DNA of 64,000 bases from the NCBI RefSeq assembly GCF_900182605.1, contig NZ_FXTB01000003.1, forward strand, positions 372,001 through 436,000. The letters run 5' to 3'. The number at the start of each line of letters is the position of its first letter. Within the stretch, counting starts at the first letter, position 1. Source of the stretch: Saccharicrinis carchari (GTDB lineage Bacteria; Bacteroidota; Bacteroidia; Bacteroidales; Marinilabiliaceae). Shown here one piece after another: positions 1 through 64,000 of the stretch. The notes under the pieces were generated by a model. The model saw nothing but the letters and a program-made list of their open reading frames with translations. It searched no databases and had not been told where the DNA came from. The position numbers were made by a program, and so were the translations under genes.

Positions 1-440
1 AGTTTGTCTAACTTGGTAAGGACGATAACGAAAGGAATTCCCCATTCGCCCATTTGCCGCATAAACTCCAGGTCGGCATTTTGTGGTTTGTGTCGGCTGT
101 CTACCAACACAAATAAGCACATCAAGTTAGATCGATGGCGCAGGTAGTTCTCAATGAGTAACTTAAATGATTTTCGCTGTGTTTTGGATACTTTGGCATA
201 ACCATAGCCCGGCAAATCGACCAAGTACCAGGTATCGTTAATCGTAAAATGGTTAATTAATTGTGTTTTTCCGGGGGTAGAAGAGGTTTTGGCAAGTGCA
301 GATTTATTGCATATCATGTTAATGAGCGATGACTTGCCCACATTGGAGCGGCCTATAAACGCGTACTCCGGCCTGTCGGGGTCGGGGCACTGCGTGGGTA
401 CTGAACTGGATGTGAGGAATTCGGCCTTTTTTATATCCAT
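1..440 (-). CDS. engB: Ribosome biogenesis GTPase EngB/YsxC (3' end outside window)
   Basis: This is the N-terminal part (about 146 residues) of a TrmE-Era-EngA-EngB family GTPase that acts in assembly of the large ribosomal subunit. The translation begins MDIKKAEF and shows the P-loop [12 protein letters not shown], a switch I region with the G2 threonine in [11 protein letters not shown], the G3 motif [12 protein letters not shown] typical of EngB, and the G4 motif TKLDK close to the window edge. The start ATG (438-440 on the complement) fits the usual family N terminus. It lies 40 nt downstream of the ctpA-like gene on the same strand and may be co-transcribed with it. The missing part should hold only the G5 region and the last helices. 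Family identity is secure. Confidence 0.95.
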
Positions 441-480
441 TTTTTAAAAAAGTATGTCCGTAAGGTTAAAATTAATCATG

Positions 481-2205
481 TTAATTCGTAGCTTTTACGT
501 TTCTTTTGTCGCCGGCGTGGCTAAGTACCGTTCCGTTTAAAATGCCGTTGTATGCTGCAGAATCCTCCACAATGGCTATGGCCTTTTCCACTTCCTGGTC
601 ATCCTGAAGGGCAAATTTGATGGCTCCTTTTTGATGGTAATACCTTTTAACTATTTCGCTACCCAACAGTTTACTTACCTCTTTTCGGAAGATATTTAAA
701 TCTTTTTGCACGTCAAGGGTCAACATCTTTTCCAACTGCTCGAATTCCGTTTTCGATTTTTTATAGTAATCTTCGCGTTGGGCAACCTCTTTAAGTTTTT
801 TGAGGGCGTCCTGTGTGGCCGACTCGTACTTAAAATCTTTTTGAGTGGCTACATATTGTTTAAATTTTTCGTACACCTCATCTGATATCTCAAAGTTTTC
901 CGGGGCATTGATTTTATCATTTTCCAACACAAACCGGGTGGCATATTCAAACATCGTATTTTGTGCCACCAATGCGTACGAGATGTTCCCGTATTTTTTG
1001 TTTTCCATTATAATATCAGGCGAAACACCCCCACCGTCGAACACGGAGCGTCCACCTGCTGTTTTGAACTCTGTAATCAGGGAATCGGGAATAAGGCCTA
1101 CGCTTCCATCTTCGTTACGGTGTGTATAGTCCAATGCCTGTATGCATCGTCCACTGGGAATATAATACTTGGCCGTAGTAACTTTTAGCTTGGCGTTATA
1201 CGATAGCGGACGGGTAGTTTGTACCAGCCCTTTGCCGAAGGAGCGCTGCCCAATCAATACAGCTCTGTCCATGTCTTGTAAACTTCCGCCCACAATTTCG
1301 GAGGCCGATGCCGAGCCCCTGTTAATTAATACTACCAAAGGACTAATGGTGTCCAAGGGTTCGGAGGTGGCACGATATACCTTGTCCCACTGGCTTACTT
1401 TACCACGGGTAGAAACCACTTCGCTACCTTTTTTTACAAAGAGGTTAACAATTTTAACCGCTTCATCCATTAGGCCACCCGGGTTCCCACGCAAGTCCAG
1501 CACAAAGCGTTCTGCTCCACTGTTTTCTTTTAGGTCGGTGAGGGCTTTACTCACTTCTTTGGCACAATTTTGCGTAAAGTTGTTGAGCATAATCAAGCCC
1601 GTTTTATCTGAAATCATACCATAGTAAGGAACCGGATTAATGGATATTTTTTTGCGGATGAGTTCAATGTTAATGGGTTTATTTGTGCCCGGTCTTTCAA
1701 TTTTTAGCTTGAGCGGTGTGTTGGGTGGTCCCTTTAAAAGGTCACTCACCTCAGAAGTGGGCATGCCCACAACACGTACCGCATTTATCTCTAGCAGTTT
1801 ATCTCCGGCTTTTAAGCCGGCTAAATGTGCAGGAAATCCTTCGTACGGTTCGGCGATAACCACATAATCGCCCTGTCGGGATATTAAGGAGCCCATGCCT
1901 CCGTACTCGCCGGTGGTCATAAACTTGAAATCCTCCATATCGTCCTCGGGGATATAGGTGGTGTAGGGGTCCAGCGATTCCAGCATTTCGTCGATACTGG
2001 TTTTAATTAGCTTTTCGGGATTTGTTTCGTCTACATAATAGCTATTGAGTTCGCGGAAAAGCGTGTAGTAGATATCGAGATTTTTAACAATGGAAAAATT
2101 ACGCTTGTCGTTATTAGCAAAGCCAACTAAACTACCACCAACCACCAAAACAATGAGCGACCCAACGATCCACTTTATTCGGCTTTGTTTTTTAAATATG
2201 TTCAT
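481..2205 (-). CDS. S41 family C-terminal processing peptidase with PDZ domain
   Basis: A 574-residue CtpA/Prc-type serine protease. Residues 12-30 form one hydrophobic segment (signal anchor or signal peptide), so the enzyme acts in the periplasm. A PDZ domain spans about 95-185, with the GEYGGMGSLI start and a GLKAGDKLLEIN ligand loop. The protease core follows, with the Ser-Lys dyad visible as S300 in GSASASE and K325 in SFGKG, and Q329 four residues later as in E. coli Prc. The region after about 430 is a lysine/glutamate-rich C-terminal domain. Known members trim envelope proteins at their C termini; the substrate here is unknown. It starts at ATG 2205 and lies just upstream of engB on the same strand. 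Confidence 0.93.
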   Translation of the reverse strand: MNIFKKQSRIKWIVGSLIVLVVGGSLVGFANNDKRNFSIVKNLDIYYTLFRELNSYYVDETNPEKLIKTSIDEMLESLDPYTTYIPEDDMEDFKFMTTGEYGGMGSLISRQGDYVVIAEPYEGFPAHLAGLKAGDKLLEINAVRVVGMPTSEVSDLLKGPPNTPLKLKIERPGTNKPINIELIRKKISINPVPYYGMISDKTGLIMLNNFTQNCAKEVSKALTDLKENSGAERFVLDLRGNPGGLMDEAVKIVNLFVKKGSEVVSTRGKVSQWDKVYRATSEPLDTISPLVVLINRGSASASEIVGGSLQDMDRAVLIGQRSFGKGLVQTTRPLSYNAKLKVTTAKYYIPSGRCIQALDYTHRNEDGSVGLIPDSLITEFKTAGGRSVFDGGGVSPDIIMENKKYGNISYALVAQNTMFEYATRFVLENDKINAPENFEISDEVYEKFKQYVATQKDFKYESATQDALKKLKEVAQREDYYKKSKTEFEQLEKMLTLDVQKDLNIFRKEVSKLLGSEIVKRYYHQKGAIKFALQDDQEVEKAIAIVEDSAAYNGILNGTVLSHAGDKRNVKATN

Positions 2206-2346
2206 GTGTTTATTAAAATTAGTATCAAAGTTTATTCCGCCTTAGTGGGAATATGATTACAAAGTATAAAGATATAAGGCTAAGCTTTTTCTGTAGGAAA
2301 CTGCCAGATCCTTACAAAGATGTTACGTTATAAATAATTTATCGGC

Positions 2347-3051
2347 CTATTTTTTGTGCAGGCCACACTCTTTTGTATCGGGATTTTCCCAATACCAGCG
2401 TCCAGCCCTTACATCTTCGCCCGGCAAAATAGCCCGGGTGCAGGGTTGGCAACCAATGCTAGGGTAGCCTTTGTCGTGCAGCGGATTGTACGGAATACCT
2501 TTATCTTTGATGTAATCCCAGACTTCTTTCTCGCTCCAATGGGCCAGTGGGTTAATTTTTACTATGTTGTTGTTCTCGTCCCACTCCACCACCTGGATGT
2601 TGGTGCGTGTAACAGACTGATCGGCTCGCAGCCCGCATATCCATGCTTCTAATCCTTCAAAGGCTCTTTTTAAAGGCTCTATTTTACGAATGTGGCAGCA
2701 TTCCTTGCGATTTTCAATGCTGTCGTAAAAAAGATTGATCCCTTTTGCACGAACCATATGTTGCACGGCTTCGGCTTTTGGGAAATATACCTTTAGGTTG
2801 GTTTTGTACTTTTTAGAGGTGCGATCTATCAGCTCATAGGTCTCCGGAAACAGTCGCCCCGTATCGAGGGTGAAAATATGAGCATGGTCCGTTACTGAGG
2901 TAAACATTTGTGTAAGTACCTGATCTTCGGCACCCAGGCTCGATGCCAGCGCAATTTTATCGCCGTACCTATCTGCAAAATGCTTTATCACTTCCACGGG
3001 GTGGGCATCGTTAAAACGCTTATTTAGTTCTGAAATTTCTTCTTTTGTCAT
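2347..3051 (-). CDS. cysH: Thioredoxin-dependent APS (adenylyl-sulfate) reductase
   Basis: A 234-residue PAPS/APS reductase family protein that reduces activated sulfate to sulfite in assimilatory sulfate reduction. The nucleotide-binding segment SSLGAEDQVL lies at 38-47. Two cysteine pairs, C118-C119 (KECCHIRK) and C201-x-x-C204 (IGCQPCTR), are the ligands of a [4Fe-4S] cluster. This cluster marks the APS-using type rather than the cluster-free PAPS type of E. coli. The catalytic cysteine sits in the C-terminal ECGLH motif (C229). No other sulfate-assimilation gene (cysDN, sulfite reductase) is next to it, so the gene appears to stand alone. The family call is secure; the APS specificity follows from the cysteine pattern. 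Confidence 0.94.
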   Translation of the reverse strand: MTKEEISELNKRFNDAHPVEVIKHFADRYGDKIALASSLGAEDQVLTQMFTSVTDHAHIFTLDTGRLFPETYELIDRTSKKYKTNLKVYFPKAEAVQHMVRAKGINLFYDSIENRKECCHIRKIEPLKRAFEGLEAWICGLRADQSVTRTNIQVVEWDENNNIVKINPLAHWSEKEVWDYIKDKGIPYNPLHDKGYPSIGCQPCTRAILPGEDVRAGRWYWENPDTKECGLHKK

Positions 3052-3286
3052 TGTATTTTAAAAGCTTAAAAAGGCATTTGTTAATTTTTCAAAAATAACA
3101 ACAATCGGGTAAAATTAATTTATTATGCTTTAATTAACCTAAGTTTAACACCGGGATGTTGCATTATTAGCATTTGTGTTAACAAAATCGTTTTAAAACA
3201 AGGTACAAATTTAATCAATTAAATTCGTTTAAAGGCTATTACAAGATAAACTGTTGGGTAGCCAAAAGGTTATATGTAGATAGCTG

Positions 3287-4450
3287 TTATTCATCTTTAT
3301 CTAAATAATAATTGATAATCCTCTCGGTTTCCTGTCCTTCGGCAAGTTCTAACAAAGCACGGTTTACATCGTACACCAGAGCCGTGTTTAATGGGAATGC
3401 GAAGCCGTAGCCCTGCTTATAATATTCGGCTTTAGCGATGTATAAATCCTCGTCGGGGTTATTTTTCAGATAATATAACAATTGAGGGCGGTCGTAAACA
3501 ACCGCATCCACCTTTTTGCTTTTTAATAGCGATACCGCTTCATCTAAACTGTTTACCTCATGTAATTGGGCTTTGTGTTCATTTAAAAACCGTGCGGATG
3601 GCGAAGCAGAAATAGTTGCCGCCGCACGTTGCGACAACTGTTCCACGTTTGTAACCGTTGAAGTGCTTAGGGAGGAGAGTGTTAAGGTACTTGCGATACC
3701 TGCTACCATAGAAGTGGCGAAAATAATGGATATAATCATCCAACTGCCCGCTATAATACGCCCCGATACGGTTATGGGTGCCTTATCTCCATAGCCGGTG
3801 GTACTCATTGTTACAATAGCCAGCCACATGCCGGTGCCGATACCATTAATGGGATCTTTGGGAAACTGTTCAGGTGATTTTTTGCGTTCGGCCAACCATA
3901 GCAAACAACCTACAATAGCCAGAATAATTAAAAAAACAGCAACGGCCATCAGCAACTTAATGCTAAACAGGGGTTTTACCTTTTCCCATAGGTTGGGCTT
4001 GTCGGAACGCGACAATATGGACAAGCTTGAGTTGTAGAAAGGTTGTGAAAAGCTCATGTTTTGTAGCCTTTTCGAAGTAATGCTTATAGGGCCCACTACC
4101 AAATCAATGCTGCCAGCGCTTAGCGCATTCATTGCCTCCTCCACATTATCATAGTACTGGTATTTGTAACCCCAGTCTTTTTTTACGGCGATGTGTTCCC
4201 ATATTTCGATGGCAATTCCTTTAGTGGAAGCATTTTTACTGAACACAAAAGGTGCACTGCCGGCAATGCCCACCTGCAAGGTATCGGGGGGCATTATCGA
4301 GGCTTTTGTTTGCCCAGGCAGTTGCGTGGTGCCCATTAATAAAACAAATACAATATAAACGAAAAGCTGAGCGCTTATTTTTTTGGATGTATTAATAACT
4401 TTCATACTAAACACTGCTGAAAATTCGCCTAAGTTCATGTTGTTTTTCAT
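3287..4450 (-). CDS. Prokaryotic ionotropic glutamate receptor-like K+ channel
   Basis: A 387-residue fusion of a split family-3 solute-binding domain with a pore. A signal peptide (hydrophobic 29-41) is followed by binding lobe 1 at about 55-150, containing the RLQNMSFSQPF segment. TM1 is at 163-186, a pore loop at 205-225 carries the potassium-type filter T218-G-Y-G-D222, TM2 is at 231-254, and binding lobe 2 runs from 265 to 385 with D320 in the VVYDRP motif. This order (lobe, TM, P-loop, TM, lobe) is that of GluR0, a ligand-gated K+ channel. An amino acid or related small molecule is the probable ligand, but its identity cannot be read. A second start at M16 (4405) gives a more ordinary signal peptide and may be the true one. 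It stands alone, 390 bp from the next candidate gene. Confidence 0.88.
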   Translation of the reverse strand: MKNNMNLGEFSAVFSMKVINTSKKISAQLFVYIVFVLLMGTTQLPGQTKASIMPPDTLQVGIAGSAPFVFSKNASTKGIAIEIWEHIAVKKDWGYKYQYYDNVEEAMNALSAGSIDLVVGPISITSKRLQNMSFSQPFYNSSLSILSRSDKPNLWEKVKPLFSIKLLMAVAVFLIILAIVGCLLWLAERKKSPEQFPKDPINGIGTGMWLAIVTMSTTGYGDKAPITVSGRIIAGSWMIISIIFATSMVAGIASTLTLSSLSTSTVTNVEQLSQRAAATISASPSARFLNEHKAQLHEVNSLDEAVSLLKSKKVDAVVYDRPQLLYYLKNNPDEDLYIAKAEYYKQGYGFAFPLNTALVYDVNRALLELAEGQETERIINYYLDKDE

Positions 4451-4840
4451 TATTTAGTTGATGATTTACACTGTTTTAACTGTCAATTTGTTCTGAATAG
4501 TTTGAATACTGTTTTCCAATTTCTTGTTGTGGCACCAACTTTTAATTGTTTTTCAATAAAGTTATTGGTCAATTTTGATTCGTGCTATTTGCACCAACCA
4601 AATATAAATACGTCTTTACCCACAATTTTGAATTGATCGGGTGCATAGTGGTAAGATAAAGTATTTTCTTCGTTTTATTTGGCCGGCCAATAGGATTTTG
4701 CGTTTACCACCAGCATTTATTCCTCTTGAAACTGCAATTTTTCGGTTCATATAAAGTATTCTGTTTTAAATACTGCTATAGCCTGGTGTATTGTATTGAT
4801 TATTTTAAAACACTATTTAATAGGGTTATGGCAGTGTTTA
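4451..4840. other. AT-rich intergenic region, no recognisable gene
   Basis: These 390 bases lie upstream of the channel gene on the minus strand. They are AT-rich with stops in all frames, apart from short meaningless stretches. They probably hold the channel promoter, but I cannot place a clear TAnnTTTG element. A GGCCGGCC 8-mer palindrome occurs at 4680-4687 and I attach no function to it. Confidence 0.5.
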
Positions 4841-5155
4841 TTATGTGCTGCCTCCATTACTAATTGTTTTTAAGTCTTTATAAATAACTGTCTCCGCACC
4901 AGAAGCAGAAGTGCTCTTAAGTCTAAAGAGCAGCAAGCCATCCGGTAGCTTGCAATACCTACTTACGATAAGGTGGCTTTGTTTGAGGAGCAATATGCAA
5001 AGTTCCCCTTTACCGGTAACCAGAAAAAAATTTAAATACGGATAAAAGTGTTGGCTTGTACCTGAGGGTTCGGTTATGCGTAGTGTATGTTTACAGGGCA
5101 TGTCATTTTCAAACCGCACGGTGCGTAGCATAAATTTAATAGTGCTACTTACCAA
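4841..5155 (-). CDS. Doubtful small hypothetical protein overlapping the upstream stop codon
   Basis: An open frame of 104 codons with no family I recognise. Its only in-frame start that couples it to the preceding gene is a TTG at 5153-5155, which overlaps the last Trp codon of the upstream hemerythrin/PAS gene. An internal ATG at residue 9 is the alternative start. The sequence is mixed, with a hydrophobic core near residues 43-56 (LNFFLVTG, LCILLL) and a polar C terminus. It has no membrane segment of normal length and no cysteine motif. It could be the last gene of the hemerythrin operon, a remnant, or chance. There is no evidence beyond position and an uninterrupted frame. Confidence 0.25.
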   Translation of the reverse strand: MVSSTIKFMLRTVRFENDMPCKHTLRITEPSGTSQHFYPYLNFFLVTGKGELCILLLKQSHLIVSRYCKLPDGLLLFRLKSTSASGAETVIYKDLKTISNGGST

Positions 5156-6339
5156 TCCAATAATCTTTTTTCTCCTTCCAATGCTTTAATGTCTGATATT
5201 TCCTGAGATACTTCAATTACACCTTTATATTCTCCGCTTTTATCACGAACAGCGAAATACTGAATTAAAATATATTCGCCTCGCATTTTAATCCAAAAAT
5301 CGGCTTGGTCTTTTTCTTTATTTCTAAACGATTGTACTATTTGCTCTACCACATGCACACTTTCAGGCGGGTGACAGTTGTTTACTTCACGTCCGATAAT
5401 GGCAGCTGTCCGGGGAAATATACGTTTGGGAGGAGTTGAAAAATAGCAGACCTTATTGTTCTCATCAACAAAAGTTATATCCACGGGAAGGTGATTGAAT
5501 ATTAGTTTTATTTGTTCTATACTAACCTTGCCGGTTCCCAGATTCACCAGATTGCCATCGAATTCTGTTTCTACTGTATTTTCCTCTTTTAAATTGGGTT
5601 GAACATAAGGGTAGCCGAGTTTAAATCCCTCCCGATTCATTTTCTCTAATTGACTTTCGCTAATTGTTGAGAGTATATAAGGAAATAGAATGCATTCTTC
5701 TCTAAATTTAATAGCATACATATTAAAGAAAATATCGCCTACGCATTTATTGAATGTTTTCAAGTTGATATTCTCTTCCTGTACCTGGTTGATTACGGAT
5801 TTAATATTTCTGCGAATATCATCATGAAACGACCACATTATCTGCAAGCAACGATAATCGGGCCATGTTTCTTCAATGATGGGGAACAAAACATTTTCCT
5901 TAATGGTGTAGTGTTTTGAAAAAACTTCGAGTTGGGTAAAAAGTTCTTTGAGTTGTTCTTTCAAAACAGAATGATCTGTGTTTTTCACAAATTCTTTGAA
6001 AACCGGGCGGATTTTTTTCAATACCAATTCCATTTCGTGGTTGTTTTGTTCCAACACAGCTAGAAATGAATCAGGCTTAGGTTTAAGCCTTACAAAATCG
6101 CGAATTGGAACGTGGAAAATATTCAGTACTTTATTTGTTAGCACTTTAATATCTTCCATATTGTATCCTTCTTTTATTAGCTCATCGAAAAGTGTAATAA
6201 AATCAGTTGGAATAACTGTAGGAATAAAATCCTTGTTTTCAATTATAAAAGAATGAGCATTTCCAGTTTCCAAAATAAGTTTAGAAACCTCAAGTAACTT
6301 TTTGAGTCTTGTTTGCTTTGTATGAGTGAATTCCGACAT
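5149..6339 (-). CDS. DUF438-like/hemerythrin HHE/PAS sensor-type protein (second copy)
   Basis: A 396-residue soluble protein, a diverged paralogue of the gene at 6868-8112. An N-terminal helical DUF438-like region (about 10-85) is weaker than in the paralogue. A hemerythrin-like four-helix bundle follows (about 92-235) with candidate di-iron ligands H101, H143, E148, H172 and E214 or E215. A PAS domain covers about 270-385 and carries the C322-H-P-P motif shared with the paralogue. Proteins of this build are thought to handle or sense O2, NO or damaged iron centres; the function here is inference. It is the third gene of a tight operon, 8 nt after the DUF1858-DUF2249 gene. It ends LLDW, whereas the paralogue has extra C-terminal residues after the same LEGE segment. 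Confidence 0.85.
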   Translation of the reverse strand: MSEFTHTKQTRLKKLLEVSKLILETGNAHSFIIENKDFIPTVIPTDFITLFDELIKEGYNMEDIKVLTNKVLNIFHVPIRDFVRLKPKPDSFLAVLEQNNHEMELVLKKIRPVFKEFVKNTDHSVLKEQLKELFTQLEVFSKHYTIKENVLFPIIEETWPDYRCLQIMWSFHDDIRRNIKSVINQVQEENINLKTFNKCVGDIFFNMYAIKFREECILFPYILSTISESQLEKMNREGFKLGYPYVQPNLKEENTVETEFDGNLVNLGTGKVSIEQIKLIFNHLPVDITFVDENNKVCYFSTPPKRIFPRTAAIIGREVNNCHPPESVHVVEQIVQSFRNKEKDQADFWIKMRGEYILIQYFAVRDKSGEYKGVIEVSQEISDIKALEGEKRLLDW

Positions 6340-6347
6340 GTTTTATG

Positions 6348-6866
6348 CTATATTTTAAAAAACACCCAAAATTCTTCCTCTCCCTTTTTATCTAACCAGT
6401 GCTTATAATTTAAACTAAGTGATTTATCAATTAAGGGCGCCGGAATAAATGGAGCAATTACTTTGAGTATTTTATTGTTTTCAAGTTTATTTACTGCTGA
6501 AAGCACTTCATGTACTGGTTGTTCTCCGGCATTCAGTATTTCCCGAATATCGATTATTTCCGCAACGTTGCTGTTTTTAAACCAATCCGGCTGTTCTGTT
6601 ACATAATGGCCATGCTCTACCACAATGCTATCCGTTGTTTTCTGCCCCACCTCAGTGCGTAAGGTATTAATCAGGTCTTCAACTTTTACGCCCCCAATAG
6701 TCGCTGCTTGGGAAAGACTGGTTATTTTAGCCACCGTTTTTCTTAATACAGGGTTTCTGAGCTTTTTGAATGGTGGTGCAGCGGCTATTAGAACATCTTC
6801 GAGCTGCGGATACGCCTCAAGCAAATCGAATATTTTTGTTTTGGGTGTTATAATCAATTTAATCAT
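6348..6866 (-). CDS. DUF1858-DUF2249 domain protein
   Basis: A soluble protein of about 172 residues. The N-terminal part (about 1-70) begins MIKLIITPKTKIFDLLEAYP and fits DUF1858. The C-terminal part (about 95-170) has the IDIREILNAGEQP start and the WVFFKI end of DUF2249. Both domains recur next to hemerythrin/ScdA-type proteins linked to nitrosative stress and iron-sulfur repair. I place the start at ATG 6866, directly after the TAA of the upstream gene (6868-6870) and preceded by AAAGGA. A longer frame from 6890 would overlap that gene by 23 nt. Its position between two hemerythrin/PAS genes suggests it works with them, possibly as a small-molecule or protein-binding partner. Confidence 0.82.
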   Translation of the reverse strand: MIKLIITPKTKIFDLLEAYPQLEDVLIAAAPPFKKLRNPVLRKTVAKITSLSQAATIGGVKVEDLINTLRTEVGQKTTDSIVVEHGHYVTEQPDWFKNSNVAEIIDIREILNAGEQPVHEVLSAVNKLENNKILKVIAPFIPAPLIDKSLSLNYKHWLDKKGEEEFWVFFKI

Positions 6867-6867
6867 G

Positions 6868-8112
6868 TTATTGGTCCTTTGGTTCACCATAAGATAAAAT
6901 TCGCTGTTCTCCTTCTAATGCCCTGTTTTCTGTTAAGTCTTGAGAGTATTCCAACGTTCCCAGGTATTCTCCATTTTCATCTCGCAGGGCAAAGTATTCT
7001 ATCTTAATAAATTTGCCTTTCATCTGAATCCAGAATGGTGCATGTGAGGCTTTGCCTGATTTAAAATCGTCTACAATTTTTTCAACAATATGGGTACTGC
7101 CCGGAGGATGACACAAGCGTACATCTCGGTTTATGATTGAACGGCTACGGGCAAAAATTCGCTCTTTACCCTGAGTGAAATATTTAACCTTATCATCTTT
7201 ATCTACAAAGGTCATGTCGGCTGGAATCGTATTAAGGATAGCCATTATCTCTTTTGCGGTAAAACTACCCGAAGGTAACTTAATGTTACCGTCTCCCGAT
7301 ATATTTGTTTCCGTACTTGCTTCGGTCATGCCTTCCGGTTTCCAATCTACCTGAGGGTCGTATAAGGTAAATCCAAATTCAAGTGTTTGTTTATGAATGT
7401 TGTACCAATCTTCAACCGTTAACAAATCCATGGCCATCGGGAAAAGAATTTCCTCTTCTTTCTGCACCATATCTATTAATCCTTGAACAGCAGGATAAAA
7501 TACCAGTTCGAGAGAATCCTCTAAATCATCTGCTGTTAATTCGGGTGCTTTAAGAATCTGGATGCATCCTTTTAATTGTTCTCTTATTTCATCGTGCTTT
7601 CCCCACATTACTTTAGGCGGGCCGGTAATCTCGTTTTTTTCAAGATACGGGAATAGCAGATATTCTTTACGTTGATAGTGCTTATCCACATCCATGAGTT
7701 CATTAAATAAGCCTTGTAAAGCATAAATGTATTTTTCAAACTCGTCGTTTTCAACCTGACCAAGCGCCTGAAGCAAGCCTTTTGCTTTTTGTGCAACCTT
7801 CTTTAATTCAATATTTTCTTTTATAAAAACATCAACAGGATGGCCTTCGGGAATATCTTTAGCGCCACTCAAATCAACATTTCCTTCGAGCACAGCACCG
7901 TGAATATCACATAATTTAAGGACCTCTGATTCAGGTAGTCCTTCGTGAATAAGTTCTTGCTCCACTTCTACTACTTCTCCGTAAGGAATATTCTTTAAAG
8001 ATTCAATAAGCTCCTTTCGAACTTCGTCAGCGGATTGGCCATCGTGCAGTTTTAAAATAAGCTCTTTAAGCTTTTCCTTTCTATATCTTGAGTTATTAAT
8101 AAGTTCGCTCAT
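6868..8112 (-). CDS. DUF438/hemerythrin HHE/PAS protein (first copy)
   Basis: A 414-residue protein with a canonical DUF438 domain (about 12-80: LILKLHDGQSADEVR, then SEVLKLCDIHG). A hemerythrin-like domain follows at about 90-235, with candidate iron ligands H91, H145, E150, H173 and E220 or E221 (KEEEILFP). A PAS domain spans about 285-395 with a C334-H-P-P motif. The family is known from anaerobes and facultative anaerobes and has been linked to gas sensing or Fe-S repair by analogy with ScdA/YtfE; the precise role is unproven. It is the first gene of the operon, and the next gene starts immediately after its stop. There is no transmembrane segment and no output domain such as a kinase, so signalling would need a partner. 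Confidence 0.88.
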   Translation of the reverse strand: MSELINNSRYRKEKLKELILKLHDGQSADEVRKELIESLKNIPYGEVVEVEQELIHEGLPESEVLKLCDIHGAVLEGNVDLSGAKDIPEGHPVDVFIKENIELKKVAQKAKGLLQALGQVENDEFEKYIYALQGLFNELMDVDKHYQRKEYLLFPYLEKNEITGPPKVMWGKHDEIREQLKGCIQILKAPELTADDLEDSLELVFYPAVQGLIDMVQKEEEILFPMAMDLLTVEDWYNIHKQTLEFGFTLYDPQVDWKPEGMTEASTETNISGDGNIKLPSGSFTAKEIMAILNTIPADMTFVDKDDKVKYFTQGKERIFARSRSIINRDVRLCHPPGSTHIVEKIVDDFKSGKASHAPFWIQMKGKFIKIEYFALRDENGEYLGTLEYSQDLTENRALEGEQRILSYGEPKDQ

Positions 8113-8542
8113 ACCGGATAGTAATTAATTCCTGCCTATTGGCAAAAAGGTTTATAATAATTTAGCTGTGTTTTGGGATTTTCTGTTTTATAGCTGCTTG
8201 AAATCATATCTAGTTCTTTTAAGTTTCTTCATAGTAACAATTAGTAAAATATAATGTTTTACTACAATTACAGGCGCAAACAGCTAAGGTGTAATTTTTT
8301 GTAACATACAGTGGTGTTTTGATTTTTGTATTTAAAAAACAGCCTGATAAGCATTAACTATTATCCCATATCCTTGTTTAGTAACCAGCTCTACTAGCAT
8401 AGCTGTATCTTTTGTAAGTTATGGTTTCCGGTTTTTAAACTTCCTTTCTGCCGGTGCTTGTATTTGGCTTTTCTTATCTATCCACTAATTACGGCGTACT
8501 TATTTCTATGGCCAAAAATAATTCGTATCCCCTGGGTTATTA
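8113..8542. other. Intergenic region upstream of the hemerythrin/PAS operon
   Basis: 430 AT-rich bases between the end of the M48 operon and the start of the DUF438 operon, both on the minus strand. It must hold the promoter of the DUF438 operon and the terminator of neither neighbour on the plus strand. I see no strong hairpin and no full palindromic CRP/FNR-type site. A single TGTAAC half-site occurs at 8300-8305, which is too little to call an operator. Confidence 0.45.
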
Positions 8543-9343
8543 TTAGGGTTGGGATAAAATATCCCTCAATTTTATCCAGGTGCCTGCCGTGAGTACGGGT
8601 TCGTATTTTGTGGGCTGGTTTTTAATATTGTCGATAATATATCCAGCTCTTTGTTTTGAATCCGGATGGGTGCTTATCCACGACTGGTACTTCATTGCTG
8701 CAAATTCGTTATCGGAAAGTTTATACAGGAAATTAGCGAAAGGTTCCGGGTTTATTTTTGCATTAATCAGATAATCAATGGCTTTGATGTCAGCTTCTTT
8801 TTCTAAACTTCTGTCAAAAGCGGATGATGAAAGGAGCTTTGCGGTTTCTTTCATAATTTCAGCACCACCTTTCCCCATTGTCATGGATACTAATGCTGAA
8901 AGTCCAACTTCCTTCACCAGTTTTTTCATCACATGATTAAGTTGGATGTGCGCTATTTCATGACAGATTACTCCACCTAATTGATCTTGATTGTCCGCAG
9001 CCAGAATTAAGCCACTGTAAATTAACAGATGTCCATTGGGTAATGCAAAGGCATTGATTTCATCTGAACGAAGTAAGTGTACTTTAATCGATTCTCTATC
9101 TATGTAGTTGTCTCTGCAAATTGTATTTACAATACTATCGATGGCATGGTTTACGAAGGGATTATCTATTTCGGCCCCTGTTTTTTTGAATAACTCCAAA
9201 TAAAGTTCTCCCAGCTTTTCTTCCGTTTTATCCGTTGTTTTTTGAACTTCCAAAACAGACATCCAATCAACTTGAGCCAACACAAACCAAGTTGAAAAAA
9301 ACAATAATATTATTGCTAAGCATTGTAGAACTATCTTTCTCAT
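8543..9343 (-). CDS. M48 family zinc metalloprotease, exported
   Basis: A 266-residue periplasmic peptidase. Residues 5-23 form a signal peptide ending near VLAQ. The zinc site is H128-E-I-A-H132, with the third ligand E183 in SLEKEAD. The HPDSKQRAG segment (226-234) is the usual second-shell motif of M48 proteins such as BepA/LoiP. It lacks the TPR domain of BepA. Known relatives degrade misassembled envelope proteins. It is the last gene of a four-gene coupled operon: its ATG overlaps the stop of the DUF4870 gene by 4 nt. The link to three small membrane proteins suggests a role in quality control of membrane proteins, which is inference. Confidence 0.88.
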   Translation of the reverse strand: MRKIVLQCLAIILLFFSTWFVLAQVDWMSVLEVQKTTDKTEEKLGELYLELFKKTGAEIDNPFVNHAIDSIVNTICRDNYIDRESIKVHLLRSDEINAFALPNGHLLIYSGLILAADNQDQLGGVICHEIAHIQLNHVMKKLVKEVGLSALVSMTMGKGGAEIMKETAKLLSSSAFDRSLEKEADIKAIDYLINAKINPEPFANFLYKLSDNEFAAMKYQSWISTHPDSKQRAGYIIDNIKNQPTKYEPVLTAGTWIKLRDILSQP

Positions 9344-9777
9344 GATTTTGGATTACAGATTAGGTTACTCAGGTTTCCATAAAACCACCATTCTATATGG
9401 ACACCTTTTCTGGTTTGAATTGCTGTATATATGGTTGCAATAAATTCAGCCAGATTGAAAAGTAAAGCTGCAATAAGGTACGCAATGTAATTGTTGGTTA
9501 CGGCCTGAGAAGTAAAAATTATTGATACGGTCCACCAAAATGCGTAACTGTTTATAAATAGTACCGATACCTGAGAGAGTAAAGCCTGTGTGCAATGCCA
9601 ACGGACAAAATAAGTTCCTTTCCTGTTGGCTAAATAAAAGATGAAGGTTGCAATGAGGTTTATAATTGGCAAAGGTAAACCCGCAATTAAAGCAATCAGG
9701 GACATTAGGTAGCTGTTTGAAGCTTTTTCAGTTTCATGCTCTCCCGGTTCATATTGGAATTTTCTTACATTTATCAT
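9340..9777 (-). CDS. DUF4870-like multi-pass membrane protein
   Basis: A 145-residue membrane protein with about four hydrophobic segments (near 25-50, 62-80, 82-95 and 98-120). The FVRWHCTQALLSQ stretch after the second segment is typical of the DUF4870/Tic20-like family, where an F-x-x-x-H-x-x-Q-A-L motif follows the first hairpin. The function of the family is unknown. Its start overlaps the preceding DUF2752 gene by 4 nt (ATGA type) and its end overlaps the M48 protease by 4 nt, so the three are likely translated together. Confidence 0.72.
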   Translation of the reverse strand: MINVRKFQYEPGEHETEKASNSYLMSLIALIAGLPLPIINLIATFIFYLANRKGTYFVRWHCTQALLSQVSVLFINSYAFWWTVSIIFTSQAVTNNYIAYLIAALLFNLAEFIATIYTAIQTRKGVHIEWWFYGNLSNLICNPKS

Positions 9778-10184
9778 AGTCCTTTAGTAATATTCCATAT
9801 CCAATTTATTATCACGAGTATTACGAGTGGTATTGCAAATTGGGGTTTTTTTATGATTTGCTCAAATTTTTGATAGCAATCAAATAATGATTTTCTTTTG
9901 GTAATAATGTCTAAAGTAATCCATAGGGGAACTATAAGCATTATAAGTGTGATGAATAAACCGAACGGATTTATAAGTAGCGATTTAATGAAATCCCCAT
10001 TGATCAGAGAAAATACAGACCTTGTTGAACCGCAGGAAGGGCAGGGTATATTTGTTATATGTTTCCAAAGACATACTTCAACAGAATTTATTTCGTTTAT
10101 GCCTTTCTGTATGCCCAGGTAGAGCCAAATATACCCTGATATGCAGGCGGTAAGTATAATTCCGTATAGCTTATTCCTGCTCAA
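9774..10184 (-). CDS. DUF2752 membrane protein
   Basis: A 136-residue protein with three predicted membrane segments (about 9-24, 70-93, 114-132). It carries the family signature C48-P-S-C51-G-S-T-R55 just before the second half, plus the LINGDFIKSLLINPFG segment that defines DUF2752. The two cysteines may form a disulfide or bind metal, but no member has a proven function that I can name. It is the second gene of the TM2-DUF2752-DUF4870-M48 operon, starting 4 nt after the TM2 gene. Confidence 0.85.
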   Translation of the reverse strand: MSRNKLYGIILTACISGYIWLYLGIQKGINEINSVEVCLWKHITNIPCPSCGSTRSVFSLINGDFIKSLLINPFGLFITLIMLIVPLWITLDIITKRKSLFDCYQKFEQIIKKPQFAIPLVILVIINWIWNITKGL

Positions 10185-10188
10185 AACA

Positions 10189-10527
10189 TTAATATAAAGC
10201 TTGTCTAAGTTTAGCTATATTTTTTTCTCTGGTAGCACCCATAATTATGAACCAGTCAATTATAGCCCAAATACCAAAGCCGCCACAAGTTAAAAGCTTA
10301 CCGATTCCAAGTCCTGTGTCTCCAATCATAAAGCGGTCGATGCCCAAACTTCCGCCGAGCAATGAAACAATAAGGCTTGTTGTAGGGTCTTTGAATTGCA
10401 ATGTTTGAATCAGGCTCCATTTAGAGTCGTCTAACTGAAGAAGTTGCTCTCTAATTTGAATAACCTCATGGCTTTCAAAGTATTTGCCATTTGTCATGAT
10501 AAACATGTCCACCTTCTGTGCTTCCAT
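10189..10527 (-). CDS. TM2 domain protein
   Basis: A 112-residue protein. A polar N-terminal half of about 45 residues is followed by a TM2 domain with two membrane helices. The domain has the motif LGGSLGIDRFMIGDTGLGI, then LLTCGGFGIWAIIDWFIIM, which is the family pattern including the D-R-F and W-x-x-D-W-F residues. TM2 proteins are widespread and functionally obscure. It is the first gene of the operon that ends in the M48 protease. The N-terminal half (ESHEVIQIREQLLQLDDSKW) is a short amphipathic helix region often seen in Bacteroidota TM2 proteins. Confidence 0.88.
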   Translation of the reverse strand: MEAQKVDMFIMTNGKYFESHEVIQIREQLLQLDDSKWSLIQTLQFKDPTTSLIVSLLGGSLGIDRFMIGDTGLGIGKLLTCGGFGIWAIIDWFIIMGATREKNIAKLRQALY

Positions 10528-10723
10528 ATTGAAATGTACTTTAATAAATAATCCCTACTCGTTTGGCTTTTCAGTTTCGCCCCGTTTTTTCAAATGGTGT
10601 CGACTCCATTTTATTTTAAAAGATAAACCTAACATATTCTATTAAAAAGTCACTAAAAAATTTGATAAATTTGGGATTAGGGTCTAAAATATCTTTTGGG
10701 AAGACATCGGGATGGTTTCCATC

Positions 10724-12079
10724 TTAAAACAGTCCCTTGGCAAACTCCTTAAAATCGATACCCGAAAAATTGCCCGAGCTCATCAGTAATAAGTTACTGT
10801 TTTCCCAATTCAGCGAATGGAGCGTTTGTTGTAATTTATCGGTATCTGAAAAAACAGTCACATTATCGGTACCGAAAGCTACCCGCACCATCTCCTCGTT
10901 AATGGGTGGAAGCTTTTTATGGGCCACCACTTTGGGATTGAAATACACGTAGGCCATGTCTGCCTCTTGCATGCTGTTTTTATAATGGGGCAAAAAGTCC
11001 TTGTTTAAGCTGCTAAAAGTGTGCAGCTCCATACAGGCCACCAGTTTCCTATGGGGATACTGCTGTTTTACCGCTTTAACCGTAGCTTCGAGTTTGGAGG
11101 GCGAATGGGCAAAATCTAAAAACACCGCAGCGCTTTCTTCGCTCCGCAATGTTTGCAGGCGTTTGGCAGCCCCTTTAAAGGAGGATATGCACTTAAAAAA
11201 GGTATCGTCGGCAATACCAAGCTCAGCGCAAAGCAAACGGGCTCCGTTTAAATTCTGCAAGTTATGGGGACCAAATACAGATAAAGTATAGTTATTACCA
11301 TTAAAAGTAACGGTTGATTTTCCGTTGGTGAGCGCACAGGGCAACTCATCGTAGGCCAGGCTTTTAATATCGGGGCGTAGATGATCCGCTATTTTTTGCA
11401 GTTCCGGATCCATCAAGTACCATATAAGAGTTGCATCCGAAGCCAGTGTATCGGCAAACAATGTAAATTGCTCCACATAGTTTTCCCAGGTAGGAAAAAC
11501 ATTAATATGATCCCAGGCCACACCGGTGAGTAGGGCCACATGTGGCTTGTACCAATGGAATTTGGGTCGTAGGTCGATAGGAGAAGAGAGGTATTCATCA
11601 CCTTCAAATATTGCTATGGGCGCATCATGCGAAAGCTGCACCATGGTATCAAAACCCTCTATCTGTGCACCTACCATGTAGTCGAACTTGTGGCCGAGCT
11701 CCTTAAGTACGTGCATTACCATAGAGGTAATGGTTGTTTTGCCGTGACTGCCGCCAATGACCACCCGTTTTTTTTCTTTGCATTGCTCGTACAAATACTC
11801 AGGATAAGAGTATACTTTTAAGTTCAGTTCCTGCGCTCGTATAAGCTCGGGGTTATCTTTTCGGGCGTGCATCCCTAAAATAATAACATCAATGCTGCTG
11901 TTTATCTGTTCCGGAAACCAGCCAAAGGCTTTGGGTAACAAACCATGCGTTTGCAAGCGACTGCGCGAGGGATCGAATATTTCGTCGTCGGAACCGGTAA
12001 CTCTATATCCTTTTTTATGCAGAGCGATGGCCAAATTGTGCATGGCTGCGCCTCCTATGGCAATAAAATGTATGTTCAT
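10724..12079 (-). CDS. mpl: UDP-N-acetylmuramate:L-Ala-D-Glu-meso-DAP ligase (murein peptide ligase)
   Basis: A 451-residue Mur ligase that attaches recovered murein tripeptide to UDP-MurNAc in peptidoglycan recycling. The N-terminal Rossmann-like domain starts MNIHFIAIGGAAMHNLA. The ATP P-loop is GGSHGKTT (109-116), the central domain has the E-G-D-E-Y-L-S-S-P segment, and the C-terminal domain begins near 315 with VFLDFAHSP. The IHF-x-x-G-x-x-M-x-x-L start and the length favour Mpl over MurC. It is transcribed away from the DUF3810 gene, with 49 bp between the two starts. Confidence 0.9.
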   Translation of the reverse strand: MNIHFIAIGGAAMHNLAIALHKKGYRVTGSDDEIFDPSRSRLQTHGLLPKAFGWFPEQINSSIDVIILGMHARKDNPELIRAQELNLKVYSYPEYLYEQCKEKKRVVIGGSHGKTTITSMVMHVLKELGHKFDYMVGAQIEGFDTMVQLSHDAPIAIFEGDEYLSSPIDLRPKFHWYKPHVALLTGVAWDHINVFPTWENYVEQFTLFADTLASDATLIWYLMDPELQKIADHLRPDIKSLAYDELPCALTNGKSTVTFNGNNYTLSVFGPHNLQNLNGARLLCAELGIADDTFFKCISSFKGAAKRLQTLRSEESAAVFLDFAHSPSKLEATVKAVKQQYPHRKLVACMELHTFSSLNKDFLPHYKNSMQEADMAYVYFNPKVVAHKKLPPINEEMVRVAFGTDNVTVFSDTDKLQQTLHSLNWENSNLLLMSSGNFSGIDFKEFAKGLF

Positions 12080-12089
12080 GTATTATCGT

Positions 12090-12097
12090 TATCTTTG
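12090..12097 (+). promoter_or_regulatory. Bacteroidetes -7 promoter element of the DUF3810 gene
   Basis: TATCTTTG matches the TAnnTTTG consensus of the Bacteroidetes primary sigma factor. It lies 31 nt before the chosen ATG at 12129, which supports that start over an earlier in-frame ATG that would lie inside mpl. A clear -33 TTG is not visible. Confidence 0.6.
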
Positions 12098-12128
12098 CTT
12101 AAACCACGAAAATAATAATAATTACCTA

Positions 12129-13193
12129 ATGCGAATAAAGTCATCCGTTTTAAAATCTTCCATACTGTTTATATTTTTTCTACTGACCTTGTTAATGCAG
12201 CTCATATTTAAATGCAATGCATTGCTCACCGAAAAGTTTTATTCTACCGGATTATATCCATACATTGCCAAAGTATTGTCCTCGGCATCGGTGCGCGTGC
12301 CTTTTTCGTTGGGCGATGCGTTTTATGTATCGCTGATTTTGCTCTTACTTGCAGGCTTGGTTCTCCTGGCACTTCGGAAGATAGGCTTTGGCAGGTTTTT
12401 GATTCGGGTTTTACAAACTATTGCACTGGTATATGTTTTGTTCTACTGGCTTTGGGGCTTTAATTATTACCGTCAATCGGCACACCAAAGGTTACATTTG
12501 AACAAGAGCCCGACCAACGATTCCATTTTTATCCGCAATTTTATTTATGTAATTGAGCAAACCAACTATTATTATTCGCCCCAAACTCAATTTAAACCCG
12601 CTATCACCGATGCGTTGATTGAGGCTTCGTATAAAAGTAAATCGGCATATTTGGGTTATGAATATCCTATGGGCAGGAACAGGACAAAACGTATTACCTT
12701 TAGCGATTTTTTTGCCAAGGCTACTATTCTGGGTTATTATGGCCCCTTTTTTAACGAAACGCATGTGAATAAACACCTTACTGCATGGGACATACCGGTG
12801 GTTACGGCTCACGAAAAATCGCACCGACTTGGGATAACAAGCGAAGCAGAAGCAGGCTTTTACGGATGGCTCATTTGTGTTAATAGCAAGGATGATTTTA
12901 TTAGCTATGCAGGCTGGTTGTATGTGTTGGACTATTTCATCTATCAATCGCGTGGCATAAAAAACAGAAAAGAGTTAATAGCGAAAATAAGACCGGAAGT
13001 GTTGGGCGATATGAGCGTGCGAAATGCACATTGGCGCTCGTGGCGCAACGAAAAAATTGATGACGTTACCACCAAAGTCAATGATGCTTATCTGAAATCG
13101 AACAATATTCAAAAAGGAATTGACGACTATAACGACGTGGTACAATTGATAATAGATTTCTTAGAAGGAGAGCAATCAGCCGAGAGTGGCTAA
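12129..13193 (+). CDS. DUF3810 membrane protein with HExxH motif, putative metallopeptidase
   Basis: A 354-residue protein with three N-terminal membrane segments (about 10-27, 61-83, 93-112) and a C-terminal domain of about 240 residues facing one side of the membrane. That domain has H228-E-K-S-H232 in VTAHEKSHRLGI, followed by SEAEAGF (E239, E241), where one of these Glu could be the third zinc ligand. This pattern belongs to DUF3810, a family frequent in Bacteroidota and Firmicutes, and looks like a gluzincin peptidase; activity is inference. The frame is open further upstream to 11892, but that part is antisense to mpl, and the promoter at 12090 supports ATG 12129. Confidence 0.8.
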   Translation: MRIKSSVLKSSILFIFFLLTLLMQLIFKCNALLTEKFYSTGLYPYIAKVLSSASVRVPFSLGDAFYVSLILLLLAGLVLLALRKIGFGRFLIRVLQTIALVYVLFYWLWGFNYYRQSAHQRLHLNKSPTNDSIFIRNFIYVIEQTNYYYSPQTQFKPAITDALIEASYKSKSAYLGYEYPMGRNRTKRITFSDFFAKATILGYYGPFFNETHVNKHLTAWDIPVVTAHEKSHRLGITSEAEAGFYGWLICVNSKDDFISYAGWLYVLDYFIYQSRGIKNRKELIAKIRPEVLGDMSVRNAHWRSWRNEKIDDVTTKVNDAYLKSNNIQKGIDDYNDVVQLIIDFLEGEQSAESG

Positions 13194-13515
13194 ATATGTG
13201 CATAATGCGGCGAACGTAAAACTGAGAGAGAGCCGCTGTGCATAATGATAAGAGCCAAAAGCAGAGGGCGAATAGCATAAAGACGATAAGGTAGGGTTTG
13301 AAACCTTGGAGTACGACCCGGTGCACCGTTTAAATTGGGCTTCGGGTGAAAAAGGTGGTACGGTTAAGGGATAACAGCGCCGAACTGCTAGTATTTATAG
13401 ACCTGACCATTTCGGTTGGCGGAATGGATTAAACGAAAAATGGAGTTAGTAAACGTAATGATTGGATTAAGTGATAATTGAATTAAAGGATTAAGGATAA
13501 CTAAAAATAAATAAC
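13194..13515. other. Purine-rich intergenic region without a gene
   Basis: 322 bases between the DUF3810 gene and the HAD gene. The plus strand is unusually rich in A and G. A 25-codon open stretch near 13297-13374 (translating as FETLEYDPVHRLNW and on) has no start and is flanked by stops; it may be a scrap of lost coding sequence. No hairpin terminator or RNA gene is evident. Confidence 0.45.
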
Positions 13516-14304
13516 ATGATAAAATTAATTGTAACAGATATGGATGGCACCTTGTTAAATTCTAATAAGGAATTGTCGCCAAAATTTGAAAGCATATATA
13601 AACAACTGCGTGACAAGGGTATTCGTTTTGCCGTAGCCAGCGGACGACCGCATTACAGCCTGCGTCCACAATTTGAACATTTTACGCACGACATTATTTT
13701 TATTGGCGACAACGGTGCCTATATCGGCACCCAACCAGAGCCACTTATATCCGGCAGCTTTACTAATAGCGAAATGGATGAAATAATAAACACCTACCGT
13801 AAAATAGCTGGTGTTGACGCTGTTATTTGTACGCCCCATAAGCCCTACACCGAATCGGATGATGCTGATTTTATAAAAAAGGCCAAAAAATATTATCCGA
13901 ATATCGAGATGGTAGATGAAGCCAAAAAAATTAATGAGCAAGTGCTAAAAGTGGCCATTTGTGATTCACTCACCTGGCAAGAAAATAGTGGCAAAATATG
14001 GAATCGTTTCGAGGAAAAGCATGTAGTGGCGCCATCGAGCAATGTATGGATAGATTTGATGCCTTTAGGGGTTAATAAGGGTGCTGCGGTTGCGCACATA
14101 CAGCAATTATTGGGCGTAAAAAAAGAGGAGACCATGGTGTTTGGCGATTTTCATAATGATATTGAGATGTTACAAATGGCCAGCCACAGTTATGCCATGG
14201 AAAATGCACACGAAGATGTTAAAAATGTGGCCCAATTTATTGCGCCAAGTAACGATTCCAACGGAGTGATACAAGTAATAGAGGAAGTGGTATTAAAGCA
14301 TTAA
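13516..14304 (+). CDS. Cof-type HAD-IIB family phosphatase
   Basis: A 262-residue haloacid dehalogenase superfamily hydrolase. Motif I is D8-M-D10-G-T-L near the N terminus, with D8 as nucleophile. Motif II is in FAVASGRP, the lysine of motif III lies in GVNKGAAV, and motif IV is FGDFHNDIEML. The C2B cap fills the middle, as in Cof/YidA proteins that dephosphorylate sugar phosphates or similar small metabolites; the substrate cannot be told from sequence. It starts at an ATG that follows AATAAATAAC. It lies 101 bp upstream of rpsP, which has its own promoter. Confidence 0.9.
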   Translation: MIKLIVTDMDGTLLNSNKELSPKFESIYKQLRDKGIRFAVASGRPHYSLRPQFEHFTHDIIFIGDNGAYIGTQPEPLISGSFTNSEMDEIINTYRKIAGVDAVICTPHKPYTESDDADFIKKAKKYYPNIEMVDEAKKINEQVLKVAICDSLTWQENSGKIWNRFEEKHVVAPSSNVWIDLMPLGVNKGAAVAHIQQLLGVKKEETMVFGDFHNDIEMLQMASHSYAMENAHEDVKNVAQFIAPSNDSNGVIQVIEEVVLKH

Positions 14305-14344
14305 TTTTTAATGGAAAGCATAGTTTCTTTTTAAAAATAATATT

Positions 14345-14352
14345 TATCTTTG
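14345..14352 (+). promoter_or_regulatory. -7 promoter element of rpsP
   Basis: TATCTTTG matches TAnnTTTG and lies 53 nt before the rpsP ATG. The sequence just after it (CACCCGC) resembles the start of many Bacteroidota ribosomal-protein leaders. No exact TTG at -33 is present. Confidence 0.6.
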
Positions 14353-14405
14353 CACCCGCAAAACAGAGCTTTTGCAACATTTGTAAATCAAATAAAATTT
14401 AAAAC

Positions 14406-14969
14406 ATGCCAGTAAAAATTAGACTAGCAAGACACGGTCGTAAAAGAAACGCTTTCTACCACATTGTGGTTGCAGACAGCAGAGCGCCACGTGATGGCAA
14501 GTACATTGAGCGTATCGGATCGTACAATCCCAACACCAACCCTGCAACTATCGATTTAAACTTCGATAAGGCTTTAACCTGGTTAGGTAACGGAGCGCAA
14601 CCTACTGATACCGCAAGGGCTATTTTGTCGTACAAGGGGGTAATGATGAAAAAGCACCTTTTAGAAGGTGTTAAAAAAGGTGCCTTTGACGAGGCCGAGG
14701 CGGATAAGAGATTTCAAGCCTGGTTGACGGAAAAGGAAGCCAAAATTCAAGCAAAAATTGACGGCTTGGCCGGTAAAGATGCCGAGCAAAGCAAAGAGCA
14801 GCTTGAACGTGAAGCGAAAGTTAATGCCGAAAGAGCAGAGGCTATCGCCAAAAGAAAGTCAGATTTGGCCGCAGAAGCCGAAGCAGCCCAAAAGGCGAAG
14901 GAAGCACCTGCAGCCGAGGCACAGGATGAGCAAGGTGAAGCACCTGCCGAAGAGCCTTCTGCCGAATAA
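14406..14969 (+). CDS. rpsP: 30S ribosomal protein S16 with long C-terminal extension
   Basis: A 187-residue S16. The first 80 or so residues are the conserved core ([20 protein letters not shown], then [19 protein letters not shown]). The rest, from about 100 on, is a low-complexity helix rich in Ala, Glu, Lys and Gln ending APAEEPSAE. Bacterial S16 is usually 80-90 residues; long acidic and alanine-rich tails are common in Bacteroidota. It lies upstream of rimM, as in many bacteria, but a strong terminator separates them. Confidence 0.96.
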
Positions 14970-15002
14970 GACAGCTTGCAGAAGCATCTTAAACAATATA
15001 AG

Positions 15003-15033
15003 AAAACCCTCATTACACAATGGGGGTTTTTTT
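15003..15033 (+). terminator. Rho-independent terminator of rpsP
   Basis: A 12-bp stem (AAAACCCTCATT pairing with AATGGGGGTTTT, one G-T wobble) with loop ACAC runs into seven T residues. It lies 33 nt after the rpsP stop and before rimM. Confidence 0.88.
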
Positions 15034-15128
15034 ATGCGTAGTAACTTGCTGTAATGCGCCGGTTTTTTACGCAGCATATTGCAGCTGAGATACTATTTCT
15101 CTATTTTTACCCTACCAATATAAATGGC

Positions 15129-15677
15129 ATGATACAAAAAGAAGACACAACACAAATTGGTTTTATCCAAAAAACCCATGGCGTAAAAGGTGAGCTTACC
15201 TTGCTATTAATAGAAGGGATAAACAGTGAGGAGCTGGATATGGATTTTCTGTTTTTGGATATAGACAAGGGGCTGGTTCCGTTTTATGTAGAAAGTTATC
15301 GGGTAAAGGGCACAAAAAGTATATTGGTTAAACTGGAAGGCGTGGACAGTGAGAGCAGAGCAGGTGATTTGTGTGGCACTGCTGTGTATGTAGGTAAACA
15401 GCAGCTTGAAGCGCTGGATGAAATGCCGGATGTGGGCTATGTGGGGTACAGGGTGTACGATAAAAAAAAGGGATGTATTGGCTCGATAAGGGCAGTAGTT
15501 GAAATTGTTAATAACCCTTTGTTTGCGCTTGATTTTGAAAACAAAGAAATTCTATTCCCCATTCACCCCGATTTTATTATTGCTTCCGATGATACGGAAA
15601 AAACCCTGCATGTGGATTTGCCGGAGGGTTTAATAGATATTTATTTGGAAGAGCCTGATGATGAGGAATTAGGATGA
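15129..15677 (+). CDS. rimM: Ribosome maturation factor RimM
   Basis: A 182-residue 16S rRNA processing factor that binds S19 and helps mature the 30S head. The N-terminal beta-barrel begins IGFIQKTHGVKGEL, a strong family signature. The PRC-barrel half starts near 95 (EMPDVGYVGYRVYD) and ends LPEGLIDIYLEEPDDEE. I chose the ATG at 15129 because the signature then falls within the first 25 residues; the frame stays open upstream to 15054 without RimM-like sequence. It follows rpsP after a terminator, so it probably has its own promoter or depends on readthrough. Confidence 0.94.
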   Translation: MIQKEDTTQIGFIQKTHGVKGELTLLLIEGINSEELDMDFLFLDIDKGLVPFYVESYRVKGTKSILVKLEGVDSESRAGDLCGTAVYVGKQQLEALDEMPDVGYVGYRVYDKKKGCIGSIRAVVEIVNNPLFALDFENKEILFPIHPDFIIASDDTEKTLHVDLPEGLIDIYLEEPDDEELG

Positions 15678-15700
15678 TCTTTTGTGCGAAGGAAGAATTA

Positions 15701-16045
15701 TCAACTCTCGCTTACCACCTGCAAGCCTACTACAGATATTACCAAAGTAGAGAGAAAGAAAATACGCCAAAAGGTCACCGGCTCTTTAAATAAAAATATA
15801 CCCGCCACAACGGTTCCAATGGCACCAATGGCGCCCCATACCGCATAGGCCGTTCCTACGGGAATGGCCTTTTCGCCTCCCATAGCCTTGTAAAGTAAAA
15901 ACATGCTTATACTAACAGAAACAGCAAAAGCAGCGAGCCACATCCACGACTCCTTGCCTGATGTGTGCTGTGCTTTACCCATGCTGATGGCGAATCCCGT
16001 TTCGAAGAGACCGCCTACGATTAGTAATATCCAGTTAATACTCAT
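15701..16045 (-). CDS. SMR family transporter, SugE/Gdx-like
   Basis: A 114-residue small multidrug resistance protein with four membrane helices. The essential proton/substrate carboxylate is E15 in GGLFETGF, and the second helix pair has the IPVGTAYAVWGAIGA motif of the family. The overall match is closer to SugE/Gdx guanidinium exporters than to EmrE/QacE, but substrate choice within SMR rests on a few residues and stays open. There is no guanidine riboswitch upstream: only 45 bp separate it from the HIT gene. It converges with rimM (23 bp between stops). Confidence 0.85.
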   Translation of the reverse strand: MSINWILLIVGGLFETGFAISMGKAQHTSGKESWMWLAAFAVSVSISMFLLYKAMGGEKAIPVGTAYAVWGAIGAIGTVVAGIFLFKEPVTFWRIFFLSTLVISVVGLQVVSES

Positions 16046-16090
16046 GGTGATTGCTGTGATTGAACCAAAAACACTTTGCTACACTTAAGG

Positions 16091-16489
16091 CTATAGCTCC
16101 AGGTTAAACTTAATTTTGCTGGCAATAGCCTCAAACTGTTCGGGCGTAAACTTAAGTTTTGGATTTGAAAAGTTAACGTCGCCCTCATCTTTTAAGGGCA
16201 CCAGATGAATATGGGCATGGGGTACTTCCAAACCTAGTACTACCACTCCCACACGTTTGCATTGGATGGATTTGTCGAGGGCTAATGCTATTTTTTTGGC
16301 AAAAAGATGCAGGTCGCACAAGGTTTTATCATCCAAATCAAAAATGTAATCTACTTCCTTTTTGGGAATAACCAGGGTGTGTCCCTCCTGCAGCGGGTTG
16401 ATATCTAAAAATGCAAAGAAGCGGTCGTCCTCAGCAATTTTATAACAAGGAATATCTCCTTTTACTATTTTCGAAAATAGGGTTGCCAT
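16091..16489 (-). CDS. HIT family nucleotide-binding protein
   Basis: A 132-residue histidine-triad protein of the HINT type. The triad H91-A-H93-I-H95 is followed by LVPL, and the N-terminal motif FSKIVKGDIPCYKIAEDD is typical. Such proteins hydrolyse nucleoside 5'-phosphoramidates and similar adenylates; the physiological role is unclear. It lies 10 nt downstream of greA on the same strand, a gene pair that recurs in Bacteroidota, and is probably co-transcribed with it. Confidence 0.93.
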   Translation of the reverse strand: MATLFSKIVKGDIPCYKIAEDDRFFAFLDINPLQEGHTLVIPKKEVDYIFDLDDKTLCDLHLFAKKIALALDKSIQCKRVGVVVLGLEVPHAHIHLVPLKDEGDVNFSNPKLKFTPEQFEAIASKIKFNLEL

Positions 16490-16499
16490 ACGCTTTCCT

Positions 16500-16973
16500 T
16501 TAGATAGATATTTCTACTATTTCAAAGGTCATAACACCTGAGGGCACGGTTATATCCACTGTGTCGCCTACTTTTTTCCCTAATAAACCTTTGGCTATGG
16601 GTGTTGAGATGGAGAGTTTACCTTCCTTTAGGTTGGCTTCGCTCTCGGGAACCAGGGTATAGGTCATCTCGGCATTGTTTTTCAGGTTTTTTATTTTAAC
16701 CTTATTTAACAATTGTACTTTTGAGGTGTCAATCCTCGATTCGTCGATAATCCGGGAATTAGCCAATATGTTTTTTATTTTGGAAATTTTCATCTCCAAT
16801 AATCCTTGCGCTTCTTTAGCTGCATCATACTCTGCATTCTCCGACAAATCGCCTTTGTCTCTGGCCTCTGCTATTTGAGCCGAGATGCTGGGTCTTTCTA
16901 CTGACTCCAGTTGATGGAGCTCTGCTTTTAATTTTTTCAGCCCTTCTTCGGTAAGATAACTTACGTTTGACAT
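16500..16973 (-). CDS. greA: Transcription elongation factor GreA
   Basis: A 157-residue Gre factor that rescues backtracked RNA polymerase. The N-terminal coiled-coil hairpin (about 5-75) contains YLTEEGLKKLKAEL and the acidic tip motif ARDKGDLSENAEYDAAKE, with the D and E residues that enter the polymerase secondary channel. The C-terminal FKBP-like domain begins near 80. It is the first gene of a likely greA-HIT transcript. A TATCTTTG element on the same strand at 17054-17061 can serve as promoter. Confidence 0.96.
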   Translation of the reverse strand: MSNVSYLTEEGLKKLKAELHQLESVERPSISAQIAEARDKGDLSENAEYDAAKEAQGLLEMKISKIKNILANSRIIDESRIDTSKVQLLNKVKIKNLKNNAEMTYTLVPESEANLKEGKLSISTPIAKGLLGKKVGDTVDITVPSGVMTFEIVEISI

Positions 16974-17053
16974 TTGCCTTCCTCCTTTATGTATTGCTTT
17001 ATGAATTACTATATAAAAAAATAAAGAATCCCGGAATCCGAAACTCTTTGCTG

Positions 17054-17061
17054 CAAAGATA
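17054..17061 (-). promoter_or_regulatory. -7 promoter element of greA
   Basis: On the minus strand this reads TATCTTTG, matching TAnnTTTG, about 80 nt before the greA ATG. It lies between greA and the upstream hypothetical gene, so greA need not depend on that gene's promoter. Confidence 0.55.
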
Positions 17062-17090
17062 TAAAATAAGTACTGAATTAGAAATAGGGA

Positions 17091-17513
17091 CTAAAATTCC
17101 GGTCGTTTTAATAGTTCAGAATAAATTACCGCTGCGCGCAAATCAAAATCCTTTATATATCCGCCGGTGCTTTCCTCCTCTTCCAGCTCAATTGTCTTTT
17201 TTATATCGCTTGTGCGTTTAATACGTGAAAAACTCTGCTCCATTTGCTTTTTCTTTTCTTCCATCGAATTATCCAACACCCTTTCTTTGAGTGGCTGGTC
17301 CGGGTACATGGCAGCAGGCTGAACCACTGTGGCACGTGTGCCGGGGGCTCCCTCTATAGTTCTGTCGTCCGGTTCAAAGCCTTCACCGTCTTCATCTTCT
17401 TCAAAAATAGGCGGGGTAGCTTCCTTGGCTTTTTGTGCGTTCTTTTTAATAAAACTATAGAAAACCGCAATTATGGCAAATACAATATAGAGTAAATCTC
17501 CTAAATTTTCCAT
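17091..17513 (-). CDS. Hypothetical single-pass membrane protein
   Basis: A 140-residue protein I do not recognise. One membrane helix lies at 6-22 (LLYIVFAIIAVFYSFI), followed by basic residues KKNAQKAK, so the rest is probably cytoplasmic. The soluble part is acidic and low in complexity from 35 to 60 (EEDEDGEGFEPDD), then mixed. It ends with a short conserved-looking segment DLRAAVIYSELLKRPEF. Similar short membrane-anchored acidic proteins are common beside greA in this phylum, but no function is known to me. Confidence 0.75.
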   Translation of the reverse strand: MENLGDLLYIVFAIIAVFYSFIKKNAQKAKEATPPIFEEDEDGEGFEPDDRTIEGAPGTRATVVQPAAMYPDQPLKERVLDNSMEEKKKQMEQSFSRIKRTSDIKKTIELEEEESTGGYIKDFDLRAAVIYSELLKRPEF

Positions 17514-17656
17514 TTTTATTTTTTATTTAAACAATAAAGTTATAAAAATTTCTGTTGGTTTAGCATGGGCATGGTCTTTTTTTATTCAGACCCTTCACAG
17601 CAGTAGTTTTTTAATAAATTTGTAAAGTTATTTAAGCTGATATGCATGAAACTTGC

Positions 17657-17678
17657 GCCCGAACGGTTGGGGCAGGCT
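17657..17678 (+). repeat. Short palindromic unit ending GGGGCAGGCT (copy 1)
   Basis: GCCCGAAC and GTTGGGGC form an imperfect inverted repeat followed by AGGCT. The 3' ten bases (GGGGCAGGCT, 17669-17678) recur exactly at 28005-28014, also after a short inverted repeat and upstream of a plus-strand gene. It may be a small dispersed repeat. Confidence 0.4.
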
Positions 17679-17778
17679 AGGGGGAGTTTTACTCATTTAA
17701 CCTGAGCCGTCCTACAGTAGGGAAATAACCATGGTGGCGAGTTTCATTTGGCATGTTTACAAACTATATTTTATACAT

Positions 17779-18213
17779 ATGAAAAATAAATTGTTGATTA
17801 TTTCTATCCTTTCTTTATTCCTATTAGTGTCGTGCACAGATACCGAAGAAATTATACCTACGCGACGCTTTAATGCGCAAATTGAGGGTATAGACACAGA
17901 TCCACGGTATAATCAGGAAAATCCGTTTATAATACGAAGAGATTCGTACGGCAATCTTATCGGGAACGCCGGCGTGGTTATTTATAAACTACCCCCTGAT
18001 TTTTATTTTGTTTTTGATTTAATGTGCCCCTACGAAAAAAATTTTGGTAGCCTTATCGAAATTGAAGATGATATTTTTGGTGTTTGTCCTACGTGTGGCT
18101 CAAAGTATTTCCTTGCCACCGAAGCTGGTGAAAAACAAGAAGGCCCTTCGGATTGGCCGCTCTACAAGTATAAATCACAAATACTAAACGGCACGCTGCA
18201 TATATGGAATTAG
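17779..18213 (+). CDS. Lipoprotein with Rieske-like fold and altered cluster ligands
   Basis: A 144-residue lipoprotein: signal peptide MKNKLLIISILSLFLLVSC with lipobox LVSC (C19 would be lipidated). The C-terminal half follows the Rieske layout: C83-P-Y85, then 17 residues, then C103-P-T-C106-G-S-K-Y, then a GPSDWPLYKYK segment like the GP-x-x-x-PL-x-x-Y end of Rieske domains. A normal Rieske domain has C-x-H and C-x-x-H; here the two histidines are Tyr and Cys. It may have lost the [2Fe-2S] cluster or bind metal differently. The ATG at 17779 gives the signal peptide; the frame is open upstream to 17731. Cell location is outer or inner membrane, which cannot be told. Confidence 0.75.
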   Translation: MKNKLLIISILSLFLLVSCTDTEEIIPTRRFNAQIEGIDTDPRYNQENPFIIRRDSYGNLIGNAGVVIYKLPPDFYFVFDLMCPYEKNFGSLIEIEDDIFGVCPTCGSKYFLATEAGEKQEGPSDWPLYKYKSQILNGTLHIWN

Positions 18214-18252
18214 CGCTACAATTGTTTATGCAGTCAGCAATAATTTTTCATA

Positions 18253-18295
18253 AAACCAAAAAGCTCCGAACAAAAAATTCGGAGCTTTTTGGTTT
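18253..18295. terminator. Bidirectional terminator between convergent genes
   Basis: A perfect 18-bp inverted repeat (left arm 18253-18270, right arm 18278-18295, loop CAAAAAA) with GCTCCGAA core and T-rich ends on both strands. It lies between the lipoprotein gene and the M16 protease gene, which converge. Confidence 0.9.
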
Positions 18296-18335
18296 TTGAT
18301 CGCCACAGGCTTGTTAGTACCGCTACACAACTTAA

Positions 18336-21152
18336 CTATTCTACCTGTGCAGGGTTCATCACCACTTCAATCGAATCGTAGTTTTTGAATAGCTTCCGGG
18401 CAAATTTTTTCACTTCTTTAGCGCTTATGTCGTTTATCATTTTGTTGTAGTCTTCGGTGCTTACAACAGGTTCGTCGTTAATTAGTGAACCCCTAATTAC
18501 GCTTAGCCAAAAACTATTCTGATCTTCCGCTTCTTCACGATTTTTCAAATAGTTTTTCTTTATCTCGTTCAAGTCGTTAAGGATAGGCCCGTTTTTGGCC
18601 AGCTTAACTATTTCCTGTTTCATTATCTCGCTCAAACGCTCCCTTTTTTCGGGGTCGGTATCAAAACTCATGGCGATGGAAGCACGCTCATATGGACGTT
18701 TTGAAATGGATGGACGTACGCTAACCCCGTAACTGCCACCTTCTTCTTCGCGGATGGTTTCCAGGTATCTTTTGCTCAACAGGTCGGCTATTACCCTTAC
18801 ATAGGTTCTGGTTTTCAGGTTGTACTCCACATCGTTATACAAGGAATAATAAACCGTTGATTTTGGAACTTCCATTTCGCGCTCAATAACCCTTGCACTG
18901 GCTCCTGGAGCCGGTTTAATTTTATGGTTTACCCATGTTTCTGTTCGTTCCGAAGCGCTTAAGTTGCCAATGTATTTTTTTATCAGTGGCATATCTCTTT
19001 CCAACTCGATATTACCCACAAATATAAAGGTGAAATCACTGGCATCCTGAAAACGATCTTTGTAAATAGCTACTGCCTTATCGTAATCCAACTGGTTTAC
19101 AAAGTCTTCGTTAAAAAGCAGATTTCGCGGGTTGTAATTAGTGCGCAGCACACTAATGGTATCACTAAAAGCTCTGTTGTTATCCGTTTTTATATATACC
19201 AGGCGGTTTTTCAAAGAGCCTACGAGTGTTTCGTACGAATCTTTCTCAAAACGGGGTTCTTGAAATTTAAGATAGAGCAACTGTAGCATCGTTTCAAAAT
19301 CTTTTGGCGATGCCGACCCTCTAAAACCCTCGCTCACATCACCCAAAGTGGCGGACACATTGGCAATTTTTCCACTAAGTTTTTTCTTAAGCTGCGTAGC
19401 ATCAAAGGTGCCAGCACCCGACATAGCGGCAATGTTGGTTACCAAATTACCCGTTGCCAGTTCATCTTCCTCTAACAAGGACATTCCGCCAAAGCTGTGT
19501 GCACTGAACAGTATTTCATCCTTGCTTAATTCTGTTGGTAAAATAACCACCTGAGCCCCATTCTCCAGTTTATACATCATAGCATCTGTTCCATCTACCG
19601 GCTTTTCTTCGATCACTGCTTTTTCTGTCAGCTCTTGTGCAACCAAAGGACTGTCGTCAGCATCATCGTGATAAGGTTCCAATTTTGTCATCAGCACGGT
19701 TTCTACCGCTGCCATCAACTCGTCTTTGGTAGGATAGGTAATTTCATCTTTATCGGGACCCGAAATGGTGATCACACTATTTGGCACGTTTCCAAAATCG
19801 CCAAAGAGCGCGTGCACCTCGTTGAGGGTGATGGCAGGGATTGTTTTTTTGGCAAATTCCAGCTCCCATTCAATAGATGGCAACGGACTTGCTTTAAGAA
19901 AATGATCGCCCAATTGCTTGGCCCAGGTGTCATTTTTAATTTTCTCGCGATCTTCGTAATAGGTTTCGTAACTGCGTAGTAACTCCGTTTTGGTACGTTC
20001 CAATTCCGACTCATTAAAACCGAATCTGCGTGCCCTTTCAAGCTCTGTTACCATCAGTGCAAAAGCTTCTTTTTCTTTATTCTCCTTGGGGTTGATACTT
20101 AAATAAGCCGCATCTTTGGTACGGGCAAGTGTAAAATGACCTACGCCCATGCTCAAGGCGGGGCAATCGGGTTTACGGGTGAGCTCACTCAAACGATTGC
20201 TCATCATCATACGGAACATACGTTGCGCCATGCCTGTGCGCATGTAAGCTTCGTTATGCTCGGCAACCGGATTGTTGCGAAAAATCCAGTTTATACCAAC
20301 TCCCTGCGCTTCTTTGTCTTTAGCTACCACAAACCCCATTTCTTCGGAATCTTCAATGGGGTAGTAAACCCTTTCGGCAGGATTTTCTTTCGCCGGTATT
20401 TTTGAGAATAGTGTTTTTACTTTTTGCTCTACCTTTTCCGTATCTACATCCCCAACTACCACTACGGCTTGCAAATCAGGACGATACCATTTGTCGTAGT
20501 AATCTCTTAATTCCTGATGATCAAAGTTATTGATGATATCCAGCGAACCAATTACATCACGCTCGGCATACTTTGAATTATTATAAACATAAGGCATGGT
20601 TTGTTTCATCAAGCGGAAACCGGAATTTCTCCGGGTACGCCATTCCTCGCGTATAACACCTCTTTCTGCTTCAATTTCATCACCTTCTAACAATAAACCG
20701 CCCGACCAATCGTGCAGCACCAACAAGGCAGAGTCTAACAAACCTTCGCGGATGGTGGGTATATTGCTCAAATTATACACTGTTTCGTCCTGAGAAGTAT
20801 ATGCATTGATATCCCTGCCAAATTTAACGCCATTTGCTTCGAGATATTTAAGCATGCTTTTACCAGGATAATGCTCCAAACCGTTAAAAGCCATGTGCTC
20901 CAGAAAGTGTGCCAGTCCATTTTGCGAATCTTCCTCAAGGATGGCACCAACATTTTGCACAAAGTAAATACTTGCTCTTTCTTTGGGCTCCTGATTTTTC
21001 ATGATATAGTAGGTCATGCCGTTGGATAACTTTCCATGCTTGACCTCGGGATTTAACGGAATACTTGTTGAATTTTGGGCTTTTAGCCATACGCCTGGCA
21101 GCAATAGAGCAGCTACCAATAATGCTGTTATGTATTTGTTCATTGTACGCAT
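18336..21152 (-). CDS. M16 family zinc protease (pitrilysin/insulinase type), exported
   Basis: A 938-residue protein with a signal peptide (about 5-26, ending LKAQ) and four M16 half-domains. The first domain has the inverted zinc motif H82-F-L-E85-H86, with the third ligand E163 in EAERGVI 77 residues later. The second half of the protein (from about 530) lacks the motif, as in other single-chain members, and supplies substrate-binding arginine/tyrosine residues. It probably degrades peptides in the periplasm. Two ATGs are possible (21152 and 21143); the shorter gives a more typical signal peptide. It converges with the lipoprotein gene and stands alone. Confidence 0.92.
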   Translation of the reverse strand: MRTMNKYITALLVAALLLPGVWLKAQNSTSIPLNPEVKHGKLSNGMTYYIMKNQEPKERASIYFVQNVGAILEEDSQNGLAHFLEHMAFNGLEHYPGKSMLKYLEANGVKFGRDINAYTSQDETVYNLSNIPTIREGLLDSALLVLHDWSGGLLLEGDEIEAERGVIREEWRTRRNSGFRLMKQTMPYVYNNSKYAERDVIGSLDIINNFDHQELRDYYDKWYRPDLQAVVVVGDVDTEKVEQKVKTLFSKIPAKENPAERVYYPIEDSEEMGFVVAKDKEAQGVGINWIFRNNPVAEHNEAYMRTGMAQRMFRMMMSNRLSELTRKPDCPALSMGVGHFTLARTKDAAYLSINPKENKEKEAFALMVTELERARRFGFNESELERTKTELLRSYETYYEDREKIKNDTWAKQLGDHFLKASPLPSIEWELEFAKKTIPAITLNEVHALFGDFGNVPNSVITISGPDKDEITYPTKDELMAAVETVLMTKLEPYHDDADDSPLVAQELTEKAVIEEKPVDGTDAMMYKLENGAQVVILPTELSKDEILFSAHSFGGMSLLEEDELATGNLVTNIAAMSGAGTFDATQLKKKLSGKIANVSATLGDVSEGFRGSASPKDFETMLQLLYLKFQEPRFEKDSYETLVGSLKNRLVYIKTDNNRAFSDTISVLRTNYNPRNLLFNEDFVNQLDYDKAVAIYKDRFQDASDFTFIFVGNIELERDMPLIKKYIGNLSASERTETWVNHKIKPAPGASARVIEREMEVPKSTVYYSLYNDVEYNLKTRTYVRVIADLLSKRYLETIREEEGGSYGVSVRPSISKRPYERASIAMSFDTDPEKRERLSEIMKQEIVKLAKNGPILNDLNEIKKNYLKNREEAEDQNSFWLSVIRGSLINDEPVVSTEDYNKMINDISAKEVKKFARKLFKNYDSIEVVMNPAQVE

Positions 21153-21310
21153 TTTATATTTATACTAAGAATTCTTTCTGTATGATTATCCGAAAAAACG
21201 CCAGCCTTTTGAAAGGCAAGGGGCAGTCTTTGATATGCGATACCTGCTACTTGCATCCTACTATTTTTCTGACTTTTACGGATGAGATTTGTACTTTGTC
21301 GTTAATTCAG

Positions 21311-22621
21311 TTATTCAAATTTTTTTATTTTATCCAGCATGGTTTGCAATATCACATCATCGGTAACCTCCATGCCTTCGGTTGCCAATCGGCCAATGTT
21401 GCGAATCGTCGCATCAATATCATCGTCGATTATTCCGTTTAGGCCATTTAAGTGATTGTGGTTCATGGCCAGCAGCGAGGATTGTATGGCCGCCCCAACG
21501 CTGGAGGATATTTTATGCGAACAGCCGAATTTGGCACCGTCGCAAATCATACCGGTAACACTGCCGGTCATGTTTTGCAAAGTCATTCCCAGTTGCTCCA
21601 GGTTACCACCCATAATATAGGTAATGCCACATGCTGCACCTGTTGTTGACAAAAGAACACCACACAGCGCCGACAGTTGCCCTACAAAGGATTTCATATA
21701 AATACTCACCAGCAGCGCCAAGGTCATGGCTCTAAGTAATTTATCCTGGCTTGCTCCCAGCTCCTGGGCCACCACCACCACAGGTATAGTCACACTAATG
21801 CCTTGGTTTCCGCTTCCGCAATTGGACATAACAGGCATGGAGCTACCTGCCATACGCGCATCCGAAGCAGCTGCGGCAAGCATGATAGACTTATTCATCA
21901 GGTCTTTCGATAATAGCCCTTTTTCCATACTTAACATCATCGACTTTCCTACCTGCAGGCCGTAGTTTCCGGTTAAGCCTTCTCTTGCAATGTTGTTATT
22001 TAGTGTTATTCCCTTTTGAAGAAACTCAATATCCTCTATTTTTACTTCTTGAACAAAATTATAGATTTTCTTAAAATTCCATTCTTTAAAATCGTTCCTT
22101 ACGGTATCGGCTTTGCCGCTATTTTTTTTAAAAATAACATTACCGTTTTTTTCTTTAAGCACTACGTTGGTGTGGCGGTTTTCAATAATTACCCTTCCGG
22201 TATGGTTTCCACTGTAGCACGTACACTCGATATACAACTTGGGTACGTCGGATTTAACATCTATCGATACCAAATTTTGGTTGACAAACTCTTTTGATTT
22301 CTCAATAATATCGGTGCTTATGCCATCCAGTACTTCGAGTTCGTACTTTGGGTTGCCTCCCAGTGCACCCATGGCCCCGGCAATTGTTAAACCTACCATG
22401 CCCGAGCCCGGTATGCCAACGCCTATCCCGTTTTTAAAAATGTTACCACTTACCCTGAGCTTAATTTTTTCGGGTTCTTCGTTTAAAATTTCTCTACTTA
22501 AAGCTGCGGCATAGGCTACAGCTATCGGTTCGGTGCAACCCAGTGCCGGAACAAATTCTTCTTTAAGCTTACATAAAAAGTCATTGTACATGGTATGCTC
22601 TTTAAAGGTGTAGGACATCAA
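21311..22621 (-). CDS. cyuA: L-cysteine desulfidase family protein (CyuA/UPF0597)
   Basis: A 436-residue protein of the YhaM/CyuA family, related to the iron-sulfur L-serine dehydratase alpha chain. The N-terminal signature is VPALGCTEPIAVAYA (C29). Further conserved cysteines lie in MSNCGSGNQG, SALCGVL and ICDGAKFGCSHK, consistent with a [4Fe-4S] cluster. CyuA and the archaeal cysteine desulfidase convert L-cysteine to pyruvate, ammonia and sulfide; that role is taken from the family. It starts 24 residues before the PALGCTEP block, close to the E. coli spacing. It is on the same strand as dsbD, 60 bp downstream of it. Confidence 0.88.
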   Translation of the reverse strand: MMSYTFKEHTMYNDFLCKLKEEFVPALGCTEPIAVAYAAALSREILNEEPEKIKLRVSGNIFKNGIGVGIPGSGMVGLTIAGAMGALGGNPKYELEVLDGISTDIIEKSKEFVNQNLVSIDVKSDVPKLYIECTCYSGNHTGRVIIENRHTNVVLKEKNGNVIFKKNSGKADTVRNDFKEWNFKKIYNFVQEVKIEDIEFLQKGITLNNNIAREGLTGNYGLQVGKSMMLSMEKGLLSKDLMNKSIMLAAAASDARMAGSSMPVMSNCGSGNQGISVTIPVVVVAQELGASQDKLLRAMTLALLVSIYMKSFVGQLSALCGVLLSTTGAACGITYIMGGNLEQLGMTLQNMTGSVTGMICDGAKFGCSHKISSSVGAAIQSSLLAMNHNHLNGLNGIIDDDIDATIRNIGRLATEGMEVTDDVILQTMLDKIKKFE

Positions 22622-22681
22622 CTTAGTTTAGATTAAACCAAGCAAAGTAAACGATCTTGCTTATGAGGTATTGCAACTTCC

Positions 22682-24778
22682 TTATTTTTTGTGGAAGTTT
22701 TCCTTTGCCTTTTGCAACCATTCGGCATAGGCTTTTTTGTTTGGTTCGTATCCTCTGGGTTCAACCAGATTTTCCTCTGAATGATCTACAATGGCATAAT
22801 AGGGCTGGCTATTTATGTTGTATCTCGAAATCTGGAAGTCACTCCATTTACCACCAATTGTGGTTATCTTTTTACCCGTTGTTTCGGATGTGTAATGCTC
22901 TTCTTTGGGCAGATTTTTTTTGAAGTCAACATATAATGCCACCACAACAAAATCGTTAAGCATCAGTGAATTAACTGCCGGGTCGGACCATACATTAATT
23001 TCCATTTGACGGCAATTGACACAAGCTTTGCCGGTAAAGTCGATAAACAAAGGCTTATTCACCAATTTGGCATAAGCCAGGGCATCATCGTACTCATGAA
23101 ATACCATTAGCCCCTGGGGTCCTACATGTCTTTTTTCTTCGAGTATCCGTTGCTCATCGCTCAGCGCCGTGCTGCTCACACTAATAGCTTTTCTGGCGCG
23201 GTTACCCACTCCCTCGGGCGATTCGGCATATTCCATAGGTGGAGGGAAAGCACTAATCAGTTTTAGCGGAGCTCCCCACAAGCCGGGTATCATATAAATA
23301 GTAAAAGAAAAAACCAGCAAACCCAGCAGCAATCTGGAAACCGGCAGATGATCCATTGGAGAATCGTGGGGCAATTTCAGTTTGCCAAAGAGGTAAAACC
23401 CTAGGGCACCAAAAACTGCAATCCAAATAGCGATGAATACTTCACGTTCCAAAAGACCAAGATCCAATACCAAATCGGCATTAGATAAAAATTTAAAGGC
23501 CAGTGCCAGTTCTAAAAAGCCCAGTACCACTTTTACAGAATTTAACCAGCCGCCCGATTTAGGCAACGAGTTTAAATACCCCGGGAAAGCGGCAAATAAG
23601 GCAAAGGGTAAAGCCAAGGCCAGTGAAAAACCGAACATCCCAATGAGTGGAGCTATTCCGCCTTCGGATGCAGCGGTAACCAATAAGGCACCCACTATGG
23701 GACCTGTACACGAAAAAGAAACCAAAGCCAAGGTAAGCGCCATAAAAAACGAACCTATCAAACCACCTTTATCGGCACCCGAATCGGCTTTATTTACCCA
23801 TGATGCGGGTAACACAATTTCAAATGCTCCCAGGAAGGATATGGCAAATACCACCAGCAAAAGAAAAAAGAAAAGGTTAAACCAGTGGTTTGTGGATAAG
23901 GCATTTAACGCATCGGCACCAAAAAGCAGTACCACTACCCACCCCAGTACCACATAAATTAAAACTATGAAAATACCGTATTGAATAGCGTTTCGGATGC
24001 CTTTGGCTTTACTGGTACTTTGCTTGGTAAAAAAACTTACCGTCATGGGTATCATCGGAAAAACACAGGGTGTTAGCAGCGCAGCAAATCCACCCAGAAA
24101 CGAAAGGAAAAATATCATCCAATAGCTCCTTTCAGATTTCTCTGTGGTGCTTTGTGTTTCTATAGGCTCTGTTTCGTTACCATTTTTAATTTCAACGTCT
24201 TTTTTATCGGCACTATCACTTTGCTTTTGGGCAGTTTCATCTTCCCTTTGTTCCGCCTCTACTTTTACCGCGGAAGTATTATCGTTTTGTTTTTTTGTTG
24301 TGGCTTTTCCCTTCAGTGATAAGTCAAACTTATCATCGCCCATTACGCACATGCCGGTTTCGTTGGAGCAACTCTGAAAATCAAAAGTACCCGATACTTT
24401 CAAGGGCAATTCCTTAATAAGTATAGTCTGACGTAATTCGGCACTCTTTTCGAAGTAACTTACTTCACCTTCCCATACTTCGTCGTACTTTTTCTTAGCA
24501 TTTATGGGTTTTACATCACCCACGCGCTCGTAAGTATTGTTTTCATCAAAGTTAAACGAAATTAAGATGGGACCCAGTTCAGGGTCAAAATCGTTGGAGT
24601 ATAGATACCAGGTATCATCAATGTTGGCTTTAAAAACAACATCAATCTCATCACCCACAGCAGCATCGTTAACAGAGAGCTGCACCTTCCACTTGGCCGG
24701 CTCTAATATTTGTGCGTTGGACACTCCATTTAATATACTTAGCAATAAAATTGCAAAAAATGTAATTCCCTTACTCAT
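22682..24778 (-). CDS. dsbD: Thiol:disulfide interchange protein DsbD
   Basis: A 698-residue inner-membrane protein that carries electrons from cytoplasmic thioredoxin to the periplasm. A signal peptide (1-22) leads into a DsbD-alpha-like domain (about 25-155) with a cysteine pair in SCSNETGMCVMG. A charged linker (about 160-215, rich in K, E and D) follows, then a CcdA-like membrane domain of eight helices with cysteines in LTPCVFPMIP and SFSCTGPIVG. The C-terminal thioredoxin-like domain has C586-V-N-C589 in DFTGKACVNCRQ. All three modules and their redox cysteines are present. Downstream is cyuA, so two thiol-related genes are adjacent. Confidence 0.95.
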   Translation of the reverse strand: MSKGITFFAILLLSILNGVSNAQILEPAKWKVQLSVNDAAVGDEIDVVFKANIDDTWYLYSNDFDPELGPILISFNFDENNTYERVGDVKPINAKKKYDEVWEGEVSYFEKSAELRQTILIKELPLKVSGTFDFQSCSNETGMCVMGDDKFDLSLKGKATTKKQNDNTSAVKVEAEQREDETAQKQSDSADKKDVEIKNGNETEPIETQSTTEKSERSYWMIFFLSFLGGFAALLTPCVFPMIPMTVSFFTKQSTSKAKGIRNAIQYGIFIVLIYVVLGWVVVLLFGADALNALSTNHWFNLFFFLLLVVFAISFLGAFEIVLPASWVNKADSGADKGGLIGSFFMALTLALVSFSCTGPIVGALLVTAASEGGIAPLIGMFGFSLALALPFALFAAFPGYLNSLPKSGGWLNSVKVVLGFLELALAFKFLSNADLVLDLGLLEREVFIAIWIAVFGALGFYLFGKLKLPHDSPMDHLPVSRLLLGLLVFSFTIYMIPGLWGAPLKLISAFPPPMEYAESPEGVGNRARKAISVSSTALSDEQRILEEKRHVGPQGLMVFHEYDDALAYAKLVNKPLFIDFTGKACVNCRQMEINVWSDPAVNSLMLNDFVVVALYVDFKKNLPKEEHYTSETTGKKITTIGGKWSDFQISRYNINSQPYYAIVDHSEENLVEPRGYEPNKKAYAEWLQKAKENFHKK

Positions 24779-25237
24779 TATAATTGTATTTATAATTTTA
24801 TATATGAAGATGCAAAACGTTAATAGTACATCTTTGTTTATTTGATGTCATTATTAAAGACAGTAAACTTACACTTTAGGGTGACAAAAAAGTAGGTTCT
24901 TTGCTATGTTTTTTTAGCAGATGCACAAGTAAAGTAACGCAACCTATTCTTTTTGTCAGTAGCTCAGGCATATACACATTCAAATATATACATACGTCAT
25001 TTATATTGAAACAAAGGCCATTGCAACAAAGTAAGGTAATTTTAAGAGAAGAGAGGGTTAACAATTAGTTAATATTGTAATTACAGTAGTTTTTAAATGC
25101 CAATAAGGTAGGACACCATCTCGGGTTAAGTCTATGTTTTAAAAATGTGAAAGGGTACTAAAAGCAAAAAGCCCCGCTGTTATAGCGAGGCTTGGACTTT
25201 GCGTTGAAAATTGAAATATCAATATAAGTTTATTTCG
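24779..25237. other. Intergenic region with cold-shock gene terminator
   Basis: 459 bases between dsbD and the cold-shock gene, both on the minus strand. It holds the terminator described at 25167-25193 and presumably the dsbD promoter. A 62-codon open frame at 24876-25064 on the minus strand has no family resemblance and I do not accept it. No other structure was recognised. Confidence 0.45.
25167..25193 (-). terminator. Rho-independent terminator of the minus-strand cold-shock gene
   Basis: On the minus strand AAGCCTCGCT pairs with AGCGGGGCTT (10 bp, one wobble) around the loop ATAAC and runs into TTTGCTTTTAG. It lies 44 nt after the cold-shock gene stop. Confidence 0.75.
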
Positions 25238-25429
25238 TTATGCCAATTTAACATTTACCGCATTTAATCCTTTTTTACCTTCAGTCAGTTCAAAGACAAC
25301 ATCGTCGTCTTCTCTGATTTGGTCAATTAGACCGGTTACGTGAACGAAATATTCTTCGTTAGATTCGTTGTCCTTGATGAATCCAAAACCTTTAGATTCG
25401 TTGAAAAATTTTACTTTACCTTCTTTCAT
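25238..25429 (-). CDS. Cold-shock domain protein (copy 1)
   Basis: A 63-residue CspA-type single-stranded nucleic acid-binding protein. It contains RNP1 in SKGFGFIKD and RNP2 in EYFVHV. About three quarters of its residues are shared with the plus-strand copy at 30877-31068, about 5.5 kb away. The family acts as RNA chaperones; cold induction is not shown by the sequence. It is monocistronic, with its own promoter (25461-25489) and terminator. Confidence 0.95.
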   Translation of the reverse strand: MKEGKVKFFNESKGFGFIKDNESNEEYFVHVTGLIDQIREDDDVVFELTEGKKGLNAVNVKLA

Positions 25430-25460
25430 AATAACTTGTAAATAAAAATAACTATAAGTA

Positions 25461-25489
25461 CAAATGTATCATTAAAAGTTAAATATCAA
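25461..25489 (-). promoter_or_regulatory. Promoter of the minus-strand cold-shock gene
   Basis: On the minus strand a TTG (25487-25489) is followed after 18 nt by TACATTTG (25461-25468), which matches the Bacteroidetes TTG-N17-20-TAnnTTTG pattern. It lies about 31 nt before the ATG. Confidence 0.65.
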
Positions 25490-25584
25490 TAATAATATTG
25501 CATAAAAAGAAGAATAAATTAAATATATATATGCTATTACGGTGTGTATTTGATATAAACGATTAAACAGCACCTAACAATGGT

Positions 25585-25704
25585 ATGGAAGCACCTGGAT
25601 TATACGATGTGTTATTACTGCCTGTAGGGATTGTATATATTTTGATCTTACCAATATTAAAACCTTTTATCCGTCAATCCCATCCCATTTATCTTGCGGT
25701 ATAA
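25585..25704 (+). pseudogene. Candidate 39-codon membrane micro-ORF or gene remnant
   Basis: A plus-strand frame from ATG 25585 to TAA 25702-25704 starts MEAPGLYDVLLLPVG and continues with a hydrophobic helix, then KPFIRQSHP. The Y-D-x-x-L-L-P pattern followed by a membrane helix resembles the first residues of a Bacteroidota integral membrane protein I recall only vaguely. It overlaps the 3' end of dgt on the other strand by 48 bp. It could be a remnant, a real microprotein or chance. Confidence 0.2.
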
Positions 25705-26997
25705 ATCAAGGGCATAAACATCTGTCATTCCACTAATAAAGTCGAGCACGCTTTGCAATTTCTGATAAGTGGTGGCTGTATTATCTACCCTGTACTGTTC
25801 CGGAATAAAGGCCAGTAACATGCTGCTATATTTATCGTTAGGGGTGAGTACGGCCTTTGAAAACTCGTGCAACAGGGAGCCTAATATTTTAAAACCTGAA
25901 ATTTCTATTTCCACAACTGAAGGGTGGTGGTATATTTCTTTAAACGAAACTCGGGTACAGTTTTGTGCAGCAGCCTTGGTTTTTCCACTTAGATGGTCTG
26001 TGAGGCTTCCCTTGAAATTACCTGACATGATGGCATCGTAATTATCCTTAAATATCCGGGTGCACATGCCCACCAGTTTTCCTATAACGGAAGCTCTGAT
26101 AAGTGTTATTTGCTCGTTGATATCGGTAACCTCACGGCACAGCTCTTCAATTTTACGGCGTGCGCCCCGGTCTTCCTCCTCGGCCAAAAAAGCCATCAAA
26201 ATTTCCTTGGTTCTGTGGGTGTGCAGTATCCTTAATTTATGTGCATCCTCCACGTCCATTATTTGGTAACAAATATCGTCGGCAGCCTCAACAAGGTAAA
26301 CCAGTGGGTGGCGGCAGTATTCGCCGGGTGCTTTTTCTATAAGTCCCAATTTATTTACAAGTTGCTCAAACATAGCCTTTTCGGACTGGAAGAAACCGTA
26401 CTTTTTTTTATCGCTTGATCCCGACGAATAGGGATATTTTAAAATGGATGCAACGGAAGTATAGGTAAGAGAAAAACCGCCTTTCCGGCGTCCTTTAAAC
26501 TGGTGCGTAAGTATTCTAAAAGCATTGGCATTACCTTCAAAATTTATCAGGTCGTTCCATTGGGCATCGTCAATTTCATACTCTTCTTTTAGTTTTTTGC
26601 CTTCGCCATGTATAAAGTAATGCGAAAGTGCCGATTCGCCGGAATGACCAAATGGCGGATTTCCCATATCGTGCGCCAGGCAAGCGGTAGCCACCACGGA
26701 ACCAATTTCGTGTACCAGGGTATTATCAATTTTTTTCTCTTCTAATAAAAACTCCGCAATATTATGACCCAACGAACGGCCTACGCTGGCCACTTCTAAG
26801 CTGTGGGTGAGACGGTTATGCACAAAAACACTTCCGGGCAAAGGAAACACCTGTGTTTTGTCCTGCATCCTCCGAAAAGGCGACGAAAAAATCAAGCGGT
26901 CGTAATCGCGCTGAAATTGTGTGCGTTGATGCTTTACTGTTTGTGTGGCATCCTCCTGTCCGGTACGCGTAGTCGATAATAACTTATTCCAGTTCAT
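25657..26997 (-). CDS. dgt: dGTP triphosphohydrolase (HD superfamily)
   Basis: A 446-residue dNTPase that splits dGTP to deoxyguanosine and triphosphate. The HD-domain metal residues are visible as H65 in RLTHSLEV, H109-D110 in CLAHDMGNPPFGHSGE, and a later Asp in EAADDICYQ. The N-terminal MNWNKLLSTTRTG matches the family start, so I use ATG 26997, 2 nt after the stop of the upstream metallopeptidase gene. A longer frame to 27084 would lie inside that gene. The length and the C-terminal helical region fit the Dgt group of Bacteroidota. It is probably co-translated with the YgjP-like gene. Confidence 0.92.
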   Translation of the reverse strand: MNWNKLLSTTRTGQEDATQTVKHQRTQFQRDYDRLIFSSPFRRMQDKTQVFPLPGSVFVHNRLTHSLEVASVGRSLGHNIAEFLLEEKKIDNTLVHEIGSVVATACLAHDMGNPPFGHSGESALSHYFIHGEGKKLKEEYEIDDAQWNDLINFEGNANAFRILTHQFKGRRKGGFSLTYTSVASILKYPYSSGSSDKKKYGFFQSEKAMFEQLVNKLGLIEKAPGEYCRHPLVYLVEAADDICYQIMDVEDAHKLRILHTHRTKEILMAFLAEEEDRGARRKIEELCREVTDINEQITLIRASVIGKLVGMCTRIFKDNYDAIMSGNFKGSLTDHLSGKTKAAAQNCTRVSFKEIYHHPSVVEIEISGFKILGSLLHEFSKAVLTPNDKYSSMLLAFIPEQYRVDNTATTYQKLQSVLDFISGMTDVYALDLYRKINGMGLTDKRF

Positions 26998-26999
26998 AC

Positions 27000-27716
27000 C
27001 TAGTAAATTACGGTTCGGTAATGCTTTATTTCTTTGTCCCACAGTTTTGCTTTGCCCCCTGTTACTTTGTGCATAAGCTGCCAAAAGCCCGGACCATGAT
27101 TTTTTTCAACTGTATGGCAAAGCTCATGCAATATAACGCTGTCGATTAGGTGGTCAGGAAGGCGCATCAAATGTAGGTTAAGGTTGATATTGTTTACATT
27201 TGAGCAGCTGCCCCATCTGCTTTTTAAATTTTTGATGAACACCCGCTTATAGGTAAAGCCGTGCTGCTGTGCCAAATCATGCAAGCGCCTTGGCAAGTAA
27301 TTTTTGGCCGATACCCGCATCGCTTCCTCAATGCCGTAACGAATATTTTCCTGCACCGCGGCCGACCTCACTTCCATATGGGCGGGATACTCAATGCAGA
27401 GCCGTCCATTTTTTAATTGCATGCGCATTTGCTTAAGAGGAGATTTTTTTATGGCAAGGGTAAAAGAGCGTGTTTTAAATAGAGTGGATTCATCAAATAT
27501 GGTCAGGTCGTTTTCTTTTTCTTTCACTTTTTGCAAATTATCCCGAATCCATTGCCTATTGGATTCAACAAATGTTAGGGCCTCTTTAGGGTGCACATTT
27601 AAAGGAACCACCACTTTTACAGGTTCAAAAGGCTTTAGTTTGATGCTAAGGCGCTTTGCCTTTTTGCTAAGCTGAAAAAGTACCGGCCCCACCCCTTTTA
27701 TTTGCAGTAACTCCAT
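27000..27716 (-). CDS. YgjP-like (DUF45) metallopeptidase
   Basis: A 238-residue SprT-like zinc peptidase of the YgjP/DUF45 family. Motifs are the N-terminal KKAKRLSIKLKP segment, S166-R-W-G-S-C-S and the zinc site H197-E-L-C-H201 with H207 in ENHGPGFW as third ligand. There is no signal peptide, so it is cytoplasmic. Its substrate is unknown; family members sit beside many unrelated housekeeping genes. It is upstream of dgt with 2 nt between them, suggesting translational coupling. Confidence 0.9.
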   Translation of the reverse strand: MELLQIKGVGPVLFQLSKKAKRLSIKLKPFEPVKVVVPLNVHPKEALTFVESNRQWIRDNLQKVKEKENDLTIFDESTLFKTRSFTLAIKKSPLKQMRMQLKNGRLCIEYPAHMEVRSAAVQENIRYGIEEAMRVSAKNYLPRRLHDLAQQHGFTYKRVFIKNLKSRWGSCSNVNNINLNLHLMRLPDHLIDSVILHELCHTVEKNHGPGFWQLMHKVTGGKAKLWDKEIKHYRTVIY

Positions 27717-28043
27717 GCCTGCAAAATAAGATATTTATAACATGATTCGCAATTATTGCTGTTTATAAATTTGGTGATGTGTAAATCCCCTCTACGTCAC
27801 ATTTTACATTCCATGTTATAAGCATACAAATACCTACATATAAAAATATTCATATATTTGTACGCTAAATAAAAATACGAACACATTAGTATACGAAAAC
27901 AGCACAATCCTGTTTTTATGTTATTAAAAGAATATAACAAGCCGTTAACGTATTCTCTCACAAAGGGGAATGATTATAAGGGCGAGTTCCCCCGATAAAA
28001 AATCGGGGCAGGCTATATGGTAAATGAAATCTATTATAAACAT
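27717..28043. other. Divergent intergenic region with leader hairpin
   Basis: 327 bases between the divergent ygjP-like and sulfane-sulfur enzyme genes. It contains the small inverted repeat at 27990-28014. The middle is very AT-rich, with a near-palindromic AATATTCATATATT stretch around 27846-27859 that could bind a regulator, but no known operator was recognised. Confidence 0.45.
27990..28014 (+). repeat. Short hairpin unit ending GGGGCAGGCT (copy 2)
   Basis: CCCCGAT and ATCGGGG form a perfect 7-bp stem with an A-rich loop. The following bases complete GGGGCAGGCT, found exactly also at 17669-17678. It lies 29 nt before the start codon of the sulfane-sulfur enzyme, within its likely leader. 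Confidence 0.45.
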
Positions 28044-30512
28044 ATGAAATACATTATTGTTGGAGGAGTTGCCGGTGGTGCAACAACAGCGGCGCGCTTA
28101 CGTAGAGTCGACGAGCAGGCCGAGATTATCATGTTCGAAAAGGGACCTCATATTTCGTACGCCAATTGCGGATTGCCCTATTATATTGGAGGTGTAATCA
28201 AAGAGCGCGACAAGCTTTTGGTTCAAACTCCCGAATCCTTTGGTGCCCGATTTAATATCGACATCCGGATATTGTCTTTAGTTACTTCTATCAATCCTGT
28301 AAAGAAGCAGGTATCGGTTCAATCGGTAAAAACAGGTGTAACTTACACCGAATCCTACGATAAGTTGGTTCTTTCGCCCGGTGCCTCACCGGTAAAACCG
28401 CCCATTCCTGGCATTAATCTGCCCAATATATTTACCTTGCGCAATGTGGAGGACACGGATAAAATTAAATCGTTTGTGGATGATAACACACCGCGTACCG
28501 CTGTAGTTGTAGGTGCAGGTTTCATTGGCTTGGAGATGGCCGAAAACCTGCATCACTGTGGTGTTAAAGTATCGGTGGTAGAAGCTGCCCCCCAGGTAAT
28601 GAACATGATGGATAGCGAAGTGGCCGCACCCTTGCATCATCATTTTAAAGAAAAAAACGTAGCGCTTTTTTTAAAAGACGCCGTTAAAGAGTTTAAGCAG
28701 GTTGACGATACCATCGAAGTGAACCTATCGAGTGGACGGATAATTAAAGCCGATTTCATTATTCTTTCTATTGGCGTAAAACCGGATACCAGCCTGGCCA
28801 AAGCAGCAGGTATAAAAATTGGGGAGACCGGAGGTGTTTGGGTAGATGAATACCTGCAAACATCGGTAAAAGACATTTATGCTGTTGGCGACAGCATAGA
28901 ATTTCCGCATCCGATAACCGGTAAACCGACCATCGCATTTTTAGCCGGCCCGGCCAACCGTCAGGGGCGTATTCTGGCCGACAACATGGTTTACGGTCAC
29001 ACGCGTAAATACAAAGGCTCCATAGGCACAGCTATTGCTAAAGTATTTGATATGACTGCCGGCATAACGGGTATGACGCACCGCGGCCTGAAAGCACAGG
29101 GCATAAAGCACGATTGTACTATTGTTCATGCGGGTTCGCACGCCGGTTATTACCCCGGCGCTATGCAGATGATGCTAAAGATTAGCTTCGACCCAAATAC
29201 TGGTAGGCTTTATGGTGGGCAAGTGATTGGTTATAAGGGTGTTGATAAGCGATTGGATTTGTTAGCCACCGTGATAAAAAATAACGGTACCATCTACGAT
29301 TTACAGGAAATTGAACATGCCTACGCCCCACCGTTCAGCTCCGCCAAAGACCCGGTAAATCAATTAGGCTACAATGCCGAAAATATTATCCGTGGATTGT
29401 TTAAACCCTTGTCGCCCTTTAAATTTGCCAAGCGGATAAAAAAGGATGTCTTTGTGTTGGATGTGCGCACCCCGGAGGAGTTTAGTATCGATGCCATTGA
29501 GGATGCTGTTAATATTGAGCTGGATGCAGTTCGCAAAAATCTTCACCGCATACCGAAAGATAAAAAGATAATGATTTTTTGTGGGGTAGGTTTGCGTGGG
29601 TATGTAGCCGCCCGAATTCTAAAGCAAAATGGCTTCGATAAGGTGTATAATTTATCCGGTGGTTTAAAAGTATATCGACAGACTATGGATGAACAATCGA
29701 ATGCAATATTTTTTTCGTCCGAAGAAAAGCAAAACGAGCTTGTATCGGGAAGTAATGGTGCCGGTATGCCAAAAATAGAGGTAAGGCAGATGGTTGTTGA
29801 TGCCTGTGGGCTGCAGTGTCCGGGACCCGTACTTAAACTCAAAGATAGTATTGATGCCATCGAGTACGGCGAAAGGTTGGAGGTGAAAGCCACCGACCCG
29901 GGTTTTTACAACGATGTAGCCTCATGGTGTAATGTAACAGGACACCAATTGATATCGCGTGAAAACAAGTCGGGAGAGATAAGAGCCATTATCCAGAAGA
30001 ATAAAAAGGAAACCGAAAACCAGGCTACCGCTAAATCCGATAACGATCACAAAACCATGGTGGTATTCAGCGATGATATGGATCGGGCTCTGGCTTCCTT
30101 TGTAATAGCGAACGGAGCGGCCAGCATGGGTAAAAAGGTTACCATGTTTTTCACCTTTTGGGGACTGAACGTAATTAAAGATGTAAATCGCCCCAAGTTG
30201 AAGAAGGATGTAATGGGCAATATGTTCGATAAAATGATGCCCGGACATGCCGGTAAGCTTAGACTATCTAACATGAACATGGGAGGCATGGGACGCCGTA
30301 TGATGAAGCTGCGAATGAAAGACAAAAACGTTGATGCATTAGAAACCATGATTGAACAGGCACAACAAAGCGGCATAAACATGATAGCCTGCCAAATGAG
30401 TATGGACATTATGGGTGTGCAAAAAGAGGAGCTGATAAATGGCGTAAACATTGGAGGTGTAGCTAATTATCTGGAGGAGGCAGAACAATCGAATCTTAAT
30501 TTGTTTATTTAA
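28044..30512 (+). CDS. CoA-disulfide/persulfide reductase fused to rhodanese, TusA and DsrE domains
   Basis: An 822-residue four-module protein. Residues 1-450 are a flavin-dependent pyridine-nucleotide disulfide reductase of the CoADR/Npsr group: FAD motif GGVAGGATTAARLRR, active-site C42 in ISYANCGLPYY, NAD(P)H motif VVGAGFIGLEMAE at 155-167, and a dimerisation domain to about 445. A rhodanese domain (455-550) has C513 in FCGVGLRG. A TusA domain (580-652) has C592 in CGLQCPGP. A DsrE-like domain (665-822) has C783 in MIACQMS. Together they could reduce persulfide/polysulfide and pass sulfane sulfur between cysteines. ATG 28044 puts MKYIIVGG at the N terminus. It is monocistronic. Confidence 0.93.
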   Translation: MKYIIVGGVAGGATTAARLRRVDEQAEIIMFEKGPHISYANCGLPYYIGGVIKERDKLLVQTPESFGARFNIDIRILSLVTSINPVKKQVSVQSVKTGVTYTESYDKLVLSPGASPVKPPIPGINLPNIFTLRNVEDTDKIKSFVDDNTPRTAVVVGAGFIGLEMAENLHHCGVKVSVVEAAPQVMNMMDSEVAAPLHHHFKEKNVALFLKDAVKEFKQVDDTIEVNLSSGRIIKADFIILSIGVKPDTSLAKAAGIKIGETGGVWVDEYLQTSVKDIYAVGDSIEFPHPITGKPTIAFLAGPANRQGRILADNMVYGHTRKYKGSIGTAIAKVFDMTAGITGMTHRGLKAQGIKHDCTIVHAGSHAGYYPGAMQMMLKISFDPNTGRLYGGQVIGYKGVDKRLDLLATVIKNNGTIYDLQEIEHAYAPPFSSAKDPVNQLGYNAENIIRGLFKPLSPFKFAKRIKKDVFVLDVRTPEEFSIDAIEDAVNIELDAVRKNLHRIPKDKKIMIFCGVGLRGYVAARILKQNGFDKVYNLSGGLKVYRQTMDEQSNAIFFSSEEKQNELVSGSNGAGMPKIEVRQMVVDACGLQCPGPVLKLKDSIDAIEYGERLEVKATDPGFYNDVASWCNVTGHQLISRENKSGEIRAIIQKNKKETENQATAKSDNDHKTMVVFSDDMDRALASFVIANGAASMGKKVTMFFTFWGLNVIKDVNRPKLKKDVMGNMFDKMMPGHAGKLRLSNMNMGGMGRRMMKLRMKDKNVDALETMIEQAQQSGINMIACQMSMDIMGVQKEELINGVNIGGVANYLEEAEQSNLNLFI

Positions 30513-30876
30513 AAAACATGTAATCTTTTTTGCGCATGGGGTAACTAATGGCGTTGTATAATTAGTTTACCCCCGTGCGTAATTTGTAACAGTGCAATAA
30601 TTTTAAAACACGCTTGTGGACTTTACTATTGATTCCATTTTTTATAAATTGATTGCCTGGTAGCGTGGAACGATCGTTACTTTATTTTATACAGCACTCA
30701 CGGGGTTGACTAAAAGCATCACGGACATATGACCCTGTGTGTTAGCCTGGCGATTGAAATGAATCTTCTCGCTTATACATTGCCGCTAAATAAAATAATT
30801 AAAATAAATTACGGCTATTGTTGCAGGTGTAGTAATTTACTTTATCTTTGTCGCATAAATTTTTTTAATTACAGTA
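30513..30876. other. Intergenic region with imperfect hairpin and cold-shock promoter
   Basis: 364 bases. An imperfect inverted repeat at 30533-30579 (CGCATGGGGTAACTAAT against ATTAGTTTACCCCCGTGCG) lies 20 nt after the preceding stop. It could terminate that transcript, although no strong T-tract follows. The rest holds the cold-shock promoter at 30821-30850 and nothing else I recognise. Confidence 0.5.
30821..30850 (+). promoter_or_regulatory. Promoter of the plus-strand cold-shock gene
   Basis: TTG (30821-30823), a 19-nt spacer and TATCTTTG (30843-30850) match the Bacteroidetes sigma pattern. The ATG follows 26 nt later, giving a short leader unlike the long cold-responsive leader of E. 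coli cspA. Confidence 0.72.
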
Positions 30877-31068
30877 ATGAACAAAGGAACAGTAAAATTT
30901 TTCAATGAATCTAAAGGATTTGGATTCATCAAAGAGGACGAAACAAACCAGGAGTATTTCGTTCACGTATCAGGTTTAATCGATGAAATTCGTGAAGACG
31001 ATGCGGTAGAATTCGAGCTTAAAGAAGGTCGCAAAGGAATGAACGCCGTAAACGTTAGAGTATTATAA
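30877..31068 (+). CDS. Cold-shock domain protein (copy 2)
   Basis: A 63-residue cold-shock protein with RNP1 in SKGFGFIKE and RNP2 in EYFVHV, close to the copy at 25238-25429. Differences concentrate at the two ends and in the 43-52 loop. It is expected to bind RNA or single-stranded DNA. It has its own promoter and a strong terminator (31151-31183), so it is a single-gene unit. Confidence 0.95.
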   Translation: MNKGTVKFFNESKGFGFIKEDETNQEYFVHVSGLIDEIREDDAVEFELKEGRKGMNAVNVRVL

Positions 31069-31150
31069 TATATTATACGCTTTAATGAAGAAATTATGAA
31101 CAGAGCTTAAGTCTTTCACCAGACAGCAGCTGGGTTCAAGAGATTATATT

Positions 31151-31183
31151 AAGCCGGAGTGTTTTTACACCCCGGCTTTTTTT
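31151..31183 (+). terminator. Rho-independent terminator of the plus-strand cold-shock gene
   Basis: AAGCCGGAGTGT pairs with ACACCCCGGCTT (one mismatch) around TTTT and is followed by a run of T. It lies 83 nt after the cold-shock stop and just before the lysC 3' end on the other strand, so it may serve both. Confidence 0.85.
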
Positions 31184-31202
31184 TATGCGCTATGGTTCGG
31201 GC

Positions 31203-32576
31203 TTAATCAAAAAACTCCTGATGGATAGCTTTTATGGCTGCATCGCGGTCGCTGGCGGCAACCATAAAATAACTGGCCACTACCGAGGCTCCGGAAACAA
31301 TCATACGTATGTTTATCTTTTTTTTGGCCAGCGCCATAAATAAGCGTCCGGCTACACCGGGATTCTCGAGTAATCCCTCGCCCACTACAGCAATAGTAGA
31401 AACCTGTTCGGTAGCTGTAATTTCTGTTATGGCCGACAGCTCTAAGTCCTCCGCCACTTTATAGGCACGTTTAACATCTTTTGCCGAAAGCAGCAAATTA
31501 ATTACCACCTGAGAAGTGATTACGGATTTAATATTTATACCGGCTCTGTCCAGGGCTACGGTTACTTTTGCCAGTACACCCCGTTTAAGGCCCACACCGG
31601 CTCCGCGTAATTTTAACAGGCCAAAGTCATCGCTAAAGGTTACACTTTTAATAATTTGTGCACTCACTGTTTCTACGGCCTGCACTATGGTGCCGGGCTC
31701 TATAATGCCCTTAAATGAATCAATGTTTCCGATGTGAATGGGAATTGCTACCTCTTTAAGCGGTTCCACCGTGCGTGGGTGCAATATGCTGGCACCAAAG
31801 TATGATAACTCAGCCGCTTCGGCATACGACAGGCTGGTAATACGTTTGGGTGATGCTACTAATTTTGGATCGGCACTCATAAAGCCGTCCACGTCTTTCC
31901 ATACGTCCAGCGACTCCGCATCCAAACAGCGTGCTATGGCTGCTGCCGAGTAATCGCTACCCCCGCGCCCCAGCAAGGTAATCTTACCACTGTCCGAAAC
32001 ACCATAAAATCCGGGCACTACATAAATTTTATCTTCTTTTAAACGCCCCTTAACATTTGGTGATGCTTTGTCGTAGTCAACAGTTGCATTACCGAACTCG
32101 CCATCGGTAAGCAAGGGCATATCTTCGGGCAAAGCCTCTTCGGCATCGATACCGTTGCTTTGTAAAATTGAGGTGATGACCAAAGAGCTCAGGCGTTCGC
32201 CATAACTCAGAATAACGTCTTCCACAAATGCCGGTACGTCGCCTATGTAATGTATTCCGGTGAGGTATCGGCTCAGTTCACGTATTCGACTCTCTACTGC
32301 TGCCAGTGTCTTATCCTGCCAGTATTTATCGTCAAAATTTTCCAAAATGGCCTCGGCCTTCAGTTCGCGCAGAAAGCGCATTAGTACCTCAATATGCGAT
32401 TCGTCTTTTTTGACCTCGGCCATCGACTGAATAAGATGATTGGTGATACCATAAAAGGCCGATACCACGATAACCATGGGTCTGTCATAAGCTTTAATTA
32501 CCCGGAGTAACTTTTGTATATCTTCTTTCTTTTTTAGGTTGGAGCCTCCAAATTTGGCCACTACTTTTTTAATCAT
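31203..32576 (-). CDS. lysC: Aspartate kinase (monofunctional)
   Basis: A 457-residue enzyme that makes 4-phospho-L-aspartate, the first step to lysine, threonine and methionine. The N-terminal motif is KFGGSNL (most family members have KFGGTS). The nucleotide site LLGRGGSDYSAA and the conserved VWKDVDGFMSADP segment lie in the kinase domain. Two ACT domains follow from about 315 (FGLLKLRGAG, then ISTIAVVGEGL). The ACT domains imply feedback inhibition by an end product. No homoserine dehydrogenase domain is attached. It is monocistronic here, convergent with the cold-shock gene. Confidence 0.93.
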   Translation of the reverse strand: MIKKVVAKFGGSNLKKKEDIQKLLRVIKAYDRPMVIVVSAFYGITNHLIQSMAEVKKDESHIEVLMRFLRELKAEAILENFDDKYWQDKTLAAVESRIRELSRYLTGIHYIGDVPAFVEDVILSYGERLSSLVITSILQSNGIDAEEALPEDMPLLTDGEFGNATVDYDKASPNVKGRLKEDKIYVVPGFYGVSDSGKITLLGRGGSDYSAAAIARCLDAESLDVWKDVDGFMSADPKLVASPKRITSLSYAEAAELSYFGASILHPRTVEPLKEVAIPIHIGNIDSFKGIIEPGTIVQAVETVSAQIIKSVTFSDDFGLLKLRGAGVGLKRGVLAKVTVALDRAGINIKSVITSQVVINLLLSAKDVKRAYKVAEDLELSAITEITATEQVSTIAVVGEGLLENPGVAGRLFMALAKKKINIRMIVSGASVVASYFMVAASDRDAAIKAIHQEFFD

Positions 32577-32758
32577 CGGTTACCGTATTTATAAACCGTG
32601 AGTTTACAACACATTTGTAAAAAATCAAAGTTTTTACGGCTAAAGTGTTATTTTAAATGTAGCACCTGACTTTATTTTAGGCTGAAAAATTTAAAAGGTT
32701 TTCAGCTTTCGCTGATTCAGAGGAAAAGCTGCTTTTTTTTAAAAAGCTATTTCGAGGA

Positions 32759-34186
32759 TTAAGCCGTTTCCAGAAGGTATTTATTTACCTTCTCGGCAGC
32801 TTCGCGTCCTTTTTGTATAGCTGTAACTACCAGACTGGCTCCATGATGTGCGTCGCCCGCAGCAAACACCTCTTCAGAACTTGTTTGATAGTTGTTGTTT
32901 ATTTTCAGATTGCCTCTTTGGTCGGTTTCTATGCCCAGTTCTTGCACCAAACCTTCATGCACAGCATGTACAAAACCCATTGAAAGCAAAACCAAATCTA
33001 CTTCCATCATTTTTTCGGTGCCCTCCAGCTCTGTCATTTTCCAGGCTCCTTTGTCATCTTTTGTCCATTCCACTTCTACCAATTCCACTTTTTTGAGCAC
33101 ACCCTTCTCTCCGATAAACCTTTTGGTTGAGAGGCTCCATTTTCGTTCGCAGCCTTCCTCGTGAGAGCTGGAAGTTTTGAGGGTTGTAGGCCAGTAAGGC
33201 CATGGGTTGCCTAATGCTCTGTTTTTGGGTGGCTTGGGCAATATTTCAATTTGTGTTACGCTTTTGGCTTTCTGTCGTATAGAAGTACCCACGCAATCCG
33301 ATCCTGTATCTCCACCGCCGATGACCAAGACATGCTTGCCTTTGGCATCTATTCTGTTTTTGCTGGCAATTTTAACCCCTCTGTTTACTCTGTTTTGTTG
33401 GGTCAAAAAATCCATGGCAAAATAAACGCCATTTAATTCGCGACCTTCCACCGGCAAATCGCGGGGCTGCATGGCACCAATGGCCAATACAACGGCATCA
33501 AACTCCTTCAGCAGCCCTTTCCCATCTACATCAAATCCAACATGTTGATTGGTTTTAAACTGAATACCTTCCTGTTTAAAAATCTCCACTCTGCGGTCGA
33601 TTACTTTTTTGTTGAGTTTAAAATCGGGTATGCCAAAGCGCAAAAGACCGCCTACTGCCTCATCTTTTTCAAATACGCTTACGCTGTGTCCCATTTGATT
33701 CAGCATGTCGGCTGCAGAGAGTCCTGCGGGTCCTGAGCCGATGATGGCCACTTTTTTTCCAGTCCGTGTTTCAGGCACACGTGCCTTTATATATCCGCTG
33801 GCAAAAGCTTTTTCTACTACCGAGTACTCATTCTCACGTATTGTAACCGACTCATCGTGTATGGCCAGTACGCATGATTTTTCGCAGGGAGCCGGGCATA
33901 TGCGCCCGGTGAACTCCGGAAAGCTGTTGGTTGAGTGTAATATTTCGCTGGCCAATTTCCACTCTCCCTTGTAAACGGCATCCTGCCATTCCGGTATTTT
34001 ACTGCCCACCGGACAAGCCCAATGGCAGAAAGGAATACCGCAATCCATACACCTGGATGCTTGTAATTTGCGATCCGTTTCGTTGAGCGTTTGCTCTACT
34101 TCACCGTAATCATCGATTCGCTCATTTACGGGACGATAACCGCTTACTTTGCGTTCTACTTCTATAAAACCTTTTGGATTACCCAT
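32759..34186 (-). CDS. gltD: Glutamate synthase small subunit
   Basis: A 475-residue NAD(P)H-oxidising subunit of glutamate synthase. The N-terminal cysteine-rich region (CMDCGIPFCHWACPVG and CPAPCEKSC) provides ligands for two [4Fe-4S] clusters. The FAD motif is IGSGPAGLSAADML and the NAD(P)H motif GGGDTGSDCVGTS. It passes electrons to GltB, which uses them to reduce 2-oxoglutarate and glutamine to two glutamates. It is 100 nt downstream of gltB on the same strand, the usual partner order. Confidence 0.96.
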   Translation of the reverse strand: MGNPKGFIEVERKVSGYRPVNERIDDYGEVEQTLNETDRKLQASRCMDCGIPFCHWACPVGSKIPEWQDAVYKGEWKLASEILHSTNSFPEFTGRICPAPCEKSCVLAIHDESVTIRENEYSVVEKAFASGYIKARVPETRTGKKVAIIGSGPAGLSAADMLNQMGHSVSVFEKDEAVGGLLRFGIPDFKLNKKVIDRRVEIFKQEGIQFKTNQHVGFDVDGKGLLKEFDAVVLAIGAMQPRDLPVEGRELNGVYFAMDFLTQQNRVNRGVKIASKNRIDAKGKHVLVIGGGDTGSDCVGTSIRQKAKSVTQIEILPKPPKNRALGNPWPYWPTTLKTSSSHEEGCERKWSLSTKRFIGEKGVLKKVELVEVEWTKDDKGAWKMTELEGTEKMMEVDLVLLSMGFVHAVHEGLVQELGIETDQRGNLKINNNYQTSSEEVFAAGDAHHGASLVVTAIQKGREAAEKVNKYLLETA

Positions 34187-34286
34187 TGTATTTATATTTT
34201 TTCAGAAAATGAAGCCGGGAGCCATCCATCAAACTTAGGTAATGGCATTATTGTATTCATTTTAGTGTTTGTCATTTAATAGATAT

Positions 34287-37200
34287 TTACTCTCTCACGT
34301 AAGGTGCATCTTCCGTTTCTTTGAGTTTTTGTTCCAGCACTTTAATCTTTTGTTCTTGCTGTACTTTTTTATACTCAAACGGAATAACCTTAATAAACTT
34401 TGGCAGGTATAAGTTCCAGTTTACCAATATGTCCTGTGCTTTGTCGCTGTTGGTATGCAACAGGTGTTTGTTTAATAAATATTGCAATTCTTGCACATCA
34501 GCGGCATCCTCAACGGGCGATAAATCTACCAGCCCCTTGTTGCAGTAATAATCAAAATTACCCTCTTCATCGAGCACATAGGCCACGCCACCACTCATGC
34601 CGGCTGCAAAATTCCTACCTGTTTTGCCTATAACCGCTACACGCCCACCGGTCATATATTCGCAGCAATGGTCGCCTACGCCTTCCACTACGGCGTAAGC
34701 GCCCGAGTTACGCACAGCAAAACGCTCACCGGCCATTCCTCGGATGTAAACATTGCCCGAAGTAGCTCCATACAGAACAGTGTTGCCGATAATAATATTT
34801 TCTTCGGGTTTAAAGGAAGAGCCTGCCGGGGGCACCACAATAATTTTACCGCCTGACAGTCCTTTGCCCAGATAATCGTTTGCATCGCCCTCAAGCTTAA
34901 AGGCAACACCTTTGGTAAGAAATGCGCCAAAGCTCTGGCCTGCCGAACCGTTGAACTTGCAGTTGATGGTATTTTTAGGCAGTCCCGCTTCGCCATATCG
35001 CTTGCTCACCTCACCCGAAAGCATTGCACCAACCGTGCGGTCGGTATTGGCAATATCTTTGGCCACCCATACCCTGTCCTGATTGATCAATGCAGCTTGC
35101 GACTCCTCAATCAACTGCCAATCCATAACATCTTCAATGCCATGTTTTTGGTTGCTTGTGTTATGCAGTGGATATATTTTGGCCTCCTCGGGAAAATAAA
35201 GCAATCTGCTCATATCTATTCCCTTTGTTTTCCAGTTTCCAACACTCTTGTCCTGCTCCATTAAGTCCGTACGTCCAATTATCTCATCCAACGATTTGTA
35301 ACCTAACTCGGCCAGGTATTCTCTCACCTCCTGCGCCAGAAAATTCATATAATTGACCACGTATTTATATTTACCTATAAAACGCTTTCTCAACTCGGGG
35401 TCTTGTGTTGCCACCCCGGCCGGACAGGTATTCAGATGACATTTGCGCATCATAATGCAGCCCAGGGTAACCAGGGCCGAAGTGGCAAAGCCAAACTCCT
35501 CGGCGCCGAGAATAGCCATTTTAATTACGTCCAGGCCTGTTTTAAGCTGACCATCGGTTTGTAGTTTTACCCGACCACGCAGGTTGTTCATCACCAGCGT
35601 TTGTTGCGTTTCGGCCAAACCAATTTCAACGGGCATTCCGGCATGCTTCACTGAACTGGCAGGAGAAGCGCCTGTTCCTCCTTCGGTGCCGGCTATAACA
35701 ATCAAGTCGGCATGCGCCTTGGCCACGCCGGCTGCTACGGTGCCCACACCTGACTCGGATACCAGCTTTACACTAACGATGGCCTTTGGGTTGGTGCATT
35801 TAAGGTCGAAGATAAGCTGGGCCAGATCCTCGATTGAATAAATATCATGATGTGGGGGTGGCGATATTAAGGTAATGCCGGGGGTTGAGTTTCTTAGTTT
35901 GGCAATTATTTTATCTACCTTAAAGCCGGGCAGCTGTCCCCCTTCGCCCGGCTTGGCACCTTGAGCTATCTTAATCTGCAGCTCATCCGCATTCACCAGG
36001 TAGTTATTGGTAACCCCAAATCTACCTGAAGCAACCTGCTTAATGGCGCTGCGGGCATCGCTTTTAAAGCGTTCGGCATCCTCGCCGCCTTCGCCGGTAT
36101 TGCTCCTGCCCTTCACCTTATTCATAGCTATGGCCAAAGCAGTATGGGCTTCTTTAGATATGGAGCCATAACTCATGGCGCCGGTAACAAATCTACGCGT
36201 AATATGCTCAATCGGCTCTACTTCGTTAATGGGGATGGGCTTGCGTTGTTTCAATTTCAACAGTCCGCGCAGGAACAGGGGATTCTTGTTGTCTTTGTGG
36301 ACCGTAGCGGTGTATTCTTTAAATTTATTGTAGTCGCCCTCTTTGGTAGCCCATTGCAACAAGCCTATTGTTTCCGGATTCCAACCATGTTTCTCGCCAT
36401 ATTTACGGTAAGCATAATTTCCGGTACTATTGAGTGCGGCATTGGGTTTCGGCCTGGCATAGGCTTGTTGGTGGAACATTTGTGCTTCGCGTGCCAACTC
36501 ATCAAAACCAACGCCCCCAATTTTTGAGGAGACACCTGTAAAATACTTCTCAATGATGTCCTGAGAAATACCGATGGCTTCAAAAATCTGTGCACCATGG
36601 TAGCTCCGTAGGGTAGAAATACCCATTTTACTCATTATTTTAAGCAAGCCTTTATCGATGGATTTTATATAATTTTCGCGTGCTTGAGAATAGTCCATAT
36701 TAATATCGCCTTTTTTCACCAAATGATCGATGGTGGCAAAGCTTAGGTAGGGGTTAATGACGCTGGCACCAAAGCCCAGTAACAAGGCATAGTGCATTAC
36801 TTCGCGTGCTTCTCCCGTTTCCACCATCAAGCCGGTCTGCATGCGCTTTTGGGCTTTTATCAGATGATGATGAACGGCTGCCACGGCCAGCAGCGATGGA
36901 ACCGGGGCCATAGTTTCGGATATATTTCTATCGGAAAGTATTAAATAGTTTTTCTTGTCGTCAACGGCTTTTTCTGCCATTAGGCACATCGCTTCAAGGG
37001 CCTTTTTCATCCCTTCGCCACCTTCTTTTACAGGGTAAAGCATGGGAATGGTAAGCTGGGTAAACTCCTCGCGTCGGTAATCTTTTATTTTGCCCAGGTC
37101 GGTATTGGTTACGATAGGGCTCTTAAACTTGATCAGGCGGCAATGCGAAGGGGTGTACTCTAAAATATTTTTTGAGGCTGAACCAATATAGTTGGTCAAT

Positions 37201-38804
37201 GACATCACCAGGCCTTCGCGGATAGGGTCGATAGGTGGATTGGTTACCTGTGCAAAAAGCTGGCGAAAATAATTGAACAAGCGTTGCGGCTTCTCGGACA
37301 TGGCCGCTATGGGCGTATCGTTACCCATAGAAGTGATCGGTTCCATGCCTGTTTTTGCCATGGGGGTAATCAACATTTCGAGGTCTTCTTTGGCGTAACC
37401 AAATGTTTTTAAATAGGTATCGAAATTATCGATAGATGAGTTTACCCGCGTTTTTACTTCTATATCTTTTAAACTGATACGGTTTTCCTTTAACCAGTTT
37501 TCGAACGGATATTTTTGCGACAACTGTGCTTTAATTTCCTGATCGGGTATAATAATGCCCAATTGGGTATCCACCAAAAGCAATTTGCCGGGCTTCAACC
37601 TTCCCTTTTCGCTAATTTCCTCGGGTGCAAAGGTCTGTACACCTACCTCGGAGCCCATTACAATCATATCGTTTTTGGTAATTACATAACGAGAGGGGCG
37701 GAGGCCGTTCCTATCCAGTGTACCACCGATGTATCTTCCATCGGAAAATACAATGGAGGCAGGGCCGTCCCAGGGCTCCATAATGGTAGAATGGAATTCG
37801 TAGTAAGCTTTCAGGCTTTTGGGGATGGGGTTTTTATCATTCCACGATTCCGGTATGAGCATGCTTAGTGCTTGCGGCAGGCTTCTTCCGGTGAGGAACA
37901 AAAACTCCAAAGCGTTATCCAGCGAAGCCGAATCACTTTTGCCGGGTTCGATTACCGGGAATATTTTTTGAAGATCTTCACCAAATAAATCAGATTTAAG
38001 CAGCGCCTCGCGCGCCTGCATCCACAACCTATTGCCTTTGATGGTGTTGATTTCGCCATTGTGCGCCATTATCCTGAAAGGTTGCGCCAAATCCCAGGTA
38101 GGAAATGTGTTGGTGCTAAATCTGGAGTGAACCAACGAAATGGCACTCTTGAGCTTGGGATGCTGCAAATCGAGATAGTAAGTACCCACCTGCTCAGGTG
38201 TGAGCATACCTTTGTAAATAAATATCTTACTCGAAAGAGAGGGAATGTAAAAAAATGCCTTTTGCTTTAATTCCGATTCGCGAATCTTTCGTTCGGTCAC
38301 CTTACGGGCTATAAAGAGTTTGCGTTCGAGCTTGTTTTGTTCGTATTTACCTTTTACAAATATCTGGCGGATTTGCGGTTCTGATTTTTTCGCTATTTCC
38401 CCAATAACAGAAGTATCCACCGGTACATCGCGATAGCCTATCAGTTCCAGGCCTTCTTCCATCAGCTGGGCATTCAGCACTTCCTGACATAGCATGGCTT
38501 CTTTATTATTGTTGGGCAAAAACAACAAGCCAGTTCCGTATTTGCCGGGTGCAGGTAAATTAAAACCCAAGGAGCTACAGAACTCATGCGGCACTTGGAT
38601 TAATATGCCGGCACCATCGCCGGATTTATTGTCGGAGCTCTCGGCACCCCTGTGTGTCATGTTTACCAATACTTCTAAACCTCTGTTCACTATGTCGTGC
38701 GAGGTTTGTCCTTTGATATTGGCCACAAAGCCTATCCCACAGTTGTCGTGCTCATTTGCGGGGTCGTACAACCCTGCAGCCTTAGGAAATCTTACTTGCA
38801 TCAT
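34287..38804 (-). CDS. gltB: Glutamate synthase large subunit
   Basis: A 1505-residue enzyme. After a propeptide of about 21 residues the N-terminal nucleophile C22 (DNCGIGFVANI) begins the class II glutaminase domain (to about 430). A central domain follows. The FMN-binding synthase domain (about 850-1200) has GEGGEDAER and SVKLVSESGVG, and the [3Fe-4S] ligands lie in CIMMRKCHLNTCPAG near residues 1118-1128. The C-terminal beta-helix domain is glycine-rich (GLSGGKIIV, GMAGERFAVRNSG). All modules are intact. It is the first gene of gltBD and faces the glnK/amtB cluster across a 573-bp gap. Confidence 0.97.
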   Translation of the reverse strand: MMQVRFPKAAGLYDPANEHDNCGIGFVANIKGQTSHDIVNRGLEVLVNMTHRGAESSDNKSGDGAGILIQVPHEFCSSLGFNLPAPGKYGTGLLFLPNNNKEAMLCQEVLNAQLMEEGLELIGYRDVPVDTSVIGEIAKKSEPQIRQIFVKGKYEQNKLERKLFIARKVTERKIRESELKQKAFFYIPSLSSKIFIYKGMLTPEQVGTYYLDLQHPKLKSAISLVHSRFSTNTFPTWDLAQPFRIMAHNGEINTIKGNRLWMQAREALLKSDLFGEDLQKIFPVIEPGKSDSASLDNALEFLFLTGRSLPQALSMLIPESWNDKNPIPKSLKAYYEFHSTIMEPWDGPASIVFSDGRYIGGTLDRNGLRPSRYVITKNDMIVMGSEVGVQTFAPEEISEKGRLKPGKLLLVDTQLGIIIPDQEIKAQLSQKYPFENWLKENRISLKDIEVKTRVNSSIDNFDTYLKTFGYAKEDLEMLITPMAKTGMEPITSMGNDTPIAAMSEKPQRLFNYFRQLFAQVTNPPIDPIREGLVMSLTNYIGSASKNILEYTPSHCRLIKFKSPIVTNTDLGKIKDYRREEFTQLTIPMLYPVKEGGEGMKKALEAMCLMAEKAVDDKKNYLILSDRNISETMAPVPSLLAVAAVHHHLIKAQKRMQTGLMVETGEAREVMHYALLLGFGASVINPYLSFATIDHLVKKGDINMDYSQARENYIKSIDKGLLKIMSKMGISTLRSYHGAQIFEAIGISQDIIEKYFTGVSSKIGGVGFDELAREAQMFHQQAYARPKPNAALNSTGNYAYRKYGEKHGWNPETIGLLQWATKEGDYNKFKEYTATVHKDNKNPLFLRGLLKLKQRKPIPINEVEPIEHITRRFVTGAMSYGSISKEAHTALAIAMNKVKGRSNTGEGGEDAERFKSDARSAIKQVASGRFGVTNNYLVNADELQIKIAQGAKPGEGGQLPGFKVDKIIAKLRNSTPGITLISPPPHHDIYSIEDLAQLIFDLKCTNPKAIVSVKLVSESGVGTVAAGVAKAHADLIVIAGTEGGTGASPASSVKHAGMPVEIGLAETQQTLVMNNLRGRVKLQTDGQLKTGLDVIKMAILGAEEFGFATSALVTLGCIMMRKCHLNTCPAGVATQDPELRKRFIGKYKYVVNYMNFLAQEVREYLAELGYKSLDEIIGRTDLMEQDKSVGNWKTKGIDMSRLLYFPEEAKIYPLHNTSNQKHGIEDVMDWQLIEESQAALINQDRVWVAKDIANTDRTVGAMLSGEVSKRYGEAGLPKNTINCKFNGSAGQSFGAFLTKGVAFKLEGDANDYLGKGLSGGKIIVVPPAGSSFKPEENIIIGNTVLYGATSGNVYIRGMAGERFAVRNSGAYAVVEGVGDHCCEYMTGGRVAVIGKTGRNFAAGMSGGVAYVLDEEGNFDYYCNKGLVDLSPVEDAADVQELQYLLNKHLLHTNSDKAQDILVNWNLYLPKFIKVIPFEYKKVQQEQKIKVLEQKLKETEDAPYVRE

Positions 38805-38984
38805 ATATACTAATTAATAAAGAAGGAATAATACTGAAAAACGCTCGGTCTGATTAAATGACCTCTTCACAAATCTGCCCACCATTTCGGGTGTTTGATA
38901 GAATATAAATAAATACCCCGCTTACGAATGATTATTGTAGTTTTTTAAACTATTTACTTATGAAACGTCACAAAAATAGCGTTT

Positions 38985-39230
38985 TTATTTATTTTTTCCA
39001 AAAGTGAAGTCGCCTAATTGAAAAAATATAGGATGGCGAATTTTTTTAGCACAACTATCATAATCTATACAACTTCCTTTATGGTTAACTATATATCCAG
39101 GGATTGTAATATTTGATAATATAAAACCATTGACCGCCCTCAGGTTGCTATTTGACTTAAAATATTGCAAATACCTTTCGATATAATACTTTTTATCAAT
39201 TTTTACTTTCATTTTTTTTGGCAGATACAT
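38985..39230 (-). CDS. Doubtful small hypothetical protein
   Basis: An 81-codon minus-strand frame that begins MYLPKKMKVKIDKKYY; the second ATG at codon 7 may be the better start. It has no membrane segment and no known motif, and it sits in AT-rich sequence, where lysine- and asparagine-rich frames arise by chance. If real, it would be a small basic protein of about 75 residues upstream of gltB. Confidence 0.2.
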   Translation of the reverse strand: MYLPKKMKVKIDKKYYIERYLQYFKSNSNLRAVNGFILSNITIPGYIVNHKGSCIDYDSCAKKIRHPIFFQLGDFTFGKNK

Positions 39231-39272
39231 AAAAATACTTCATTTTTGCAAATAGATACATAAAAAGAGGGG

Positions 39273-39292
39273 TGTAGGTGTGTAAAACCTAC
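39273..39292 (+). promoter_or_regulatory. Inverted repeat upstream of the torF-glnK-amtB cluster
   Basis: TGTAGGT and ACCTACA form a perfect 7-bp inverted repeat with a 6-nt spacer (GTGTAA plus A), 85 nt before the porin gene. It could be an operator half-site pair or an RNA hairpin in the leader. No known regulator is recognised. Confidence 0.35.
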
Positions 39293-39377
39293 ATTTTATT
39301 CGTTGACCCCCCTATTTTTTATATCGTAAATGAAAAAATCTCATGTTATTCAAGATGCTACCTTAAATTTTAGTAAA

Positions 39378-40028
39378 ATGAAAAGACCGATATTACTATT
39401 GACAATTACATTGGCAGCCGTTACTTTGGAGGCTCAATTTTCTGTTGGAACCGATTTGGTTTCGCGTTACATTTATCGTGGTGTGGATTATGGTAATGCT
39501 GCTGCCATTCAGCCAAACATAGCGTATGTGGCCGGAAATTTCTCTATCGGGGCATGGGGCTCCTTTGGTTTATCTGCGGAATCTTTTAGCGAGGCCGATT
39601 TATACATGTCCTATTCTTTCCCTTTTGGATTAAGCCTCGGACTGACTGACTATTACTATCCCGGCACGGAATGGGGAGAGTTTGGCGATAAAATTTCGAG
39701 CCATGCTTTGGAGCTGATCATGGGCTACGAAACCAAAGGATTGAGTTTGGCCGGACATTATATGCTCAACAACTCAGCAGAGGGAATCGGAACAGAAGAC
39801 GGCACCCTCTATTTTGAAGCCGGGTATGCCTTTGCTAAAGTAGATGTATTTGTGGGTGCCGGTGACGGGTGGCATTCTAACAATGGCGACTTTGAACTGG
39901 TAAACATTGGCATTGCTACCTCAAAAGAAATAAAATTCACCGATTCCTTCTCTCTGCCTCTTTTTGGTCAGCTAATTACTAATCCCAACAGCGAACAGTT
40001 GTACATAGTTGTGGGCATATCATTATAA
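39378..40028 (+). CDS. TorF family putative porin
   Basis: A 216-residue outer-membrane beta-barrel protein. A signal peptide (MKRPILLLTITLAAVTLEA) is followed by the family start FSVGTDLVSRYIYRGVDYG. Alternating hydrophobic strands follow, and the chain ends with a short strand finishing in aromatic/hydrophobic residues (YIVVGISL). This Gcw_chp/TorF type is often found beside glnK-amtB in Bacteroidota and Proteobacteria, and here it is 34 nt upstream of glnK. It may help nitrogen compounds cross the outer membrane, which is inference. I chose ATG 39378 because it directly precedes the signal peptide; the frame is open from 39330. Confidence 0.85.
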   Translation: MKRPILLLTITLAAVTLEAQFSVGTDLVSRYIYRGVDYGNAAAIQPNIAYVAGNFSIGAWGSFGLSAESFSEADLYMSYSFPFGLSLGLTDYYYPGTEWGEFGDKISSHALELIMGYETKGLSLAGHYMLNNSAEGIGTEDGTLYFEAGYAFAKVDVFVGAGDGWHSNNGDFELVNIGIATSKEIKFTDSFSLPLFGQLITNPNSEQLYIVVGISL

Positions 40029-40062
40029 CAGATAACAGAATAAAAAAACTAAAAATTACACC

Positions 40063-40407
40063 ATGAAAAAAATTGAAGCCATTATTAGGCTAACGCGATA
40101 CGAAAATGTAAAAAAGGCACTCGAAGAGCAGGATATTACCTTCTTTTCGTATTGGGATGTGCGTGGAGTAGGTTGTGCTGTGGAAGGTCACCTTTACCGT
40201 GGCACGGTGTACGACACCAGTATTATAGAGCGGCGCTTGATTTCTATTATTGTGCGCGATCAAAATTTAGAAAAGACAGTACACGCTATTATGCAGGCCG
40301 CACGAACAGGGGAAATAGGCGACGGAAGGATATTTGTTTCCGATGTAGAAGAATCGTACAAGATACGCACGGGGGAGTCGGGGCCGGAAACCCTTTACGT
40401 TAAATAA
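40063..40407 (+). CDS. glnK: P-II nitrogen regulatory protein
   Basis: A 114-residue PII protein that reports nitrogen state and gates AmtB. The T-loop region reads EGHLYRGTVYDTS; Y50 aligns with the uridylylated Tyr51 of E. coli PII, though the residues after it (DTSIIERR) differ from the usual VDFLPK. The B-loop RTGEIGDGRIFV (81-92), which binds ATP/ADP, is intact, and the C-loop RTGESG is present. It lies 44 nt upstream of amtB, the standard pairing. Control by nucleotides and 2-oxoglutarate is expected from the family; uridylylation is uncertain. Confidence 0.95.
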   Translation: MKKIEAIIRLTRYENVKKALEEQDITFFSYWDVRGVGCAVEGHLYRGTVYDTSIIERRLISIIVRDQNLEKTVHAIMQAARTGEIGDGRIFVSDVEESYKIRTGESGPETLYVK

Positions 40408-40451
40408 TCCACACACAATCATCAGATATCATTGATTTTAAAAACTTTATT

Positions 40452-41645
40452 ATGGATACAAACAGTGCTTTAGATATATTATGGATACTTGTAGCAGGTA
40501 TTTTGGTGTTTTTTATGCAAGCCGGATTTGCGCTTGTGGAAGCTGGATTTACCAGAGCTAAAAATGTTGGTAACATTGTAATGAAAAACTTTATGGACTT
40601 ATCCTTTGGTTCTCTACTATTCTGGATTATTGGGTATAGCCTTATGTATGGGGGGAATGGTGCCTTTTTTGGGACATTCGATTTCTTGTACGGCGAGCCC
40701 GACAACTACCACAACTTATTTTTTCAAACCGTATTTGCGGCTACTGCGGCCACTATCGTTTCCGGTGCTATGGCCGAACGCACCAAGTTTTCCACCTACC
40801 TTATTTATACGGTGATTATCACGGCTTTTATATATCCCATCTCGGGTCATTGGATTTGGGGTGGCGGATGGCTCTCCACATTGGAAACTCCTTTCCACGA
40901 TTTTGCGGGCTCTACGGTTGTACACTCTGTTGGGGGATGGATGGCGCTGGCCGGTGCCTGGACAATTGGCCCTCGACTGGGCAAATACAACGGTAAGGCC
41001 AAAGCCATACCGGGTCATAACATGGTGCTGGGTGCCCTGGGGGTTTTTATACTTTGGATGGGTTGGTTCGGCTTTAACCCGGGTTCGCAATTAGCCATCA
41101 GCGGCGACAACGCCCATGCTGTAGCAAGCATCTTTATTACCACTAACCTGGCCGCTGCCGCAGGTGCAGTATTTACCATGTTTGTTACCTGGTTGCGCTA
41201 CGGTAAACCTGACTTATCCATGACTTTGAACGGCGCCTTGGCCGGTTTGGTTGGCATTACTGCCGGATGTAACATTGTAAGCCCCATTGGAGCTGCTTTA
41301 ATAGGTTCAATAGCCGGATTGGTGGTGGTGTTTTCGATTGAACTCTTCGATAAAGTACTCAAAGTGGACGACCCGGTAGGAGCTATTTCGGTACATGGGG
41401 TTTGTGGGGCAATGGGAACCTTGCTGGTCGGCTTTTTTGCTACCGATGGTGGTTTGCTATATGGCGGCGGTGCTTCGTTACTGTGGAGCCAGGCTATTGG
41501 GGTAGTTTCGGTTGGTGCTTGGGCTTTCGGATTGGGTCTTATTTTATTTCAAACGCTAAAAGCCACTATGGGTCTTCGGGTTAGCGAACAGGAAGAGCGT
41601 GAAGGCCTGGACATTCATGAGCATGGTCAGACTTCATATAATTAA
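40452..41645 (+). CDS. amtB: Ammonium transporter AmtB
   Basis: A 397-residue ammonium channel of the inner membrane with about eleven helices. The pore histidines are H158 in TVVHSVGGW and H315 in ISVHGVCGA. The FVEAGFTRAKN-like segment (ALVEAGFTRAKNVGNI) and the GAMAERTKF motif are also diagnostic. There is no signal peptide typical of E. coli AmtB; the protein starts with MDTNSALDILW. It follows glnK and would be blocked by it when nitrogen is plentiful. Downstream, a weak hairpin at 41695-41709 followed by T-rich sequence may end the transcript. Confidence 0.96.
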   Translation: MDTNSALDILWILVAGILVFFMQAGFALVEAGFTRAKNVGNIVMKNFMDLSFGSLLFWIIGYSLMYGGNGAFFGTFDFLYGEPDNYHNLFFQTVFAATAATIVSGAMAERTKFSTYLIYTVIITAFIYPISGHWIWGGGWLSTLETPFHDFAGSTVVHSVGGWMALAGAWTIGPRLGKYNGKAKAIPGHNMVLGALGVFILWMGWFGFNPGSQLAISGDNAHAVASIFITTNLAAAAGAVFTMFVTWLRYGKPDLSMTLNGALAGLVGITAGCNIVSPIGAALIGSIAGLVVVFSIELFDKVLKVDDPVGAISVHGVCGAMGTLLVGFFATDGGLLYGGGASLLWSQAIGVVSVGAWAFGLGLILFQTLKATMGLRVSEQEEREGLDIHEHGQTSYN

Positions 41646-41694
41646 TCATTGCATTAGTGCCACACAGCGCTAAATATCTTTAGCTGAAGGGCCG

Positions 41695-41720
41695 ACAGGA
41701 TTCGCCTGTTTGTTTGTTTC
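41695..41720 (+). terminator. Possible weak terminator after amtB
   Basis: ACAGG and CCTGT form a 5-bp stem with loop ATTCG, followed by TTGTTTGTTTC. The stem is short; it lies 50 nt after the amtB stop and before the cytochrome bd operon. Confidence 0.35.
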
Positions 41721-41913
41721 TCCATTGAAAGAAATAATCTGCCTATATTTATTCTCGTTAAAAAGTGAGCTTATATCATAGCGCGCTTTGCTTTGGTCAG
41801 AATCACTTTGTCCGGGTGGTATATGCTCCATTAGCGAAAAAAATCTTTAATTATTGCTAAATGATTCAACAATTTTTTATATTAGTTGTTTCGTGAGGGA
41901 TAATGCTTGAGGG

Positions 41914-42117
41914 ATGAAAAAAATTATTGACTTTTATATGGAAGGTTTTAACAACTTACCCGATTGGGCTCGTTCCATCTGGTTTATCATCTTGTTGAAA
42001 CTATTCATTTTCTTTTTTATTTTTAAAATATTCTTTTTCCAAAATAAGCTTAAAAAAGATTTTGATACCGACAGAGAGCGGGCAGATCATGTTATTGAGC
42101 AAATCACAACACCATAA
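41914..42117 (+). CDS. DUF4492 small membrane protein of the cytochrome bd operon
   Basis: A 67-residue protein with a short amphipathic N terminus (MKKIIDFYMEGFNNLPDWAR), one long membrane helix (about 22-42, rich in Phe and Ile) and a charged tail. The DFY-x-x-GF and W-x-x-S-I-W pattern matches DUF4492. This family is repeatedly found directly upstream of cydA in Bacteroidota and Campylobacterota. Here it is 11 nt before cydA, so it is co-translated and probably helps assembly or function of the bd oxidase; no mechanism is known. Confidence 0.88.
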   Translation: MKKIIDFYMEGFNNLPDWARSIWFIILLKLFIFFFIFKIFFFQNKLKKDFDTDRERADHVIEQITTP

Positions 42118-42128
42118 AATTTTGTTAA

Positions 42129-43727
42129 ATGTTAGAGTCTTTAGATTTATCACTGGTAAACTGGTCGCGTGGACAATTTGCGCTGACAGCCATGTACCAT
42201 TGGATTTTTGTGCCATTAACATTGGGGCTGGGTTTTATACTGGCCTTTATGGAAACCAGATATGTTCAAACGGGTGATCCGGAATGGAAAAGGATTACCA
42301 AGTTTTGGATGAAGCTTTTTGGAATAAACTTTGCCATTGGCGTTGCCACCGGTATTATTTTAGAATTTGAATTTGGCACCAATTGGAGTAACTATTCCTG
42401 GTTTGTGGGTGACATATTTGGTGCCCCACTGGCGATTGAGGGAATCATGGCCTTTTTTCTGGAAAGCACTTTTATTGCCGTTATGTTTTTTGGTTGGAAC
42501 AAGGTGAGTAAGAAGGCGCACTTAATATCTACCTGGTTAGTTGCGGTGGGAGCAAGCCTATCTGCTGTATGGATACTGGTGGCCAATGCCTGGATGCAAG
42601 ATCCTCGTGGCATGCGGTTCAACCCCGACACGGCACGCAACGAGATGGTCAGTTTTTGGGATGTGATACTTTCGCCCACTGCCGTCACCAAGTTTTTGCA
42701 TACCACCACTTCGGGCTTTGTGCTTGCTTCTGTGTTTGTTGTTGGCGTTAGCGCCTGGTTCCTACTCAAGCGCCGAGAGGTGCTTTTTGCCAAACGGAGC
42801 ATGGTTGTGGCCGCTACTTTTGGTGTTATATCTTCCATTATGCTCATTGCTACAGGCGATAGTTCGGCTCGCGAAATGGCGGAAACGCAACCCATGAAGT
42901 TTGCCGCCATGGAAGCACTGTACGAAGGACAGACCAATGCACCATTGATAGCCATCGGATTAATTGGTGACCCGCAGGACGATCCGATGGACAGTACAGC
43001 AAGAGAAGATTTTAAAATTAAAATAGAGATACCCAATGCACTCTCCTATATGGCTTTCTTAAAAGCCGATGCCTTTGTGGCGGGTATAAAAGATTTAGTG
43101 TTGGGTAACGAAAAACACGGCATAATGTCGTACAAGGAAAAGATAAAAAGAGGATACGAGGCTCAACAAACCCTTGCACAGTATAAAAAAGCAAAAAAGG
43201 AGAATAGTGAGGATTTGCCTATGTTACGCGCCAAGTTTGAGGATCAGGAATGGATAGACAATTACTTTAATTACTTTGGTTATGGTAGTTATTACGATCC
43301 GGACCCTACGCAACTCGAAAAAAATGCCTTTAAAATAGTTCCTCCAATCTCACTATCGTTTTATTCGTTCCATATTATGGTGATATTAGGTGGGCATTTT
43401 TTACTGCTGTTTATGATTGTGTTGTGGCTCCTTTACAAAAACAAGCTGGCCAATAACAAAATTGTCTTGTGGACTGCCGTATGGTCAATACCATTGGCAT
43501 ATGTAGCATCGCAAGCCGGTTGGATTGTAGCCGAGGTGGGGCGCCAGCCATGGGTAGTGCAGGATTTAATGACAACAGCCATGGCTGTTTCACAAATAGA
43601 TACCGGTTCGGTGATGATTACCTTTTGGCTGTTTGCATTTACTTTTACTGCGCTGCTGGTGGCCGAAATAAAAATAATGACCAAACAAATTAAAATAGGA
43701 CCAACTAAACAAGGAGGAAAACAATAA
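42129..43727 (+). CDS. cydA: Cytochrome bd quinol oxidase subunit I
   Basis: A 532-residue membrane protein that oxidises quinol and reduces O2 to water with high affinity. Heme ligands are visible as H24 (TAMYHWIF), H191 (FLHTTTSGF) and M417 (FHIMVILGG). The Q-loop after about residue 255 is of the long type (segments KDLVLGNEKHG and YKEKIKRGYEA match the E. coli insert). About nine helices. It supports life at low oxygen and protects against NO and sulfide. Its stop overlaps the cydB start by one base (TAATG). Confidence 0.96.
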   Translation: MLESLDLSLVNWSRGQFALTAMYHWIFVPLTLGLGFILAFMETRYVQTGDPEWKRITKFWMKLFGINFAIGVATGIILEFEFGTNWSNYSWFVGDIFGAPLAIEGIMAFFLESTFIAVMFFGWNKVSKKAHLISTWLVAVGASLSAVWILVANAWMQDPRGMRFNPDTARNEMVSFWDVILSPTAVTKFLHTTTSGFVLASVFVVGVSAWFLLKRREVLFAKRSMVVAATFGVISSIMLIATGDSSAREMAETQPMKFAAMEALYEGQTNAPLIAIGLIGDPQDDPMDSTAREDFKIKIEIPNALSYMAFLKADAFVAGIKDLVLGNEKHGIMSYKEKIKRGYEAQQTLAQYKKAKKENSEDLPMLRAKFEDQEWIDNYFNYFGYGSYYDPDPTQLEKNAFKIVPPISLSFYSFHIMVILGGHFLLLFMIVLWLLYKNKLANNKIVLWTAVWSIPLAYVASQAGWIVAEVGRQPWVVQDLMTTAMAVSQIDTGSVMITFWLFAFTFTALLVAEIKIMTKQIKIGPTKQGGKQ

Positions 43728-44860
43728 TGTTCGGAGATTTATCGCACTTAGAATTACAGCAATATTGGTGGTTCCTGATTTCCTTATTAGGTGCACTGCT
43801 GGTGTTTTTAATGTTTGTACAGGGAGGACAAACACTATTCTGGACACTGGGGAAAACAAAAGATGAAAAAACCATTTTAGTAAATGCGCTGGGGCGTAAA
43901 TGGGAGTTCACTTTTACTACCCTGGTAACATTTGGCGGAGCTTTTTTTGCTTCTTTTCCTTTATTCTATAGCACCAGTTTTGGTGGAGCTTACTGGGTTT
44001 GGATGATTATACTTTTTGCTTTTGTTATTCAGGCCATCTCGTATGAATTTCGGAGTCGCCCAAAAAATGTATATGGGGCAAAAACTTACGAGGTATTTCT
44101 TTTTATCAATGGCTTGATAGGTACTATTTTTATTGGAACGGCCGTGGCCTCGTTTTTTACCGGCTCAAATTTTTCAATAAACGAATACAATCAATCTAAA
44201 TGGGACAACGTATATCATGGTTTGGAATTGGCCTTAAACCCGCATAATCTGACATTGGGTTTAACCGTGTTTTTTTTAGCCAGAGTATTAGCCATTCAGT
44301 ATTTTATGAATGCCATCGACCACGATGTCATACTTAAAAGGGCACACAAGCAATTGCTTATCAATGGTCTTTTATTTGTGGTTTTGTTTGTAACATTTAT
44401 TGCTTGGCTGATGTTGAGGGATGGATTTGCCGTTAACCCAGGCACCAAAGAGGTGTATATGGAACCCTATAAGTATTTTAACAATTTAATGGAGATGCCA
44501 CCTGTTGGCATCGGGTTTTTAATTGGAGTACTATTGGTGCTTTTTGGAATGGCAAAAAGTTACCTGAAGCCCGGTACCAAAGGAATTTGGTTTAGCGGAC
44601 CCGGAACAGTGCTGACCGTCGTGATGCTTTTTTTGCTGGCCGGGTATAACAACACATCATTTTACCCATCGGTTACAAGCCTGCAAAGTTCGCTAACGAT
44701 TGAAAATGCGAGTTCGAGCCATTTTACACTTACGGCCATGAGCTATGTTTCGCTGATGATACCTTTTGTGATGGCTTATATTTGGTACGCCTGGAGAGCT
44801 ATTAATAACCGGAGAATTGATCAGGAGGAAATGGAATCGGATGATTTACATGTGTATTAA
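43727..44860 (+). CDS. cydB: Cytochrome bd quinol oxidase subunit II
   Basis: A 377-residue membrane protein with about nine helices, partner of CydA. The N-terminal LQQYWWFLISLLGALLVFLM segment with its acidic and Trp residues, FVQGGQTLFW, and the later GRKWEFTF stretch fit the family. It starts within the cydA stop codon, so translation is coupled. It is followed 126 nt downstream by a short CydX-like frame. No cydC/cydD assembly genes are in the window. Confidence 0.95.
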   Translation: MFGDLSHLELQQYWWFLISLLGALLVFLMFVQGGQTLFWTLGKTKDEKTILVNALGRKWEFTFTTLVTFGGAFFASFPLFYSTSFGGAYWVWMIILFAFVIQAISYEFRSRPKNVYGAKTYEVFLFINGLIGTIFIGTAVASFFTGSNFSINEYNQSKWDNVYHGLELALNPHNLTLGLTVFFLARVLAIQYFMNAIDHDVILKRAHKQLLINGLLFVVLFVTFIAWLMLRDGFAVNPGTKEVYMEPYKYFNNLMEMPPVGIGFLIGVLLVLFGMAKSYLKPGTKGIWFSGPGTVLTVVMLFLLAGYNNTSFYPSVTSLQSSLTIENASSSHFTLTAMSYVSLMIPFVMAYIWYAWRAINNRRIDQEEMESDDLHVY

Positions 44861-44985
44861 ACCGGGCTGATGCGCGTAGGGTAGGGAACAAAGAGCATAA
44901 AGAGCCAGAAAAGTAAAGCGATACCTTAGCGGAGGTGGCAAAAGGTCAAGGGTAGTGAGAGGTAGGAACGAATAATTTTTTAAAT

Positions 44986-45132
44986 ATGAAATACTTACAC
45001 GAAATATTATGGTACATGAGTTGGCCATTGCTTATTGTAATAAGCCACTATACAGTGAAATGGGCAATCCGAAAATTTGAAAAAGAAAATAAAGATATAA
45101 TAGAAACAGAGACAGAATCTACAAATTCGTAG
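44986..45132 (+). CDS. Small membrane protein, candidate CydX-like third subunit of cytochrome bd
   Basis: A 48-residue frame starting MKYLHEILWYMSWPLL, with one membrane helix (about 4-24) and a charged C-terminal tail (KFEKENKDIIETETE). The W9-Y-x-x-W13-x-L15 pattern resembles the start of E. coli CydX (W-Y-F-A-W-x-L), a small subunit that stabilises the hemes of cytochrome bd. It is the first open frame after cydB on the same strand, and its ATG is preceded by an A/T-rich stretch typical of Bacteroidota translation starts. The N-terminal part before the tryptophans is longer than in CydX. The role is inferred from motif and position. Confidence 0.65.
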   Translation: MKYLHEILWYMSWPLLIVISHYTVKWAIRKFEKENKDIIETETESTNS

Positions 45133-45190
45133 TGTCTCAACGAGCTGCCAGCATTTGCTTTATTACAAAAAAGGTAGCACGGTTTGTTTG

Positions 45191-45233
45191 CATAACAACA
45201 ACGGCAGTACTATTAGCTGCCGTTGTTGTTATG
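45191..45233. repeat. Perfect 17-bp inverted repeat after the cytochrome bd operon
   Basis: CATAACAACAACGGCAG (45191-45207) and its exact complement (45217-45233) flank the loop TACTATTAG. It lies 58 nt after the small CydX-like frame. No T-tract follows on either strand, so it is not a classical terminator, but it may end the cyd transcript or protect its 3' end. Confidence 0.7.
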
Positions 45234-45365
45234 GTAAAAAGCAGCTTCACAACTATCCACAGCTCACTTCTCTACACTACTCAAACACAGGGTTAAATAG
45301 CTTTAATTACAATCCCTTATGCTTTTTTTTTAAAATCAAAATAAAGTATAAACCGAAATAAACGC

Positions 45366-45373
45366 TACCTTTG
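45366..45373 (+). promoter_or_regulatory. -7 promoter element of typA
   Basis: TACCTTTG matches TAnnTTTG and is followed by CACCCTC. It lies 22 nt before the typA ATG. No exact TTG is found at the -33 position. Confidence 0.6.
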
Positions 45374-45395
45374 CACCCTCATTTTTTATAAATAT

Positions 45396-47192
45396 ATGCA
45401 CGACATAAGGAATATCGCAATTATTGCGCACGTGGACCATGGCAAAACTACCTTGGTAGATAAGATGTTAATGGCAGGGAAACTGTTTAAGGATCATCAG
45501 GATGTCAAGGATCTTTTCATGGATAACAACGATCTGGAAAGAGAAAGAGGAATAACGATTCTATCGAAAAATGTTTCGGTAGTTTATAAAAACACAAAAA
45601 TTAATATAATTGACACTCCGGGCCACTCCGATTTTGGAGGCGAAGTAGAAAGGGTATTAAATATGGCCGATGGTGTTTTATTGTTGGTAGATGCCTTTGA
45701 AGGACCCATGCCGCAAACGCGCTTTGTGTTACAAAAAGCCCTTAGTCTTGGATTAAAGCCCATTGTGGTAATTAATAAGGTGGATAAGCCCAACTGCCGC
45801 CCCGAGGAGGTACAAGAAGCTGTTTTCGACCTCATGTTTAATCTGGAGGCGACAGAAGATCAGCTGGATTTCGTAACCATTTACGGCTCAGCTAAAAATA
45901 ACTGGATGAGTACCGACTGGAGGAAACAAGCCGAGGACATATCGGCGGTTTTTGATGCGGTTTTAGAAAATATCCCAGCCCCAAAAATAGTTGAAGGCAC
46001 CCCCCAGATGCTCATCACCTCTTTAGATCATTCACCTTATACAGGACGGATTGCCATTGGTCGTATTCAAAGGGGCGAGCTAAAAACTAATCAGCAAGTT
46101 GCTTTGGTAAGCCGGGATGGCTCCATCACTAAAACTAAAATTAAAGAAATCAATGTTTTCGATGGCTTAGGTCGTACTAAAGTAAACGAGGTGAAATGCG
46201 GTGAGCTTTGTGCACTGGTAGGCTTGGAGAAATTTGATATTGGCGATACAGTGGCCGATGCGGAAAACCCCGAATCGCTGGATCCTATTGCCATAGATGA
46301 GCCCACCATGAGCATGCTGTTTACCATTAATAACTCACCATTTTTTGGACAGGATGGTAAGTATGTTACTTCGCGCCATATTAAGGAGAGGTTGGATGCG
46401 GAGCTGGAAAAGAACCTGGCATTACGGGTAGAAAACACCAATTCGGCAGATGCCTGGAATGTATACGGACGGGGGGTGTTGCACTTGTCGGTACTAATAG
46501 AAACGATGCGACGCGAAGGATATGAACTGCAGGTTGGGCAGCCGCGCGTAATCATAAAAGAAATAGGAGCCATTAAACATGAGCCCATCGAGGAGCTCAC
46601 CATTGATCTGCCGGATGAGTTTGGGGGCAAAGCCATAGAAATGGTCAGTCAACGTAAAGGCGATATGCTGAGTATGGAACGTAAAGGTGATCGCGTGGTA
46701 ATTGAGTTTACCATACCCTCGCGAGGGATAATCGGCTTACGTAATGCTATGCTCACTGCCACTGCCGGAGAGGCTATTATGGCCCATCGCTTTATCGAAT
46801 TCCAGCCCTATAAAGGTGTCATAACCAAAAGAATCAATGGCTCACTTATTTCAATGGAGGATGGTGCTGCAATCCCTTATGCCTTGGACAAGCTTCAGGA
46901 TAGAGGGGAGTTTTTTGTATCGCCACAGGAAAAAATATACAAAGGCCAGGTGATTGGCGAAAACAATCGCGAAGGGGATTTAACCATCAATATTACAAAA
47001 ACCAAAAAACTCACTAACATGCGTACTTCCGGGTCGGATGATAAAGTGAAATTGGCACCGCCCATTATTTTTTCGTTGGAGGAAGCGCTCGAATATATCC
47101 AGGAAGACGAGTATGTAGAGGTAACGCCAAAGGCTATACGTATCCGGAAAATACTCCTCGAAGAGCACGAACGCAAGCGCTCGGGAAAATAA
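45396..47192 (+). CDS. typA: Translational GTPase TypA/BipA
   Basis: A 598-residue ribosome-associated GTPase involved in stress adaptation and late ribosome assembly. G1 is AHVDHGKTTL, the switch I region has RERGITILSKN, G3 is DTPGHSDFGG and G4 NKVDK. The EF-Tu-like domain 2, EF-G-like domains III and V and the BipA-specific C-terminal domain (from about 480, with NMRTSGSDDKVKL) are present at full length. It has its own promoter and shares a bidirectional terminator with the downstream convergent ABC gene. Confidence 0.97.
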   Translation: MHDIRNIAIIAHVDHGKTTLVDKMLMAGKLFKDHQDVKDLFMDNNDLERERGITILSKNVSVVYKNTKINIIDTPGHSDFGGEVERVLNMADGVLLLVDAFEGPMPQTRFVLQKALSLGLKPIVVINKVDKPNCRPEEVQEAVFDLMFNLEATEDQLDFVTIYGSAKNNWMSTDWRKQAEDISAVFDAVLENIPAPKIVEGTPQMLITSLDHSPYTGRIAIGRIQRGELKTNQQVALVSRDGSITKTKIKEINVFDGLGRTKVNEVKCGELCALVGLEKFDIGDTVADAENPESLDPIAIDEPTMSMLFTINNSPFFGQDGKYVTSRHIKERLDAELEKNLALRVENTNSADAWNVYGRGVLHLSVLIETMRREGYELQVGQPRVIIKEIGAIKHEPIEELTIDLPDEFGGKAIEMVSQRKGDMLSMERKGDRVVIEFTIPSRGIIGLRNAMLTATAGEAIMAHRFIEFQPYKGVITKRINGSLISMEDGAAIPYALDKLQDRGEFFVSPQEKIYKGQVIGENNREGDLTINITKTKKLTNMRTSGSDDKVKLAPPIIFSLEEALEYIQEDEYVEVTPKAIRIRKILLEEHERKRSGK

Positions 47193-47211
47193 GCTACATT
47201 TTACGAAATTT

Positions 47212-47246
47212 AAAAGTGGTTCATTAATTATTAAAGAACCGCTTTT
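47212..47246. terminator. Bidirectional terminator between typA and the ABC gene
   Basis: AAAAGTGGTTC pairs with GAACCGCTTTT (11 bp, one wobble) around a 13-nt AT-rich loop, with TTTTT on the plus strand and AAATT/T-rich sequence on the other. It sits between two convergent genes and touches the stop codon of the ABC gene (47246-47248). Confidence 0.78.
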
Positions 47247-48487
47247 TATTTTGGGTTTCGAACTTTACCTGTAAACCCCGCTTCACACTTAATCAATTCA
47301 AAAGTATATTGCGGATGCAAGCCTTGTTCGGTACGATGCGATACATAAAGAATTGCTGTATCGCTTTGTTGCGCTATTTGCTGAATCAGGCTAACCATAA
47401 GCAAAGCGCTATCATCATCGAGCCCTGTGGATGGCTCGTCAAGTATAAGCAGCGGGGGATGTTTTATCATGGCCCGAGCAATAAGCACCAGGCGTTGCTT
47501 TATTTGCGACAGATCTACAAAACGCTGGTGCGCTTCCTCCTCCATGGCTAATACCTTAAGCCAATCCAGTGCCAGTTTATTTTGCCTGTCACTGGGTTTT
47601 TGGTACAAGCCAATACTATCCGTTAAGCCCGAAATAATCATTTGTTTGGCACTATGGCTGCCTTTAAAGTTATCGGTGATGGAGGGGGTAAAGTACCCAA
47701 TCATTTCTTTTAATTGCCATACGCTTTCACCGGTTCCCTTTTTGTGCCCGAATATAAACAAGTCCTGACCGTATGCTTTAGGATTATCGCCGTAAATCAT
47801 GGATAACAGCGTTGTTTTTCCCGATCCGTTGGGTCCCTTCAAATGCCAAAATTCACCTTGTTTAATTTCCCAACAAATATCCCTCACGATTATTTTATTA
47901 TCATAGCTCACACATACCCTATTCATCTTTATAAGTACCTGGGGTAGTACATTAAAAGGTTTTATCGATTCAGGGATGTCAAAATTTAAATTGCTTTGTT
48001 GGTTTGGTGAGCGATTCAATCCTAAGTCAGCTAGCGGGATACATTTTGTTAATCCACCCTGCCGCATCACTAACGCGTGGGATATAAAGGGTAAGATGTC
48101 GTCCTGTCGTTTAAACAGTTGAACAATAGTTGTTTGCCGGGCCACTTGCGATAATTCATTTTTTAATTGCCGAACGGACGCTAGGTCCAAACAATCAAAA
48201 GGATTGTCCAGGACTAAAAAATCGGGTTTCTGTGCAATCTGATAGCGCAATAAAGCTTTACGTTGTTCGCCACTGCTATAAGTACGAATACTTCTACTTT
48301 TATCTTTCGTTAGCAAAAAGTTATCATGTCTAATTTCTTCGTCAATAATTTTTTCAAGGGTTACGGTTGAAAACAGCAAGCCTTTTTTGCTGCGTAGATA
48401 TGGTATCTCCCCATTTCCTTTGAGTAGTTGCTGCATCCACTCTCCCTTTGCAGAAAGACCTGTATTTTTGATTGCCAAATGTTTCAA
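47246..48487 (-). CDS. ModF-like tandem ABC ATPase lacking the first P-loop
   Basis: A 413-residue protein with two ABC nucleotide-binding domains and no membrane segment. The C-terminal domain is complete: Walker A GPNGSGKTT (218-226), a signature LSQIKQ (326-331) and Walker B LLILDEP (346-352). The N-terminal domain keeps the signature SSGEQRK (71-77) and a Walker B FLVLDNP with N95 in place of the catalytic Glu, but begins just after where Walker A should be. E. coli ModF, the closest family I recognise, has both P-loops. Only 71 bp separate its start from the upstream stop, so no lost N terminus is hidden there. One normal ATP site could still form between the two halves. Confidence 0.85.
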   Translation of the reverse strand: MKHLAIKNTGLSAKGEWMQQLLKGNGEIPYLRSKKGLLFSTVTLEKIIDEEIRHDNFLLTKDKSRSIRTYSSGEQRKALLRYQIAQKPDFLVLDNPFDCLDLASVRQLKNELSQVARQTTIVQLFKRQDDILPFISHALVMRQGGLTKCIPLADLGLNRSPNQQSNLNFDIPESIKPFNVLPQVLIKMNRVCVSYDNKIIVRDICWEIKQGEFWHLKGPNGSGKTTLLSMIYGDNPKAYGQDLFIFGHKKGTGESVWQLKEMIGYFTPSITDNFKGSHSAKQMIISGLTDSIGLYQKPSDRQNKLALDWLKVLAMEEEAHQRFVDLSQIKQRLVLIARAMIKHPPLLILDEPSTGLDDDSALLMVSLIQQIAQQSDTAILYVSHRTEQGLHPQYTFELIKCEAGFTGKVRNPK

Positions 48488-48558
48488 TGTATGGTGTTTT
48501 TAGGAAGCCCTTCTTTTATACAAGGTGCAAATAAAGTCAACTCTTACCGTTCGCATTA

Positions 48559-49986
48559 TCAAACATGCTCAATATCAGTATGGGCCGATATCTCGCTGTT
48601 GCTGGTGCATAAATCTTTGATATTTAATTTGTGCACATCGTCATAAGCAGCCAGACGTGCAAAATCTTTCAGCTCCTCGGTACTTACCTTTAGGTAGTTA
48701 GCTATGCGATTGGCCGATTTTTCTATGTCAAGTCGTTTTCGCAGTTCCGGATCCTGGGTAGCAATGCCCACGGGGCAATTCCCCGTATGGCAAATCCGAT
48801 ATTGCTGGCAGCCTCCGGCTATCATAGCTCCGGTTGCTACGGCAATGGCATCGGCACCCAACGCCAGTGCCTTGGCAAAGTCGGACGATACCCTTAACCC
48901 GCCAGTAATAATTAAAGAAACTCCGGTAATACCTTTATCATCTAAAAATCTTCGCGCCCTGAACAATGCAAATAAGGTGGGTACTGAAGTGGCATCTTTG
49001 ATTAAGCGTGGTGCAGAACCGGTACCTCCACCCCGACCGTCGATAGTAATAAAGTCCGGTTTGGCATAAATAATTTCCTTTAGGTCGGTTTCGATGTCGC
49101 CCGCTGCAATTTTAACACCTATGGGCTTTCCGCCTGTTTTGTCCCGAAGCCAATCTATTTTAGCTTTTAAATCCTTTTTATTTCTGATATCCTTAAAAGC
49201 TGAGGGGCTAATAATTTCTTCGCCCACATTTCTGCCTCTAACGGCAGCAATCTCCTCCGTTACTTTGCTTGCTGGCAAGTGACCGCCCATGCCCGGTTTT
49301 ACGCTTTGGCCTATCTTAATTTCTACAGCGTCCACGCTTTTCAGGTTTTCATCGGTAACACTATAACGGTTGGGAACATACTCAAAAATATACTTATAGG
49401 CCGCTGCATGTTCTTCCGGTAAAATACCGCCTTCACCCGAGCATATCAAGGTTTTTACTATTGCACTTCCTTTGGCAAGAGCTGTTTTTATTTCTTTTGA
49501 CAAGGCACCAAACGACATATGGCTTATATAAACAGGTGTATCTATTACCAATGGATACTTGGCTCTCGGTCCGATAATAGTTTTAGTATTTACCACATCA
49601 TTTTTTTCCAGTGGTATTTTGGCCAGCTGCGCTCCTTTAATTAAAATATCATTCCACGAAATAAGGGGTAGCGTGGTTTTCATGGGGTCAGTAATTGACT
49701 TCCCGGTATGAGCCATCGTATGGATGTGGTTCAGGTAGGGGGCATGATTGTCCGACGACTTTTTCCACTCAGCCAAATATTCATCTTCCTGGACCGATTC
49801 GGCTTGCAGATCCATTTCCGGCTTCCCAGTGAACTTTTCGTCTTCGTCATCGTCCAATTTATAGAATACTGCTTTAACCGCGCCACAAACAGGACATGTC
49901 CAGTCGTCAGAAAGTTCGTCCCAGGGTTTTTCCGCATTTTCTTCGTAGTGAAGATACCCACATACGGGGCATTTGTAGGTAGCCAT
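48559..49986 (-). CDS. Rubredoxin fused to FMN-binding glutamate synthase domain
   Basis: A 475-residue protein. Residues 1-45 are a rubredoxin with iron ligands C6-P-V-C9 and C31-P-V-C34. After a linker, residues 90-450 match the synthase domain of glutamate synthase: SGEGGILPEE, KPGMGGHLPASKV, TIDGRGGGTGSAP and the [3Fe-4S] region GGCQQYRICHTGNCPVGIATQDPELR split over 395-425. There is no glutaminase domain, so ammonia or another donor must be used, or the reaction differs. The rubredoxin may feed electrons to the FMN. The gene stands alone; its partner is unknown. A full-length gltBD is present elsewhere in the window. Confidence 0.9.
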   Translation of the reverse strand: MATYKCPVCGYLHYEENAEKPWDELSDDWTCPVCGAVKAVFYKLDDDEDEKFTGKPEMDLQAESVQEDEYLAEWKKSSDNHAPYLNHIHTMAHTGKSITDPMKTTLPLISWNDILIKGAQLAKIPLEKNDVVNTKTIIGPRAKYPLVIDTPVYISHMSFGALSKEIKTALAKGSAIVKTLICSGEGGILPEEHAAAYKYIFEYVPNRYSVTDENLKSVDAVEIKIGQSVKPGMGGHLPASKVTEEIAAVRGRNVGEEIISPSAFKDIRNKKDLKAKIDWLRDKTGGKPIGVKIAAGDIETDLKEIIYAKPDFITIDGRGGGTGSAPRLIKDATSVPTLFALFRARRFLDDKGITGVSLIITGGLRVSSDFAKALALGADAIAVATGAMIAGGCQQYRICHTGNCPVGIATQDPELRKRLDIEKSANRIANYLKVSTEELKDFARLAAYDDVHKLNIKDLCTSNSEISAHTDIEHV

Positions 49987-50310
49987 ATATTCAGATTTTA
50001 GATTGTTTAAGCTAAGATAGGTAAAAATAAGTTTCCTGGTAGTGTGGAGAATTCATTCACTTACTTAAGAACATGGCAAATTGATTATTAAACAATTATC
50101 GCATTGATAATGTGTCAGACATCACTGCCTCTACCTGATAAATGTAGCTTTTTAAGATAGTATCATTTACGCAGGGCAAGCAACTCAGTTTTATTTATCA
50201 ACAAACTTAGCACAGGATAGGGGAAGCCTTGAATTAAATCATTAAATTTGGGAGTTTTAAAAATTAGACAGGTCGGTATTACCGAATACCCAACAAAGCA
50301 ACATCTATAT
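49987..50310. other. Divergent intergenic region
   Basis: 324 bases between the rubredoxin-fusion gene and the polyprenyl synthase gene. A TAAATTTG box on the plus strand at 50243-50250, 60 nt before the polyprenyl synthase ATG, fits TAnnTTTG. I see no open frame with protein character on either strand and no hairpin. Confidence 0.45.
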
Positions 50311-51285
50311 ATGGCATCATCGAGAAGTATTAAGCGCCCCATAAAAACTGAGATGGAGCGATTTGAGCCTTTTTTTAGCGAACAACTCAAATCAAAGATT
50401 CCGTTGCTGCGCATTATTACAAACTATATTTTACGCAAAAAGGGCAAACAGATGCGCCCTATGCTGGTGTTTTTGTCGGCCAAACTAAACGGCAATATTA
50501 CGGAAGCTTCGTACGTGGCGGCTACGCTCATTGAGTTGCTGCACACGGCTACACTGATACACGATGATGTGGTGGATGAGACCTATCAACGGCGTGGTTT
50601 TTTTTCAATCAACGCCCTGTGGAAATCAAAGATAGCGGTACTGGTGGGCGATTATTTTCTTTCGCGAGGGCTTATGCTGGCGCTGGATACAGACCAGATA
50701 GGAGTTTTAAAAGTTGTATCGGAAGCCGTTAAGGAAATGAGCGAGGGAGAACTGCTGCAAATAGAAAAAAGCCGTAAGTTAGACATTACCGAGGAGGTGT
50801 ATTTTGAAATTATCACAAAAAAAACGGCTACCCTGATAGCCGCTTGTACCACGGCAGGTGCGTATTCCGTGGATGCCACTGCCCAAAAAAGGGGATGGAT
50901 GAAAGAATTTGGTACTTACCTCGGTATTGCCTTCCAAATTAGAGATGACCTTTTCGATTACGAAAAAACTGACCTCATCGGTAAGCCCACAGGCAACGAC
51001 ATACGCGAAAAAAAGATGACGCTTCCTTTAATACATGCCTTAAATAGTTGTGATGCCAGGGAACGCAAAAAAGTGCTGTCTACGATTCGGCGTCATCATA
51101 AAAACGACAAAAAAGTAGCTGAGGTCATAACGTTTGTTCAACAAAAAGGAGGCATAGAATATACGCATAATAAAATGATAGAATACAAAAATAAGGCATT
51201 AGCGGTTCTAAATAAATTTGACGATGGCGATGCTAAACAAGCCTTAATTGAGCTGGTTGACTTTACAACTGAAAGGAAGAAGTAG
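50311..51285 (+). CDS. Polyprenyl diphosphate synthase (octaprenyl/heptaprenyl type)
   Basis: A 324-residue trans-isoprenyl diphosphate synthase. The first Asp-rich motif is in LIHDDVVDE with the following YQRRG, and the second in QIRDDLFDY. KGKQMRPML is the usual early substrate-binding motif. It makes the side chain of menaquinone or a similar quinone, which would serve the cytochrome bd oxidase in this window; chain length cannot be read with confidence. ATG 50311 starts the conserved protein (MASSRSIK); the frame is open from 50248. It is 157 bp upstream of polA, not obviously coupled. Confidence 0.93.
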   Translation: MASSRSIKRPIKTEMERFEPFFSEQLKSKIPLLRIITNYILRKKGKQMRPMLVFLSAKLNGNITEASYVAATLIELLHTATLIHDDVVDETYQRRGFFSINALWKSKIAVLVGDYFLSRGLMLALDTDQIGVLKVVSEAVKEMSEGELLQIEKSRKLDITEEVYFEIITKKTATLIAACTTAGAYSVDATAQKRGWMKEFGTYLGIAFQIRDDLFDYEKTDLIGKPTGNDIREKKMTLPLIHALNSCDARERKKVLSTIRRHHKNDKKVAEVITFVQQKGGIEYTHNKMIEYKNKALAVLNKFDDGDAKQALIELVDFTTERKK

Positions 51286-51442
51286 TAAGAGGATGCAGAC
51301 AAGAGATTGTTAGATAAGAGGCTGTGAGGCAAGATATATTGTATTTAGAAGTACCTAATAAAAGGCACCTTTTAATAATTTCCGATAATTCATTAATCTC
51401 TTATCTATTCGTCTAACATCTAACATCTAAACATTTAATAAC

Positions 51443-54220
51443 ATGTCCGATACAAAAAAAATATTCCTACTGGATGCGTACGCCTTGATATACCGTGCGT
51501 ACTACGCATTTATTAGAGCTCCCCGAATCAACTCAAAAAAGCTAAATACTTCGGCCATTTATGGTTTTACCAACGCGCTGTTGGAGGTGTTACAGAAAGA
51601 AAAACCATCGCACTTGGCTGTAGCATTCGACCCGGCCGGACCTACTTTCAGGCATAAAATGTACGAGCCGTACAAAGCGCAACGCGAAGCTACACCAGAA
51701 GATATTAAACTGGCCGTGCCTTACATTAAACGGTTGCTGGAAGCCTTAAATATTCCTATTCTCGAGGTGTCAGGTTATGAGGCCGACGACGTGATTGGCA
51801 CCATTTCGTTAAAAGCCGAAAGAGCGGGTTTTGAGGTGTTTATGATGACCCCCGACAAGGATTATGCACAATTGGTTTCCGACAATATTAAAATGTTTAA
51901 ACCGCGCAGCCGAAGTGGAGGAGTAGATGTGTTGGGTGTGGCTGAAGTACAAGAAAAGTTTGCCGTTGAAAAACCGGAGCAGGTGATCGATATTTTGGCT
52001 CTGATGGGGGATGCTTCGGATAATATTCCTGGTTGCCCGGGTATTGGAGAAAAGGGTGCCAGAGACATCATAAAACAGTACAAGAACATTCCGGGGATTT
52101 ATGAGCATATCAACGAGTTCAAAGGAAAGAGAAAGGAGAACCTGATTGAATTTAAAGAGCAGGTGGAATTATCCTATACCTTGGCCACTATATGTCGTGA
52201 GGTACCCATTGAATTTAACGAGGATGATCTGCAGGTGTCTGAGGCCGACAGCGACAAGTTGATGCCCCTGCTCGAAGAGCTTGAGTTTAAAAGCCTGATG
52301 GCCCGCTTTGGTTATGAAAGTACACCAGTGGTAACAGCGGCTCCGGCACAAGGCGATTTATTTACACAGCCCCAAATAGAGCAAGCTCCCGTTTTTGCAT
52401 CTTCCCTAAAAACCATCAACGATACGGCACACGCTTATTACCTGGTGGATAATGACCAGGCTTATGCCTCATTGGCCGCTGACTTAAGTGTGCAAAAAGC
52501 GTATTGTTTTGATACCGAAACCACGGGATTAGATACGGCTACAGCCGAACTGGTGGGTATTTCGTTTTCGTGGAAAAAAGGGGAGGCCTATTATGTGCCT
52601 TTCCCCGACGACAGGAAGCAAGCTGAAGCCCTGGTGCAGCGTTTTAAGCGGGTGTTGGAAGAGGAAGAAATAGTAAAAATAGGGCAGAATCTTAAATATG
52701 ATATCCAGATTCTTAAAAATTATGGAGTACATGTAAAGGGAAAGATATTTGATACCATGGTGGCACACCATCTGGCGTTACCCGGACAAAGAAATAACAT
52801 GGACTTTATGGCCGAGGTGCATCTGGGCTATTCTCCAATAAAATTAGAATCGCTTATAGGCAAAAAAGGTAAAAATCAACAAACTTTACGTGAGGTGGAT
52901 ATGGCTTTGGCCAAAGAATATGCAGCAGAAGATGCCGATATAACCTTGCAATTAAAAGATTTTTTGATGTCAAAGTTAAAAGAGGCGGGCTTAGAAGAAT
53001 TGTTTTATAAAACAGAAATGCCGCTACTTCTGGTGCTGGCCGATATGGAGGCCACCGGTGTAAAACTGGATGTGGATGAATTAAAAAATTTTGCCGGTAA
53101 ACTACACCAAAGAATTGAGGCATTGGAAAAAGAGATATTCAATATGGCCGGCATGGAATTTAACATAGCCAGCCCAAAGCAAGTGGGCGAAGTGCTTTTT
53201 GACCATATGAAGATTGATGCCAAAGCTAAAAAAACCAAATCGGGGCAGTACAGTACCGGGGAAGAAGTTTTGACTAAGCTAAAAGGGAAGCACGAAATAA
53301 TAGATAAGATACTCGATTTCAGGGGGCTTAGAAAACTGCTCAATACCTATGTAGAGGCCTTGCCGTTATTGGTAAATCCTAAAACAGGGAGGATTCATAC
53401 AACCTACAACCAGGCGATGGTGGTCACTGGCCGGCTAAGCAGCACCAACCCTAATTTGCAAAACATCCCCATCCGCGATGAGGATGGTCGTGAAATACGC
53501 AAGGCGTTTATAGCCAGTAACGAGGACCATTTATTCCTGTCGGCGGATTACTCGCAGGTGGAGCTACGCATCATGGCGCACCTGAGTCGCGATAGTCATA
53601 TGGTAGAGGCATTTGCCAAGGGCGAAGATATCCATGCCGCCACCGCAGCAAAAATATTTAAGGTAGATCTTAGCGACGTAAGCGATGATATGCGACGTAA
53701 AGCTAAAACGGCCAACTTTGGTATTATTTACGGCATTTCAGCCTTTGGTTTAGCGGAGCGTTTAAATGTATCACGTACCGAAGCCAAAGAGCTGATAGAC
53801 GGTTATTTTGAAAACTTTCCGGACGTAAAAGCCTACATGGACAAAAGTATTGAAGTAGCGCGGGATAAAGGATATGTAGAAACTATCTTCGGCCGGCGAC
53901 GAAACCTTCCCGACATTAATTCGCGCAATGGTGTTGTGCGCGGAATGGCTGAACGTAATGCAATAAACGCACCCATACAAGGCACGGCTGCCGATATCAT
54001 TAAAATGGCTATGGTAAATATTCAGCATGAATTAAGAAAAGAAGGGCTACAATCAAAAATGATTTTGCAGGTACATGATGAATTAAACTTTGACGTGCTG
54101 AAAAGCGAACTGGAACGCGTAAAAGAAATTGTAAAAACGGGAATGGAAAACGCGTGTAAACTTTCCGTACCCTTAGCTGTTGAGATGGGTGTGGGTAGTA
54201 ATTGGCATCAGGCACATTAA
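51443..54220 (+). CDS. polA: DNA polymerase I
   Basis: A 925-residue polymerase with all three activities. The 5'-3' exonuclease/flap domain covers 1-290 (LLDAYALIYRAYYAF, GYEADDVIGT, LMGDASDNIPG). The 3'-5' proofreading domain has its metal ligands: D357 and E359 in CFDTETTG, D420 in GQNLKYDIQ and the Y-x-x-x-D site in YAAEDADIT near 492-496, so proofreading should be active. The polymerase domain has DYSQVELRI (D near 700), the O-helix RRKAKTANFGIIYG, and QVHDEL near 876. It functions in Okazaki-fragment maturation and repair. A strong bidirectional terminator follows. Confidence 0.97.
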   Translation: MSDTKKIFLLDAYALIYRAYYAFIRAPRINSKKLNTSAIYGFTNALLEVLQKEKPSHLAVAFDPAGPTFRHKMYEPYKAQREATPEDIKLAVPYIKRLLEALNIPILEVSGYEADDVIGTISLKAERAGFEVFMMTPDKDYAQLVSDNIKMFKPRSRSGGVDVLGVAEVQEKFAVEKPEQVIDILALMGDASDNIPGCPGIGEKGARDIIKQYKNIPGIYEHINEFKGKRKENLIEFKEQVELSYTLATICREVPIEFNEDDLQVSEADSDKLMPLLEELEFKSLMARFGYESTPVVTAAPAQGDLFTQPQIEQAPVFASSLKTINDTAHAYYLVDNDQAYASLAADLSVQKAYCFDTETTGLDTATAELVGISFSWKKGEAYYVPFPDDRKQAEALVQRFKRVLEEEEIVKIGQNLKYDIQILKNYGVHVKGKIFDTMVAHHLALPGQRNNMDFMAEVHLGYSPIKLESLIGKKGKNQQTLREVDMALAKEYAAEDADITLQLKDFLMSKLKEAGLEELFYKTEMPLLLVLADMEATGVKLDVDELKNFAGKLHQRIEALEKEIFNMAGMEFNIASPKQVGEVLFDHMKIDAKAKKTKSGQYSTGEEVLTKLKGKHEIIDKILDFRGLRKLLNTYVEALPLLVNPKTGRIHTTYNQAMVVTGRLSSTNPNLQNIPIRDEDGREIRKAFIASNEDHLFLSADYSQVELRIMAHLSRDSHMVEAFAKGEDIHAATAAKIFKVDLSDVSDDMRRKAKTANFGIIYGISAFGLAERLNVSRTEAKELIDGYFENFPDVKAYMDKSIEVARDKGYVETIFGRRRNLPDINSRNGVVRGMAERNAINAPIQGTAADIIKMAMVNIQHELRKEGLQSKMILQVHDELNFDVLKSELERVKEIVKTGMENACKLSVPLAVEMGVGSNWHQAH

Positions 54221-54407
54221 TTCAAAGAAAGCCAATAGGATAAGAGTAATAAGCAGTTTACTGCTGCAAAATAAAATGCGATGGGTATACGCACCATTAA
54301 CACGGTTTAACTAATTTTTATATCACTTCACTAAATAATAGCTTACATTTGTAATGTAGATTTTTTTTCATAGATTTAGATTTGGTTAACAAAGCTGATT
54401 TAAGGGT

Positions 54408-54440
54408 AAAAGGATAGATGTTTCATCTATCCTTTTTTTT
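54408..54440. terminator. Bidirectional terminator between polA and rlpA, overlapping the rlpA stop
   Basis: AAAAGGATAGATG (54408-54420) pairs perfectly with CATCTATCCTTTT (54424-54436) around TTT and is followed by more T on the plus strand. On the minus strand the first arm contains the last Lys-Asp-Arg codons and the TGA of rlpA. Confidence 0.9.
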
Positions 54441-54836
54441 ATTCCTCCTATTTTCAAGCGAATCTCTATTGTGTAGCACCGCTATTTTTACTTCAAAAAC
54501 TCCTTGCTGTAATCCCCCAACTTCTCGTGCCGCACTTTTCGATAAGTCTATAATCCGTCCTTCAATAAAAGGTCCACGATCGTTAATTACCACCACCACA
54601 GCTTTTTTGTTACGTATATTGGTCACCTTAACCAAGGTGCCGAAGGGCAATGTTCGGTGAGCAGCCGTTTTTAAATGATGCCAATATATTTGTCCGCTGG
54701 CTGTTTTACGCCCCTCAAATTTATCGGCATAATAAGATGCCTCTCCTTTTATTTGGGCATGGCTGACCACTGTACATAAAAGGAAAAGGAGGCAAAGGCT
54801 TACCAACTTAAAATTGTACTTTCCAGTTTCAATCAT
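54423..54836 (-). CDS. rlpA: RlpA-like septal ring lytic transglycosylase family protein
   Basis: A 137-residue exported protein with a signal peptide (about 9-28, ending VSHAQ). It is a single double-psi beta-barrel domain. The motifs GEASYYADKFEGRKTASG, FGTLVKVTN and INDRGPF (catalytic Asp) match RlpA. It lacks the SPOR domain found in the E. coli and Pseudomonas proteins and is not a lipoprotein, since no lipobox cysteine is present after the leader. It may cleave naked glycan strands during division; activity is inferred from the family. It ends inside the terminator shared with polA. Confidence 0.88.
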   Translation of the reverse strand: MIETGKYNFKLVSLCLLFLLCTVVSHAQIKGEASYYADKFEGRKTASGQIYWHHLKTAAHRTLPFGTLVKVTNIRNKKAVVVVINDRGPFIEGRIIDLSKSAAREVGGLQQGVFEVKIAVLHNRDSLENRRNKKKDR

Positions 54837-55060
54837 GAGTTTATAACTTAATTCTTCTCCAATTTATTGTTTGCCACAGCCAATAGGCAATTTATAAATT
54901 TTAATTCAATACGCGTCGTAACCGAACCTTCATCCTGATTATCAACAAACAAAAGTTGAACTTTTACTATGGTTGTTAGAATTTCAATATTAAGCAACAT
55001 TCCGGAAAACCATAGGCTGTTGTCTCCGTATCAGACCTGAGATAGATAAACAAACTTAAT

Positions 55061-57238
55061 ATGAATGATATGATTAAATCTTTACTTTCTGTTTTTGTAG
55101 CCTTTTTTATTTTAAATGGGGCAATAGCACAAAGCTGGGTTCAAATTTCAAGCGATGATTTGGATATTCCGTTTTCTGAAACGCTTATTAAGCATAACAA
55201 CGATTGGTATTTAGGTACTGCCGGAGGTGTATTCAAAACCTCCGATCAGGGCGCTAACTGGACACTTACAAACAACAATTTGTATAGTGCTTTTGGCCGT
55301 CTTCGGATTGAAGGATTCTTTGTTTCGGGCGAGAGGCTCATAGGGGTCAACCGTTGGGCAGGCGTTGTGAGCACCACTAATGGATCCAACTGGGTTGCTG
55401 CAACTGGCTTACCCCAAAACAAGTTTATGCCCAAGGATATTGCGCTGGTTGGTACTAAATTGGTAACAATAGTCTACGATTACAACGCTGACACGTACCA
55501 TCTATATGCTTCAGTGGACGATGGGCTGTCCTGGATCAAAGGAAATGTAATTTCTAGTATTAATAGCAACCCACGAATATTCTCTGATGGGCACCTTGCT
55601 TACATTACACATACAAATTCAATTGGTTCCGATGAGTTTATCGCAACCACTTCGGATGGCATGAGTGCCGGCCCGGTTAATTTAAGCCCGGCTTTTAGCG
55701 AAACATCGATAGAAAAAATTGTGTTTGCCGAGGACTATATGATAGTGAGCGGACAAGGTGTTTTTTTAAGGTACGATATGCTTAACGGAGGTTGGACCAA
55801 CCTGGGCAGTTCATGGAGTAACGGGATTGGGTTTGTATCGTTGTGTGCGAATGAAACCGGACGATTGTATGCCTCAATTTTCGAAGGCGATTATACTTTA
55901 GGGGTGCATTTTTCCGACGACTATGGCGATACATGGAACAAAATGACAGTAAACACTACCAGAGGTGCAGCTTTTGCCATGGGTATTTATGCTACCGGAA
56001 GTGAATTTATGGCCTCGTTTATCGACGAAGGTGTTCATTACTCATCTGATGCAGGACAAACCATGGTTAAAAGAAATAATGGATTAGGAGGATCTGATCT
56101 GGAAGAGCTATTTGTTGCAAACGGAAACATGATTACCTCATTGTTTATTTCGGGTGTTTATGGCTCGGAGAACGACGGTGGAGCGTGGGGAAAATGGAAT
56201 GCCGGATTGCCTTCGGATGTTATAAAAAGAGTGTATGGTTATCTTAATATCGGCACTACGATTTTAGCAAATTACTCTACCAGTCCGGGAGATGAAGCTG
56301 CTCCCGAAAAAGTGGTTAGGTCTGTGGATAACGGCAAAACATGGAGTGTACTTGCTAATCCTGCAGGGTACGACAACCTGAAATTGATAGGGAAAAACGG
56401 AACGAACCTTTTTGCCATTTCTTCCGCTCCGAGCGGTCTGCTTATGTCGGGCGACAATGGAAATTCCTGGACAGATATTTCAGGTAGTTTACCATCGGGT
56501 TTTAGCCCGCGATTAATTAAAGGCTCCGGTTCGTTAACCTTTATGGCTGGCACTAACGATAACAACAAGCTTCAGATATATTCGTCCATTAACTTGGGCA
56601 CATCGTGGACGTCTGCAATGGAGGGTATTGTTTCCGATGAACTTGCTGAATTGCGCAGTAATGATGAAATTTTAATGGTGTCGGGGGATGATAAAATATT
56701 TGTACAGCTAAAATATGCAAATAGCAACAATAAATTAGCCATATGGAATGTAGATGGCTGGCAGGAAGTGGTCGCCAGCGGACTCGACTATATCGACTTT
56801 AGAGCCATGGCCTATAACAATGGTGCTCTTTTTGTGTCGCACTGGAACGAGGGCATTCATATGAGTACGGATAACGGAAATTCGTTTACCCTAACCTCAG
56901 GATTACCCGATGGGATTGCGGCAAACGTATTTGCTTTTGATAATGGTATAGCCTATGCTGGTTCCTCAAGGGGAATTTGGAAATATAGCCTCGCTACCCA
57001 TGTGGATGAGAAGGCGATTAATGCTACAGCTCTTTTAAACCCTAACCCCGCCAGGGATGTAGTTCGTATTTCAATGGATGCAACATCGGTTAATGTGTAT
57101 GCTGTTTCCGGACAGCTGGTTAAGCAAGTAAGAGTTGTTGATAGGCAATTTTCAGTTAGTGATTTGAATGAAGGCATGTATGTTGTTGTCATCAAGTCAT
57201 CACAGGGAACTCTAAAAACTAAGCTAATTGTAAAATAA
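55061..57238 (+). CDS. T9SS-secreted protein with BNR/Asp-box repeats
   Basis: A 725-residue exported protein. A signal peptide ends near AIAQ (residue 24). The body has about ten Asp-box (S-x-D-x-G-x-x-W) repeats, for example SDQGANW, SVDDGLSW, SDDYGDTW, SVDNGKTW, SGDNGNSW and STDNGNSF. These point to one or two sialidase/BNR-type beta-propellers. No sialidase FRIP or catalytic Arg triad is visible, so an adhesive or binding role is as likely as enzymatic. The last 70 residues are a type A sorting domain: NPNPARDVVRI, VYAVSGQLVKQ, LNEGMYVVVIKSS and the KLIVK end, which directs the protein through the type IX system to the surface. It is monocistronic with a terminator at 57261-57292. Confidence 0.9.
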   Translation: MNDMIKSLLSVFVAFFILNGAIAQSWVQISSDDLDIPFSETLIKHNNDWYLGTAGGVFKTSDQGANWTLTNNNLYSAFGRLRIEGFFVSGERLIGVNRWAGVVSTTNGSNWVAATGLPQNKFMPKDIALVGTKLVTIVYDYNADTYHLYASVDDGLSWIKGNVISSINSNPRIFSDGHLAYITHTNSIGSDEFIATTSDGMSAGPVNLSPAFSETSIEKIVFAEDYMIVSGQGVFLRYDMLNGGWTNLGSSWSNGIGFVSLCANETGRLYASIFEGDYTLGVHFSDDYGDTWNKMTVNTTRGAAFAMGIYATGSEFMASFIDEGVHYSSDAGQTMVKRNNGLGGSDLEELFVANGNMITSLFISGVYGSENDGGAWGKWNAGLPSDVIKRVYGYLNIGTTILANYSTSPGDEAAPEKVVRSVDNGKTWSVLANPAGYDNLKLIGKNGTNLFAISSAPSGLLMSGDNGNSWTDISGSLPSGFSPRLIKGSGSLTFMAGTNDNNKLQIYSSINLGTSWTSAMEGIVSDELAELRSNDEILMVSGDDKIFVQLKYANSNNKLAIWNVDGWQEVVASGLDYIDFRAMAYNNGALFVSHWNEGIHMSTDNGNSFTLTSGLPDGIAANVFAFDNGIAYAGSSRGIWKYSLATHVDEKAINATALLNPNPARDVVRISMDATSVNVYAVSGQLVKQVRVVDRQFSVSDLNEGMYVVVIKSSQGTLKTKLIVK

Positions 57239-57260
57239 ATTCTTATAGCTACTCATGTTT

Positions 57261-57299
57261 AACGAGCACAGTAATATATTGCTGTGCTCGTTATATTTT
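57261..57299 (+). terminator. Terminator after the T9SS cargo gene
   Basis: AACGAGCACAG and CTGTGCTCGTT form a perfect 11-bp stem with a 10-nt loop (57272-57281), followed by ATATTTTT. It lies 22 nt after the stop codon. Confidence 0.88.
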
Positions 57300-57412
57300 T
57301 GACCCAGGTTACGCACCCACTGTGTGCTTTTCAATTGCTAAGGTAAGCGGGCAAGTGCGAAATAAACGATGAAGCCCTTTGGTTTTGTTTTTTATTCGCT
57401 ATTAAAAGATAG

Positions 57413-59005
57413 TTATCCCAAGGAGGCCAGCACCTGAACACAAATGATCAGCAGTACCATAGCCACCGGATATACCGTAGCGTAGGCTATTGAAGCAGCA
57501 TTGGTTTCGGTCATGGGATCCACAGCAGCCAAACCGGGTGTACTGGTCATGGAACCGGTAAGGGCGCCCAGCAAGGACAGTACATTCACCTTAAAAAACC
57601 ATCGTGCCACCAAGGCTCCTAACAACATAGGTATCAAGGTAACTACACCACCTACTAAAAATAGTTTAAAGCCATATTGGCTAAATGTTTCAACGATGTG
57701 TGCGCCGGCCGAGGTGCCCACCCCGGCTAAAAAAAACATGAGTCCCATTGTGCGCAACAGTTGGTTGGCACCCCCTGACATACTCCAGATAATGGGACCG
57801 GTTTTGCCAATTCTGCTTAATATCATTGCTACCGCCAGTACCCCTCCGGTAAGTCCCAGTGAAAAAGTGAACGAATGGCCAAAGTTTAACGAGAACTCAC
57901 CAATAACAAAGCCCAACACAATACCGGCAGCTATTGGCAGAAAATTGGTGTCGGATAATTTTTTACTGTTGCCTCCAAATAATTTAGTTACCAGCTCAAC
58001 ATGCGACTTGCTGCAGGTAATAATAATCTTATCGCCCAAATGCAATTTAAAATTAGGCGTGGGGGTAATGTCGATACCCGAACGTCGTACCCTGGTAATG
58101 GTTACATGGTAGGTAGCTGTCCATTGGTAAATTTCATGAACGGTTTTATTTACAACGTTAGGGTTAGATACTAAAATAGTTTGCACTTCGTAGCCTTGTT
58201 TCAGCGGTATCTCTTCCTGCGTTTCGTGTCCTATCAGTAGTTCAACTTTTTTAAGCGCTTCCCTGGTTCCTACGGCTCTAACTATATCGCCTAAATTTAA
58301 TACGGTGTCAGATGTAGGCACCTGTGGCTCACCTTTAATTTTCACACGCGAAATAACCCCTTGCGACATGGTGCGAACGCGTAGTTCGCGGATGGTTTTA
58401 CCAGCGGCATTTTCATTTTCTACCACAAAGTGCTTTGAGAAAATCTCCGGAAAGGTTTCTTCTGTTTGTTTCTCATAGTCCTCTTCGGCCTTTTTAAGGT
58501 CGGTTTTCGTGAATTTAGGATATAAACGTACAAAAAGGATAACACCAATTACACCAAAAGGATAGGCTATACCGTATCCAATAGAAACGCCAGAAGACCC
58601 CGTGCTGTCGATGGCCGCAGCTAAACCGGGTGTGCTGGTTAGCGCGCCTGTTAATAGTCCAATGGCTACCGGCACGTCTATATCCATAAAAACAATAGCC
58701 AAATAACTTATCAAAGCTGCCGATATAATAATTATCGTGGCCATTGCGGCCAGAGTACGTCCCTGCTTTTTAAAAGAATCGAAAAACCCCGGCCCGGCCT
58801 GAATGCCAATGGTATAAATAAATAATATAAGTCCTATTTTTTCGATTATGGGGGGCATAACAATACCGTAATGCCCAAAAATAAGGGCTACGAATATGAT
58901 GGCAGAAATATCGAGCGATATACCTTTAAATTTTATGTTGCCAATAATATACCCAATACAGATAATTGCGAAGAGGGCAAAATAACTTTGTTGAAAAACT
59001 TCCAT
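57413..59005 (-). CDS. AspT/YidE family transporter with two TrkA-C (RCK-C) domains
   Basis: A 530-residue inner-membrane antiporter-type protein. Two blocks of about five to six helices (about 5-165 and 360-530) each contain the family signature (LTGALTSTPGLAA in the first, LTGSMTSTPGLAA in the second). Between them lie two TrkA-C regulatory domains (about 195-270 and 285-355). AspT exchanges aspartate for alanine; the substrate of this member is unknown. I use ATG 59005 (MEVFQQSYF), which gives a normal membrane start; the frame is open to 59056. It lies 58 bp downstream of the DUF1456 gene and may share its transcript. Confidence 0.9.
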   Translation of the reverse strand: MEVFQQSYFALFAIICIGYIIGNIKFKGISLDISAIIFVALIFGHYGIVMPPIIEKIGLILFIYTIGIQAGPGFFDSFKKQGRTLAAMATIIIISAALISYLAIVFMDIDVPVAIGLLTGALTSTPGLAAAIDSTGSSGVSIGYGIAYPFGVIGVILFVRLYPKFTKTDLKKAEEDYEKQTEETFPEIFSKHFVVENENAAGKTIRELRVRTMSQGVISRVKIKGEPQVPTSDTVLNLGDIVRAVGTREALKKVELLIGHETQEEIPLKQGYEVQTILVSNPNVVNKTVHEIYQWTATYHVTITRVRRSGIDITPTPNFKLHLGDKIIITCSKSHVELVTKLFGGNSKKLSDTNFLPIAAGIVLGFVIGEFSLNFGHSFTFSLGLTGGVLAVAMILSRIGKTGPIIWSMSGGANQLLRTMGLMFFLAGVGTSAGAHIVETFSQYGFKLFLVGGVVTLIPMLLGALVARWFFKVNVLSLLGALTGSMTSTPGLAAVDPMTETNAASIAYATVYPVAMVLLIICVQVLASLG

Positions 59006-59063
59006 AAATAAATAGCGATTAGCACATTGCAAATATAGCCATTTACAATGCGGCAAAAATTAC

Positions 59064-59522
59064 TTAGGGCCTAATTTTCTTCTGAAGGCCAAACATTAAT
59101 TTTCGGAGTATTTGATCCTTGCAAACACGGTATTGATTTTGCCCGGGCTTTCGGAAGAAAGCACTTATCTCGTGTTTACTTATCTTAAAATCGGCCAACG
59201 ACAACAGCTCTATCATATCATGGTCTTTTAACGCTAACGCAATTTTAAGTTTCCGCAGAATAAGGTTGTTGTTCAGTCTTTTTTCGTTAACGGGGGCTTG
59301 CCCATCTTTTGCTCCACGTTTTAAAATGATAAGACCGTTTAAAAACGCCGACATATAGGAGTCGATGAGGGTTTTAAACGATTCGTCCTCCTCTTTTTTA
59401 AGCCAATCGCTTACTTGCGCCCGGTTTACCTCAACCTTAGCCAACCCAAAGATCTCAATCATTTTATTATCGCTGAAATCAAAGGTGTATCGTAAACTTT
59501 TTAATACATCGTTGTTGTTCAT
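59064..59522 (-). CDS. DUF1456 (YehS-like) protein
   Basis: A 152-residue soluble helical protein made of two related halves. Each half follows the pattern N-D-x-L-x-x-L-R-Y..., seen as MNNNDVLKSLRYTFDFSDNK and later NNLILRKLKIALALKDHD, with SDWLKKEEDE and SAFFRKPGQN as the matching second motifs. That duplication defines DUF1456/YehS. No function is established. It lies between tkt and the transporter on the minus strand and starts after the tkt terminator. Confidence 0.9.
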   Translation of the reverse strand: MNNNDVLKSLRYTFDFSDNKMIEIFGLAKVEVNRAQVSDWLKKEEDESFKTLIDSYMSAFLNGLIILKRGAKDGQAPVNEKRLNNNLILRKLKIALALKDHDMIELLSLADFKISKHEISAFFRKPGQNQYRVCKDQILRKLMFGLQKKIRP

Positions 59523-59610
59523 CTGATATAGGTTTGTATCATGCTACAATTATTAGTGGAGTTTTAAAAAAAACCGATTAGCTATATAAGGCTGAATAAA
59601 AAATGCTAAA

Positions 59611-59651
59611 GGCAGCTTGCATCCCGAAATTATCCCGGGCGACAAGCTGCC
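59611..59651 (-). terminator. Terminator of tkt
   Basis: On the minus strand GGCAGCTTG pairs with CAAGCTGCC, enclosing a second stem (CCCG/CGGG), and is followed by TTTAGCATTTTTT. It lies 42 nt after the transketolase stop. Confidence 0.8.
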
Positions 59652-59693
59652 GCTTTCAATGTTTAATCAGTTAAAATGTAATAAACCAATAAT

Positions 59694-61721
59694 TTACCTG
59701 GCTAACAATTCAACTACTTTGTTGAATACGTTTTCGCCGGTAAATCCAAATTTATTATCCAGCACTTCGTAATGTGCTGAAAAACCAAAATGATCCAGTC
59801 CAAAAACAGTACCGTTGGCACCCACCAAACCCTCTAAGGTTACGGGTAGTCCTGCAGTCAATCCAAAGCGGGGTACATTAAGAGGTAGAATTTCGGCCTG
59901 ATAGGCTTTATCCTGGTTACGGAACAAGCCTTCGGATATAACCGAAACGATTTGCACCTTCAAGCCTTTTTCGGCTCTCAATCTTTCAGCACCATCCACC
60001 AGGGTACTTACCTCTGATCCGCTGGCCAAAAGAACCACATCGGGAACCCCGGCATCTTTGTGCACGATATAGGCTCCTTTTTTGGCCTGCGAAGCTTTTT
60101 TGTAATCGCTGCCGGGCAGGTCTTTAATGTTTTGGCGCGATAAGATAAGTGCTGTTGGTGTGCTGGTATTTTTCAGTGCCATTTCCCAGGCTACTGTGGC
60201 CTCTTGTACGTCGGCCGGACGAAGTACCAGCATGGAGTTTTCGCCATCGTGGTTTTTGAGTTTTTCCATCAATCGAATCTGCGCCTCTTGCTCAACGGGT
60301 TGATGCGTTGGGCCGTCTTCACCTACGCGGAAAGCATCGTGAGTCCATACATATTTAACCGGTAACTGTTGTAAAGCGGCCAAACGAATGGCAGGTTTCA
60401 TATAATCCGAAAATACAAAGAATGTTCCCACGGCAGCAATCACACCGCCGTGCAGTGCCATTCCATTGGCAATGGCGGCCATGGTAAGCTCTGAAACACC
60501 CGCTTGTAAGAACTGTCCGGAGAAATCACCTTTTTCAAAGGCTTTGGTTTTCTTTAAAAAGCCATCCGTTTTATCTGAGTTGGCCAGGTCGGCCGACGAA
60601 ACAATCATATTTTCAACCCGATCGGCAAAGACACCCAATACGGTTGCCGAGGCGGCACGTGTGGCAGCTCCTCCTTTTTGTTCAATGGCGCTAAAATCAA
60701 TTTCGGGCACTTTGCCCGAAAAGAACTTGGCGAATTTTTCCGCCAACTCCGGGTTAGCTTTTTCCCACTCCGCTTGCTCCGCTTTTTTAGCCGTAACATA
60801 CGCCACTTTTTTGGCTTGCACTTCGGCGTAGTATTGGGCTACATCGTCAAAAATGGAAAAAGGCTTGTCCGGCTTACCGCCCAAAGCCATAATGGTGCTC
60901 TTAATACATCCTCCTGCTGCCGACAACGGCTGACCGTGGGTGCTTACCATACGCTCAAAAGATGAGCCGTCGGCTTTTAAGGCTTTTTTGCCCATAACGG
61001 TTTTACCAATAATCAAGAAAGGTTTTTCTGTTTCGGCCGTGGCGGCATCCAATGCTTTACGTATCTCATCGGGGTTGTTGCCGTCGATGGTCATTACGGC
61101 CCATCCCCAGGCCTCGTATTTTTTGGCGGTATCTTCAACGGTTACAACATCCGTTGTTGTGGAAAGTTGAATGTCGTTGGAATCATAAAACATTACCAGA
61201 TTGTTTAATCCCAGGAAACCGGCTATACGTCCTGCGCCTTGCGATATTTCTTCCTGGATACCGCCATCGGAAATGAAGGTGTAAATATTGTGGCTCATCC
61301 AGTTTCCGAAACGATGGGAAAGAAATTTTTCCGTAATGGCCGCACCTACTGCCATCGTGTGCCCTTGCCCCAGGGGACCCGATGTGTTTTCTACTCCGCG
61401 TTCCACATCCACCTCGGGATGTCCGGGTGTTGGGCTGCCCCACTGGCGAAAGTTCGACAGTTCCTCCATCGTATAGGCTCCCGTTAATGCCAGTTGTGCA
61501 TACAACATGGGCGACATATGACCCGGATCTAAAAAGAAACGGTCGCGATTTACCCATGTGCGGTCGTTGGGATCATAATTAAGATATTCGGAATATAGGA
61601 TGTTGATAAAATCGGAGCCACCCATTGCTCCGCCGGGGTGTCCTGATTTTGCTTGTTCTACCATGGCAACCGACAATAACCTGATGTTATCCGCTGCTCT
61701 GTTTACAGTTTTGTTACTCAT
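59694..61721 (-). CDS. tkt: Transketolase
   Basis: A 675-residue thiamine-diphosphate enzyme of the non-oxidative pentose phosphate pathway. N-terminal residues include the sugar-binding His in SGHPGGAMGG and the TPP motif, split between GDGGIQEE-like SDGGIQEEISQGAGRIAG and NLVMFYDSNDIQLS. GPLGQGHTMAVGAA is the classic family motif. The pyrimidine-binding domain follows (AGVSELTMAAIANGMALHGG), with the THDAFRVGEDGPTHQPVE motif near 470, then the C-terminal domain from 545. It is full length. A TATCTTTG box on the same strand at 61801-61808 can serve as promoter. Confidence 0.97.
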   Translation of the reverse strand: MSNKTVNRAADNIRLLSVAMVEQAKSGHPGGAMGGSDFINILYSEYLNYDPNDRTWVNRDRFFLDPGHMSPMLYAQLALTGAYTMEELSNFRQWGSPTPGHPEVDVERGVENTSGPLGQGHTMAVGAAITEKFLSHRFGNWMSHNIYTFISDGGIQEEISQGAGRIAGFLGLNNLVMFYDSNDIQLSTTTDVVTVEDTAKKYEAWGWAVMTIDGNNPDEIRKALDAATAETEKPFLIIGKTVMGKKALKADGSSFERMVSTHGQPLSAAGGCIKSTIMALGGKPDKPFSIFDDVAQYYAEVQAKKVAYVTAKKAEQAEWEKANPELAEKFAKFFSGKVPEIDFSAIEQKGGAATRAASATVLGVFADRVENMIVSSADLANSDKTDGFLKKTKAFEKGDFSGQFLQAGVSELTMAAIANGMALHGGVIAAVGTFFVFSDYMKPAIRLAALQQLPVKYVWTHDAFRVGEDGPTHQPVEQEAQIRLMEKLKNHDGENSMLVLRPADVQEATVAWEMALKNTSTPTALILSRQNIKDLPGSDYKKASQAKKGAYIVHKDAGVPDVVLLASGSEVSTLVDGAERLRAEKGLKVQIVSVISEGLFRNQDKAYQAEILPLNVPRFGLTAGLPVTLEGLVGANGTVFGLDHFGFSAHYEVLDNKFGFTGENVFNKVVELLAR

Positions 61722-61800
61722 TTTTTTAAAAAAATTACGGATGTTAAATTTACCATCTTATCGTTTGGTACCCCTTTGATCCCTTGAATAAAGAATTGTA

Positions 61801-61808
61801 CAAAGATA
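61801..61808 (-). promoter_or_regulatory. -7 promoter element of tkt
   Basis: On the minus strand this reads TATCTTTG, matching TAnnTTTG, with a leader of about 80 nt before the tkt ATG. A -33 TTG is not clear. Confidence 0.55.
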
Positions 61809-61955
61809 ATTTTTTTTTGGAATTGAGGCTGACATTGGTGAGTTTTGGGATAGCAGAATGTGAATTAGTTGTTTATCCAAATGTTATTAGGCTATTTATT
61901 GTAGTGTATTTTAAAGCTCATGAAAAAAGTTGGAATAGCAGCCAAAGAAATTCTT

Positions 61956-62570
61956 TTACTTATTTCGCAGAGTATATTTAAACCCTAACGAGAAGATGGC
62001 GCCCCAATGCCTTACTTTGCTCCCCACCATATAATTTTTATTGGCGAAGTTGGTAACGCTATGTGTATAGGTGATTGACGGGCAAAGTAGAAATTGCTCA
62101 TTCAGCTTATAGTTACAGCCTATTTCGGCCAGAATCGCAAGATCGATCCTATCCGGCAGGTCCGTATTACGATACGTTACCATCTCCAAATCTTCCACTG
62201 AAAAAGTTTTGATTTTTGCAGAAATCAATATGGATGGCACTATCGCGTGGTTTACGTTTAACCTTATCTTTTTTCCAAAAGTATACCCATATTTAAGCGG
62301 GATAGACAAGTAACTGTAATTAGAATCTGTTGTTCCTTCTTTTAATGGTTCCCCAATGTTGTTCGTGAAATTAAAATCTTCCTTAAATCCCTTTTGGGCA
62401 TAAAGCAATTCAACACCTACATAAAAAACATTTTTTAAAGGATAATCATACGAAAGCCCTCCCACAAATCCATACCTGTTATTCGTCTCGCTTAAGAAGT
62501 TTTCAGAATTAGGAACTTTAACCTTGTTGTGTGGCAAGGCTTTTATTTTCCAATGCATTATCATCCTCAC
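61956..62570 (-). CDS. PorT-type outer-membrane beta-barrel protein, probably missing its N terminus
   Basis: A 204-residue protein with the strand pattern of the PorT/OMP_b-brl family: RYGFVGGLSYDYPL, then FYVGVELLYAQKGF, YSYLSIPLKYGYTF, and a final strand WGAIFSLGFKYTL. Members normally begin with a signal peptide and a first strand such as GVKGGLN. Here the frame starts MRMIMHWKIKAL without any signal sequence, and the 136 bases before it up to the dnaE start have no in-frame continuation. The gene therefore looks 5'-truncated, perhaps by an old rearrangement at the dnaE promoter side. It may be non-functional. Confidence 0.6.
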   Translation of the reverse strand: MRMIMHWKIKALPHNKVKVPNSENFLSETNNRYGFVGGLSYDYPLKNVFYVGVELLYAQKGFKEDFNFTNNIGEPLKEGTTDSNYSYLSIPLKYGYTFGKKIRLNVNHAIVPSILISAKIKTFSVEDLEMVTYRNTDLPDRIDLAILAEIGCNYKLNEQFLLCPSITYTHSVTNFANKNYMVGSKVRHWGAIFSLGFKYTLRNK

Positions 62571-62650
62571 CTAAGCCAAACCATATCAAGGTTCTATCAT
62601 TAATTGGCTTCTTCTTTGACAAAACTGCCTGTAAATCCCCCTTAAAAAAC

Positions 62651-62658
62651 TAACTTTG
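62651..62658 (+). promoter_or_regulatory. Possible -7 promoter element of dnaE
   Basis: TAACTTTG fits TAnnTTTG and lies 48 nt before the dnaE ATG. No -33 element at the normal distance is visible. Confidence 0.4.
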
Positions 62659-62706
62659 TAAGTTGCTGCTTTAGCCAATATATTGCACATAAATAATTGA
62701 TATACA

Positions 62707-64000
62707 ATGTTTTTAGTATTTGATACCGAAACTACCGGATTACCCAAGAACTGGAAAGCACCCATAAGCGATACGGACAACTGGCCAAGGATGGTGCAGT
62801 TGGCATGGCAATGTCACGATGTGAAGGGCAACTTCCTTTTTGCCAAAAACCATGTTATCCAACCCGAAGGATACAATATCCCCGATGACGTGGTGGCCGT
62901 GCACGGTATCACTACTGAAATAGCTCATAAGAAAGGTATTCCCCTGAAGGATGCCCTGCTCGACTTTATGGAGGACGTAAAAAAGAGCAAATTGATCATC
63001 GGACACAATATTAGTTTCGATATTAATATTGTGGGCTGCGAGTTGATACGTTGCGGGATGGAAGAAACTCTTTCGCGTGCACCATCGCTTTGTACCATGC
63101 TCGAAAGTAAGGAGTACTGCGACCTAAGACGTATGGGTCAGCTTAAAAATCCAAATCTTACCGAACTACATATTAAACTGTTTGCCGTTCCTTTTGAAGA
63201 AGCGCATAATGCGGCAGCCGATGTGGAATCTACTACCCGCTGCTTCCTGGAGTTGGTTCGCGTGGGGGCTATTACGCCACAAAGATTGCAGATGACTCCG
63301 GCTCAAATTGAGGCATTCCGACTAAATAATCCTGAAATGATTCAATTGGCAGGTGTTGAATATGAATCATTTAAAGTAGATACGCTTGAGCATATCTCGG
63401 TTGCCGATGAAGAGGAGAAACTAAGGCAGGCGGCCAAAAGTGCGGGTAACATACCCTTTGTGCATTTGCATGTACATACGCAGTATTCGATACTCGATGG
63501 TGCCAATAAAACAGCAGTCATCGCTCAAAAAGCCAAGGACGATGGAATGCCTGCCCTGGCTATTACCGACCATGGTGGTATGTTTGGTGTAAAAGAATTT
63601 CATGTGGCATGTTCAAAAGCCGGTATAAAACCCATTATAGGGGTAGAGGCCTATGTTGCTCGCCGCGGACGCTTGCGTAAAGATGATAAAACGGATGCCT
63701 CGGGTTATCACCTCATCCTATTGGCCAAAAACGAAACAGGTTATGTAAATCTTTTAAAATTAACTTCAATAGCACATACCGAAGGATTTTACTATAAACC
63801 ACGTATCGATAAAGAGGTGCTACAAGAACACAGGGAGGGTTTGATAGTAAGCAGTGCCTGTTTGGGTGGAGAGGTTGCGCAGCATATAATGAATGGCAAT
63901 GTGGATAAAGCAAGGGAAACCATCCAATGGTTCAAAAATATTTTTGGCGACGATTATTATTTAGAGGTGATGCGCCATAAAAATGATGATCCGGTGCTGC
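62707..64000 (+). CDS. dnaE: DNA polymerase III alpha subunit with N-terminal proofreading exonuclease (5' part)
   Basis: The first 431 codons of a replicative polymerase, cut by the window end. Residues 1-190 are a DEDDh exonuclease of the DnaQ type: D and E in FDTETTGLP, VHGIT as ExoII context, HNISFDINI with its Asp, and the ExoIII region HNAAADVES with the conserved His and Asp. After a linker of about 60 residues, the PHP domain begins VHLHVHTQYSILDGA and continues with ITDHGGMFG and PIIGVEAYV as in DnaE. An exonuclease joined to the start of DnaE is a Bacteroidota arrangement. The ATG at 62707 directly precedes the exonuclease motif. Confidence 0.93.
   Translation, partial: MFLVFDTETTGLPKNWKAPISDTDNWPRMVQLAWQCHDVKGNFLFAKNHVIQPEGYNIPDDVVAVHGITTEIAHKKGIPLKDALLDFMEDVKKSKLIIGHNISFDINIVGCELIRCGMEETLSRAPSLCTMLESKEYCDLRRMGQLKNPNLTELHIKLFAVPFEEAHNAAADVESTTRCFLELVRVGAITPQRLQMTPAQIEAFRLNNPEMIQLAGVEYESFKVDTLEHISVADEEEKLRQAAKSAGNIPFVHLHVHTQYSILDGANKTAVIAQKAKDDGMPALAITDHGGMFGVKEFHVACSKAGIKPIIGVEAYVARRGRLRKDDKTDASGYHLILLAKNETGYVNLLKLTSIAHTEGFYYKPRIDKEVLQEHREGLIVSSACLGGEVAQHIMNGNVDKARETIQWFKNIFGDDYYLEVMRHKNDDPVL

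Follow-up and report, generated by a model that had tools for sequence, protein, structure and literature searches.

A real gene that has been overlooked lies behind cydB in the window, the 64,000-nucleotide stretch of the Saccharicrinis carchari genome analysed here. Its product is a small protein with a predicted membrane helix, and the frame is under purifying selection. Because the gene travels with the bd oxidase through part of the order Bacteroidales, the protein is likely to be a small subunit of cytochrome bd, like those of E. coli and Campylobacter. In its specific form, that of a lineage-specific subunit of the long-Q-loop bd oxidase of Bacteroidales whose helix lies on CydA and aids the haem-binding helices, we regard this reading as probable.

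Table 1. Features of the cyd locus in the window (position 1 is the first letter of the window).
Feature	Position	Strand	Evidence
DUF4492 protein, 67 amino acids, first gene of the operon	41914..42117	+	PF14899, E 6.1e-23
cydA, cytochrome bd subunit I, long Q-loop type	42129..43727	+	PF01654, E 2.1e-167
cydB, cytochrome bd subunit II	43727..44860	+	PF02322, E 1.8e-66; TIGR00203 above cut-off
Small membrane protein gene, unnamed family, proposed bd oxidase subunit	44986..45132	+	Conservation, selection, predicted helix
Hairpin, perfect 17-bp stem, 9-base loop	45191..45233		Inverted repeat read from the sequence; the drawn fold has 18 pairs

The four genes follow each other on the same strand (Table 1), and the long Q-loop of the window CydA was recognised when the protein was aligned with CydA and AppC of E. 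coli. The small gene starts with ATG, ends with TAG and encodes 48 amino acids, MKYLHEILWYMSWPLLIVISHYTVKWAIRKFEKENKDIIETETESTNS. As the original prediction had it, the frame follows cydB, and the motif W-Y-x-x-W-x-L is present as W9-Y10-x-x-W13-x-L15. The frame begins 125 bp past the cydB stop codon. A dispersed repeat was ruled out for this 125-bp gap, which occurs a single time in the genome. The distance between cydB and the small gene is at most 40 bp in 35 of the 52 loci with a measured gap, which include some places fetched twice. Such mostly short gaps fit the expectation for a single transcript, and we infer that the small gene is co-transcribed with cydAB. The genome of the window holds no second convincing match to the small gene, the next one having an E-value of 0.017.

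The stretch 45133-45300, which lies between the small gene and the following gene and contains the hairpin, has a folding z-score of -4.06. There is no run of T after the hairpin, which is possibly the end of the operon transcript; a scan for sigma-70 and terminator consensus sequences gave nothing useful. The gene following the hairpin (45396-47192, +) is one that we take to be typA-like. Linkage of the small gene to the next downstream gene was ruled out, the constant neighbour across the fetched loci being cydB.

Conservation, selection and protein anatomy

Conservation in the host family was surveyed by a protein search of 71 genomes at E<=1, which matched the small protein in 55 of them. 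Of the 52 family genomes that carry cydB, 49 have the small frame 3' of it on the same strand when the tables are compared by hand, the weakest of these copies (genome G002) having an E-value of 0.09. The three others are G069, with its copy on another contig, G044, where the cydB match is merely distant (E 5.2e-7), and G059, where cydB is present and this search found no small frame. The 19 family genomes without cydB, among them one of the same genus as the host (G045), gave five chance-level matches (E 0.087-0.67) and nothing better. Some family matches show an internal stop; in the loci read, these are the normal ends of shorter proteins of 36-44 amino acids, among which the tail varies. 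Among the first 30 loci fetched, counting that of the window, 28 have cydB just upstream on the same strand; L029 and L030 are the exceptions. A scan of named genomes gave seven loci from Labilibacter, Carboxylicivirga, Saccharicrinis and one Bacteroidales MAG, and in all seven the small frame is preceded by DUF4492-cydA-cydB.

In 16 close relatives, codons 1-36 keep their register and have no gaps; the frameshifts between such relatives, which the original prediction had named as evidence against itself, are absent. Over these codons pN/pS is 0.22 in the host genus (8 genomes, 28 pairs), with 212/132/470 differences at the three codon positions, and 0.16 in a sister genus (8 of 14 genomes), with 222/49/526. 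The other frames of the same letters gave 0.93 and 1.38 in the former and 1.01 and 3.14 in the latter, i.e. a range of 0.93-3.1 against the two values of the small frame. Because the synonymous sites are almost saturated (pS 0.76 and 0.82), both ratios are upper bounds. The codon-substitution analysis proposed as a check came out in favour of a gene, and a chance frame or artefact is ruled out by conservation, codon pattern and linkage to cydB.

Residues were counted in 103 distinct sequences of the small protein, whose length ranges from 34 to 55 amino acids in 48 family members. Conserved are W9 (82/102), Y, L or F at position 10 (100/103; Y or F in 68, Y in 50), W13 (77/103), P14 (88/103), I17 (93/103), S20 (72/103), Y21 (88/103; His in the window's copy), F31 (69/90), E or D at position 32 (72/88) and K33 (66/87). 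The predicted motif thus holds for W9, W13 and the residue at position 10 and fails for L15, a position shared by V (37), L (31) and A (24 of 103), and both P14 and Y21 are better conserved than the motif itself. AlphaFold, run without a partner, gave a single helix of residues 3-46 (mean pLDDT 82.5, pTM 0.41). The periodicity of conservation peaks at 100 degrees, a signal reached by 372 of 5000 shuffles; it is weak and no more than suggestive of a conserved helix face. From the Lys/Arg-rich tail and the positive-inside rule, the protein is predicted to have its N-terminus outside and its C-terminus inside.

Distribution, loss and detached copies

A 41-row profile was searched against 295 Bacteroidales genomes, each at least 90% complete. 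Matches were obtained in 128 genomes at E<=0.01, and the 122 with E<=1e-3 were kept as carriers; six matches at E 0.004-0.0097 were dropped. Four of these six come from genomes that lack cydB, the frame having 166-351 amino acids in three cases and 30 in the fourth, and another, in G294, is a copy beside cydB (E 8.3e-5 in a restricted search). PF02322 was found in 221 of the 295 genomes. All 122 carriers have cydB, and at E<=1e-3 the profile found the small gene in none of the 74 genomes that do not. The place of cydB was compared for 85 of the 125 order matches, and in 81 of these 85 the small gene follows the PF02322 match on the same strand at a distance of 63-666 bp; the four outside this number are in G350, G293, G348 and G356. 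The short contig with the copy of G348 ends 216 bp away from it, on the side where cydB would be expected. In three genomes (G283, G293 and G350) there are two cydAB operons, and a small gene follows each of them; G283 also has a third PF02322 match beyond the two operons compared.

The frame is thus kept in related genomes, as 49 of 52 in the family and 122 of 295 in the order attest. The original prediction went further and proposed that Bacteroidota bd oxidases have their own small subunit. What stands of this is a conserved and selected gene tied to part of the Bacteroidales bd operons; what does not stand is the breadth of the phylum. In a sample of 345 Bacteroidota genomes PF02322 was found in 145, five of which belong to Bacteroidales, and the small gene was found only in the window's own genome. 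Within the order, 99 of the 221 genomes with cydB are without the small gene at E<=1e-3, and 77 genomes have cydB and DUF4492 with no small gene detected.

In fifteen of the 99, cydB scores far higher against PF02322 (E 1.8e-92 or lower) and is of a more distant type; in the one of them that was read (L106), CydB is 24% identical to that of the window. Reading of 20 regions from the 99 gave one diverged copy (L092), and in one of these regions (L091) cydB was not found. From the 84 negative genomes outside these fifteen, 45 cydAB operons were searched in a restricted and more sensitive way, and 44 are truly without the small gene, the exception being G294; the oxidase can therefore do without it. 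Inspection by eye of 12 negative operons in or near the carrier group gave no consistent candidate for a substitute small ORF. The annotated locus of Bacteroides finegoldii is DUF4492-cydA-cydB with nothing small annotated behind.

A tree of CydA plus CydB was made from 81 operons and E. coli, after five of 86 had been dropped for a truncated CydA; it is a quick tree in which the E. coli branch is long. On it the distribution of the 41 carriers requires 7 changes against a shuffled mean of 27.4, and none of 500 shuffles is as low. All 41 fall within one group of 51 rows (SH-aLRT 99), with the 10 non-carriers scattered inside. This pattern fits a single origin followed by about six losses.

Points against a subunit role are the 44 of 45 operons of negative genomes without the small gene and the two genomes (G356 and G069) that keep copies away from cydAB, along with the weak helix-face signal, the poor match to the CydX profile, the bare predicted helix and a published CydX topology opposite to the one proposed here. 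G069 has no copy behind cydB within the 766 bases fetched. In the region L029:1500-2600 its small gene lies just behind a gene that ends in a short tandem repeat, GAAAGAGACAACGCATGGAGT, with a partial second copy of its neighbourhood; by eye, this gene resembles one for an Rpn-type nuclease. The copy in G356 (L237:4277-4378) is found directly behind a GTPase gene, presumably MeaB-like as judged by eye, and cydB is on another contig.

Relation to known subunits and proposed role

A conserved ORF 3' of cydB, named CydY, has been described in operons with a long-Q-loop CydA and no cydX; the Trp at the start of its helix is absolutely conserved, and every operon of this kind has a small hydrophobic protein encoded upstream of cydAB (PMC4325964). 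CioY of C. jejuni, 34 amino acids long and encoded at the corresponding position, co-immunoprecipitates with CioA, and its Trp, Pro and Tyr are strongly conserved (PMC11955535). Going by the description given in these papers for Epsilon- and Deltaproteobacteria, the small protein is alike in its position directly after cydB in the same orientation, in the long-Q-loop CydA, in the small hydrophobic gene upstream of cydA, here DUF4492, and in a single helix whose Trp, Pro and Tyr are conserved (W9, W13, P14 and Y21 in the small protein). It differs in the phylum, in its length (34-55 amino acids against 34 for C. jejuni CioY) and in its Trp, since an absolutely conserved Trp is reported for CydY whereas W9 and W13 are found in 82/102 and 77/103 sequences.

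By gene order, long Q-loop and Trp/Pro/Tyr, CydY/CioY of Campylobacter appears to fit best, and going by description membership in this family is likely. As a refinement, the small protein may be a Bacteroidales branch of CydY/CioY by descent, to which we give about an even chance: the match is one with the papers' verbal description, and convergence could also produce a short hydrophobic helix that contains Trp.

Convergence in the full sense, i.e. a helix recruited once in the ancestor of part of the Bacteroidales and filling the site of CydX, is possible though the less probable of the two. It would agree with the finding of the gene only in Bacteroidales (one genome of the 345 in the phylum sample, 145 of them with PF02322), with the single 51-row group with its one gain and about six losses (7 changes against 27.4), and with scans against Pfam and NCBIfam, in which the matches of 48 members were scattered and no family was found in more than 2 of 48. 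Speaking against it, the order of the genes and the pattern of residues are the ones published for CydY/CioY, and detectable homology fades fast in sequences so short. Among the scattered matches, the best was to the known family PF16951 (MetS-type) at 4.9e-4, which was rejected as being in 1 of 48 members. A profile search of the PDB, which bears also on CydS of Geobacillus, gave only chance matches (E 1.9-2.2). CydZ (DUF2474) is also a small helix behind cydB with a Trp at the helix start (PMC4325964), but it goes with a short-Q-loop CydA, unlike the CydA of the window, and PF10617 (CydZ) is absent among the 17 families matched in the Pfam scan.

That the small protein is a divergent CydX proper is improbable. 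It shares with CydX/AppX (PF08173) of E. coli bd-I and bd-II the place behind the cydB of a long-Q-loop cydA, a single helix, the start W-Y-x-x-W and the spacing of 19 residues from Trp to acid (W6-E25 in E. coli CydX, W13-E32 here). An hhalign comparison with 13 CydX sequences gave a probability of 44% and P 2.3e-4 over 13 columns; with another setting the probability was 10.6% and the score, 20.2, exceeded all 300 column shuffles (maximum 18.3), but rotated-column controls reach 24.2 and the score therefore proves no register. PF08173 matched 0 of 48 members at E<=1, while the control, E. coli CydX, matched at 1.8e-14. The CydX motif is YxxWxxGx15[E/D] (PMC4325964), and Gly at position 16, the equivalent of CydX Gly9, was found in 0 of 103 sequences. 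Further differences from CydX/AppX are the conserved Pro after the second Trp and the basic tail. Hence the term CydX-like, used in the original prediction, can be kept for place and likely role and is to be given up for membership.

Improbable as well is a membrane protein, e.g. a stress or membrane factor, that shares only the regulation of the operon and does not bind the oxidase: the two detached copies (G069 and G356) and the repeated loss would suit it, but cydB is present in 122 of 122 carriers with none lacking it, and each cydAB operon has its own copy in the three genomes with two operons.

For a subunit of the bd oxidase, the most likely way of working is that of CydX, with the helix clamped to CydA and supporting haem binding or assembly. 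The small gene would be transcribed behind cydB, and its product would insert as one transmembrane helix with a short N-terminus outside and the Lys/Arg-rich tail in the cytoplasm. A face made up of Tyr10, Trp13, Ile17, Ser20, position 21, Phe31 and Glu32 would pack on CydA, at the site occupied by CydX in E. coli, which is at CydA helices 1, 5 and 6, and by CioY in Campylobacter. The acid at position 32 would serve as a stop at the cytoplasmic surface, and the helix would hold the haem-binding helices of CydA, so aiding assembly or stability. In the E. coli structure the C-terminus of CydX is cytoplasmic and Glu25 is called a 'float' (PMC6853902), and the topology proposed here fits this cryo-EM topology; the opposite topology of CydX was stated from earlier experiments (PMC4325964).

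With the small gene in 122 of 295 order genomes, an oxidase of these bacteria that was purified or reconstituted from just cydAB would lack one component, and a natural contrast of with and without is available within a single order. A wider proposal, unlikely in our view, is a third bd subunit of the Bacteroidales' own, unrelated to CydX, which was lost several times, perhaps mainly in host-associated lineages, while cydAB and DUF4492 were kept. If it were true, presence or absence of the helix would tune the enzyme (haem stability, oxygen affinity, turnover) between habitats of higher and lower oxygen, and nature would already offer pairs of oxidases, one with the helix and one lacking it, for comparison. 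Among the papers listed, from a library with few subscription articles and without bioRxiv preprints, none mentions in its title or in the opening of its abstract a small protein encoded behind cydB in Bacteroidales. Two papers on catalogues of small proteins do not describe the small gene in the passages covered.

DUF4492 had been put forward as a second, separate accessory gene, and its presence in 195 of the 221 order genomes with cydB and in 118 of the 122 carriers bears this out. By gene place we take the DUF4492 protein of the window to be CydW of Porphyromonas gingivalis, a likeness of position. In the passages covered, the P. gingivalis report places CydW upstream of cydA, as an accessory gene of a Bacteroidales cyd operon like DUF4492 of the window, and states that no homologue of cydX, cydY or cydZ is found behind cydAB, which is a prior statement for Bacteroidales (PMC4668044). 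CydW is thus a different gene from the small gene, at the opposite end of the operon.

A search for CydA in viral contigs gave four matches; the two that were read (L203 and L204) are neither of them a campylobacterial operon. The first (L203:3662-6640) is DUF4492-cydA-cydB on the viral-collection contig IMGVR_UViG_3300022753_003446, with no small gene seen behind cydB, and this contig is probably host DNA. Three of seven DUF4492 proteins weakly matched the model of CydP (NCBIfam NF045611), a proteobacterial small subunit, at E 0.0067-0.056, and in the reverse direction one CydP, in L204, matched DUF4492 as weakly, at E 0.073. The genes of both are found just upstream of cydA, and DUF4492, CydP and CydW of P. 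gingivalis may be one family.
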